In this document: positions 1 through 36,144 of the stretch, piece after piece | How the letters are laid out: every line of letters begins with the position of its first letter | How positions within the stretch are numbered: the stretch's first letter is position 1 | IMG/VR virus record: IMGVR_UViG_3300013128_000856 | Span: 1-36,144 of that record | Source of the DNA: a virus | Direction: 5' to 3' (one strand) | DNA length: 36,144 nt | The notes under the pieces: model-generated | What the model was told of the DNA's origin: nothing | Database searches by the model: none | The model's input: only the letters and a program-made list of their open reading frames with translations | Made by a program: the position numbers and the translations under genes

Positions 1-504
1 ATCACAATTTTTTTCATTAAAAGTTCCAAAATGCAAATAATGATATGATTCATAATCATGATCATATTTTTCAAAATTTTCGTAACATATAGCCGCGTCG
101 ATTTGGTATTCTGGAATTGATATGGGCGGAATAAATAAATCTGCGCCGGGCATTATCAATTCAATAGCATTTTCACTGTTTACGTATTGAAAATAATTAT
201 TAGTAAATAAAAATTTAGACTTTAATTTTAAGTATTTAATAAAATTTTCATCTGCTCCGGTTACATTAATAATGATGTCCGGAGATTTTGAGTTATTTTT
301 AATATATTTTAAAACATCATTTAATTTAGAGGAACTCCATTTAAGCAACAGAACTTCTGGTTGAACCATGTCTATTATGTCATACGCGCTATATACACTT
401 GTGTCCCATATATAAGACTCGCATTGAGCCATCCTCATCGCGCCGTGCAAATACATGGATTCTGTGCTATATAAATCTTTATAATTTTCAACTAAAATTT
501 TCAT
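1..504 (-). CDS. Partial protein, probably GT-B glycosyltransferase N-terminal half
   Basis: An open frame starts at ATG 504 and runs off the left edge (168 codons, no stop). The start shares its A with the TAA of the upstream gene (TAATG), so translation is probably coupled. The visible part has short beta-strand/alpha-helix alternation: MKILVEN at the start, then VLLLKW and PDIIINVTGADE, followed by FLFTNN and later LIMPGADLFIPP. This fits the N-terminal Rossmann-like domain of GT-B glycosyltransferases, and it ends a run of glycan genes. The catalytic C-terminal half lies outside the window, so the family call is inference. Confidence 0.6.
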   Translation of the reverse strand, partial: MKILVENYKDLYSTESMYLHGAMRMAQCESYIWDTSVYSAYDIIDMVQPEVLLLKWSSSKLNDVLKYIKNNSKSPDIIINVTGADENFIKYLKLKSKFLFTNNYFQYVNSENAIELIMPGADLFIPPISIPEYQIDAAICYENFEKYDHDYESYHYLHFGTFNEKNCD

Positions 505-1235
505 TATGAATTAACTCTTTTCAGCGTTTTGGCGTTATTAAGTTTTGCGCATTGCGAAGTTTTTATTATTTCTATTGTTTGATTACTGTTTAGTTTATTG
601 ACCGCTTCAAAAAATAGTTTGTTTTTAAAGTTGTCCGTAAATAGAATTTCTCTTAATTCTTTAATTGACTTTTCTATTCCTAAAAATAGCATTTCAGTCC
701 AGTAATTTTGCTTAATTCCAATTGTGAGATTTTCTAATTTTTCATAATTAATAATTGCTCCTATTTCAAAATTATTGTCATCATTGTGATCACATACTAA
801 AACATTATTTGAATTAATATTTATAGATTTTAGCACACATGATGGTAATAAAATATCTTCTGGAATTATTAACAATTTGTTATTAAAAGTATTGTTTATT
901 CCCAGTCTAATTGATTCGCAGCAATTTGTAATGTTAAAATTTGCATTTTCAATAATTCGCACATTAGAATATTTCTGTTTTTTAATGTATTCAAATATTT
1001 TTAACGAGTATGTATTATTACATACAAAAATAATCTCAACATTTTTAAAACTTGAATTTATTATCTCTATTTGTTTTTCTAATAGAGACTTGCCGTTATA
1101 TTTAATAAAAGGAAAATTTGTTGTTTTAAATTTAAGATTGGAAGATTTTTCAAAAATGATAACAGTGATAAATTCACTTATTTGATCATTGTTTTCTCTT
1201 TTAGGAGTTGTTATAAAATTGTCTTTATTTCTCAT
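504..1235 (-). CDS. Sugar nucleotidyltransferase-like protein
   Basis: A 243-residue protein. After about 40 residues comes a segment (FPFIKYNGKSLLEKQIEII) resembling the N-terminal region of NTP-transferase (GT-A fold) enzymes, where a Lys-containing loop is followed by G-K-x-L-L-E-x-Q. IIFVCNN and LLIIPEDILL resemble later strands of that fold, the second at the place where the metal-binding Asp normally sits. The Gly-rich nucleotide loop is poorly kept, so the protein may be degenerate or bind another substrate. It sits between a GT2-like gene (11-base overlap) and a probable GT-B gene, which supports a role in making activated sugar or another glycan precursor. Known family members use NTP and sugar phosphate; the substrate here is unknown. 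Confidence 0.5.
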   Translation of the reverse strand: MRNKDNFITTPKRENNDQISEFITVIIFEKSSNLKFKTTNFPFIKYNGKSLLEKQIEIINSSFKNVEIIFVCNNTYSLKIFEYIKKQKYSNVRIIENANFNITNCCESIRLGINNTFNNKLLIIPEDILLPSCVLKSININSNNVLVCDHNDDNNFEIGAIINYEKLENLTIGIKQNYWTEMLFLGIEKSIKELREILFTDNFKNKLFFEAVNKLNSNQTIEIIKTSQCAKLNNAKTLKRVNS

Positions 1236-1734
1236 TTAAATCTTTGTACGCTTCTTTTATTTTAAGAGTTTCAAATAGTTTATCAAAACTATTATAATTT
1301 AGATATCGATCATTAGCAACTGCATATTGAATTATCTTTACATTATTTTTTTCAAAAGCCACCAGGTGTTTGTTGTTGTTGGCTTCATTGTTGACTTGGT
1401 TTAATAATTCAGGATCTATTGTATCTCCGGAAATAATTTTAACTAAAAATGTTGCGCCAAGACATTTTGCATATGCTTCAGTTTCAATATTGGCACTTGG
1501 ATCTAGCGTAATGATAAATTCACATAAAATTTGTCTTTTTTTAAATTCTTCTACATATGTAAAAAGCTCACCGGCTTTAGCATTATGTTTAGTTGATAAA
1601 ATAATTTTGTATTTATTTTTATCATAATTAATTTTGTTTAAAAAAACTATAGTTTTATCTATATGATATTCATTATCATAATCAAAAATAACTATACCAA
1701 AAGCATGATCACTGTCTTGATGCTGTGATGACAT
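1225..1734 (-). CDS. GT2-like (GT-A fold) small protein
   Basis: A 169-residue protein starting at ATG 1734 and overlapping the upstream gene by 26 bases. Its N-terminus (FGIVIFDYDNEYHIDKTI) has the strand-loop-helix arrangement of family 2 glycosyltransferases. A middle segment, AKCLGATFLVKIISGDTIDP, matches the usual 'x-G-x-x-hydrophobic strand-x-D-x-D' place. Only one Asp of the DxD motif is clear and the length is well below that of a full GT2 enzyme, so it may be a reduced or accessory protein. Assignment rests on this pattern and on the surrounding glycan genes. Confidence 0.4.
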   Translation of the reverse strand: MSSQHQDSDHAFGIVIFDYDNEYHIDKTIVFLNKINYDKNKYKIILSTKHNAKAGELFTYVEEFKKRQILCEFIITLDPSANIETEAYAKCLGATFLVKIISGDTIDPELLNQVNNEANNNKHLVAFEKNNVKIIQYAVANDRYLNYNSFDKLFETLKIKEAYKDLNEK

Positions 1735-2122
1735 AATCTATACCATTAAGTTGAGTTGTGTATTTTAAATTTAATTGCTTAATAATATTTTCTACTGATT
1801 GATATCCAATTAATGATTTTATATTTGCGATCACATCTGAAGCCTCTTGTTCGGATATTAAATGATTTTTTACAGATTTACAAAATAGATTGATGTCTTT
1901 TCCGCCAATTACCATTTTTCCATTTAAACGCAATTTTGTCAACAATTTTTGGATTATTTCTGGTATATGTTTCGATTCACAATAATCAAAAATGTTATTT
2001 GCTAAAATAAATTCACAAGAATTATTTGACAATTCGACAAATTCATTATCTAAATTATTAAATATAATTGTTTTATAACCCTCAATTGCAACGTCGTTAT
2101 TATTTACTATATGAATTTTCAT
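1709..2122 (-). CDS. Truncated methyltransferase-like protein
   Basis: A 137-residue protein starting at ATG 2122 and overlapping the upstream glycosyltransferase by four bases (ATGA). The segment VELSNNSCEFILANNIFDYC followed by a helix and LRLNGKMVIGGKD resembles the second half of a class I SAM-dependent methyltransferase: the motif with 'D/N-x-I-x-x-x-x-hydrophobic' and the post-motif strand with L-x-x-x-G. The Gly-rich motif I that binds SAM is absent, because the protein begins with only a short strand. It may have lost catalysis or act as a binding module. Its place among glycan genes suggests glycan decoration, but this is inference. Confidence 0.45.
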   Translation of the reverse strand: MKIHIVNNNDVAIEGYKTIIFNNLDNEFVELSNNSCEFILANNIFDYCESKHIPEIIQKLLTKLRLNGKMVIGGKDINLFCKSVKNHLISEQEASDVIANIKSLIGYQSVENIIKQLNLKYTTQLNGIDYVITASRQ

Positions 2123-3096
2123 CTTTTGGCCTCATAGGTTTGTTTGAAAATGTAGTTCCATGTATTAATAAATTTTTCTTGAGAGTATTTTTCTTCTATT
2201 TTCTTTCTTGCTGCATTACCCATTTTTAATCTTAACTCTTTATCTTCTAATAATTGTTTTAAATAAGATTTTAATTCTAATTCATCATTAGATAAAAATC
2301 CGTCTACACCGTGAGTAATTATTTGGGGGATTGCGCATGTAGCCGTACTTACGACGGGTTTACCACAAGCCATAGCCTCAAAAATTACCGTTGGAACCGT
2401 GCTGGCAGTAGACGAGTTGAAAAATATACTACAATCATTATATTCTTTGCACAAATCCTTTATCGATTGTGCCGGTAATGATACGCCCGGCGTATTGCCT
2501 ATTAATTTATGTGGAAGATCATCTACAACTCGCTTCCATCCATAATAGTTGCAACAATAATCCCTATTAACAAAATCGTTAACGACGCTTAATATATACG
2601 GATTATCATTCTCTTGCCAAGTTGGATAAAAAATAGGATCTGTTGCATGATATGCAACATAAAAATCAGTTGGGCATTCCCATTCTTGGGCTGAATACTC
2701 TGTAATAAAAACATTTATATCACCCCAAAAATTTTTCATAAAATGAATTTGTTGTTCAGATAAATTATTTGTTGGAATTGTATGTTCTAAAAAAATAATA
2801 GGTATTTTTAACATGCCTTGAATTTGTTTAGCTACTTGTAATTGGCCAAATTTACTTTGTGCTAAAATAAAATCATAATCAATATGATTCATATAAGAAG
2901 TTGTATAATAATTTATTGGCTTTTTCGCATATTGCTCATCCCAAATTTTACAATTAGAATATCTAAATCCGTAAAAATCATGATTGGTTAACGCTAAAAC
3001 TGATTGATATCTTTCATGAGTATCAAAAGTTAATATAGAATATTTCTCTTTTTTTTCTGTAGATTTATTAATAATATTAAGAGTTTGAGTACTCAT
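2119..3096 (-). CDS. Glycosyltransferase, GT4-like (GT-B fold)
   Basis: A 325-residue protein starting at ATG 3096. The C-terminal half shows the family 1/4 nucleotide-sugar domain: NSSTASTVPTVIFEAMACGK, with the second acidic residue of the E-x7-E motif, then PVVSTATCAIPQII and HGVDGFL. The position of the first Glu is taken by Ser/Thr, a variation seen in some members. The N-terminal half has the acceptor-domain pattern, including IIFLEHT and IDYDFILAQ. It likely transfers a sugar from a nucleotide donor; substrate unknown. It overlaps the upstream glycosyltransferase by 20 bases and so belongs to the same transcript. Confidence 0.85.
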   Translation of the reverse strand: MSTQTLNIINKSTEKKEKYSILTFDTHERYQSVLALTNHDFYGFRYSNCKIWDEQYAKKPINYYTTSYMNHIDYDFILAQSKFGQLQVAKQIQGMLKIPIIFLEHTIPTNNLSEQQIHFMKNFWGDINVFITEYSAQEWECPTDFYVAYHATDPIFYPTWQENDNPYILSVVNDFVNRDYCCNYYGWKRVVDDLPHKLIGNTPGVSLPAQSIKDLCKEYNDCSIFFNSSTASTVPTVIFEAMACGKPVVSTATCAIPQIITHGVDGFLSNDELELKSYLKQLLEDKELRLKMGNAARKKIEEKYSQEKFINTWNYIFKQTYEAKR

Positions 3097-4204
3097 TCAA
3101 TTTGTCCTTTATTAATTTTCCTATAGTATTCAATGAAAATAAATGCGCCCTAGTTAAACCATCTTTTTTACATGTCAATTTGTTTTTATTTTCATAAGCT
3201 TTTCTCATGGCTTGCTTTATACCCTTTTCGGATGGGCAAATCCAGTGTTCGCGCGCTGTAAATATTTCTGGAAAAGCAGCGTCTTGGCAAATACACGGTG
3301 TTTCTACTCCATAAATTAAATATCCGGTGTTATTATTTCTAACGTCAATAAAATCTTTTGGCCCTCCAAAATTAGTACATATAGGAATGTTTCCAAAAGC
3401 CATTGCTTCAAAACTTGGTATAGACCATGCCTCGCCATGAGACGGGCATATAAAACAGTCACAGTATTGATGCAAAGAATACAACTGTTCTTCTGATAAT
3501 CTTTCTGTAATAATTATATCTTGTTTGTATTCAGAAAGATCTTTATAAATTCTAAGTTTTTGTTTTTCTTGATTAGAAAATTGCTCAAATTCTTGACGAA
3601 GTTTATTTGAATCATATCCAAATTTATTGATTTTAAAAACTAATTTAGCATTATCGGTTTCGTCAAATTCAGAATGAAAAGCACGAATAATAGCCCCAAG
3701 GTTTTTTCTTTGATTCCAATCTCCAATATAATAAAACTTAAAACAATTATTTGCTTCGGGTAAATTTAAGTCAGGATATTTTTTGGTATATTTTTCTATA
3801 TCAAAACAGTGTGGTATAACAGACACATTATTAAATCCGTCTACTTTCAAAGATCTTTGCAAATCATTATTTGGAACCCAAATTTCATCGACTAGTTTTA
3901 AATATTCGCACCAAGTTAAATTTTTAATGCTACTTGATTCAGAAGCTAAAAATGCAATATTTTTTTTATATTTATTTGTTCCAATTAAATGGTGTGGCAA
4001 TACATGTTGTATACATATATCAATATTATCTGTAGATTTTTTTTCTAATTTTTCTATCTCTTTAGGAATTGAGTGGTCTTTAGTCAGCGTAACATTTCTA
4101 CAAACAATATCAATATCCGCATCTTTTATTGCTAAAATATAATTTCTAGCGGCATCTGACCATCCTCCGCTTTCTCGATAATGTCCTATATACAAAACTT
4201 TCAC
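3077..4204 (-). CDS. Glycosyltransferase, GT4 family (GT-B fold)
   Basis: A 375-residue protein. The start codon is GTG at 4204, overlapping the TGA of the upstream intein-bearing gene (GTGA), with AGGAG about nine bases upstream. MKVLYIGHYRESGGW fits an N-terminal GT-B loop. FYYIGDWNQRKNLGAIIRAF is the conserved start of the C-terminal domain, and CPSHGEAWSIPSFEAMAFGN contains the E-x7-E motif that contacts the donor sugar. All key family features are visible. The phage acceptor (DNA base, virion protein or host surface sugar) cannot be told from sequence. Confidence 0.9.
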   Translation of the reverse strand: MKVLYIGHYRESGGWSDAARNYILAIKDADIDIVCRNVTLTKDHSIPKEIEKLEKKSTDNIDICIQHVLPHHLIGTNKYKKNIAFLASESSSIKNLTWCEYLKLVDEIWVPNNDLQRSLKVDGFNNVSVIPHCFDIEKYTKKYPDLNLPEANNCFKFYYIGDWNQRKNLGAIIRAFHSEFDETDNAKLVFKINKFGYDSNKLRQEFEQFSNQEKQKLRIYKDLSEYKQDIIITERLSEEQLYSLHQYCDCFICPSHGEAWSIPSFEAMAFGNIPICTNFGGPKDFIDVRNNNTGYLIYGVETPCICQDAAFPEIFTAREHWICPSEKGIKQAMRKAYENKNKLTCKKDGLTRAHLFSLNTIGKLIKDKLNEYSNS

Positions 4205-7200
4205 TTGGTCATGCTCCTAATTCTATTTATTCTAGCTTGTTCCCACTGGTTTCTTCTATCGCATAATTGTCTCATTTGATCATACGCTACATCAAAACTA
4301 AAATCCTGTCTAAAGTTTAATCCATCAAAAACAGCAGAAGATTCATTAAAATATAAACCACCCACATTAGCAGTTGTTGATTTATACATTAGATCTCTAG
4401 CTAATCTAGATTCCATAAAGCTATTTAAACGCTCTGGTTCACACAACACATTTGTTATTAACCATTTTGCTAATTTATGAAAATCTGCATCTTTGGTGGC
4501 ATCTATTTTTGATGCAGGAGTTTTAATTCTTGGTGGAGAACCCCATGTTTGCTCGAAAGGTTTTTGGGGTAGCTCATCGAAACATCGTTCCCATTGAGAA
4601 CCGGTTTTTTCAATATTAAAATCTTGTTCGCATAGCCGCTTGGTATTTTTTGCCACCTCTAATCGTTGTTCTTTAGACAGTGTAAAAAATTGCTTGAACA
4701 TTTCGCAAGCCAAGTCGTTGTCGGGAACGGCTCTCATACAACCCGTCTCTAATTCCTTGTAAAGAGCCTTTGGTTTAATTGTATAACCACCAAGCTCTCT
4801 TACCACGCTTTCCATTGCAGAATAATCTGTGCCCATAATAGGAATGCCACATGAAGCGGCTTCTACCATGGGAATTCCAAACCCCTCGCACTGGTATACC
4901 AAACCCGCAGGAGTTAGCATCGTATGGTCCTCGTCCACAGTTACGCAATAAACGTTGTCGTTGTATTTGATTTCATTTATTGTTTTTATTTGTAAGTAGT
5001 GTTGATTGCCATGGTAAAAATTCTTTGTGTTGTGCCTGTTGGTATAAAATTCGCCATTTTTAATGTCTCCATAAATTTCAAATCTATACTGTGGCTTTCT
5101 GTTATAACCATCTGCTTCTTGTTTTTTAACAACAAGCCTAACATTAAAACTAATTCTAAGTCTTCTTAAAATTTGTTTTAGCTGATTTGCTAGAGTTTTT
5201 GATATCGTACAGAAAATAGATATAGTAGACTCTCTTCTTGTGCAAGAATGTCCATCTCCCATAAATAAACCTTGTAAACACTCTTTTTGTTTATCGGGGG
5301 GAAGGTTCATGACCCACTCTGGAAATCTTTTATTTTCAAGCTTTCCACAATGATTTTTCATATATTCAACAAATGGCTTGTTAAAAATTTCTTTATTTAG
5401 AGCTTGTCTGTCTTTATAAAAATATGTTTTAACACCACCTTCACTAAAACGAGACATAACATTTTCACATAATTCATGACATTCGTTTTCTTTTACGTGA
5501 GACGTTATTTTAATAGCTCCACAACTTGCGTTTAAATTTGCGCTACCGTCAGCAACATACAACCCAAGCCACTTGCAAAATGCATGATCGACTATTAATT
5601 GCAAATCTTTTTTATCTGATAATATATTAATTTTATTAATATCATAAATTATATCATCAATAGGATAGCTAATTATATCTCCTGACTGCAATTGATCTGC
5701 TCTATATTTACCCATTTCTGGTAAATCTTTGCCGTTTCTAAAGCTATTGCCAATCTGTTCTCTAACAGATCTTTTGTTTTGAAATTCATTCTTTGTATAG
5801 GCTGGCATTTCATGATCTTGCGTGACTCTTAATGTTTCATAATCTCCACAAATTTGCGCTTCAAGCATTTTGCTGTGTTTACTTTTTTCTAAATTTATCC
5901 AGGTATGCGTTATTTTTTTCCATCTATTTTTGTGAGTCCATGCCAAATCGCCAATTTTTACTTCAGAAATTTTACACCAAATCTCTTTATTATCTCTTTT
6001 TATTTTTATTTCTTGGTCTTTGTGCAAACAATTTGCATATTGAACGTATAAATCAAATAAATTATAAACCTGCGCTAGATCGACATTGTTTAAACCGCGT
6101 TTAACATTAGATAGTGTAGATCCCCATCTGCCAGTAAATGGAGATTGAGCTACCGGTCCTCTAAAAAATGATGGAAAAAACTTGCCAGTCTCATGACAAA
6201 TGTATGTAAATAAAACGTGAGATGACAAGTCGTTTTCTTGAAGCAGTTCTGGAATATCCCAACCAAGATCTGGATAGCTTGTATGACAATATAGATAAAA
6301 TCTTTTGTCTATGGATTGATCTAAAAATTTACGAAACGCCTCAAACAAATCCGGATACAGCTTGCGTCTTTGATTGCGCATAACTGTTCCAATAATTTTA
6401 AAATTTGGATCTATTCCGTGCGATTGTTTGTGGGCGTCTTTATCCCATATTGGCTGAAATTCTTTTGATGCGCACGGTGGAGCAGAACCACGCCACTTAA
6501 TTTTTCCGCCGGATTGTTCAGTTAAAATCTTGCCAGCCCAATTTGAATATGTAAAACAGGCATCGCATTGAGCGTAAGAAGCAATCCATTGGCGAGATTG
6601 TGGATAAGCATCTACCGTGGGCATCCATACTAAATGGTAATAGGGTCTAAATGGAGAAGTTTCTTCATGACTCATCATCCAAAAGTCTCTTATGTCGCAA
6701 TTATGCACACACCAATTGGTTACATAAGAATTATCTACATCAACCTCTAAATTGTATACTTGACCAGTGTAATTTTCTTTCCTTACTCTTTGTACGGCAG
6801 CAACCATATGACCATTAATTATATGCGTTGTTCTTGGTCTTCTAGTCGGGTTTTCGCATAGTTCAAGTTTATTGATATCAAATTTTTGAACTATCTCGTG
6901 CAATAATCTTGCAGACTCTCCATATCCTTCAACACTATAGGCTTTTGAAGATTTATTAATAGAAACAGGAATATTTAAATCTACACATATTTGTCTTACT
7001 TCATAAGCCAAATGTTGCATTTTAGATGTAAAAGAAACCGTATTTGGTCTATAACAGCCATCTGATCTAAATAATCCCCTTAGTAGCCCCTGTTTGGTGG
7101 ATATAGAACTATTAAATAGTTCCGCACAAATATGCTTATCTTCTTTTTTACCTATAAATTTTTCTAAAAATTCAGATAATAATACAGAATTACACGTTAC

Positions 7201-8154
7201 ATTAATACAGTTTTTTGCTTCAATTAAATTTAAGCTTGCAGGAATCCCAAAAATATTACAAAATAATTTAGCACAGTCTTCAGCAAAATTTATCTCATGA
7301 GCATTAAATGTTACACAAACACTTCCTTGATTTATTGATCCATCACCAATAATATAGCCTATTAGTACACCAAGTTCATAGTTCAATAAACAATTTTTAT
7401 TTATTGGATTGCAATTTGTTATTTTGGTTGGATATATTTTATCATTTTTAATAATAAAATTAGATAAATAATTAGTTATATCAATTTCTGAAGATATATT
7501 AGCACTATTGTTTTTGGGCAGAATTACTAAGTCTCCAACTTTTATATCTTTAGCCGGAATAAATTCTGGACACATTCCATCGTAAATATCTTTGTATGAT
7601 TTTTTTTGATTTGTTTGTCGTCTTTTTCTATAAGCATAAACCGGATGCTCTTCTGTTAGTTGCATATATTGAGAATCGCCACCGGCCTTTATTTTTATTA
7701 TATCTCCGACATGCTGACGACGCATAGTTTTTGTAACGGATTGATATATTCCTTTATGACTCATTACTTTTTGTCCGACTTTAATTTCTTTAATTTGCTT
7801 ATAGCCATTTTCAGTATGAATTAAAGTTTCAGGCGGAACACAAACAATATCTGGCATAAAATCAAGACAAACAGCTTCAAATGCCCATGCGCCAAATTGG
7901 TTGCTAGGATTTGAATTATATGCATCAAATTCTTCTTTACTAGTTTTTGGCTCAACCGAAGTATTTGGAGCAACCCCATAGTATTTCCACGGAGACGACA
8001 TGCCACGCGGATCGTTTTTTTCTCCATAAGATGCTAATTCTGCTATTTCATATTTGCCAGTATTATGCAAATAATTTAATACCTCTCTTGTATAAATAGC
8101 ATAACCAGTATTAAGAAAAGTTGCTTCACTACAAAATAATATTTTACGCTTCAT
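4201..8154 (-). CDS. GT4-type glycosyltransferase interrupted by two inteins
   Basis: The precursor has 1317 residues; removing two inteins (residues 105-485 and 709-1088) leaves a 556-residue glycosyltransferase. I chose ATG 8154 over a TTG 30 bases upstream because the protein then begins MKRKILFCSEATFLNTGYA, a typical GT-B N-terminus, and overlaps the SSB gene by only 11 bases. The rejoined extein reads FMPDIV-CDIRDFWMM at the first site and YVQYAN-CEGFGIPMVE at the second. The latter restores the catalytic E-x7-E motif (EGFGIPMVE). TGYA, SNWAGKIL and GTVMRNQRRKL are further family-like segments. Without splicing the second domain could not form its donor site. Substrate unknown. Confidence 0.92.
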   Translation of the reverse strand: MKRKILFCSEATFLNTGYAIYTREVLNYLHNTGKYEIAELASYGEKNDPRGMSSPWKYYGVAPNTSVEPKTSKEEFDAYNSNPSNQFGAWAFEAVCLDFMPDIVCVPPETLIHTENGYKQIKEIKVGQKVMSHKGIYQSVTKTMRRQHVGDIIKIKAGGDSQYMQLTEEHPVYAYRKRRQTNQKKSYKDIYDGMCPEFIPAKDIKVGDLVILPKNNSANISSEIDITNYLSNFIIKNDKIYPTKITNCNPINKNCLLNYELGVLIGYIIGDGSINQGSVCVTFNAHEINFAEDCAKLFCNIFGIPASLNLIEAKNCINVTCNSVLLSEFLEKFIGKKEDKHICAELFNSSISTKQGLLRGLFRSDGCYRPNTVSFTSKMQHLAYEVRQICVDLNIPVSINKSSKAYSVEGYGESARLLHEIVQKFDINKLELCENPTRRPRTTHIINGHMVAAVQRVRKENYTGQVYNLEVDVDNSYVTNWCVHNCDIRDFWMMSHEETSPFRPYYHLVWMPTVDAYPQSRQWIASYAQCDACFTYSNWAGKILTEQSGGKIKWRGSAPPCASKEFQPIWDKDAHKQSHGIDPNFKIIGTVMRNQRRKLYPDLFEAFRKFLDQSIDKRFYLYCHTSYPDLGWDIPELLQENDLSSHVLFTYICHETGKFFPSFFRGPVAQSPFTGRWGSTLSNVKRGLNNVDLAQVYNLFDLYVQYANCLHKDQEIKIKRDNKEIWCKISEVKIGDLAWTHKNRWKKITHTWINLEKSKHSKMLEAQICGDYETLRVTQDHEMPAYTKNEFQNKRSVREQIGNSFRNGKDLPEMGKYRADQLQSGDIISYPIDDIIYDINKINILSDKKDLQLIVDHAFCKWLGLYVADGSANLNASCGAIKITSHVKENECHELCENVMSRFSEGGVKTYFYKDRQALNKEIFNKPFVEYMKNHCGKLENKRFPEWVMNLPPDKQKECLQGLFMGDGHSCTRRESTISIFCTISKTLANQLKQILRRLRISFNVRLVVKKQEADGYNRKPQYRFEIYGDIKNGEFYTNRHNTKNFYHGNQHYLQIKTINEIKYNDNVYCVTVDEDHTMLTPAGLVYQCEGFGIPMVEAASCGIPIMGTDYSAMESVVRELGGYTIKPKALYKELETGCMRAVPDNDLACEMFKQFFTLSKEQRLEVAKNTKRLCEQDFNIEKTGSQWERCFDELPQKPFEQTWGSPPRIKTPASKIDATKDADFHKLAKWLITNVLCEPERLNSFMESRLARDLMYKSTTANVGGLYFNESSAVFDGLNFRQDFSFDVAYDQMRQLCDRRNQWEQARINRIRSMTK
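4891..6030 (-). mobile_element. Intein 2 with LAGLIDADG endonuclease and C-terminal Gln (380 aa)
   Basis: The element begins CLHKDQEIKI (block A), has VTQDHEMPAY as block B (T-x-x-H), and ends VYCVTVDEDHTMLTPAGLVY-Gln before Cys+1. The last residue is Gln instead of Asn, and the penultimate residue is Tyr instead of His. Both changes are known in a minority of inteins and can still allow splicing. LAGLIDADG-like motifs are CKWLGLYVADGS and LQGLFMGDG. The insertion point lies directly before the catalytic E-x7-E motif of the host glycosyltransferase. Intein 1 and intein 2 look different in sequence, so two separate invasions are more likely than duplication. Confidence 0.93.
6700..7842 (-). 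mobile_element. Intein 1 with LAGLIDADG homing endonuclease (381 aa)
   Basis: The element begins at Cys (CVPPETLIHTENGYKQI, block A), has block B as LTEEHPVYA (T-x-x-H), and ends VYNLEVDVDNSYVTNWCVHN followed by Cys (blocks F and G). Cys1, penultimate His, terminal Asn and Cys+1 are the standard residues for class 1 protein splicing. Two LAGLIDADG motifs, LGVLIGYIIGDGS and LLRGLFRSDG, about 100 residues apart indicate a probably active homing endonuclease. All residues known to be needed for splicing and cleavage are present, so I expect it to be functional. Confidence 0.95.
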
Positions 8155-8473
8155 TAATGTTTTCCGTCTGGCAACTAAAATCAAATTCGTTAATTCTAAA
8201 GATTACTCCTTCGTAACCATCTTCATCATCTTTCCATGTTTTAGCAGAACACTGGACCGCAATTTTAGATCCAGGTTCAGCAAATTTAGCAATAGTTTCT
8301 GCACCAGTATGATACGCCTCGAATGGTAAATATGTAACTACTTTTACCTTTTCGCCACTTTTTGCCTTTCTGTGCGAAATAACTTCAAGCTCAAATTGAA
8401 TATAGCTAATGCCATCCGCCTTGTCTAGAGAGGGTTTTTCCGTAAAAAACCCAATAAAATTACAACTATTCAT
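8144..8473 (-). CDS. ssb: Single-stranded DNA-binding protein (OB fold)
   Basis: A 109-residue protein. MNSCNFIGFFTEKPSLD is the typical first strand of bacterial/phage SSB (N-x-x-x-x-G-x-x-x-x-x-P). It is followed by ISYIQFELEV, VVTYLPFEAYHTGAETIAKF and GSKIAVQCSAKTWKD, the order seen in the SSB OB fold. The flexible acidic tail of cellular SSB is reduced to a short Glu/Asn-containing end. It protects single-stranded DNA during replication. The start ATG shares one base with the stop of the polymerase C-terminal gene (TAATG), so the two are probably made together. Confidence 0.85.
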   Translation of the reverse strand: MNSCNFIGFFTEKPSLDKADGISYIQFELEVISHRKAKSGEKVKVVTYLPFEAYHTGAETIAKFAEPGSKIAVQCSAKTWKDDEDGYEGVIFRINEFDFSCQTENINEA

Positions 8474-10050
8474 TATATCTCGTAAACCTTTTCAACAATT
8501 AGGCCGGGCTTATCTTTATTAACAAGCCCACAAATTAACAAATTATTTCCTTCGTACAAACAATATTCATACTGTTTCCGTGTCATTGGAAAAACTACAA
8601 CATTATCTAATACACAGCTTTCGTCTTCAATTGTCAAAAAACTCATTAATTCGCCCTTACTTTTTCCATTTTTTACTTTGCACGTAGTCATTTTTTTGAT
8701 TGTTGCTGCTACACACAAAAACTTTCCGGTTTTGCCATTGGAAATTTCTTTGCATGTTGTGTTAGCGGAAGACGTATCTGACGACTCGATACTGGAAATA
8801 GAAATTGGGCATCCGAATAGCTTTTTCTCTTGTGCAACAATCCAGGCCGGAGTATCTTCTAGTGAATATGGTGGCTCTTTAAGAAAGCTAATTTCGTTGT
8901 TTATAGCTTGCATTCTTTCAGTTTTAGATGTTCCCCCTCCCATCTTTTTGGTTGGGGCTAGATCTTGTAAGCACGACTCTAAATTACTCCACTGTTTGAC
9001 TGGATACTGATCTTTAATCCATTTTAATTCAGCGTCTGTAAGACTAGAAAATATTTTATATTCGTATATAGCGCGATTTCTTGTTAATCCATTGTTATTA
9101 AAACAAAAAAATCCAGCATAACACAAGGCTTTAAATGCCGTGGCATTTATTTGTGTAGAAACGTATATCAAAATATCCATCCAAGAATATTGAGACAGGG
9201 GCTTTTTATCGCCATTTTTATCTTTAACATCTAGGTTATTTAGCAATTCAAATAGTTTATCGCCAGTGACTCCGGTTAAAGACTTAATACTTTTGATGCC
9301 AAACAGAATTTTTCTATCACCAATCTGTTTAAAATCTAAAGAAAAAAAAGACAGTTTTGGCGTAACAAATTCTATATCAAACAACTTTGCTTCGCTTACA
9401 AGTTCGGACACTTCTTCGTGCGGGTCTTGTTTTTCTTGCGCATATGTTAGGTAAGATACAAAGAACTTGGTGGTAAAATAAGCTTTGTAATATGCGCTTT
9501 GATACGCATTGATTGCATAAGACACCGCATGACTTGCGTTAAAAAGATATCTTGCGCTTTTTTTAATCCAGCTAAAAATCTCAATAGCAATATCATCAGG
9601 AACTATTCCGACTTTTTTACAACCGTCTATGAATTTTACTTCCACTTTATTCATAAGGTCGGCTTTTTTCTTACCAATAGCTTTTCGCAGATCATCAGCT
9701 TCTTCTAGAGTAAAACCGGCAAGTTTTTGGGCGATACGCATAACTTGTTCTTGGTATACAATAACGCCTTGAGTTACATCTAAAAACTCTTTTAATGAAT
9801 TGTGAATATAATTAACGTCTTCAATTTTATGTTTTCTGTCAATATAATGCTGGGTCATAGATTTGCCATCTGTAATAGCCATCAAGCATCCTGGACGCAG
9901 CAAACTAATTAAAGCAGATAATTCTTGTATATTGTTTGGTTTTAACTTCTTTGACCAATTACGCCCGAGATTGCTTTCCAATTGGAATATACCCTTAGTT
10001 TTTCCTTCGGCAAAAAGCGCCCAAACTTTTGAGTCATTATAATTATTCAT
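8473..10050 (-). CDS. dnaE: DNA polymerase III alpha, C-terminal fragment gene
   Basis: A 525-residue protein carrying the second half of a bacterial C-family polymerase. It begins just before the conserved GIFQLES segment (about residues 20-26) and continues with LRPGC, TQGVIVYQEQVMRIAQKLAG, EADDLRKAIGKK and FNASHAVSYAINAYQSAYYK, all typical fingers motifs of DnaE. The last about 90 residues resemble the OB domain (KFLCVAATIKK to VEKVYEI). The active-site Asp residues lie on the other gene at 12073-13575, so the two products must associate to form a polymerase. It overlaps the upstream unknown gene by 8 bases and couples to SSB downstream. Confidence 0.92.
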   Translation of the reverse strand: MNNYNDSKVWALFAEGKTKGIFQLESNLGRNWSKKLKPNNIQELSALISLLRPGCLMAITDGKSMTQHYIDRKHKIEDVNYIHNSLKEFLDVTQGVIVYQEQVMRIAQKLAGFTLEEADDLRKAIGKKKADLMNKVEVKFIDGCKKVGIVPDDIAIEIFSWIKKSARYLFNASHAVSYAINAYQSAYYKAYFTTKFFVSYLTYAQEKQDPHEEVSELVSEAKLFDIEFVTPKLSFFSLDFKQIGDRKILFGIKSIKSLTGVTGDKLFELLNNLDVKDKNGDKKPLSQYSWMDILIYVSTQINATAFKALCYAGFFCFNNNGLTRNRAIYEYKIFSSLTDAELKWIKDQYPVKQWSNLESCLQDLAPTKKMGGGTSKTERMQAINNEISFLKEPPYSLEDTPAWIVAQEKKLFGCPISISSIESSDTSSANTTCKEISNGKTGKFLCVAATIKKMTTCKVKNGKSKGELMSFLTIEDESCVLDNVVVFPMTRKQYEYCLYEGNNLLICGLVNKDKPGLIVEKVYEI

Positions 10051-10651
10051 TTATTTTAAATTCCGAATTTAAATCAAAATTATTTGGTTTATATTTGGGG
10101 GGATTTTTTAAATCATAAGGATCTACAAAATTTAAATTATGCCATCTGCAAAAATTATTTGGATAAACACAAAAATTACCATTATTTAGTTGTATAAAAT
10201 GAAAACATTTGCTGTCAGCATCTGAGGCATAACCAAGCGGCAAGCAGTTTAAATCTGAGTAGTAATCATCTATTGTGAATAAGTATTTACCTCGCATCCA
10301 CTCTTTTTTATTTCTGCTAGTTACATCTACAGTATAATTTTGTAAATATGAAAAACACGTTACGGCAATATCGTTAGATTGACAATCCCACCATTGTAAA
10401 TTAGATAATCTTTCTTGTTCTGTTTCGCCAAGCTGTTCGTAATGCTCTTTCCACACAAAAGCAGAAATTGGTAAACCCCAAAATACGGCTCCATTTTGTA
10501 GTTGGCAATGAAATAATAAAGGTTTATTTATAATGCTTTTAACGCCAAAAATATAACATTCTGTTAGATCATTATTGTTGTTGTCGTTAAATAAATATTT
10601 ATTTTTTATAAAACCAAATTGGTACGGTATATTTGCATTTAACTGTGTCAT
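10043..10651 (-). CDS. Unknown protein between exonuclease and split polymerase
   Basis: A 202-residue protein starting at ATG 10651. I recognise no family. It is rich in aromatic residues and Asn, with Trp/Tyr-containing strands such as VFWGLPISAFVW, LQWWDCQSNDIAVTCFSYL and WMRGKYLFTIDDYYSD, and has no predicted membrane segment. It lies inside the replication block, 8 bases overlapping the polymerase C-terminal gene and 7 bases after the exonuclease, so a role with the polymerase is possible, but this rests on position only. Confidence 0.7.
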   Translation of the reverse strand: MTQLNANIPYQFGFIKNKYLFNDNNNNDLTECYIFGVKSIINKPLLFHCQLQNGAVFWGLPISAFVWKEHYEQLGETEQERLSNLQWWDCQSNDIAVTCFSYLQNYTVDVTSRNKKEWMRGKYLFTIDDYYSDLNCLPLGYASDADSKCFHFIQLNNGNFCVYPNNFCRWHNLNFVDPYDLKNPPKYKPNNFDLNSEFKINE

Positions 10652-10658
10652 AATTTTC

Positions 10659-11339
10659 TTATTTTATGTATAATTCACCATTAGTAAAAGCCCCGTCTAT
10701 ATGCAAATTTTTGGCAACTGATCTATGTGTTTTTAAGAATTTCAAAAAAATATTTGCTGTGTCTTTAACGTCTTGCAATGCGTCGTGAGCGTTGTCTTTT
10801 GATAAACCCATTCGTTCACGCATCGCATCCATACTTCTTGATTTTATATTATGATCATTTTCTGTCCACATAAATACATTATCCAACATATCTATTTTGT
10901 AGATTTGATGAAATAGTTTTTGTCGATTTGATTTTTCATCAAATGGCCCAAATTGTTTGCACATTCTGTTTACAATAATAAGATCATAGTTGATAATATT
11001 ATAACCAACTGGAACCGGAGCAAAAAACGATGTGTTATTGTAATTATATTGCTGCACAAACGATACAAACTTAGACCATACAGATTTTAGTTCTGGAGCC
11101 TTGTCTATTTGTTCGCGTGTTTTTCCGGTTATTTTTAATGCGCCTTCTTCTATTGGTCCAAGGCCCATTGCTATAGCTTTTTTGTCATCAACAACAGCCC
11201 GTATTTCACTATTGAAAACGCCCTTTGGAGTAAGTCTACGACCATCAATGGCAATAGCCGCCAATTGGGTTGGTTGACAGGTATAGGGATCTCGGCCCGA
11301 GGTTTCATAATCGAAGCAAATGAAGTCTAAATTTGACAT
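10659..11339 (-). CDS. DnaQ-like 3'-5' exonuclease (DEDDh)
   Basis: A 226-residue protein. The DEDDh residues are visible: Asp10 and Glu12 in FDYETSG, Asp119 in GYNIINYDLI, and His185/Asp190 in NAHDALQDV. This family removes mispaired 3' ends and serves as the proofreading subunit beside Pol III alpha, which has no exonuclease domain of its own here. The gene lies between the two polymerase fragment genes, so all three products are probably made from the same message. Length fits the catalytic domain of cellular epsilon with little of the C-terminal alpha-binding tail. Confidence 0.9.
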   Translation of the reverse strand: MSNLDFICFDYETSGRDPYTCQPTQLAAIAIDGRRLTPKGVFNSEIRAVVDDKKAIAMGLGPIEEGALKITGKTREQIDKAPELKSVWSKFVSFVQQYNYNNTSFFAPVPVGYNIINYDLIIVNRMCKQFGPFDEKSNRQKLFHQIYKIDMLDNVFMWTENDHNIKSRSMDAMRERMGLSKDNAHDALQDVKDTANIFLKFLKTHRSVAKNLHIDGAFTNGELYIK

Positions 11340-11354
11340 TAAATTTCCCTTAAA

Positions 11355-12026
11355 TTATTTGTTATATTCCGCTACCATTTTACAATTTTCAATAAAATCT
11401 TGTTGGTTTAAATCCCATTTCATATGATTTACTTTTTTATCTAGCCACTGTATGTTTCCTGGAATGTAGCCTTTGGCGCTATCTATTCTATCCAAAGAAG
11501 CATTAGCGAATTTTCTATTTTTATTTGTTGTTGCGAAATATATTGGCTTTCCTGTTAATGCACATTTTTTACCCTGTTTCACATACAGATTCCATGCGTA
11601 TTCGATGGTTATTGTAAATTCTAAACCTCTCGTTTTAGCTCCGTTTTCAATGGTCCAAAAATAACATTTTTTAATATCTTCATATCCTTTATAGTTTGGA
11701 TGATTTTTTCCCCTTTTTCTAGATGTACAACCACAGCTTTTAGTATTGCCGGTTACTAAAGCGCAAGATTTAAGATAAACAAGTTTTCCACAAGAGCAAA
11801 CGCATTCAAACACGGTATGGGAATCTTTTTTTCCATATTTTTTAATTACTGTTAAATCTCCAAATTTTTTTCCTATATATCTATCTTCAATTTTTTTTCT
11901 AATTCCATATATTTTCATTAAGCCGCTTATCCAACTTTCTGAACAACCATATTCTTTAGCTATAGCTCTTTGTGTTTTTTGTTCTACATAAACTAAATTT
12001 TTTAATTCTTCTTTTGTGATTATCAT
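11355..12026 (-). CDS. HNH homing endonuclease, free-standing, in split dnaE
   Basis: A 223-residue protein. I start it at ATG 12026 because AAAGGAG lies seven bases upstream; an upstream in-frame start would leave a poor N-terminus. Residues near the start (AIAKEYGCSESWISGLMK) look like a helix-turn-helix. A Cys cluster (FECVCSCGKLVYL and SCGC) resembles the Zn module common in phage HNH enzymes. The C-terminal part has CALTGKPI, LDRIDSAKGYIPGNIQWL and VNHMK, matching the HNH nuclease core. It sits directly behind the stop of the polymerase N-terminal gene, as expected for a homing endonuclease that has broken its target gene. Confidence 0.88.
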   Translation of the reverse strand: MIITKEELKNLVYVEQKTQRAIAKEYGCSESWISGLMKIYGIRKKIEDRYIGKKFGDLTVIKKYGKKDSHTVFECVCSCGKLVYLKSCALVTGNTKSCGCTSRKRGKNHPNYKGYEDIKKCYFWTIENGAKTRGLEFTITIEYAWNLYVKQGKKCALTGKPIYFATTNKNRKFANASLDRIDSAKGYIPGNIQWLDKKVNHMKWDLNQQDFIENCKMVAEYNK

Positions 12027-12072
12027 ATAAGTCTCCTTTGGTGAATTTAGACATATATTAATACACAATTCC

Positions 12073-13575
12073 TTATATTTCCTTTATATACATTAATTTA
12101 TCCAAAAGTGACAGTCCTAACAAATCGATCTTTGTCAAGCCAACTGATTCCAAATCTTCCATTTCAAATCCACAGATTTTTTCTTCGCCTTCTCGTTGAT
12201 GTACCATTGGGCATACATCAATTAATTTACGGCCAGACACAACAATGCCAGCGGCATGTTTGCCCTGCGTTTTAAATGTGCCCTCGATAGCTATAGCATG
12301 TTCAAAATGTTCGGCATAATCACCTTCTAATTCCCCAAGGTTGTTTATAAAACAAAAATCTTTGAGATCATTCGCGTTGTTGATAAGCGCCCATTTAATA
12401 ATTGACCGATCCTCTTCATCCATTTCTTCTAGTTGATCTGATATTTTTGCTTCGTCTGGAATGTATTTAGTAATTTCATTCACTTCTGTAAACGAACAAG
12501 CTTCCTTGGTTCTAAAAACTTCTTTGATTGCACTTCTACCCTGCAATCTTCCAAACGTAACTATTTGACCAACATAGCTGTTTCCATATTTGTTTTTGAT
12601 ATAACTAATAATTTGATCTCTTTTTAAAGCAGGAATATCAATATCAATATCCGGTAAAGATATATGATCCTTAGAATTGCGTCCAGCATTATAAAATCTT
12701 TCAAAAATTAAATCATATTCAATCGGGTCTACTTTGGTTATACCAAGCAAATAGGACACAAGACAACCGGCTGCACTTCCTCTGCCCGGCCCGGTCATCC
12801 ATCCTTTGTTTTGGGCAAATTTAATAATATCCTGAACTATCAAAAAATAACCAAACAAATTTGCATCTTTAATAACCGCAAATTCTTTAAAAAATCTATC
12901 TAAATATTCTTGTTTTGTATTGAGGTTTTTGGTTTTAGCAGCAAGTAGTTTTTCCCACCCGGTTCTGCAAAGAATTTTTAGATATTCTTCTTCTGTTTCT
13001 TTGTTTGGCGTTTGAAAAGCTGGAAGCGCTGGAGGGTGTAATATATTAATATCTTCAACAGAATCGTATATATTTACAAGATTCACGCCCGACGCTTTGA
13101 GATGTTTACCGTCATATTGATCTAAAATACTTTTGTCTATAGAAGATAGAGTTTTTTTAAGTTTAGAGCAAACAAGAATTTGGTGCAATATGCGATCAGA
13201 TGTATGTGGATAGTATGATTCTGTGTCTAATTCTAATGGTCTGCGCAATAAATTGTTGGACAATAGCAACTCTTGCAATATGTTTTGATCAACGTTGCCG
13301 TCTTTATCTATGGAGGAAACGATATGCACAAGATCTTTCCATCCCGCATTGTTTTTAGCAAACAGCCTGCATTCATCTAGTGTGCAGCCAACAATAGGTT
13401 TGACTCCAGCACTCTTGGCACATTTATAAAAGTCAACCGCTCCAGACAAAGATTTATAATCCGCAATGCCACAGGCCGGTAGATTATTTTGAACGCAATA
13501 GTCAATTAAATCTTTTGGCTTAGAAAAGCCCAGGCCCAAACTGTAATGAGTATAATTAGCTAACGGAAATTGCAT
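12073..13575 (-). CDS. dnaE: DNA polymerase III alpha, N-terminal fragment gene
   Basis: A 500-residue protein carrying the first half of a bacterial C-family polymerase. The PHP-like region occupies about residues 1-200 (THYSLGLGFSKPKDLIDYC, AGVKPIVGC), but the N-terminal His-x-His metal site is not kept. The palm motifs are intact: GPGRGSAAG (262-270), PDIDID (308-313) with the two catalytic Asp, and KIDLLGL (482-488) with the third Asp. The reading frame stops at residue 500, only about 12 residues after that motif, where an intact DnaE would continue to the GxFQLES segment now in the gene at 8473-10050. Its ATG shares one base with the stop of the gene upstream. Confidence 0.93.
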   Translation of the reverse strand: MQFPLANYTHYSLGLGFSKPKDLIDYCVQNNLPACGIADYKSLSGAVDFYKCAKSAGVKPIVGCTLDECRLFAKNNAGWKDLVHIVSSIDKDGNVDQNILQELLLSNNLLRRPLELDTESYYPHTSDRILHQILVCSKLKKTLSSIDKSILDQYDGKHLKASGVNLVNIYDSVEDINILHPPALPAFQTPNKETEEEYLKILCRTGWEKLLAAKTKNLNTKQEYLDRFFKEFAVIKDANLFGYFLIVQDIIKFAQNKGWMTGPGRGSAAGCLVSYLLGITKVDPIEYDLIFERFYNAGRNSKDHISLPDIDIDIPALKRDQIISYIKNKYGNSYVGQIVTFGRLQGRSAIKEVFRTKEACSFTEVNEITKYIPDEAKISDQLEEMDEEDRSIIKWALINNANDLKDFCFINNLGELEGDYAEHFEHAIAIEGTFKTQGKHAAGIVVSGRKLIDVCPMVHQREGEEKICGFEMEDLESVGLTKIDLLGLSLLDKLMYIKEI

Positions 13576-13874
13576 TAGTCTTCTTCTGAATCAAAATCTG
13601 GAACGAGTGTTGTGCCATCCTTTTTATAAACACCCTTTCTATCATAGAAAAAGTATTCATTTGTTTTTGGGTTGCGGTATTTGTATTTTGTTTTGCCATA
13701 TGTTAAAGCAAAATCGGCAGCTTCTAAGTGATCCAAATCTTCAACGGCTTTTGACATGCAAACTGCAACTCTTTGTTCTTGACTAGGAAATTCTTTCTTC
13801 ATCGTTTCATCACCCATACAACGTTGCATAAAATCATTGGGTTTTTCTTTACCCTTCTTGCTTGGAATCGGCAT
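13575..13874 (-). CDS. Small conserved phage protein, MPIP...CMxD motif
   Basis: A 99-residue protein. I start it at ATG 13874 because AAGGAG lies upstream and the protein then begins MPIPSKKGKEKPNDFMQRCM. A short motif of this kind (Lys/Gly/Glu, then F-x-x-R-C-M-x-D, then K-E-x-P-x-Q-x-Q-R-x-A-V-C) recurs in phage proteins, including some linked to head maturation; its role is unknown. The C-terminal half has YKYRNPKTNEYFFYDRKGVY and an acidic tail. It overlaps the nuclease gene upstream by 26 bases and couples to the polymerase gene downstream. Confidence 0.75.
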   Translation of the reverse strand: MPIPSKKGKEKPNDFMQRCMGDETMKKEFPSQEQRVAVCMSKAVEDLDHLEAADFALTYGKTKYKYRNPKTNEYFFYDRKGVYKKDGTTLVPDFDSEED

Positions 13875-14901
13875 TGTTTTCTCCTTTATCAGTTGATCCT
13901 GGCGCTGAATAATAATCAATACTAAAACCGGGCTTAGATAATTTAGCGGTAGCGTTTTCTATACCATAGGTTTTAATTGTGTCTTCAACATGATGACACA
14001 TAGTCTTGTCTGTGCCCGGCCATTTGTTTTTATAAAAATGACAGAGTTTTTCACACTTAAAACCGCTTCGCCAGGGATTAATCGGTTTTGGTTGTGTACA
14101 ATTTTTAATTTCTACAAATTTCTTTTCTAACATTTTCAAAAATCTAGTTTCATCTTGATCATCGAAACATAGACTAAATGGGCCACCATCTCTCAAAAAG
14201 AAAATGGTCATGATAATATTTTTATATTCTGGGTATAATTTACGTATTGCATAAAAATATAGCAATAATTGTATATCATCATGTAGTTTTGCGTATGTTT
14301 TTTCTTCATCAGTAGCCCAATTTTTACGCGCTCCCGTTTTGTAATCTACATATTCAATCGTTCCTGTTTCCGGAACTGTAATCAAATCCATAGTACCCTT
14401 GATTCTTAATTGTCTAATTTCGCCATTGTATTCTACTCTTGCCCAAGGCTCATTAATTTCTAAATCAAAACTTTTTTCAGGAGCCAAGATTGTTTGGTGT
14501 CTTGGATCAAACTGGCCACTATCATGACGCAAACAAGCTTCAACCATATCTGCGCAAAACTTAAAATCTGCTTTGGTATAAGAGATTTCTGGCGTACTTG
14601 CGGTATAATGATTATACGATCTGATTAGTATTTCGTCAACTAGTTTTTGAGATTGTAGAGTTTTTGGAGTAAAATTGAACTCTCCAAGTTCTTCATCTTT
14701 ATATGCATATGATTGTTGGGTGGATTCTTGTGTTAAAAGCTTAAAATTAGCCAATACTTCTAAAACCTTATGAACCACAGTTCCCAAATTTGCTTTTTTT
14801 TGAGATGGGGATCGCCAACCTAATCCATAAACAATATAAAATTGCATTTGGCAAAAGTCAAACGCTCCTAGACTCGACGATCTATAATATAATTGTATCA
14901 T
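13849..14901 (-). CDS. Cas4/RecB-like PD-(D/E)XK nuclease, possible Fe-S protein
   Basis: A 350-residue protein. The nuclease core is IKGTMDLI followed by GTIEYVDYKTG, the D...(D/E)xK pattern, with a preceding helix GTVVHKVLEVLA and a following Q-containing motif DDIQLLLYFYAIRKLYP, as in Cas4 and AddB C-terminal nucleases. Four Cys, C17 and C283, C287, C302, are placed at the two ends of the domain, which is where the 4Fe-4S cluster of Cas4/AddB is held. It probably degrades or trims DNA ends in recombination or host DNA breakdown. The Fe-S call is inference from Cys placement. Confidence 0.85.
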   Translation of the reverse strand: MIQLYYRSSSLGAFDFCQMQFYIVYGLGWRSPSQKKANLGTVVHKVLEVLANFKLLTQESTQQSYAYKDEELGEFNFTPKTLQSQKLVDEILIRSYNHYTASTPEISYTKADFKFCADMVEACLRHDSGQFDPRHQTILAPEKSFDLEINEPWARVEYNGEIRQLRIKGTMDLITVPETGTIEYVDYKTGARKNWATDEEKTYAKLHDDIQLLLYFYAIRKLYPEYKNIIMTIFFLRDGGPFSLCFDDQDETRFLKMLEKKFVEIKNCTQPKPINPWRSGFKCEKLCHFYKNKWPGTDKTMCHHVEDTIKTYGIENATAKLSKPGFSIDYYSAPGSTDKGENNADSKQEG

Positions 14902-15649
14902 AAATTTGTTTGATATTAGATTGCAGACTATCTAAATCGTATCCTTTCTTATTATTTTGAATGTTATAATCGATCATAGATGCATCTACCAAATCCACTC
15001 CTTCTTCACTTTGATGGAGGTCTTTTGTTTTTTGTTTACGATTGAGCTTAACAATAATACCGCCAGCGAGTTTAATTGCTTCTGCTTCGTTTGGAAACCT
15101 AACGTCTGAAATAATTGCAATAGCGCTTTGTTCCATAGAAATTTGTCGAAGCGTTTTATTAATCCATACAAGCCCATGCATTTTGCGCATAATTTCGCTT
15201 CCGAAAAATTGCATAAATTCGCGAGCAGTCATTGAGCCAGACCATTTTTGTCGTTTTTGTTCGTCGAACATCCCCGGCATATTTTCCCACCGTAAATGTT
15301 CTTGCGCCTGATTTTTCTGTTGATCAGTGCCAAAAACGCATTCTGGAGGAACATCAAATAAATCAATTGCCATTCGTTTTAATTCATCTGCAAACGCATA
15401 ATTTTTAATAAACGGCCACATGTTCATATGTGCCCACTGAGCAAAATCATCATCTTTTCTTGTAACATCAAATTCGCCCCAACCAACTTGGCCCGCTGCA
15501 TTTTCTGTTAAAATTGCCAACTTGCCCGTATCTTCAATTTTAAAATCGCGAATCATTTCTCGCTTTTGAAGCTCAAAGCCGTGCATCATATTAGAACAGG
15601 TATTTTTGCCGGATTGTTTTCTTCCAAGAAAACCAATAATTTTAGTCAT
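14882..15649 (-). CDS. Deoxynucleoside monophosphate kinase
   Basis: A 255-residue protein of the P-loop kinase type seen in T4 gene 1. The P-loop is GRKQSGKNT near residues 9-17. ADELKRMAIDLF, AREFMQFFGSEIMRKMHGLV and IAIISDVRFPNEAEAI are the conserved middle and 'D-x-R-F-x-N-E' segments of that family. It phosphorylates dNMPs to dNDPs in the nucleotide pathway that also includes RNR, dUTPase and dCMP deaminase here. The start ATG shares one base with the primase stop; the end overlaps the nuclease by 20 bases. Confidence 0.9.
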   Translation of the reverse strand: MTKIIGFLGRKQSGKNTCSNMMHGFELQKREMIRDFKIEDTGKLAILTENAAGQVGWGEFDVTRKDDDFAQWAHMNMWPFIKNYAFADELKRMAIDLFDVPPECVFGTDQQKNQAQEHLRWENMPGMFDEQKRQKWSGSMTAREFMQFFGSEIMRKMHGLVWINKTLRQISMEQSAIAIISDVRFPNEAEAIKLAGGIIVKLNRKQKTKDLHQSEEGVDLVDASMIDYNIQNNKKGYDLDSLQSNIKQIYDTIIL

Positions 15650-16665
15650 TAATAATAACCCTTAATTTGTGGTAAGATATAATTCTTTACTTCTTCTACT
15701 ACGCATTGCCCTAAATCTTTTTTATATAGTTTAGGAAATTTAATTTTAAATAATTTGTGCAACATTCTTTGTATTTTGAATTTGGCTTCTCTGCCAGCTT
15801 CATCATCGTCTAACAAAACAATTAAGTTTGTTGCGCCAGATTTTAATAATAGTTCAATTTGCTTGCCCGAAAGATCTTTGCCAAAACAACCAATGGCATT
15901 TAAAACACCGACCTCAAATAATCTCCAAACATCACCCTGTCCTTCAACAAGAATGATTGAATTTTTATTGCGAATATGTTCAATGGCTCTATTATAGTTA
16001 TACAGATAATCGGTCTTGTTTAAACCAGTAGAAAACAAAAATTTAGGAATAACATAGGGTTTTGTTGATCGACTAATATAGCCAACAAAGCCTCCGTGTT
16101 CATTATGAATCGGAATCATTGCTCGGTTTTTAATTTCATCAGATTCCCCAACGCCAAAATATTCCAGAGTCGCTTGGCTAAAACCTCGTTTAATAAAATA
16201 TTCTGAACATAAATTTAAATTAATAGGAAATAATTCACAAGGGTCATTAGTTTGTGGGCGGTCAAAAAGTTTTACTATTTTTGCAAAATCATCATAGGTA
16301 TTATAGTATTGAATTGTCTCGTTTAATACTGGCTGATCACCGTATAATTTAATAAGATAATTCAGCGCTTGTTTGAATGAGGCGGTTTTTCCGCTATGTG
16401 TAGATAAAACGCCCTGCACAAAACCGTATATATTTTTACCATACTCTTCATGGCAATTATGAGTCCAGCAACCCCACAGCTTTCTTTCGATTAGTATGGA
16501 TACACCAGTTTCGTTATTGCCACCATGAATTGGGCATGGCAAACAGTATTTGTTGGAACTAACACGTTTGTAATCTAATTTAAATGAATCCAGCAAAATT
16601 TCTAAATTCTCAAAAACTCTACTGGCCAAAACATTTAAATCTGTTTTATGCGTATATGTCATCAT
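15649..16665 (-). CDS. DnaG-like primase, short form
   Basis: A 338-residue protein. I use ATG 16665 (two adjacent ATG codons) rather than a TTG nine bases upstream. The Zn finger is C-x2-H near CPIHGG with Cys residues in WGCWTHNC, the CHC2 pattern. The TOPRIM region is IILVEGQGDVWRL, then IVLLDDDEAGREA, which gives the catalytic Glu and Asp cluster. It is much shorter than DnaG (near 580 residues) because the helicase-binding domain is missing or replaced. It lies right after the DnaB-like helicase with a 20-base overlap, as expected for a replisome pair. Confidence 0.9.
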   Translation of the reverse strand: MMTYTHKTDLNVLASRVFENLEILLDSFKLDYKRVSSNKYCLPCPIHGGNNETGVSILIERKLWGCWTHNCHEEYGKNIYGFVQGVLSTHSGKTASFKQALNYLIKLYGDQPVLNETIQYYNTYDDFAKIVKLFDRPQTNDPCELFPINLNLCSEYFIKRGFSQATLEYFGVGESDEIKNRAMIPIHNEHGGFVGYISRSTKPYVIPKFLFSTGLNKTDYLYNYNRAIEHIRNKNSIILVEGQGDVWRLFEVGVLNAIGCFGKDLSGKQIELLLKSGATNLIVLLDDDEAGREAKFKIQRMLHKLFKIKFPKLYKKDLGQCVVEEVKNYILPQIKGYY

Positions 16666-18100
16666 CTGGATCAAATGGCGCGTCGGCCCCCTCTAAACCG
16701 TGATCAGAACTTCTGCTTGAAGCGTAAAACTCGTCTCGCGTGTGCAATTCTTTAGCAGTGCATTTGTCGCCCTCTAATTTAATATTAATATAATTTCCAT
16801 CGGTCATTCCTGGGCCGTGCCGCGAAACAATCGGAATTAATTTTCTGTTGCCAGCATTTGGACCGTCTTCCGCAAGTTCTTCTGGCGATTTATCTTTGAA
16901 AATAGAAAATGAGGTGCAAAGCCAAATAATGCGGTCAGAACCGCTTACAACATCGGTTGTTTCGCGCGTAATGCCGTCTCTGTTTAATTGTGTAAAGGCT
17001 AGGCATGGAAAGTCATATTTAACAGCAAGATTATGCAGCGACGTAATTTGGAAGCCTAGCACCTGATATTCCTGTAGGTTATTACTGATAGACGACGAAG
17101 ACATTAATTTTAAATAGTCATAAATAACGACGCACTCATTTGTCCTGCCATTTTCATCATGGCCAACTTCGTGAAGTATCCAGCGCTTAATTGTATTGAT
17201 GATATTTTCAAACGGCGCACCGGCAACACTAGCATAGGTATATTTTGCGCCCTTTAGTTTTTCTACTGCGGCTTGAACCTTTTCTATATTTTCTTTTTCT
17301 TCTGAAAATTTTCCGGTAGATATTTTATTAATTTCTATTCCAGTCATGCTGGCTATGATTCTATTTAAATGATCTTCCTTCGACATCTCAGTGTCAAGCA
17401 TAAGCACAGGAATACCATTAAGACCTATATTTATTGCTATATTATCACCCAGAGCGCTTTTGCCCATTTTAGGGCGCGCCGAAATAATATCCACGCATTT
17501 GCGACGTAATCCGCCTCCAATAGCTTTATCATAGCGATTAAACCCGGTAGCAATACCTATTTGGTCACATTTATTATCAATGAGATACTGAATATATTCG
17601 TCTACATTTTCCCAGATTTTTTCTGGTTTTCTAGATAAGCTATCGTCGCGTATAAAATCGATTACTGGTTTCTCTATTATAGAAATAATTTCATCAACAG
17701 ATTCATCGCCTTTGATGTTTTCAATATTTCTAGAAATAGAATTAGCAATACTTTTAATGTTTCTGGCAAACTCAAATTTTTTAATCTGAATTGCAAAATT
17801 TAAAACATTTTCTTTGGCAACCGGATACTTAATAAGTAGGTTTATATATTCTAGCTCAGTTGTAGAACTAATAGCAGAATATAATCCAATTTGCTCTGCT
17901 GCCGAAAGTAAGGATGGAATATCTAACTTGGGGTTTGTTTCAAAAACCTTTTGAATACATTTATAGATAGTTTGATTGCTAGAATTTCCAAATGTTTCAT
18001 AGTTAACTATGTCGGATATTTCAACATAAACATCCATTCCATATGAAAATAATCCAGACAATACCGCGCGTTCAGCACCGGTATCAATTAGTTCTGCCAT
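16646..18100 (-). CDS. dnaB: Replicative DNA helicase, DnaB-like
   Basis: A 484-residue protein. The N-terminal helical domain begins with a DnaB-type segment (GAERAVLSGLF). The RecA-like motor has Walker A SARPKMGKSA (207-216), the H1a motif PVLMLDTEMS and Walker B CVVIYDYLKL, then FTQLNRDG (H3-like) and VSRHGPG toward the end. It unwinds the fork as a hexamer and works with the primase gene just downstream. An acidic stretch (DDDIYA) ends the protein. Confidence 0.95.
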   Translation of the reverse strand: MAELIDTGAERAVLSGLFSYGMDVYVEISDIVNYETFGNSSNQTIYKCIQKVFETNPKLDIPSLLSAAEQIGLYSAISSTTELEYINLLIKYPVAKENVLNFAIQIKKFEFARNIKSIANSISRNIENIKGDESVDEIISIIEKPVIDFIRDDSLSRKPEKIWENVDEYIQYLIDNKCDQIGIATGFNRYDKAIGGGLRRKCVDIISARPKMGKSALGDNIAINIGLNGIPVLMLDTEMSKEDHLNRIIASMTGIEINKISTGKFSEEKENIEKVQAAVEKLKGAKYTYASVAGAPFENIINTIKRWILHEVGHDENGRTNECVVIYDYLKLMSSSSISNNLQEYQVLGFQITSLHNLAVKYDFPCLAFTQLNRDGITRETTDVVSGSDRIIWLCTSFSIFKDKSPEELAEDGPNAGNRKLIPIVSRHGPGMTDGNYINIKLEGDKCTAKELHTRDEFYASSRSSDHGLEGADAPFDPDDDIYA

Positions 18101-18101
18101 T

Positions 18102-18494
18102 TTATTTCCTGCCGCAACGTGAACATCTCATATATTCCCCATAGATGTATCTTGGGTCTTCAAAGAATGTTTTACCGCAAACGTGGCATTCTACTTCCAC
18201 TTTTTTGGATTTTTCACGACTTCTTGGAGATGGATCAACTTTGGGCATTCTTAAATTTTCATCATCCCGAAATTCTCCATGGTCTTCCCAAGTATTTTTC
18301 TTGGCTTTCACGGGTTCTCTTCCTCTTCTTTCTTGTTTAATAGTAGTAAAATTTTCGCCAGTAGACTGTCTATCGGGCAATTGTTTTATTTCAGTTTTTG
18401 CGGTTGGTTTTGACGAGCCGGTTGCGTTTAGTGCTTGTTTTAACTTTTCCATCTGTTCTGGAGTTAAACCGTTGATAAATTCTTCAAAACTCAT
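18102..18494 (-). CDS. Zn-ribbon protein beside helicase
   Basis: A 130-residue protein. The first 20 residues form a helix (FEEFINGLTPEQMEKLKQAL); the middle is basic, Pro/Lys-rich and likely disordered; the end holds two Cys pairs, ECHVCGKTF and MRCSRCGRK, which form a Zn ribbon. No function is certain. It lies one base after the preceding gene and one base before the helicase start, so a helicase-loading or DNA-binding role is possible from position. Confidence 0.75.
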   Translation of the reverse strand: MSFEEFINGLTPEQMEKLKQALNATGSSKPTAKTEIKQLPDRQSTGENFTTIKQERRGREPVKAKKNTWEDHGEFRDDENLRMPKVDPSPRSREKSKKVEVECHVCGKTFFEDPRYIYGEYMRCSRCGRK

Positions 18495-18976
18495 TTTCTT
18501 TTTCCTTTTTCAATTAAGCATTCTGCTCGTCTGCGGATATTTTGTTCTTTTGATTCAAGAAAATTAATTCTAGATTGTGCTTTAATTTTCCAGTCATTTA
18601 AGTTTTTTGCGACAACATTTGATCGAATTATTTCTGCAACTTTAATATCGTGTTTATTGAACTGTGGCAAATCATTAATTTCTCTAGAAACTATTTCGTT
18701 TAAAGAATTTTCACACCAATAAAAAATTGCTCTACATTTATTTAAGTCTGTGGATATATAATCGGCATACTGGTATAATACATACGCACAATTAAAACAG
18801 GCGTCTTTGGTTAATAAGTCCATATCATTGATAGACATTAATTCTACCTCATTAAATTCTGGACGATGCGCTGTTTTATCTATTCCTATTTTACTAAAAT
18901 AGTCAGACAATGCACACATAAAATTGTCTAATTGTTTAGCAGCATTCAATTTGCGCTCTCCATAAGTCAATTTCAT
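18491..18976 (-). CDS. Unknown helical protein in replication block
   Basis: A 161-residue, mostly helical protein starting at ATG 18976 inside the end of the upstream nuclease gene (41-base overlap), and overlapping the next gene by 4 bases. Cys residues occur at DACFNCAY, CRAIFYWCENSL and RAECL, but they do not form a clear Zn motif. No family is recognised. Position between recombinase and helicase suggests a part in replication or recombination. Confidence 0.7.
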   Translation of the reverse strand: MKLTYGERKLNAAKQLDNFMCALSDYFSKIGIDKTAHRPEFNEVELMSINDMDLLTKDACFNCAYVLYQYADYISTDLNKCRAIFYWCENSLNEIVSREINDLPQFNKHDIKVAEIIRSNVVAKNLNDWKIKAQSRINFLESKEQNIRRRAECLIEKGKRK

Positions 18977-19352
18977 CGTATCTTAAAATAATTAATTTAA
19001 TTTGATTTCTGTCGCACCATTCTAATTTTAAATTGTCTCTATATTTATGATTGGCAAATCCCAATTTGTTTTTATGAAAGTATGGAACATATTCAAAATG
19101 CTGACGACCATGAATTTCGACACCAATTTTTAAATTTGGTATAAAAAAATCTAAATATAATACGGATTTATTTTTAGGGTTTGTAGATCCTGGAAGACTA
19201 ACTTCTTCATAAATAAAATATGACGGAAAGCATTCTTTTAATAGTCTACGGGCCTCAAGATGAAATGAAGATTTGTTTGTTTTTTTATGATTTTTGGCGT
19301 ATTTATTTAGATTTATATTATACTCTCTATTATTTAGGCCCACTATTTTCAT
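18936..19352 (-). CDS. Small Vsr/DUF559-like endonuclease
   Basis: A 138-residue protein. Its centre reads LYLDFFIPNLKIGVEIHGRQ followed by Phe, then YRDNLKLEWCDRNQIKLIIL, which is the PD-(D/E)XK-type arrangement of Vsr-like and DUF559-like nucleases: an Asp at a strand end, a strand with Glu, and a basic helix before a last strand. The same layout appears in phage endonucleases of unknown target. It overlaps the recombinase start by 4 bases. It may process recombination intermediates, or be a former homing enzyme; I cannot decide between the two. Confidence 0.7.
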   Translation of the reverse strand: MKIVGLNNREYNINLNKYAKNHKKTNKSSFHLEARRLLKECFPSYFIYEEVSLPGSTNPKNKSVLYLDFFIPNLKIGVEIHGRQHFEYVPYFHKNKLGFANHKYRDNLKLEWCDRNQIKLIILRYDEIDLWRAQIECC

Positions 19353-20464
19353 AGCAACGCCTCTTTAATATTTTGATATAAAAATATTGCCAGTGCTTCA
19401 TTTTCTTTTAAGAAGTTTACTAGCCTCTCCATGCCTTGGAATTTAAAACATTTTAACACAGCTTCGTCGTTTGTCAAGTCTACATTTTGTTTTTCTAGAA
19501 ATTTTCTTACCGGTTCTGCGTTTTTATTTTCAATAAACGTAGAAATTTCATACCAAGCCCCTTTCATTTTGATAAAAGAAAACTGCGTGGCAAGCTGCGC
19601 AATTTCTTGTGTTTCATCTATGCCAATGCCGTATCTGATCCAAGATTCAGCGGTAGAGTTTGGTTTTCCGCCAGCCGCAGATGTTTTGATCACCCAATTT
19701 GCTATTTGACCAACGTGATTTCCGCTATCTTTTGGCACTTCCCATTTGCCACGATGAGTGATTACCATGTTTGTTCCGGCTTGATACTGAATCATCACGC
19801 CGCAATCTGCAACTTTGCTCGGAGAATATTTAGAGGCCGGAGCAGTATTTGTTATGTTATGAGTAATAAAAATAAGTATAGCTTTATTTCTGTGTACATC
19901 TCCGCTTGTTCGTTTACAAAACATAGATAGTAATCTTGGAAGAGAATTTCTTACTCCAGTTCTAATTTCTCCGTCTAACTCTTCTTGTGGAACCATGTTG
20001 GATGCTGAATCTATGATACAAACCAAATCTGGAACATTTTTAATGCAATGTTCTAAGCTGTTTAAATACATTTCTGCTGATACCACCGGGTTCTGATCGG
20101 TTGTTTGAACAATGGTAATTTTACTCGGATCAAGACCTTTTATTCCTGTAAAATTTTCTTTTGTAATTCGGCCCTCGGTATTAAAATACATAACATTTTT
20201 ACCCAAAGATTGACACTTAGCAGCAAAGTATAATGCAGTGGAACTTTTGCCTGTCTTAGCATCTCCGGTCATGACAACAACACTACCTTCGCGCAAGCCC
20301 CCGCCAAGCGCAATATCTAACGCTGGAGATATGCTAATAACCTTTAATTCTAATAAATCATCAAGTACTTTTTGGCCGTTTTCAATAATCTTTCCATATT
20401 TTTCTAAAAAATCACTAGAAAATATATCGCTATCATGTTGATTCTTTTTCGCCGTTTTTGCCAT
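19349..20464 (-). CDS. RecA/UvsX-like recombinase
   Basis: A 371-residue protein. Walker A is GDAKTGKS (67-74). Surrounding motifs are VISISPALDIALGGGLREGS, VMYFNTEGRI, VCIIDSASNMV (Walker B) and ILIFITHNIT. This fits RecA-like strand-exchange proteins of phages, about the length of RecA (352) and UvsX (391). It binds single-stranded DNA and promotes repair and recombination-dependent replication. It overlaps the upstream gene by 32 bases. Which branch (RecA or UvsX) it belongs to needs alignment. Confidence 0.92.
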   Translation of the reverse strand: MAKTAKKNQHDSDIFSSDFLEKYGKIIENGQKVLDDLLELKVISISPALDIALGGGLREGSVVVMTGDAKTGKSSTALYFAAKCQSLGKNVMYFNTEGRITKENFTGIKGLDPSKITIVQTTDQNPVVSAEMYLNSLEHCIKNVPDLVCIIDSASNMVPQEELDGEIRTGVRNSLPRLLSMFCKRTSGDVHRNKAILIFITHNITNTAPASKYSPSKVADCGVMIQYQAGTNMVITHRGKWEVPKDSGNHVGQIANWVIKTSAAGGKPNSTAESWIRYGIGIDETQEIAQLATQFSFIKMKGAWYEISTFIENKNAEPVRKFLEKQNVDLTNDEAVLKCFKFQGMERLVNFLKENEALAIFLYQNIKEALL

Positions 20465-20891
20465 CTAGTTTCCTCAATTTGCTAAGTTGTGATTTTTTTC
20501 CAAATGCTTTATTGCGAGTTGCAACGTTTGTTTCTATTTTTTCTACAGGTTTTACTTGAATTTCTTTAAAAGAAAGTTTATTTTTTTCTAAAACCCGTTT
20601 TACTTTAGGATGAGTCAATGAAAAAATACTTTTTAATTCATTAGAATTTAATGATTTAATTATTAACGATTCGCCATATTCTTTGATTAATTTATTGGCA
20701 ACCATCATTTGGCGTTTAAAAGTCCAATCCCAAGGTTTATTGTTCCAAAATTTAAATGCCAGTCCGGATATTTTTTTATACTCTGCCAATCTTAAACACA
20801 TCATTTCTGCAATATATGCAGCACAAGTACAATAATCACCAGTGGTGGTATGTTTATATTTTCTTTTTTCAGTTCTTTGGCGTTTTGTCAT
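20433..20891 (-). CDS. Unknown basic protein
   Basis: A 152-residue, Lys/Arg-rich protein. I start it at ATG 20891 (MTKRQRTEKRKYKH), which has AGAGG eight bases upstream; a TTG 30 bases earlier lacks that support. CTCAAYIAEMMCLRLAEYKK is a helix with Cys. FKFWNNKPWDWTFKRQMMVA and HPKVKRVLEKNKL follow. Basic charge suggests nucleic-acid binding. No family recognised. It is translated just before the recombinase, with a 32-base overlap. Confidence 0.7.
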   Translation of the reverse strand: MTKRQRTEKRKYKHTTTGDYCTCAAYIAEMMCLRLAEYKKISGLAFKFWNNKPWDWTFKRQMMVANKLIKEYGESLIIKSLNSNELKSIFSLTHPKVKRVLEKNKLSFKEIQVKPVEKIETNVATRNKAFGKKSQLSKLRKLDGKNGEKEST

Positions 20892-21276
20892 AAATAATCG
20901 CCTCTTCAAAAGAATTTGCAAGTGTATCCATATAGGATTCTTCTTCTATCAATTCTGGCGACATGTAAACTATTTTATGAATATTATTACCACTAACTTT
21001 TCCAAAAGTAATAGTTTCTTTTGTATATCCCGTCAATTGACCAATAACAGATCTAACCAAATAGACCCCTTGACAATTTTCAATATCAAGCATAACTTCA
21101 TGAGATTTGAATTGTAATGAAAGTTTTTTAAAAAATAATCTTTCATTTTCTAGCCTATTAGCCAATGCTGGCCAGTCTTTAAAACTAGCGAGATATACTT
21201 CTTCATCATTAGTTAAAACGCATTTTATCCATATGGCATTTTTATTTGTTCTGTAACAACTTATCCAATTAGACAT
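20869..21276 (-). CDS. Unknown protein
   Basis: A 135-residue protein starting at ATG 21276. It has alternating strands such as AIWIKCVLTNDEEVYLASF and KSHEVMLDIENCQGVYLVRS, so a beta-rich fold is likely, and an acidic C-terminal region. I recognise no family. It overlaps its downstream neighbour by 23 bases and the upstream gene by 8. Confidence 0.7.
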   Translation of the reverse strand: MSNWISCYRTNKNAIWIKCVLTNDEEVYLASFKDWPALANRLENERLFFKKLSLQFKSHEVMLDIENCQGVYLVRSVIGQLTGYTKETITFGKVSGNNIHKIVYMSPELIEEESYMDTLANSFEEAIIYDKTPKN

Positions 21277-21619
21277 TATTTTCCTTTATTTGAACAGTGC
21301 AGTGTTGAGAAGAATTTTTTTTAACTTGTTTTCGTATTTCGTCACCAAGTTCTGCGGCTGATTTTGTCATTATGGCGACACCTTTTCTTGCAATCATATC
21401 TTGTGCAGAAATTGTTACAGGAGATGTTTGCGCGACACCAGCTTTGTGTTCAAGTTGAGATTTATCTTTTTTGATTTTTAATTTTTCTATAAACCGTTGA
21501 ATGCTTTTCTTTTGTATTTTTGTATGTTTAGAAAGAGTATCAATATCTAATATTTCCCAATTGTTTTCAATATAAAATCTTTCAACAATAGTCATACGTT
21601 GATTTTTAGGCTCGGTCAT
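21269..21619 (-). CDS. Unknown protein with helix-turn-helix-like N-terminus
   Basis: A 116-residue protein. I start it at ATG 21619 (MTEPKNQRMTIVERFY), with AAGGGG upstream, instead of a TTG seven codons earlier. Residues WEILDIDTLSKHTKIQKKSI form a likely helix-turn-helix. The C-terminal segment AQDMIARKGVAIMTKSAAEL looks like a conserved phage motif of unknown role. It may bind DNA; evidence is limited to these patterns. Confidence 0.7.
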   Translation of the reverse strand: MTEPKNQRMTIVERFYIENNWEILDIDTLSKHTKIQKKSIQRFIEKLKIKKDKSQLEHKAGVAQTSPVTISAQDMIARKGVAIMTKSAAELGDEIRKQVKKNSSQHCTVQIKENNV

Positions 21620-21929
21620 CAATAAATCCCCTTTGGGCAATTGTAAGATATTTTAGATTTTTAGTTTTTAAGTATTCTATATAGTTATTAAATGTTTTTA
21701 ACGAAACTTTTTTTAATTTAAGATCAAGAGTTGATTCTCTTTTTGAGTATGGTCCATATGGATCATATATAAGGCTACTAAAGGTTTTTATGAAATAATT
21801 TAGTCCATTTTTTCCTTCGGTTGATTCAGCATAGTATTCTTTTGAATGTGTAGGATTTCCATTTTTATCAAATTTATTTTGCTTAATTGTGTTTTCTGGC
21901 AATTCTTCTGCTTCAATTATATACTTCAT
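21606..21929 (-). CDS. Unknown protein
   Basis: A 107-residue protein starting at ATG 21929, overlapping the upstream Zn-ribbon gene by 4 bases and the next gene by 14. KYIIEAEELPENTIKQNKFD and YYAESTEGKNGLNYFIKTFS are its main segments. No family recognised. Confidence 0.65.
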   Translation of the reverse strand: MKYIIEAEELPENTIKQNKFDKNGNPTHSKEYYAESTEGKNGLNYFIKTFSSLIYDPYGPYSKRESTLDLKLKKVSLKTFNNYIEYLKTKNLKYLTIAQRGFIDDRA

Positions 21930-22291
21930 TTATCTCCCCCAAGAATGTAATCTTTTTTTTGCTCTTTTGTCATTTTGTTTATTTGTTGTTTTGAAGCTTT
22001 TCCATATTTTTCGCTTTGATACCATGGTTTTTTTTCTGGTATTTTTGTTTTTTCATATTCTTCATTTAGTTTAGAACCCATTTTTTTAGTATTATATTCA
22101 GCTAGTTGACCAACCGTCCGGATATCTTTAATAGTTGAATATACATTATCTTCTTGATAATTTCTATAAATATTTCTAGATGCACAGCTTGGACATATTA
22201 CATTTTTCATTCGTGTGTCGTATTCAGATATGCTGCAAAATATTTCTATATCTTGATCGCAATCATCGCAATATAAGTTATATTGTGGCAT
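21926..22291 (-). CDS. FmdB-like Zn-ribbon protein
   Basis: A 121-residue protein. It begins MPQYNLYCDDCDQDIEIFCS and continues to NVICPSCASRN, the pattern of FmdB-type Zn ribbons (C-x2-C ... C-P-x-C) found in many phages and bacteria. The rest is basic and helical. Known members are small putative regulators; the function here is unknown. Its start lies directly after the stop of the PhoH gene. Confidence 0.8.
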   Translation of the reverse strand: MPQYNLYCDDCDQDIEIFCSISEYDTRMKNVICPSCASRNIYRNYQEDNVYSTIKDIRTVGQLAEYNTKKMGSKLNEEYEKTKIPEKKPWYQSEKYGKASKQQINKMTKEQKKDYILGGDK

Positions 22292-22960
22292 TTATGCCTC
22301 CTCTAATGCATTTAAAATTTTTCCAATTATTCCATGTCTTTGAATATCAGCATTAGTTAATTCTATTATACCAACGCCTTCTATATTTTTCAATTTATTC
22401 ATACAAGTTTCTAGTCCACTTCTTCCACGTAAATCGTTTTGTTTAATGTCTCCATTAATAATTACCTTAGAATTTTCTCCGATTCTAGTCATAAACATTT
22501 TAATTTGATCAAATGTACAATTCTGAGCTTCATCAAGAATCATATATGTTTTATGAAAAGTTGAGCCGCGCATAACTTCTAAAGGCTCAAATCTGATTCG
22601 TTTTTCATGCACCATATTAATATACAACGGGTTTCCTAAAAACATTCTAAAATATTCCATCATTGGCATAACATATGGCGCAATTTTCTCGCCTATTTCG
22701 CCGGGTAGTGCGCCTATATCTTTGCCAGCGCAAATTAAAGGCCTGGTTACTATAATTTGTTCGTATCTATCATCAAAAAGATGTTCTGCTCCGATTCCTG
22801 CGGAAATCATGCTTTTGCCCGAACCCGATGGGCCGGAACAAATTATAACATCGTTTTCAAAAATTGCCCTTATATAATTATGTTGATTTTCAGTTTTAGC
22901 TTCTACTGTTTTAATTTTATAGGAAGAATCACTCGGTGCTGCGGTTTTTCTTTTAGACAT
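22292..22960 (-). CDS. phoH: PhoH-like ATPase
   Basis: A 222-residue protein. Walker A is SGPSGSGKS (42-50). IIVTRPLICAGKDIGALPGE, EPLEVMRGSTF, MILDEAQNCT (Walker B) and VIINGDIKQNDL are the classic PhoH order. PhoH proteins are common in phages; proposed roles include RNA metabolism, phosphate response and RNA helicase activity, none proven for this group. It begins 23 bases after the dUTPase stop. Confidence 0.93.
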   Translation of the reverse strand: MSKRKTAAPSDSSYKIKTVEAKTENQHNYIRAIFENDVIICSGPSGSGKSMISAGIGAEHLFDDRYEQIIVTRPLICAGKDIGALPGEIGEKIAPYVMPMMEYFRMFLGNPLYINMVHEKRIRFEPLEVMRGSTFHKTYMILDEAQNCTFDQIKMFMTRIGENSKVIINGDIKQNDLRGRSGLETCMNKLKNIEGVGIIELTNADIQRHGIIGKILNALEEA

Positions 22961-22982
22961 ATTATCTTTCTATGATTAGTAA

Positions 22983-23435
22983 TCATGCGCCGCTGCTTCC
23001 AAAACCACCATCTCCTCTATGCGTGTCTGACAATTCTTCTGCAAGTATTAGCTGAAATTGCGGCACTTGTTGAAATAAAATTTGAGCTATCCTATCGCCA
23101 GGATTGATTTCAATATTTTCGATTTTATCGCAATTTTGTAAACATACTTTTATTTCTCCTCTATAAGGTGAATCAATAACTCCCGCCAGCACATCACATC
23201 CTTTTTTTACAGACAATCCAGATCGCGGCCAAATTAATCCAACATATCCAGGTGGTATTTCTAGTGCTATGCCTGTAGATATTAATTGTCGGCATCCTGG
23301 CGCGATAGTGACTTGTTGTGTTGAATAAAGATCCCATCCAGCATCTAATTCGTTGGTTTTTGTTGGTAGTTTTGCTAAATTGCTAAGTAGCTTAACCTTT
23401 AGTTTCAGTGGAATTGGCTCATTGTCTAGCCGCAT
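22983..23435 (-). CDS. dut: dUTPase
   Basis: A 150-residue protein with all five trimeric dUTPase motifs: DAGWDLYS, PRSGLS, GVIDSPYRGEI, DRIAQILF and RGDGGFGSSG. It hydrolyses dUTP to dUMP, keeping uracil out of DNA and feeding dTMP synthesis. I start it at ATG 23435 because it shares one base with the TAA of the RNR gene and has GAGG upstream; starts farther upstream would extend inside that gene. Expected length for the family is about 140-160 residues. Confidence 0.95.
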   Translation of the reverse strand: MRLDNEPIPLKLKVKLLSNLAKLPTKTNELDAGWDLYSTQQVTIAPGCRQLISTGIALEIPPGYVGLIWPRSGLSVKKGCDVLAGVIDSPYRGEIKVCLQNCDKIENIEINPGDRIAQILFQQVPQFQLILAEELSDTHRGDGGFGSSGA

Positions 23436-25696
23436 TATATCCTCGCAATCTCGCATTGCCCAGCAGAACAAGCTTGTGCCGCAAAGTCGGCTACATTTTT
23501 ATAAGTTGGCTTTGTTAAAATTTTTGAAAAATCAATTTCTTTAATATTTCTAGAGATAGTTTCAAATTTGTGAAAAAGATGAATATCTTTTAAGCAATAA
23601 ATTGTTTGTTTTATATCACTCTTAAAATAATTTTTAGCAAACTGTTTTCCGCGTCTAATCCAATCTTTTTTAAGCAAAACCTGTTCTCTTGTTCCAACGA
23701 TAGGAATGTTTGCGTCTAATAAACAATCACAAGCTTGCCATAAATTATTATTGAAATAATGCAATCCATCCACTATTAATCCAGAAGCAAAAAGCGCGCC
23801 CTTGCCGTATTTTTCAAAAACCTCTTCGGCGCTTAAAATAGAGGTAAACGGAGCTTGATTAAAATCTTTATCTCCATAGTCTGAAATAAAAGACACTCCA
23901 GTAAAAGAATTTTTATTGTTCCATATGTAATCAACTATGTCTTGAATATTATCAATAATAACCGTTACAGAAACATTGTGTTGTATATGTTTTGATATTC
24001 CAAGTTCCTTAACCGTTCCAGGCTTAATCCAATGATCTTGTATTAATTTTACCATTTCAAGATGCTTGACGCCTTTCATGTCTTTTTTAAACAAACCTCC
24101 GGGCGGATTAACCACCGGAACAAAAACAACATAATCAGTATTGTTTGCGCTCCAAACGCTTTCTTCTAACAGAAATGGCATGTGTTGAAATATCCATGCT
24201 GCTGTGGGCGCAAGCTTGTTAAGTTGCATGATTCTAAAATATTTTTCAGCATGTTCTGGATGGCAGCCGGAAGCAGTTTGCGCTACAACAGACAGGTTGC
24301 CCTCTGGTTTGACACATGTTGTTCTAGCGGCTTGATTGATGCCAAGCCTTTTAGATAAATTTTTATTAGTTTCTACTATTAATCTTGCTCCTTCTTCTAG
24401 TAATTCTGGATTAAATACTTTCGGGTTATTCATCCATCCAGTCATAGAAACTCCTAGCAGCGCCTCTCTTTTTGTTATATTTTCTGAAGATTTTCCAAGA
24501 TATGGAAAAGATGTATATCCGGCCTGCAAAGTTCCTAGTATTGCAGCATCTTTACATGATTTTAAAAACACTTCTTTTGAAGACATTTTTTCTGCATTAA
24601 TAGACGTTAAATTACAAAATTGTACACCGAATTTATCAATATTGTTTTTTATCCAATTATCTAAATCGTCATATTTAATGCTGCATACGTCATCATCTGT
24701 ATCAATCGGAGTAAATAAAATTTCTAGGCACGGATTTCCCATATCTAACCAGCTATTAACAAACAGAAAACCAATATCTGATTCCCCGTCGTTGGTTTTA
24801 GCTAGTTTATAAAATAAATCTTTATTATCTAAACTTCTGAGAAGCATAACAGAATTATTAGATCTAGCGCGTTGAGGATTGTCTTGTCTCCAATTTCCAA
24901 TTTTTGCATTAATCATTTCTTCATCATTTGGATCTATTAACATTATAAGGGCTGATCTTCTAAGACCACCAGCCAAAACACTGTCAGATGAATGACAAAT
25001 AATATCATAAACATTTATTGGGCTTAATTTGTTTTTTCCAGAAGCCACAATAGTATCTAATAAAGATTCTATTTTTTCTAAAGCGTTCTTTAGGCCGTTT
25101 GGTCCAGGAGCTTTAAAGCCACCAGAAATCATAGTTCCTTCTGGTCTGATAAGAGAGTAATCAAATCTAATCTTACAATTTGCATATTCTGGAAACGGTT
25201 GATTATCTATAAAATATGATGATAGCAACACACCCAAAGCATCTGCCCATCCTTCTATACTATCTGGTATAACAAACGTTTGTGTTGTTGAGCTTCTAGG
25301 TTGTATATTAGAAATATTATTTACAAATGGTTTAAGTAAACTTACGCCAACTCCGCATCCATTTAATAATAACCAAAAGGCGTGTTGAAAAATAGAATTT
25401 TTTACTGCGTGTAAAACGCTACAGTTGTAGATTCTAGCATTGCTTTTTTCTATTTGCGGCGATCTAAATTGAAGATTTCTTTGAGAAGCAAAAACCTTCA
25501 TTTCTTTCATCGAATCTAAAGCAGATTCTAATTCATTTTCTATATTTTTATCCTTATATTTTAAATGATGCCCGTGAATTATATCTTCACACGCTTCATC
25601 CCAATTTTCATATCTTCCTAAATCTTCTTGCCACTTAAAATAATCCGTATACAACTTCAAATCTGATAAAAATTTTTTACCCAAAGATGGTTTCAT
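23435..25696 (-). CDS. nrdJ: Class II (adenosylcobalamin) ribonucleotide reductase
   Basis: A 753-residue protein starting at ATG 25696 (AGGA upstream), similar in length to the monomeric Lactobacillus RTPR (739). Visible landmarks are Cys92 (RIYNCSV), GGLRRSALIML, N321-P-C323-L-E325 (the Asn, thiyl Cys and Glu of the active site), Cys361 in QFCNLTSIN, and the C-terminal Cys pair C743/C748 (CSAGQCEI) that passes electrons. It makes deoxynucleotides with B12 and so works without oxygen and without a beta subunit. The gap between C323 and C361 (38 residues) is longer than the about 11 of RTPR, so an insertion may be present. No NrdB gene is in the window. Confidence 0.92.
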   Translation of the reverse strand: MKPSLGKKFLSDLKLYTDYFKWQEDLGRYENWDEACEDIIHGHHLKYKDKNIENELESALDSMKEMKVFASQRNLQFRSPQIEKSNARIYNCSVLHAVKNSIFQHAFWLLLNGCGVGVSLLKPFVNNISNIQPRSSTTQTFVIPDSIEGWADALGVLLSSYFIDNQPFPEYANCKIRFDYSLIRPEGTMISGGFKAPGPNGLKNALEKIESLLDTIVASGKNKLSPINVYDIICHSSDSVLAGGLRRSALIMLIDPNDEEMINAKIGNWRQDNPQRARSNNSVMLLRSLDNKDLFYKLAKTNDGESDIGFLFVNSWLDMGNPCLEILFTPIDTDDDVCSIKYDDLDNWIKNNIDKFGVQFCNLTSINAEKMSSKEVFLKSCKDAAILGTLQAGYTSFPYLGKSSENITKREALLGVSMTGWMNNPKVFNPELLEEGARLIVETNKNLSKRLGINQAARTTCVKPEGNLSVVAQTASGCHPEHAEKYFRIMQLNKLAPTAAWIFQHMPFLLEESVWSANNTDYVVFVPVVNPPGGLFKKDMKGVKHLEMVKLIQDHWIKPGTVKELGISKHIQHNVSVTVIIDNIQDIVDYIWNNKNSFTGVSFISDYGDKDFNQAPFTSILSAEEVFEKYGKGALFASGLIVDGLHYFNNNLWQACDCLLDANIPIVGTREQVLLKKDWIRRGKQFAKNYFKSDIKQTIYCLKDIHLFHKFETISRNIKEIDFSKILTKPTYKNVADFAAQACSAGQCEIARI

Positions 25697-25742
25697 CTGG
25701 TGTCCTAACAAAAGAATAAAATAATAGACGTAATGCGTTTAA

Positions 25743-25774
25743 GTATATTATACCACAAATATCGAATCTGGCAA
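25743..25774 (-). promoter_or_regulatory. Sigma70-type promoter for the RNR gene
   Basis: Read on the minus strand, TTGCCA (25769-25774) is followed by 16 bases and TATAAT (25747-25752), preceded by TGG (extended -10). The -10 box lies in an 11-mer, GTATAATATAC, that occurs again at 29437-29447. Transcription would begin about 45 bases upstream of the RNR start. Not experimentally known; the match is from pattern only. Confidence 0.6.
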
Positions 25775-26770
25775 ATCAATTTCTCCAATTGCTTGCACAG
25801 TAACCATTCTTTGGTTGTACCACCTAGAAACTTCTTCAATCGGAACATTATAAATAACATTTTTTCCCCAAGATTCATTACTCAATCTAATAAAGATTTT
25901 TCCGTCACTAGATTCAAAATGACCGCAAAAACTCATATTGTGCGCCCAAGAATCTCTGGGATTTTGAGCATGAATATCAAAACCGTCTTTATGCGTTCCA
26001 ATTTTGCGAATAGCAATGCCAGAGCATACAGAAGCGGGCTTATACTGTCGGCTCAGTTTGATATGCGTGTCAATATCATTGACCTTAACGGATTCAAGTA
26101 GTCTAAAATCAGCGGTTGGCAACAATTCATCTAAAAATTCCCAATTACCAAATCGACGGTATAAAGATGCATTTTGTGGTTCTGGAAAGTCTCTTTGACC
26201 ATCAGCTTTAAATCGCTTGAGAATTTCTAGCAGTTTAGGATTATTGCATGTAATAACACCGTCTTTAATCAGAGAATCGTATTGAACCTCGCAAAACGAT
26301 CCGTCTCCACCGCGCATCCTGCCTCGTCTGCGACCACAACCATAACTAAATGGAGCATAAAAAGAAATATTTTGCGGCCCAAATTCATTTTTGCCTAGAA
26401 ATTCTTCGGGATCGCCTTTCAGAGATATCTCGTATATAACCCTGCGCACCCAAGGTCTAAATGTGTTTGACGCAACGCAAGAGCCGATGATTTGTGGCAA
26501 CCAATTAAATCGTTGACCGAACACAAATTCATCCAGCAACGTCATGTCCGCAGAATCTTTTCCACATCCTTTAGAATCCATGTAGGATCTAAATTTATTT
26601 GATATAAATTCAGAAATGGGTTTTTCTTCTCGCATTTTGTATGCTACGGGAAAATCTTCTGCATTTTTATCGTGAATTTTTTGTTCTATATAATGCCGAG
26701 TATCTATTGATAAAGAGTCATCGTCTCCCCAGCCCATTGGGCCTTTTATCAAACTAATGTCATCGCTCAT
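25748..26770 (-). CDS. Papain-like (C1-type) peptidase-like protein
   Basis: A 340-residue protein. Residues LPQIIGSCVASNTF (Cys98) resemble the papain active-site helix, with Gln93 close to where the oxyanion Gln normally sits. WAHNMSF gives His277 and LSNESWGKN gives Asn298, in the N-x-S/W-G style. A Gly/Cys/Arg-rich patch (GCGRRRGRMRGGDG) lies between. The order and spacing Q-C...H...N match a C1 peptidase fold. Its job is unknown: head maturation, host envelope cleavage or lysis are all possible. It starts directly after the secreted Pro-rich protein (TAATG) and carries no signal peptide. Confidence 0.65.
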   Translation of the reverse strand: MSDDISLIKGPMGWGDDDSLSIDTRHYIEQKIHDKNAEDFPVAYKMREEKPISEFISNKFRSYMDSKGCGKDSADMTLLDEFVFGQRFNWLPQIIGSCVASNTFRPWVRRVIYEISLKGDPEEFLGKNEFGPQNISFYAPFSYGCGRRRGRMRGGDGSFCEVQYDSLIKDGVITCNNPKLLEILKRFKADGQRDFPEPQNASLYRRFGNWEFLDELLPTADFRLLESVKVNDIDTHIKLSRQYKPASVCSGIAIRKIGTHKDGFDIHAQNPRDSWAHNMSFCGHFESSDGKIFIRLSNESWGKNVIYNVPIEEVSRWYNQRMVTVQAIGEIDLPDSIFVV

Positions 26771-27519
26771 TATTCTAAACCTTTACTAATAGCCAATAAA
26801 TATTCTGCATAAGCTTGTTTGCTTAAAGGCCATCTAGATCGCAAATCAGTATTAAGATCTTCTAATAATTTTGTATATTTAATTATATCTTGACCGAGAA
26901 TTTGCTCGCGTTCTTTTGTAATAACAATCCCGGTTTCTGTAATTGTAAATAGAGGATTTTCAATTAAATCTTTAGATACTTTTTTATAAAGTGCAGAAAT
27001 TTCTAATTTTTTTGGTAATCCGGCGCTCCACTGAGATACTCTTTTGCCTATATTATCAAATTTATCATCAGGAATTGGTGCTGGAGTTGGATTTGGAGTT
27101 GGATTTGGAACTGGAGCTGGAGCTGGAGTTTCTCCAATTTCAATAACAACAGTTTTTTCATCAATTCCTTTTTCTGGATCAAAAGTTGTAATTTCTACAG
27201 CGTATTTTCCAGATCCAACTAGTAAATATTCATAATCTGTTAGTTTTTTAATTTCAGCATTTTCAAATAAATTCTTTCTAGCTTTTACTTTTACGAATTT
27301 AGCAGATGTAGAGACGTTTAGCTTGGCTGCATCCGCAAAACTTAATGAGCTTTTATCGTCAAAAAGAATTAATGTTTGATATGTTTGTAGATTTTCTAAT
27401 CCAGAAAGCGCTTTTACTTTTTTAATTTCTACAGAAATAGATTCATTGTCTAATTGAGCATAAACATTATTAAGAAGCGCAAAACTTAAAAAATAAACAG
27501 CAATAAAATTTTTTATCAT
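26770..27519 (-). CDS. Secreted proline-rich protein
   Basis: A 249-residue protein with an N-terminal signal peptide (MIKNFIAVYFLSFALLNNVYAQ, cleavage after VYA likely). A beta-rich first domain ends near VVIEIGE, followed by a Pro-rich spacer of repeated Pro-Asn-Pro-Thr/Ala-Pro (APVPNPTPNPTPAPIP), then a helical C-terminal domain. Such layout is typical of proteins exported to the periplasm or cell surface. It overlaps the upstream gene by 4 bases (ATGA). No function is known; an envelope or superinfection-exclusion role is possible. Confidence 0.75.
   Translation of the reverse strand: MIKNFIAVYFLSFALLNNVYAQLDNESISVEIKKVKALSGLENLQTYQTLILFDDKSSLSFADAAKLNVSTSAKFVKVKARKNLFENAEIKKLTDYEYLLVGSGKYAVEITTFDPEKGIDEKTVVIEIGETPAPAPVPNPTPNPTPAPIPDDKFDNIGKRVSQWSAGLPKKLEISALYKKVSKDLIENPLFTITETGIVITKEREQILGQDIIKYTKLLEDLNTDLRSRWPLSKQAYAEYLLAISKGLE
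27071..27130 (-). repeat. Short direct repeats encoding the Pro-rich spacer
   Basis: The plus strand shows repeats of GGAGTTGGATTT and GGAGCT units; on the coding strand they give Pro-Asn-Pro-Thr/Ala-Pro repeats. Such repeats change copy number easily by slippage. Confidence 0.7.
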
Positions 27520-27857
27520 TTATTTCTATTCCTTAGTGTAACTATAACTTGCCAAATCAAAGAGGCAAGTGAAATCCAAACGAGTGGATTTCCAGCTTTA
27601 TCTTCTTCTTCCGATCCAAAACCCTGCGCGGGCAAAGCAGCCTCTAGTTCGTCGCAAAGTTGCTCCATAGTTTTTTCTTCTTGATTAAGACTATCGCCTA
27701 TAAGTTGTCGTGGAGAAAAAAACTCAACCGAACATCCTAATGCCCAAAGCCCCTTTTTAACTGTATCAACTGTTATTTTTCCGTTTCTAACATCAAGAAT
27801 AATGTCTTGAATACAATCAAAACCAATTGTTTTGTCAAAGTTTACTGTGCAACTCAT
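27516..27857 (-). CDS. C-terminally anchored membrane protein, unknown
   Basis: A 113-residue protein. The last 24 residues, NPLVWISLASLIWQVIVTLR and a basic tail, form one membrane helix, so the protein is anchored by its C-terminus. The N-terminal part is soluble, acidic, and includes an ISKK-like pattern I cannot assign. It is joined by 4-base overlaps to the holin-like gene and the secreted gene, so it belongs to the same module. Confidence 0.7.
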   Translation of the reverse strand: MSCTVNFDKTIGFDCIQDIILDVRNGKITVDTVKKGLWALGCSVEFFSPRQLIGDSLNQEEKTMEQLCDELEAALPAQGFGSEEEDKAGNPLVWISLASLIWQVIVTLRNRNK

Positions 27858-28090
27858 TTTTGCTCTCCTTCTTTTTGTTCTTTAGTAAAGTCTTTTAGCC
27901 ATCTGATTATAGATGTAATAATTACGGTAATTATTGGAACAATTAAAACTGTATTTTTACCAAAATCAAAGTATTGAATATTCTCTAATATATAAGTTAA
28001 AAAACTACTTAATCCAACTAATAATCCAACTAATAATATAGACCAAAAATCTTTACTGTCTAATTTATATTTTTCAGATGATCCGCTCAT
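27854..28090 (-). CDS. Holin-like small membrane protein
   Basis: A 78-residue protein with two hydrophobic helices, FWSILLVGLLVGLSSFLTYI and TVLIVPIITVIITSIIRWL, a short loop and a charged, Lys/Glu-rich C-terminus. Size and layout fit class II holins, which make the hole in the inner membrane at lysis. No sequence family is recognised, so this is inferred from topology and neighbourhood. Its start overlaps the PAS-domain gene stop by 4 bases. Confidence 0.6.
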   Translation of the reverse strand: MSGSSEKYKLDSKDFWSILLVGLLVGLSSFLTYILENIQYFDFGKNTVLIVPIITVIITSIIRWLKDFTKEQKEGEQK

Positions 28091-28710
28091 AATATTACCT
28101 TAAATAAAAAGCCTTCATGGTATATGTTTTCTATTTTGTAGGGCTGTCCATAAAATTTAACTTTTGATCCATCATATAGTTCAGTTTCTATATCTAATTT
28201 TCTGCACATTTTTATACATGAATTAAATTCTTCTATAAAACATTCTCTTTTAGATTCTTTTATGATAGAATACCAATCATTGCCGATTACTTCGTTATAT
28301 TTTAATCCACTCAAAATCCAGAATTTTTCATTGGCCCACGTAAGCGACCCGTTTTTATCAGTTTCAAAAAGCGCATACTCATTATAGTGAAGTGAAGATT
28401 TTGATCTTTGTTCTATAATTTTTTGTGATGTTTCTATTTTATCAAGAATTTCTTGAAATGTCAATACAACTTTTTTGATAGTGGTTTTGTCGTCAATAAA
28501 AATTTCTTCATGAATTTTATGCACTTTTTCAGTCAAGCTATTGTACGAATCTACTATTTTATTAACTTTTTTGAAGACAAATGTAGCCGCTGTAAATAAA
28601 GCGCCCACAATTGCCAATATAAAGCTAATATTATCTGGTGTTATTATGCTGGCTCCACCAAACATGGAAAAAGCCAGCGCATAAATATATTCATTTTTAT
28701 TGTTGAACAA
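28087..28710 (-). CDS. Membrane protein with C-terminal PAS-like domain
   Basis: A 207-residue protein. I use TTG at 28710, three bases after the upstream stop; ATG 28665 would remove the first hydrophobic stretch. The N-terminal part has hydrophobic segments near residues 8-22 and 27-45, then a helix of about 60 residues, then a PAS-like domain at 111-207: ALFETDKNGSLTWANEKFW, LSGLKYNEVIGNDWYSII, and a C-terminal strand FYGQPYKIENIYHEGFLFKV. PAS domains sense ligands, light or redox state. No kinase or output domain follows. It may signal by helix movement in the membrane. It adjoins a holin-like gene. Confidence 0.72.
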   Translation of the reverse strand: MFNNKNEYIYALAFSMFGGASIITPDNISFILAIVGALFTAATFVFKKVNKIVDSYNSLTEKVHKIHEEIFIDDKTTIKKVVLTFQEILDKIETSQKIIEQRSKSSLHYNEYALFETDKNGSLTWANEKFWILSGLKYNEVIGNDWYSIIKESKRECFIEEFNSCIKMCRKLDIETELYDGSKVKFYGQPYKIENIYHEGFLFKVIL

Positions 28711-28713
28711 AGT

Positions 28714-29373
28714 TTAACTCTCGAAAGAATCTTTTGCTTTGTAATCTGCTAAGACTGGGGTTGCTCCGCCAAATCGATATGTAAGTTCACCAGGAACTGC
28801 ACGAGTTGGGAAATAGTCTGCTGCATTTGTTGGAACTTGTCCAATTCCAGACGGCCTGGCAAAATTTGATCGACTGCCAGCGTTACCAGCTTTTGTGAAG
28901 TTGGGGTTGATGGTTCCATTTGGATCTGCATAAAAATCAAACGTATTAAGCGTACCCGATCCATACAACATAGTACCGCTAATTGCCGTAAGGAAATTTT
29001 CTTGGCGACCATTCCAAGATGCTCCAGCGGTATAAATGGCATTATTGGAAATTGTGTTAAGATTGGTCGTTACACCAACGCCATACATAATCCAACGATT
29101 TGCCGGTGCGTTATAGGCTAAAGTTCCAGCGGCAGTTGCTCCTGAAACCCCAACTCTATCAGTGGTATTTGCTCCGGTTCCATCATTAATAACAACTTTA
29201 GAACCAAAAGATTGGCCGCGATCATCAGCTAAAGTATTAATGCCAAGCTGTTTAACAACCCCAGCAGTAAAATTTCCGACTGCTGTTCCAGAGTTTGTTC
29301 TTGAAAATGTTTTTGCCCAAGATGCTGTAAATTGAGTGGATGTGTTTGTTCCAGATGCTGTTGCTACTGCCAT
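28714..29373 (-). CDS. Probable virion structural protein
   Basis: A 219-residue, Gly/Ala/Thr/Asn-rich protein with low Lys and Cys content, starting MAVATASGTNTSTQFTASWA. This composition is typical of phage tail, fibre or head-decoration proteins, but I recognise no named family. It has its own promoter at 29441-29471 and a clear AAGAGG ribosome site 6 bases before its ATG, which suggests strong independent expression. Confidence 0.65.
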   Translation of the reverse strand: MAVATASGTNTSTQFTASWAKTFSRTNSGTAVGNFTAGVVKQLGINTLADDRGQSFGSKVVINDGTGANTTDRVGVSGATAAGTLAYNAPANRWIMYGVGVTTNLNTISNNAIYTAGASWNGRQENFLTAISGTMLYGSGTLNTFDFYADPNGTINPNFTKAGNAGSRSNFARPSGIGQVPTNAADYFPTRAVPGELTYRFGGATPVLADYKAKDSFES

Positions 29374-29436
29374 TTTAACCTCTTAAAAATAAGAAAATAT
29401 AATTTTTCCAAAAACATCCACAATAATCCTGTTCCC

Positions 29437-29471
29437 GTATATTATACACTAGATTTTTTAACTGTATTCAA
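29437..29471 (-). promoter_or_regulatory. Promoter for the virion-like gene
   Basis: On the minus strand, TATAAT (29441-29446) sits in the 11-mer GTATAATATAC (29437-29447). TTGAAT (29466-29471) lies 19 bases upstream, a little far for sigma70. The promoter overlaps the end of the sigma-like gene (stop at 29442). A late-promoter reading is also possible since the same 11-mer is found before RNR. Confidence 0.5.
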
Positions 29472-29945
29472 AATTTTTGTTAATCTTTTTTTGATTGATT
29501 GAGCTGATACGTTGTATTCTTTAGATATTTCTTTTAGAGTTTTGTTTTCCCAAAATCTTTTAAAGATTAAATCGTGATCATTTTTATTAGGAAATAAATC
29601 AAAAATTTCAAAATCAGCAAAATCTCTTTGGTTGTATATATCTTTTATTTTGTTTGAATTATTGCTAGATTTAACCTTTTTAATGTTTTCAATATAACTA
29701 TTATTGACTTTCAGTAATTTCATACATTCAAAAAGAACGCCTTTATAGAAATAAGTATAAAAACTAGCGATTTTTTCTTTATCGTAATCTGGATTGTAAG
29801 TTTCGCAAGCCTTCCATAGAGCTATCATAAAACAGCTATCTATTTCTTCTTTGTTTAATTGCTTTTTAAATTTTAAAGCTGCTTTATATCCAATGTTTTG
29901 AACTTCGTTATTGTTTATTAATTCGTCAAATGTAAAATTTTTCAT
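29442..29945 (-). CDS. Sigma70-like RNA polymerase sigma factor
   Basis: A 167-residue protein. Region 2-like: IDSCFMIALWKACETYNPDY and FYTYFYKGVLFECMKLL match the 'A-x-x-G-L-x-x-A...F-x-T-Y-A' layout of sigma factors. Region 4-like: KTLKEISKEYNVSAQSIKKR near the end is the helix-turn-helix that contacts the -35 element. The length is close to that of small phage or ECF-type sigma factors. It probably redirects host RNA polymerase to phage middle or late promoters. Its start overlaps the upstream gene by 4 bases. Confidence 0.75.
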   Translation of the reverse strand: MKNFTFDELINNNEVQNIGYKAALKFKKQLNKEEIDSCFMIALWKACETYNPDYDKEKIASFYTYFYKGVLFECMKLLKVNNSYIENIKKVKSSNNSNKIKDIYNQRDFADFEIFDLFPNKNDHDLIFKRFWENKTLKEISKEYNVSAQSIKKRLTKILNTVKKSSV

Positions 29946-30334
29946 AAAAGTGCCTTTTCAATATCCTGTCTAACTGATTTAAAGTCAAACATTTTTCCTA
30001 TTCCAATAAAAAACCTATATCTACTATGTATTTTTAATATTTCAACGCCATCAATCTTATTTACCTTATTTTTTACCTCTTCTGTAATATTGAAATTTGT
30101 ATGTCCAATCCAGCAATCAAAGCTTGATGCTAATGATGCTTCGCCAATTAATCCTTCTGAAATTGGTATAGAAAAATTGTTTTCTTCATAATGTGATTCT
30201 TCTTGAGGAACGATTTCATCTTCATAGGCTACAGATTGCTTTTGTAATTCTTGAATAATTTCTTTTATTAATGGTGATCTAATTTGCTCTTTTAAAACCT
30301 CTTCGTATTTTTGCCAGCCGATTAATTTTTTCAT
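29942..30334 (-). CDS. Conserved phage protein, unknown
   Basis: A 130-residue protein. The C-terminal half, FDCWIGHTNFNITEEVKNKV and VEILKIHSRYRFFIGIGKMF, resembles a segment I have seen in proteins of T4-like phages, but I cannot name a function. The N-terminal part is helical and acidic. It overlaps both neighbours by 4 bases and so belongs to the sigma-factor transcript. Confidence 0.7.
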   Translation of the reverse strand: MKKLIGWQKYEEVLKEQIRSPLIKEIIQELQKQSVAYEDEIVPQEESHYEENNFSIPISEGLIGEASLASSFDCWIGHTNFNITEEVKNKVNKIDGVEILKIHSRYRFFIGIGKMFDFKSVRQDIEKALL

Positions 30335-30705
30335 TTGATTATATCTGATGGTTTGATAACTGGTTCGTCTTTGTCTTCGCTTTGTAGGGATGGTATATCT
30401 TCAATTATATTGTTAATTTCTTTTTTAGCATAATCTATCGCCATTTCTATCAAAAGAGCATATTCGTCTGGATGATTTGCTAATCCGTCTTTTATCATGG
30501 CCAATGTTTCTGGAACCAAGCTCATGGTTGAAATTCCGGCTAGTAATTTTGCGAATTGATCTAAAGATTTTTCTGAAATACTATCAATATTAATATCAAT
30601 AGATAGTCCATCATCGTCTATTCCGTAGCAGATCCATGAATGTATTTTCTGAGAATTTGTTTCTTCTTGTTTTTTTGTAAAAATTTTAAATGGATTCCAA
30701 AACAT
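30331..30705 (-). CDS. Unknown acidic protein
   Basis: A 124-residue protein. Its centre is a helix-rich, acidic region (SLDQFAKLLAGISTMSLVPE, HPDEYALLIEMAIDYAKKEI). It has a basic N-terminal tail (FWNPFKIFTKK) and no membrane helix. No family recognised. It overlaps the upstream glycosyltransferase by 20 bases. Confidence 0.65.
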   Translation of the reverse strand: MFWNPFKIFTKKQEETNSQKIHSWICYGIDDDGLSIDINIDSISEKSLDQFAKLLAGISTMSLVPETLAMIKDGLANHPDEYALLIEMAIDYAKKEINNIIEDIPSLQSEDKDEPVIKPSDIIK

Positions 30706-31762
30706 TGATTATTTCCTTTGCTGTATTTTTCCAAGTAAATATATTTGCGGTATCTACACCGTGTTGAGAAAATGACACTCCCGCAGAATAAGCTAATTTC
30801 ATTGATTCTGCGACATCTTTCGATTTAACTACACCCCACGATCCTTGACCAAAAAACCATTTATCATCATATGCTAATTCTGTTTGATGAACTGGTATTA
30901 AAAAAGAGTTTTTGTTGTTGCAATATTGTGTATGCGCAGAATAATTTGTAATTACAACTGGCCTACCAATAGACATCATTTCTAAAGCCTCCAGATTCCA
31001 GCCTTCTGCGCGAGATGGAAAAATACCACAATCTGTTTGTGTCATTATTTTATACACTTCTTCGTGTGTATTTACTCTTGGTATGAATTTAATTTTTCCA
31101 GCCGAATACATTGGGGTGTTGATGTATCGCGATTGCCAGGCGGCGTTTTCTTCTTTAGAGCAAAATAAATTTTCTGTCATTAACCATAATTCAACATTAT
31201 CTTCTGTAGAAAATGCTCTATTAAATGCTTCGGAAAGAATATCGTGCCCCTTTCGTATTTCCCATTTCCCACAATTAAAAAAAACATAATTTTTCTTTTT
31301 AACTAATGGGGTTGGAGAAAACAATTTGGTATCTACACCAAGCTGAATGACATTCGTTTTCGATGCGTATGCTTCTCCAATGTCATTATTGATTACTTCT
31401 TTCGCCCAATTTGAACAAACAAAAATTTTATCTACAGATTTTAAATGATGTCGTTCTAGTTTAGAAAATTTATCTAATTCAAAAATTGGAAACCCAACAT
31501 GGGTTCCCCTACCAACAAATTGAGCGAGATCAAATTGATGCCATATCCTAATGCATGGAGCGTTTGGATCATATGATCTGGCATTTTCGCATGCTCTTTG
31601 TACATAATCCCAATCTGTTTGATTGGTAACTTGTGGTTCGCCTATTGGCCACAAGGAAACATCAATAATATTAGAAAGCTCTTTAAGAATATTTAAAGAT
31701 ACAATACCATAAGAAACAGTGTTAATTGGTGCAACTAAATTAAGACTTGTTAAGTTTGACAA
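30686..31762 (-). CDS. Glycosyltransferase, GT4 family
   Basis: A 358-residue protein. I start it at TTG 31762, which has GGAGG six bases upstream, because a longer frame would overlap the membrane gene by 86 bases and add a segment unlike the family. The N-terminus is then LTSLNLVAPINTVSYGIVSL, a GT-B acceptor domain start. NYVFFNCGKWEIRKGHDIL opens the second domain, and SRAEGWNLEALEMMSIGRPV has the E-x7-E donor motif. It is separate from the left-end glycan cluster and lies in another transcript. Substrate unknown. Confidence 0.88.
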   Translation of the reverse strand: MSNLTSLNLVAPINTVSYGIVSLNILKELSNIIDVSLWPIGEPQVTNQTDWDYVQRACENARSYDPNAPCIRIWHQFDLAQFVGRGTHVGFPIFELDKFSKLERHHLKSVDKIFVCSNWAKEVINNDIGEAYASKTNVIQLGVDTKLFSPTPLVKKKNYVFFNCGKWEIRKGHDILSEAFNRAFSTEDNVELWLMTENLFCSKEENAAWQSRYINTPMYSAGKIKFIPRVNTHEEVYKIMTQTDCGIFPSRAEGWNLEALEMMSIGRPVVITNYSAHTQYCNNKNSFLIPVHQTELAYDDKWFFGQGSWGVVKSKDVAESMKLAYSAGVSFSQHGVDTANIFTWKNTAKEIINVLESI

Positions 31763-32066
31763 AAAATTCCTCCACGCTGTTGGCTGTATTTTCCTTGAAA
31801 AAATCACGTATAATTTGTTGAGCAACCGTAGTTGAATATCCTATTGCAACCAGGATCTTTAAACACTCTTTTTTAATATCTGTAGATTTTGGTTCTTTGT
31901 AGATAACTGTTGGTTGTTCCGGTTTAACCCTAATGTAGCCTAAATCTATTTGGTCGGTAAAAACCTGGGACTTTTTTGCCCCATAGAAATAACCTTGGGC
32001 AAAACAAAAAATAACAAACAACCCAAAAATTAAACTAATGATATGTGCAATATTATCTATATTCAT
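31740..32066 (-). CDS. Single-pass membrane protein with RuvA-C-like end
   Basis: A 108-residue protein. I start it at ATG 32066 because upstream codons fall inside the tRNA-Gly (32074-32144). An N-terminal membrane helix (IAHIISLIFGLFVIFCFAQG) is followed by a linker and a helical C-terminal domain with LKILVAIGYSTTVAQQIIRD, a pattern like the RuvA C-terminal / UBA-like fold (A-x-x-x-L-x-x-L-G-Y). No ribosome site is visible before the ATG, since the tRNA 3' end occupies that position. A membrane-tethered binding protein is likely; its partner is unknown. Confidence 0.6.
   Translation of the reverse strand: MNIDNIAHIISLIFGLFVIFCFAQGYFYGAKKSQVFTDQIDLGYIRVKPEQPTVIYKEPKSTDIKKECLKILVAIGYSTTVAQQIIRDFFKENTANSVEEFFVKLNKS
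31768..31773 (-). promoter_or_regulatory. Ribosome site fixing a TTG start
   Basis: On the minus strand GGAGGA lies six bases before TTG 31762, the chosen start of the glycosyltransferase at 30686-31762. No ATG with a comparable site is nearby. Confidence 0.6.
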
Positions 32067-32073
32067 AATTAAA

Positions 32074-32144
32074 AACGAGCAAATGGAATCGAACCATTGT
32101 TTTGTTGCTGGCAGCCACACGTAATACCATTATACCATACTCGC
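32074..32144 (-). tRNA. tRNA-Gly (anticodon GCC)
   Basis: The minus strand folds into a 71-nt cloverleaf: acceptor stem GCGAGTA with TGCTCGT (7 pairs including one U-G and a G-U at position 1-72), D arm with GGTA, anticodon loop CTGCCAG giving GCC (32110-32112), T arm AATGG-TTCGATT-CCATT. The anticodon stem has one G-A mismatch. No CCA is encoded and the discriminator base is U. The arms are all visible, so the call is firm for a tRNA; charging identity rests on the GCC anticodon. Confidence 0.85.
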
Positions 32145-32157
32145 ACCAACATGTCAA
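32129..32157 (-). promoter_or_regulatory. Consensus sigma70 promoter overlapping tRNA-Gly
   Basis: On the minus strand TTGACA (32152-32157) is followed by 17 bases and TATAAT (32129-32134), preceded by TGG (extended -10). This is a perfect consensus. The -10 box lies in the D-arm of the tRNA and the start point would fall around tRNA position 22-23, so a transcript from it would lack the tRNA 5' part. It would instead express the membrane protein and glycosyltransferase downstream. Confidence 0.6.
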
Positions 32158-32163
32158 GTAGTT

Positions 32164-32472
32164 TTACAGACCAAGAGCCCGTCGAACTCGTCCGCGCACA
32201 ATTTGCGACTGTCCGCGATTGGTTAAACAATTTGTTGCGCTATAAACTTGTTCCGCAAAATCTTTTTCTAGCCCAAGCGCTCTTGCTACTTGCAAGGTTG
32301 TCTTTTTGTTATTTCCAACAGTGCGAACACCAAGATAATTAGCGATTGCGGTAATTGGGTTATAAATAGAATTTCCTCGCGTTGCTACGATGTTATTGTT
32401 TTCATCGAGCGACCAGTTGTAGCTCTTGCGAACAGAACGAAGAGCCTTGTAAAAATTAGTGCTATCTACCAT
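32164..32472 (-). CDS. Conserved phage protein, unknown
   Basis: A 102-residue protein. I start it at ATG 32472, which has GGAGG five or six bases upstream; a longer frame would begin 33 bases earlier without a site. The protein is basic and Asn-rich (VDSTNFYKALRSVRKSYNWS, NPITAIANYLGVRTVGNNKK) with a C-terminal stretch of Arg (VRGRVRRALGL). DNA or RNA binding is possible. No family recognised. Its stop lies 19 bases upstream of the tRNA-Gly. Confidence 0.7.
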   Translation of the reverse strand: MVDSTNFYKALRSVRKSYNWSLDENNNIVATRGNSIYNPITAIANYLGVRTVGNNKKTTLQVARALGLEKDFAEQVYSATNCLTNRGQSQIVRGRVRRALGL

Positions 32473-32521
32473 ACATTCCTCCAAAAAAGGATATCTAAAA
32501 AACAAAAGGGATTATTCCCTG

Positions 32522-32713
32522 TTAAAACGCTTGTTGAACATCGCTGGGTTGTGCTGCTTGACGAATAATTTCTATTCCGTCTTTAAGATACTCTGTTAAC
32601 CTGTTAATTTCACCGTCAATCCTGGTTTTTTGCTCATTTAACCCAGCAATTTCTCTCTGAACATTCATTAGGTGAGCTTCGGCTAATTGTGATAGGTTTA
32701 ATTTCTTTTCCAT
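32522..32713 (-). CDS. Small coiled-coil protein
   Basis: A 63-residue protein with AGGAGAAAGTT before its ATG. The sequence MEKKLNLSQLAEAHLMNVQR and GEINRLTEYLKDGIEIIRQA has a heptad-like pattern of Leu/Ile, so a coiled coil is likely. No family recognised. It is the first gene downstream of the proposed structured RNA. Confidence 0.65.
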   Translation of the reverse strand: MEKKLNLSQLAEAHLMNVQREIAGLNEQKTRIDGEINRLTEYLKDGIEIIRQAAQPSDVQQAF

Positions 32714-32739
32714 AACTTTCTCCTGTAAAAATAAAAATT

Positions 32740-33125
32740 GACATAAGTGTACACCGCAGGTATATGTGGGTCATGTACACGTTGAACCACACGATTGGGT
32801 AATGCATTAGATTCAGGATCTCTAGTCGATCACAAACAAATTTTTCGATTTCTCGAATGTACATGACCCTCCAAGTTGCTCCTCAGCATTGCCTGGAATT
32901 TGTGTTTGCGTCGATAGATTAAGCCGGGTTTGCGAAACCATGTGGGTCTTGGGATATATTCCCTTTTGCGCGGTTTGGCTACCACGCTGGCAAATCCTTA
33001 GTGAAGTTACTCCACTTCTCGTCAAAGTTTTATTCGCACACTGGTGAAAGGTGAAAACCTGACCGAAATGTTTTCGTTGTACACAAATGGACATAACGGC
33101 CCGAAACCCTTAATTTGGCTATAGA
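32740..33125 (-). ncRNA. Candidate large structured RNA, unnamed
   Basis: No convincing gene is present. On the minus strand many helices form: GGGTCATGTACA with TGTACATGACCC (12 pairs; 32858-32869 with 32768-32779), directly flanked by hairpin UUCGA-GAAA-UCGAA (32844-32857) and by a hairpin closed by UCCAGG/CUUGGA with inner UGCU/AGCA (32870-32897). Others are GCGUGGU/ACCGCGC (32968-32987), GGGA/UCCC (32951-32963), GAAGU/ACUUC (33003-33018), and long-range AUUAAG-GGUUU (33104-33114) with AAACC-CGG-CUUAAU (32918-32931) and GUGUACA/UGUACAC (33078-33084 with 32747-32753). Two helices use G-U pairs only on the minus strand, which sets the strand. Ends are approximate. Confidence 0.6.
32768..32869. 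repeat. Inverted repeat with 12-bp arms
   Basis: Plus-strand GGGTCATGTACA at 32768-32779 and its exact complement TGTACATGACCC at 32858-32869, separated by 78 bases. It forms a main helix of the candidate RNA. Confidence 0.9.
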
Positions 33126-33153
33126 ACAAAACTCAAAATACTTACTAAAAACA

Positions 33154-33217
33154 ATGCGGAAATGGGAGTCGAACCCATATTGTCAAAGACCGTGTTATCC
33201 GTTTACACAATACCGCA
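33154..33217 (-). pseudogene. Degenerate tRNA-Gln (anticodon region UUG) lacking part of anticodon arm
   Basis: The minus strand shows tRNA parts: acceptor TGCGGTA/TTCCGCA (6 of 7 pairs), a D arm GTGT-AAACGGATA-ACAC with the conserved GG, and T arm ATGGG-TTCGACT-CCCAT. Between D and T arms only 13 bases remain (GGTCTTTGACAAT), about 9 fewer than needed. GGTCTTTGAC matches the 5' part of a tRNA-Gln anticodon arm (CUUUGAC, anticodon UUG), so its 3' stem and part of the variable region are missing. It is directly upstream of the candidate RNA. Confidence 0.7.
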
Positions 33218-33231
33218 AAATGATAGGCCCA

Positions 33232-33762
33232 CTATTTATACACTTTTCTTGGGTTTCTTATCTTAATTTCATCTAATTCCGAAGCAGAAACAACAAAATT
33301 TTCGGGAAGTTTAGGCCCGTATTGTTTTCTTTGCTTAATTTTATTAAATTTTTCTCTAGTTATTTTACCTATTAGTTCTACTTCTAGTGTAATTGGGTCC
33401 ACCCTCATAAGCACATAAACGCTAGGATGCTTTTTATTGAACTCCTGAACCTTGATTTTTAACTCTGGCTCTCCGGCCCCAAAATAGGTCACGGTTTTAA
33501 TTTCAACTCCTTTGAAGTCATACCCCTTGTCTCGCACGGAATAAATATTCTCGTCGATTGGAAGCCCTTTAACGGTGGCCCAGGCCATCTCTCCTAGAAC
33601 ACCTATTAGATGCGGGGCATATTCATTAGGAATGCCGAATTCGTTTTTCTTTTCTGGGAAATAAATGGATCGATTTCTAAAAGAAATATTTTTTGCTTCA
33701 TGACGCGCGATTGCTGTTTCAACGGCTTTTTCTAATTGTTTTGAATTAAACTTGATTTTCAT
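33232..33762 (-). CDS. PD-(D/E)XK-like protein
   Basis: A 176-residue protein starting at ATG 33762, overlapping the deaminase stop by 17 bases. GVLGEMAWATVKGLP begins with a helix containing Glu, then GYDFKGVEIKTVTYFG gives a possible D...E-x-K active site, and SVYVLMRVDP and VELIGKITREKF are the later strands. This is the layout of small restriction-like nucleases often seen in phages. No target is known. Its stop is followed by 14 bases and then the decayed tRNA. Confidence 0.65.
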   Translation of the reverse strand: MKIKFNSKQLEKAVETAIARHEAKNISFRNRSIYFPEKKNEFGIPNEYAPHLIGVLGEMAWATVKGLPIDENIYSVRDKGYDFKGVEIKTVTYFGAGEPELKIKVQEFNKKHPSVYVLMRVDPITLEVELIGKITREKFNKIKQRKQYGPKLPENFVVSASELDEIKIRNPRKVYK

Positions 33763-34207
33763 AGTCAGTAGACGCTCTCAATTCCTCTGGTTTGTAAAGA
33801 CACAATTCTACGCCAGCTTCTGCAAACATTTCCTTTGAAAGTTTAAAACTGTCGGCCCATCTTGTATTATAGTTAACAACTGAAACAACTCTAGCGATTC
33901 CAGATTGTATAATAGATGCCGCGCACACGCTGCACGGCTGAAATGGATATGTGTATATTACCGAATTTTCAAGATTTTTATTTGCAAAAATAATTGCATT
34001 TTTTTCTGCATGAAGAATTATTGCGAGTTTTTTGTTTCTATCCAACAATCTATCGTCATCTTTTATACCACGGGGAAAACCGTTAAAACCCAAAGAAATT
34101 ACGCGGTTTTTATCATCAACGATAACTGCTCCAACCTTCGTAGATGGATCTAGCGACCATTCAGAAATGTGTTTCGCTAGACCCAAAAATCTTAAATCCC
34201 ACTTCAT
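33746..34207 (-). CDS. dCMP deaminase
   Basis: A 153-residue protein. The Zn site is HAEKNAI (His and catalytic Glu) with PCSVCAASI (two Cys), and the nucleotide region is STKVGAVIVDDKNRVIS and GFNGFPRG, as in phage and bacterial dCMP deaminases. It makes dUMP for dTMP synthesis and so works with the dUTPase and RNR in this window. It overlaps the upstream gene by 4 bases and the following nuclease-like gene by 17. Confidence 0.93.
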   Translation of the reverse strand: MKWDLRFLGLAKHISEWSLDPSTKVGAVIVDDKNRVISLGFNGFPRGIKDDDRLLDRNKKLAIILHAEKNAIIFANKNLENSVIYTYPFQPCSVCAASIIQSGIARVVSVVNYNTRWADSFKLSKEMFAEAGVELCLYKPEELRASTDYENQV

Positions 34208-34401
34208 ACTTTTTGTCGTTGCAACAGTTCCGATAATTGTTCTAATTCCATTGGAGAAAGCCCCTCTGCATATCTTGCGTCAGCAGACACCGGCTTGTCT
34301 CCTTTTTGGCGAATTATTTGGCAAAATTTTCCGTTAACAAAAAACCCCACTTTGTCGCCAAAAGAATCAACAACCGTTTTTTTATCTTGTAAATAAAACA
34401 T
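34204..34401 (-). CDS. Small unknown protein
   Basis: A 65-residue protein starting at ATG 34401, sharing one base with the upstream stop. The sequence has a strand-rich first half (KTVVDSFGDKVGFFVNGKFC) and a helical end (LSPMELEQLSELLQRQ). No family recognised. Confidence 0.65.
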   Translation of the reverse strand: MFYLQDKKTVVDSFGDKVGFFVNGKFCQIIRQKGDKPVSADARYAEGLSPMELEQLSELLQRQKV

Positions 34402-34646
34402 TATTTTTGTTCCTCCTCGGTTTTTCGCTTTTCAACTTTTATATTTGAACCATATCGATTTGGGTCAGCAGAACCATTATCTAATCTATTTCTTAGTGTA
34501 ACATAATAGTGCTTATCGTCTTGGCAAATAACCTCGCCGTCTTTTAAAACTACATCAAAGTCCGCTGGATCAACAACCATAGAGGAGTGACTGCCATAGA
34601 AAGAAGGGGTTGTAATTTTAACAGATCGATCATTTTTTGTTTTCAT
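34401..34646 (-). CDS. Small unknown protein
   Basis: An 81-residue protein. I start it at ATG 34646 with GGAG upstream; an earlier in-frame start at 34679 gives a poor N-terminus. The main segment is VKITTPSFYGSHSSMVVDPA followed by DFDVVLKDGEVICQDDKHYY and a Lys/Glu-rich tail. It is the first gene after the promoter at 34692-34720. No family recognised. Confidence 0.65.
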   Translation of the reverse strand: MKTKNDRSVKITTPSFYGSHSSMVVDPADFDVVLKDGEVICQDDKHYYVTLRNRLDNGSADPNRYGSNIKVEKRKTEEEQK

Positions 34647-34691
34647 TTTTAATCTCCAAGAATACACAAAAATTACCAATTGTATATTGGT

Positions 34692-34720
34692 ATTATACAG
34701 AAAATTATATCAAAAGTCAA
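34692..34720 (-). promoter_or_regulatory. Sigma70-type promoter for the nucleotide-gene transcript
   Basis: On the minus strand TTGACT (34715-34720) is followed by 17 bases and TATAAT (34692-34697). It sits in the AT-rich gap after the tail-fibre-like gene and would start transcription about 40 bases before ATG 34646. Confidence 0.7.
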
Positions 34721-34730
34721 TACACAAATA

Positions 34731-36144
34731 TTATTGTATTCCGGTAATTTTATCCCCGGCTGGACTTGTTGTTAATGTTTTTGTAACATGAGTTGTTGTT
34801 CCATCGGTGCGCTTAATTGTTAAAGTTGTTCCAGATATATTATTTTCAAGATTAGCCAGTATCAAAGTAGTTAATGAGTGTTCTGGAGCAACTGTTTCAA
34901 CGTTAGATACATTCCGTATCAGAACCCCATCGGCAATTTCATTGACCGCATCGGTTGCCAATGCTGAAGCTGTCAGTGTGTTTGATCGCATCTCAGCTAC
35001 GCTCGCATTTCCAAATGCCCACAATACGATTTTATCTGGACCTCCGTCTTGAGGGTTCACATTCCACGCTCGATCAACTGTCAAAGTTACCGACGAACCA
35101 CCCGCACTGACAGCATTTGTCACAATTCGAGCTTGACCTACTCGCAACTCGCTAGCATCATCGTTGTAAATTGAAACGGTAGCACCAACCAGTGCTGCTG
35201 GCGTAGTTAGTTTCGTCGCTGAATAAGTAACTGTCGTGGCAGTTGAAGAGTTGACTGGTCCATGATCTAAAACTAACTCTGTTTGTAACAAATCAATTTG
35301 AGTAACCAAAGTGACCGTATCGACCTGCCCTACCCCGCCTGCGGGAGTGACATCGAGCGTTCGTCCTGCGGTGGTGGGCTTGAGCCAGTTGCCCTTGTCA
35401 TCGAGTGCCGATGCAGCAATTGATGCTTGGGTAATCGTATTAGCGGCCATTGCACCTACGCTTGCGTCTATGCGACCTGACACGAGTGCCGATGGCAGAC
35501 GGTTTAGCACTGGCGTAAAGTCCACGTTTATAGCCGCGAACTGTGCGTCTAGGTTTGCACTCGCTAGACCCACTGCCGCTCTCAGCGTCGATTCCGTCAG
35601 CACCGCAGTGCCAACCGTGTTATCGACTGCCACGCCGACTGCGACTTGATTGGCAGACGGTACAGCAAGAGTGCCGGTTAGCGTAGCAGGATTGCCGTAG
35701 GTGGTTCCACTTCGCACGTTGCCAACTGCCGGAACGCCAAGAATTTGATCTGCGGAGAATCTCTGGTTTGCCGATCCGGTTGGCGAACCCGGTGTAGCGT
35801 GTGTCGTTGTGCCAGTGCCAGAAACGACACGAAGGAATGTTGTGCGGATAGCAACACGCCCAGCAGTTGAGTCCGTGATACTGCCGATATGAAACACGCC
35901 ATTGGCCGAAGAATTTCCAGTATGATCGATTCCCCACGATGCTGTGCCGTTCGCTTTGACTTCTCCGCTGGAAATTACGTTGCCGGACGCGCCGTTGTGT
36001 TGTATGCCTGCCGCAAGGGAACCACCACCACCTTGGATTGTAGTTGCCGTCGCGGTAATCGTGCCGGATGCGCCGTCGTGACGCAATCCATGCGCGCTAG
36101 TACCACCGCCGCCTTGGATTGTTGTCGCTGTTGCGGTGATTGTG
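34731..36144 (-). CDS. Tail-fibre-like protein, C-terminal part (5' end beyond window)
   Basis: An open frame enters from the right edge and ends at TAA 34731; 471 codons are visible, with no N-terminus. It is Thr/Ala/Gly/Ser-rich. Near the right edge is a 27-residue repeat (TITATATTIQGGGG ... HDGASG). Later segments are NRLPSALVSGRIDASVGAMA, ASALDDKGNWLKPTTAGRTL and, at the end, TLTIKRTDGTTTHVTKTLTT, which resemble repeats and C-terminal modules of phage tail fibres and neck/baseplate proteins. GC content is far higher than in the rest of the window, at least up to about 35100, which suggests recent acquisition. Assignment is by composition and repeats. Confidence 0.75.
   Translation of the reverse strand, partial: TITATATTIQGGGGTSAHGLRHDGASGTITATATTIQGGGGSLAAGIQHNGASGNVISSGEVKANGTASWGIDHTGNSSANGVFHIGSITDSTAGRVAIRTTFLRVVSGTGTTTHATPGSPTGSANQRFSADQILGVPAVGNVRSGTTYGNPATLTGTLAVPSANQVAVGVAVDNTVGTAVLTESTLRAAVGLASANLDAQFAAINVDFTPVLNRLPSALVSGRIDASVGAMAANTITQASIAASALDDKGNWLKPTTAGRTLDVTPAGGVGQVDTVTLVTQIDLLQTELVLDHGPVNSSTATTVTYSATKLTTPAALVGATVSIYNDDASELRVGQARIVTNAVSAGGSSVTLTVDRAWNVNPQDGGPDKIVLWAFGNASVAEMRSNTLTASALATDAVNEIADGVLIRNVSNVETVAPEHSLTTLILANLENNISGTTLTIKRTDGTTTHVTKTLTTSPAGDKITGIQ
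35960..36144 (-). repeat. 81-bp tandem repeats in the tail-fibre-like gene
   Basis: CCTTGGATTG occurs at 36031-36040 and again (CCTTGGATT) at 36112-36120, 81 bases apart, within longer matching blocks such as GTGCCGGATGCGCCGTCGTG and its diverged copy TTGCCGGACGCGCCGTTGTG. At protein level the unit is about 27 residues. More copies probably continue beyond the right edge. Confidence 0.8.

What the first reader, a model, noticed from the sequence alone, without database searches (positions are those of the whole stretch)
32740..33125. Candidate large structured RNA in the only gene-free stretch
About 380 nt without a good gene contain at least eight helices, including a 12-pair perfect stem, a GAAA-capped hairpin stacked next to it, and long-range pairs bringing the ends together. 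Helices GCGUGGU/ACCGCGC and UCCAGG/CUUGGA hold G-U pairs that would be A-C mismatches on the other strand, indicating a minus-strand RNA. Its base composition is richer in GC than flanks. Large ornate phage RNAs such as GOLLD and ROOL are known to sit beside tRNAs; this one follows a tRNA remnant. It may be one of these or an undescribed class.
Basis: partly seen in the sequence, partly recalled or inferred. Interest (0 to 1): 0.78.

Follow-up and report, generated by a model that had tools for sequence, protein, structure and literature searches.

The report
New structured RNA of uncultivated phages
A 380-letter stretch of this phage genome makes no protein; related phages keep its folded RNA shape while its letters change, so it is a real, apparently undescribed phage RNA of unknown function that is found beside the same nuclease-like gene.

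Summary
Window 32740-33125 encodes, on the minus strand, a structured non-coding RNA. Homologues lie in 18 IMG/VR contigs (one almost identical to the window), one copy per genome, nearly always directly upstream of the same small gene. In the 144-nt core, 14 of 18 base pairs show compensatory two-sided changes and 97.9% of cells pair, against 26-59% in slid controls. A covariance model found two further members (E 2.6e-18 and 1.9e-25). The second half is pseudoknotted. No Rfam family matches, GOLLD, ROOL, OLE and tmRNA included, and no isolate phage or plasmid matches. Most members have their own TATAAT box; in L090 there is also a terminator and a separate promoter for the next gene, so it is probably a stand-alone trans-acting RNA. 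A PD-(D/E)XK nuclease-like gene (33232-33762) sits upstream in 15 of 15 assessable members and in none of 44 RNA-less relatives. A second, probably distantly related, tRNA-adjacent RNA occurs in other phages of the group. The tRNA remnant is confirmed; terminal pairing of the RNA's ends is not conserved. Function is unknown; the nearest known kind is the ornate phage RNAs (GOLLD/ROOL).

The parts
32750..33120 (-). structured RNA, extent conserved in homologues (ends approximate)
   Evidence: alignment A3, model R1 core
32861..33005 (-). core found by covariance model R1, 98.3 bits
33098..33120 (-). 5' hairpin AGCC...GGCC with conserved A-rich GGG loop
   Evidence: alignment A3
33049..33060 (-). 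conserved block AGGUUUUCACCU, small hairpin
33000..33016 (-). hairpin HH (AGUGGAG-UAA-CUUCACU), sequence freely variable in homologues
   Evidence: 4 of 5 pairs with two-sided changes, 100% paired
32951..32963 (-). hairpin HL (GGGA-AUAUA-UCCC), variable and absent in some members
32927..32939 (-). helix B with conserved 7-nt loop YUCRCAR
   Evidence: 4 of 4 pairs with two-sided changes
32903..32918 (-). helix E 5' strand (pseudoknot)
   Evidence: 6 of 9 pairs with two-sided changes, 100% paired
32858..32869 (-). helix D 5' strand, 12 pairs
32821..32838 (-). helix E 3' strand (pseudoknot with D)
32768..32779 (-). helix D 3' strand
32754..32761 (-). conserved 3' block ACCUGCGG (ACCYGUG in most members)
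33154..33217 (-). tRNA-like remnant, about 30 nt upstream of the RNA
   Evidence: Rfam tRNA 32.1 bits
33232..33762 (-). g176, PD-(D/E)XK nuclease-like protein linked to the RNA
32522..32713 (-). 63-aa gene directly downstream, conserved also in RNA-less relatives

Best explanation
The stretch encodes a stand-alone, trans-acting, pseudoknotted non-coding RNA of about 370-400 nt, of a previously undescribed family carried by a group of uncultivated phages. Shown: homology, conserved secondary structure, strand, the D/E pseudoknot, genomic linkage to g176, absence from Rfam. Inferred: in most members it is transcribed from its own sigma-70-like promoter; in the window's phage no such promoter is recognisable, so the RNA may be read from upstream and trimmed near the tRNA-like element. 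It then acts as a folded RNA product, not as an mRNA leader. Most likely job (inferred, about 0.4): a structural RNA scaffold made during infection, alone or with a protein, in the manner of the tRNA-adjacent phage RNAs GOLLD and ROOL. g176 is a candidate partner, or the mobility gene of the same cassette.
For: Compensatory changes: 14 of 18 core pairs, 97.9% of cells paired, slid controls 26-59%, 0 of 500 shuffles as high. Helix D: 3 of 8 pairs swapped on both sides; pseudoknot helix E pairs at -13.8 kcal/mol within a member and -7.3 between members, permutation p 5e-5 for each helix. Members found by the model and not used to build it: L105, E 2.6e-18; L178, E 1.9e-25. One copy per genome. 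Stand-alone unit: L090 has promoter, RNA, terminator-like hairpin with T-tract and a second promoter before the next gene; L140 has a 12/12 promoter after the RNA; clade-2 L183 has promoters before and after it. TATAAT upstream in most members. g176 in 15 of 15 assessable members and 0 of 44 RNA-less relatives.
Against: No transcript data. In most members the RNA ends within about 60 nt of the next start codon, so a leader role is not excluded there. A terminator hairpin is clear only in L090. Permutation tests do not correct for shared ancestry. The pairing of the conserved 5' loop with the strand before helix B gained no support (p 0.31). Nothing here tests oligomerisation or protein binding.
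Confidence: 0.75

Rival explanations
1. A cis-acting 5' leader that regulates the 63-aa gene and the genes after it (riboswitch-like or attenuator).
For: Same strand and directly upstream of the 63-aa gene in nearly all members, often within about 60 nt of its start codon.
Against: Terminator and second promoter between RNA and gene in L090, perfect promoter after the RNA in L140, promoter after the clade-2 RNA L183; most relatives have the 63-aa gene without the RNA; L105 has another gene downstream.
Confidence: 0.12
2. The RNA is the partner of the g176 nuclease-like protein (a ribonucleoprotein, or an RNA that restrains the nuclease).
For: g176 in 15 of 15 assessable members, 0 of 44 RNA-less relatives; same strand, adjacent; PD-(D/E)XK-like motif and fold matches.
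Against: Linkage also fits a cassette that moves as a unit; in L048 a tRNA and further ORFs lie between them; clade-2 RNAs were not found with g176; viral scans for g176 used one sequence only.
Confidence: 0.15
3. A passenger or decayed remnant of a mobile element (for example an intron or a homing cassette spread by the nuclease), with no present function.
For: Patchy presence among relatives; nuclease-like gene beside it; tRNA remnant beside it.
Against: Pairs are kept under strong purifying selection across divergent members; one copy per genome; no Rfam group I or II intron match.
Confidence: 0.06
4. A protein-coding gene (90-aa or 76-aa ORF) or chance structure.
For: A 90-aa ORF is open in the window.
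Against: Stops in all three frames of all 14 members; no Pfam match above cut-off; covariation.
Confidence: 0.01

Closest known systems
ROOL RNA (Rfam; structure in PMC12286853)
   Same: large pseudoknotted RNA of phages and prophages, often near tRNAs, unknown function
   Different: about 370-400 nt against 659 nt for the ROOL solved there; no Rfam match; linked to a nuclease-like gene; oligomerisation untested
GOLLD RNA (Rfam; PMC12286853)
   Same: phage RNA beside tRNAs, known from aquatic metagenomes
   Different: about half the size or less; no profile match
Permuted tmRNA (RF04321), present in relatives L111, L123 and L125
   Same: structured RNA gene in the same phage group
   Different: separate gene at another place; the RNA here has no tmRNA profile match
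Type III toxin-antitoxin RNAs (ToxI-like; from memory)
   Same: pseudoknotted RNA next to a nuclease-like gene
   Different: no tandem repeats, protein gene comes first, different nuclease fold type; a resemblance only

Membership tests
GOLLD / ROOL / OLE | match to the Rfam covariance model | tested here: not met
   no match in the window or in homologues
GOLLD / ROOL | phage-borne and close to tRNA genes | tested here: met
   tRNA-like remnant about 30 nt upstream, tRNA-Gly, tRNA-Thr in L048; tRNAs directly upstream of clade-2 RNAs
GOLLD / ROOL | self-assembly into an oligomeric cage | not testable with these tools
   needs purification and cryo-EM
tmRNA (one-piece or permuted) | tmRNA profile with tRNA-like domain and tag reading frame | tested here: not met
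   ARAGORN and Rfam find none in the window, while both find them in L111, L123 and L125
large structured non-coding RNA (general kind) | conserved secondary structure shown by covariation | tested here: met
   clade 2:
large structured non-coding RNA (general kind) | no conserved reading frame | tested here: met
   stops in all three frames of all 14 members; no Pfam match above cut-off
stand-alone RNA gene | own promoter and 3' end, insulated from the next gene | tested here: inconclusive
   clear in L090, supported in L140 and clade-2 L183; promoter not recognisable in the window, terminator unclear in most
PD-(D/E)XK nuclease (g176) | core fold and catalytic motif | tested here: inconclusive
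   motif invariant in 13 homologues; model pLDDT 73 matches viral proteins, one annotated restriction endonuclease at E 4.8e-7; PDB matches to HincII and PvuII not significant

The most novel reading that the evidence does not exclude
The RNA and the linked PD-(D/E)XK-like protein g176 form one phage-borne RNA-protein nuclease system, in which the large RNA guides, activates or restrains the nuclease, for example against host or competing phage DNA.
Probability: 0.15. Interest if true: 0.92.

Novelty: new variant of a known kind. Interest (0 to 1): 0.72.

Why it matters
It adds a new, covariation-supported class to the few large structured RNAs known from phages, with a conserved pseudoknot and a linked nuclease-like gene that gives a first handle on function. 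Together with the tRNA-adjacent clade-2 RNA it suggests that large structured RNAs recur in this uncultivated phage group, which makes the open question of what ornate phage RNAs do testable in a smaller molecule.

Tried and rejected
blastn of the region against isolate phages and plasmids gave only short chance matches; homologue queries against isolate phages gave none. A motif scan of about 85,000 bacterial and archaeal species genomes gave 30 hits, about the number I expected by chance; none has helix A nearby and none gives more than a chance-level model score. Pattern hits L141, L142, L145 and L179 were false. RNase P, tmRNA and group I intron ideas were dropped: no Rfam match, and the suggestive strings are not conserved. 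Pairing of the conserved 5' loop with the strand before helix B: conserved but without covariation support. Terminal pairing of the RNA's ends: not conserved. My first automatic strand tests for hairpins HH and HL were badly segmented and are not used; HH rests on per-member folds. Window-wide folding z-scores do not single the region out. The near-identical contig 3300017788_000048 has no differences in the RNA and gives no independent evidence.

Full report
Setting. The window is a fragment of an uncultivated tailed-phage genome (IMG/VR virus record). A second contig, 3300017788_000048, is the same virus for practical purposes: almost all differences lie in the last 1.1 kb of the window, and the RNA is identical. 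Most genes run on the minus strand and include a split DNA polymerase III alpha subunit, a class II-like ribonucleotide reductase, glycosyltransferases and a sigma-region-4 protein. No close isolate was found: a 130-aa gene conserved across the group has no match in 50,697 phage records.

The observation. The minus strand folds with z -3.1 and the plus strand with z -0.7. A scan of the whole window shows that energy alone would not make the case: similar z-scores occur in coding stretches, and several homologues fold no better than their shuffles. The tRNA remnant is real (Rfam 32.1 bits). Rfam finds nothing else of note in the region, even at E<=10.

Finding homologues. Direct sequence search failed in isolates and plasmids. 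Relatives were reached through neighbouring genes: the dCMP deaminase and a profile of the glycosyltransferase. In most relatives the place between the deaminase and the 63-aa gene holds only a small ORF. Six relatives had short, ordered matches to the RNA exactly there. Motif scans then gave further members. The result is 18 IMG/VR contigs besides the window, one of them the near-identical contig: 3300017788_000048, 3300006875_002433, 3300006810_008231, 3300007960_003809, 3300009703_001293, 3300020410_000482, 3300020470_001055, 3300020461_000391, 3300021964_006579, 3300028829_001468, 3300046532_002455, 3300031627_000048, 3300009481_003953, 3300030106_007252, 3300020477_000939, 3300020442_000899, 3300031519_004863 and 3300019776_000305.

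Structure. A 144-position covariance model (R1) was built from 14 sequences. It scores the window at 98.3 bits. It also finds L105 (81.4 bits, E 2.6e-18) and L178 (103.8 bits, E 1.9e-25), which were not used to build it. On the original alignment 13 of 18 pairs change on both sides and 97.1% of cells pair; slid controls reach 29-54%. On the 19-member model-fitted alignment the figures are 14 of 18 and 97.9%, slid controls 26-59%; that alignment leans towards the model, the first one less so. G-U cells are common while unpaired cells are few, which fixes the strand.

Long-range helices. Helix E joins the linker between B and C with the stretch between the two strands of D, and so forms a pseudoknot. 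Own strands pair at -13.8 kcal/mol on average, strands of different members at -7.3; own is best in 10 of 14 rows, permutation p 5e-5 (not corrected for relatedness). A GNRA-capped hairpin follows the 5' strand of D in most members. Two hairpins, HH and HL, change sequence freely. All 14 members compared have stops in all three frames.

Transcription. Most members have TATAAT about 145-170 nt upstream of helix A, often with a fair -35 box. In L090 the unit is complete: promoter, RNA, terminator-like hairpin with T-tract, then a new promoter before the next gene. L140 has a perfect promoter after the RNA. In the window no such box is recognisable, and the tRNA-like element lies about 30 nt upstream of the RNA; trimming there is a guess. 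In L048 an intact tRNA-Thr stands at the same place behind g176.

Linkage. g176 is found in all 15 members with enough upstream sequence and in none of 44 RNA-less relatives. It has an invariant G..GE...RD.G.DF.G.E.K motif. Its model (pLDDT 73) matches many viral proteins, two of them annotated restriction endonuclease, but no PDB entry significantly. I read it as a probable PD-(D/E)XK nuclease. Whether it works with the RNA or only travels with it is open.

A second RNA. The model gave weak hits (E 1e-4 and 3e-4 per genome, 50 genomes searched) in two relatives that lack the main form. They lie in another RNA of about 300 nt, found in six places in five genomes, twice in one of them. Four of the six follow tRNA genes directly. 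It too covaries: 21 of 34 pairs with two-sided changes, 94% paired, slid 35-42%. It shares hairpin C and a following long-range stem with the main family. Common origin is likely but not proven; the model match is confined to that hairpin.

Known families. GOLLD and ROOL are phage and prophage RNAs near tRNAs with unknown function that form protein-free cages (PMC12286853). The RNA here resembles them in setting and style but matches none of the Rfam models. Literature searches found no description of it, within an open-access library only. It is therefore filed as a new class of a known kind, not as a member.

Verdict. Existence of the conserved RNA: about 0.97. Stand-alone trans-acting RNA: about 0.75. 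Scaffold-type function as in GOLLD/ROOL: about 0.4. The function is not shown by anything here.

Noticed in passing
L182:614-912(-), L183:603-912(-), L198:442-744(-), L199:355-667, L200:306-620, L201:260-559: A second covarying RNA of about 300 nt in other phages of the group, mostly right behind tRNA genes, with two copies in one 167-kb contig; no Rfam match found.
   Followed up: partly
L111:2423-2616, L123:2299-2550, L125:2544-2740: Permuted tmRNA genes (RF04321) with tags ending ALAA or AMAA in related phages; a known kind, described for marine phages (PMC9004378).
   Followed up: partly
window 4201-8184 (-): A glycosyltransferase gene of 1327 codons that appears to carry two intein-like insertions (Hint, intein-splicing and LAGLIDADG domains).
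   Followed up: partly
window 8473-13575 (-): DNA polymerase III alpha is split into two ORFs (PHP/NTPase part and finger part), with a 237-aa ORF that looks HNH-like by eye (no Pfam match) and an RNase T-like exonuclease between them.
   Followed up: partly
window 32129-32157 (-): A 12/12 sigma-70 promoter-like site overlaps the tRNA-Gly gene (32074-32144); its TATAAT lies in the D arm, so it may be chance.
   Followed up: no
window 35000-36144: Nearly all differences between the window and the near-identical contig 3300017788_000048 fall in the repetitive gene at the window's end.
   Followed up: no
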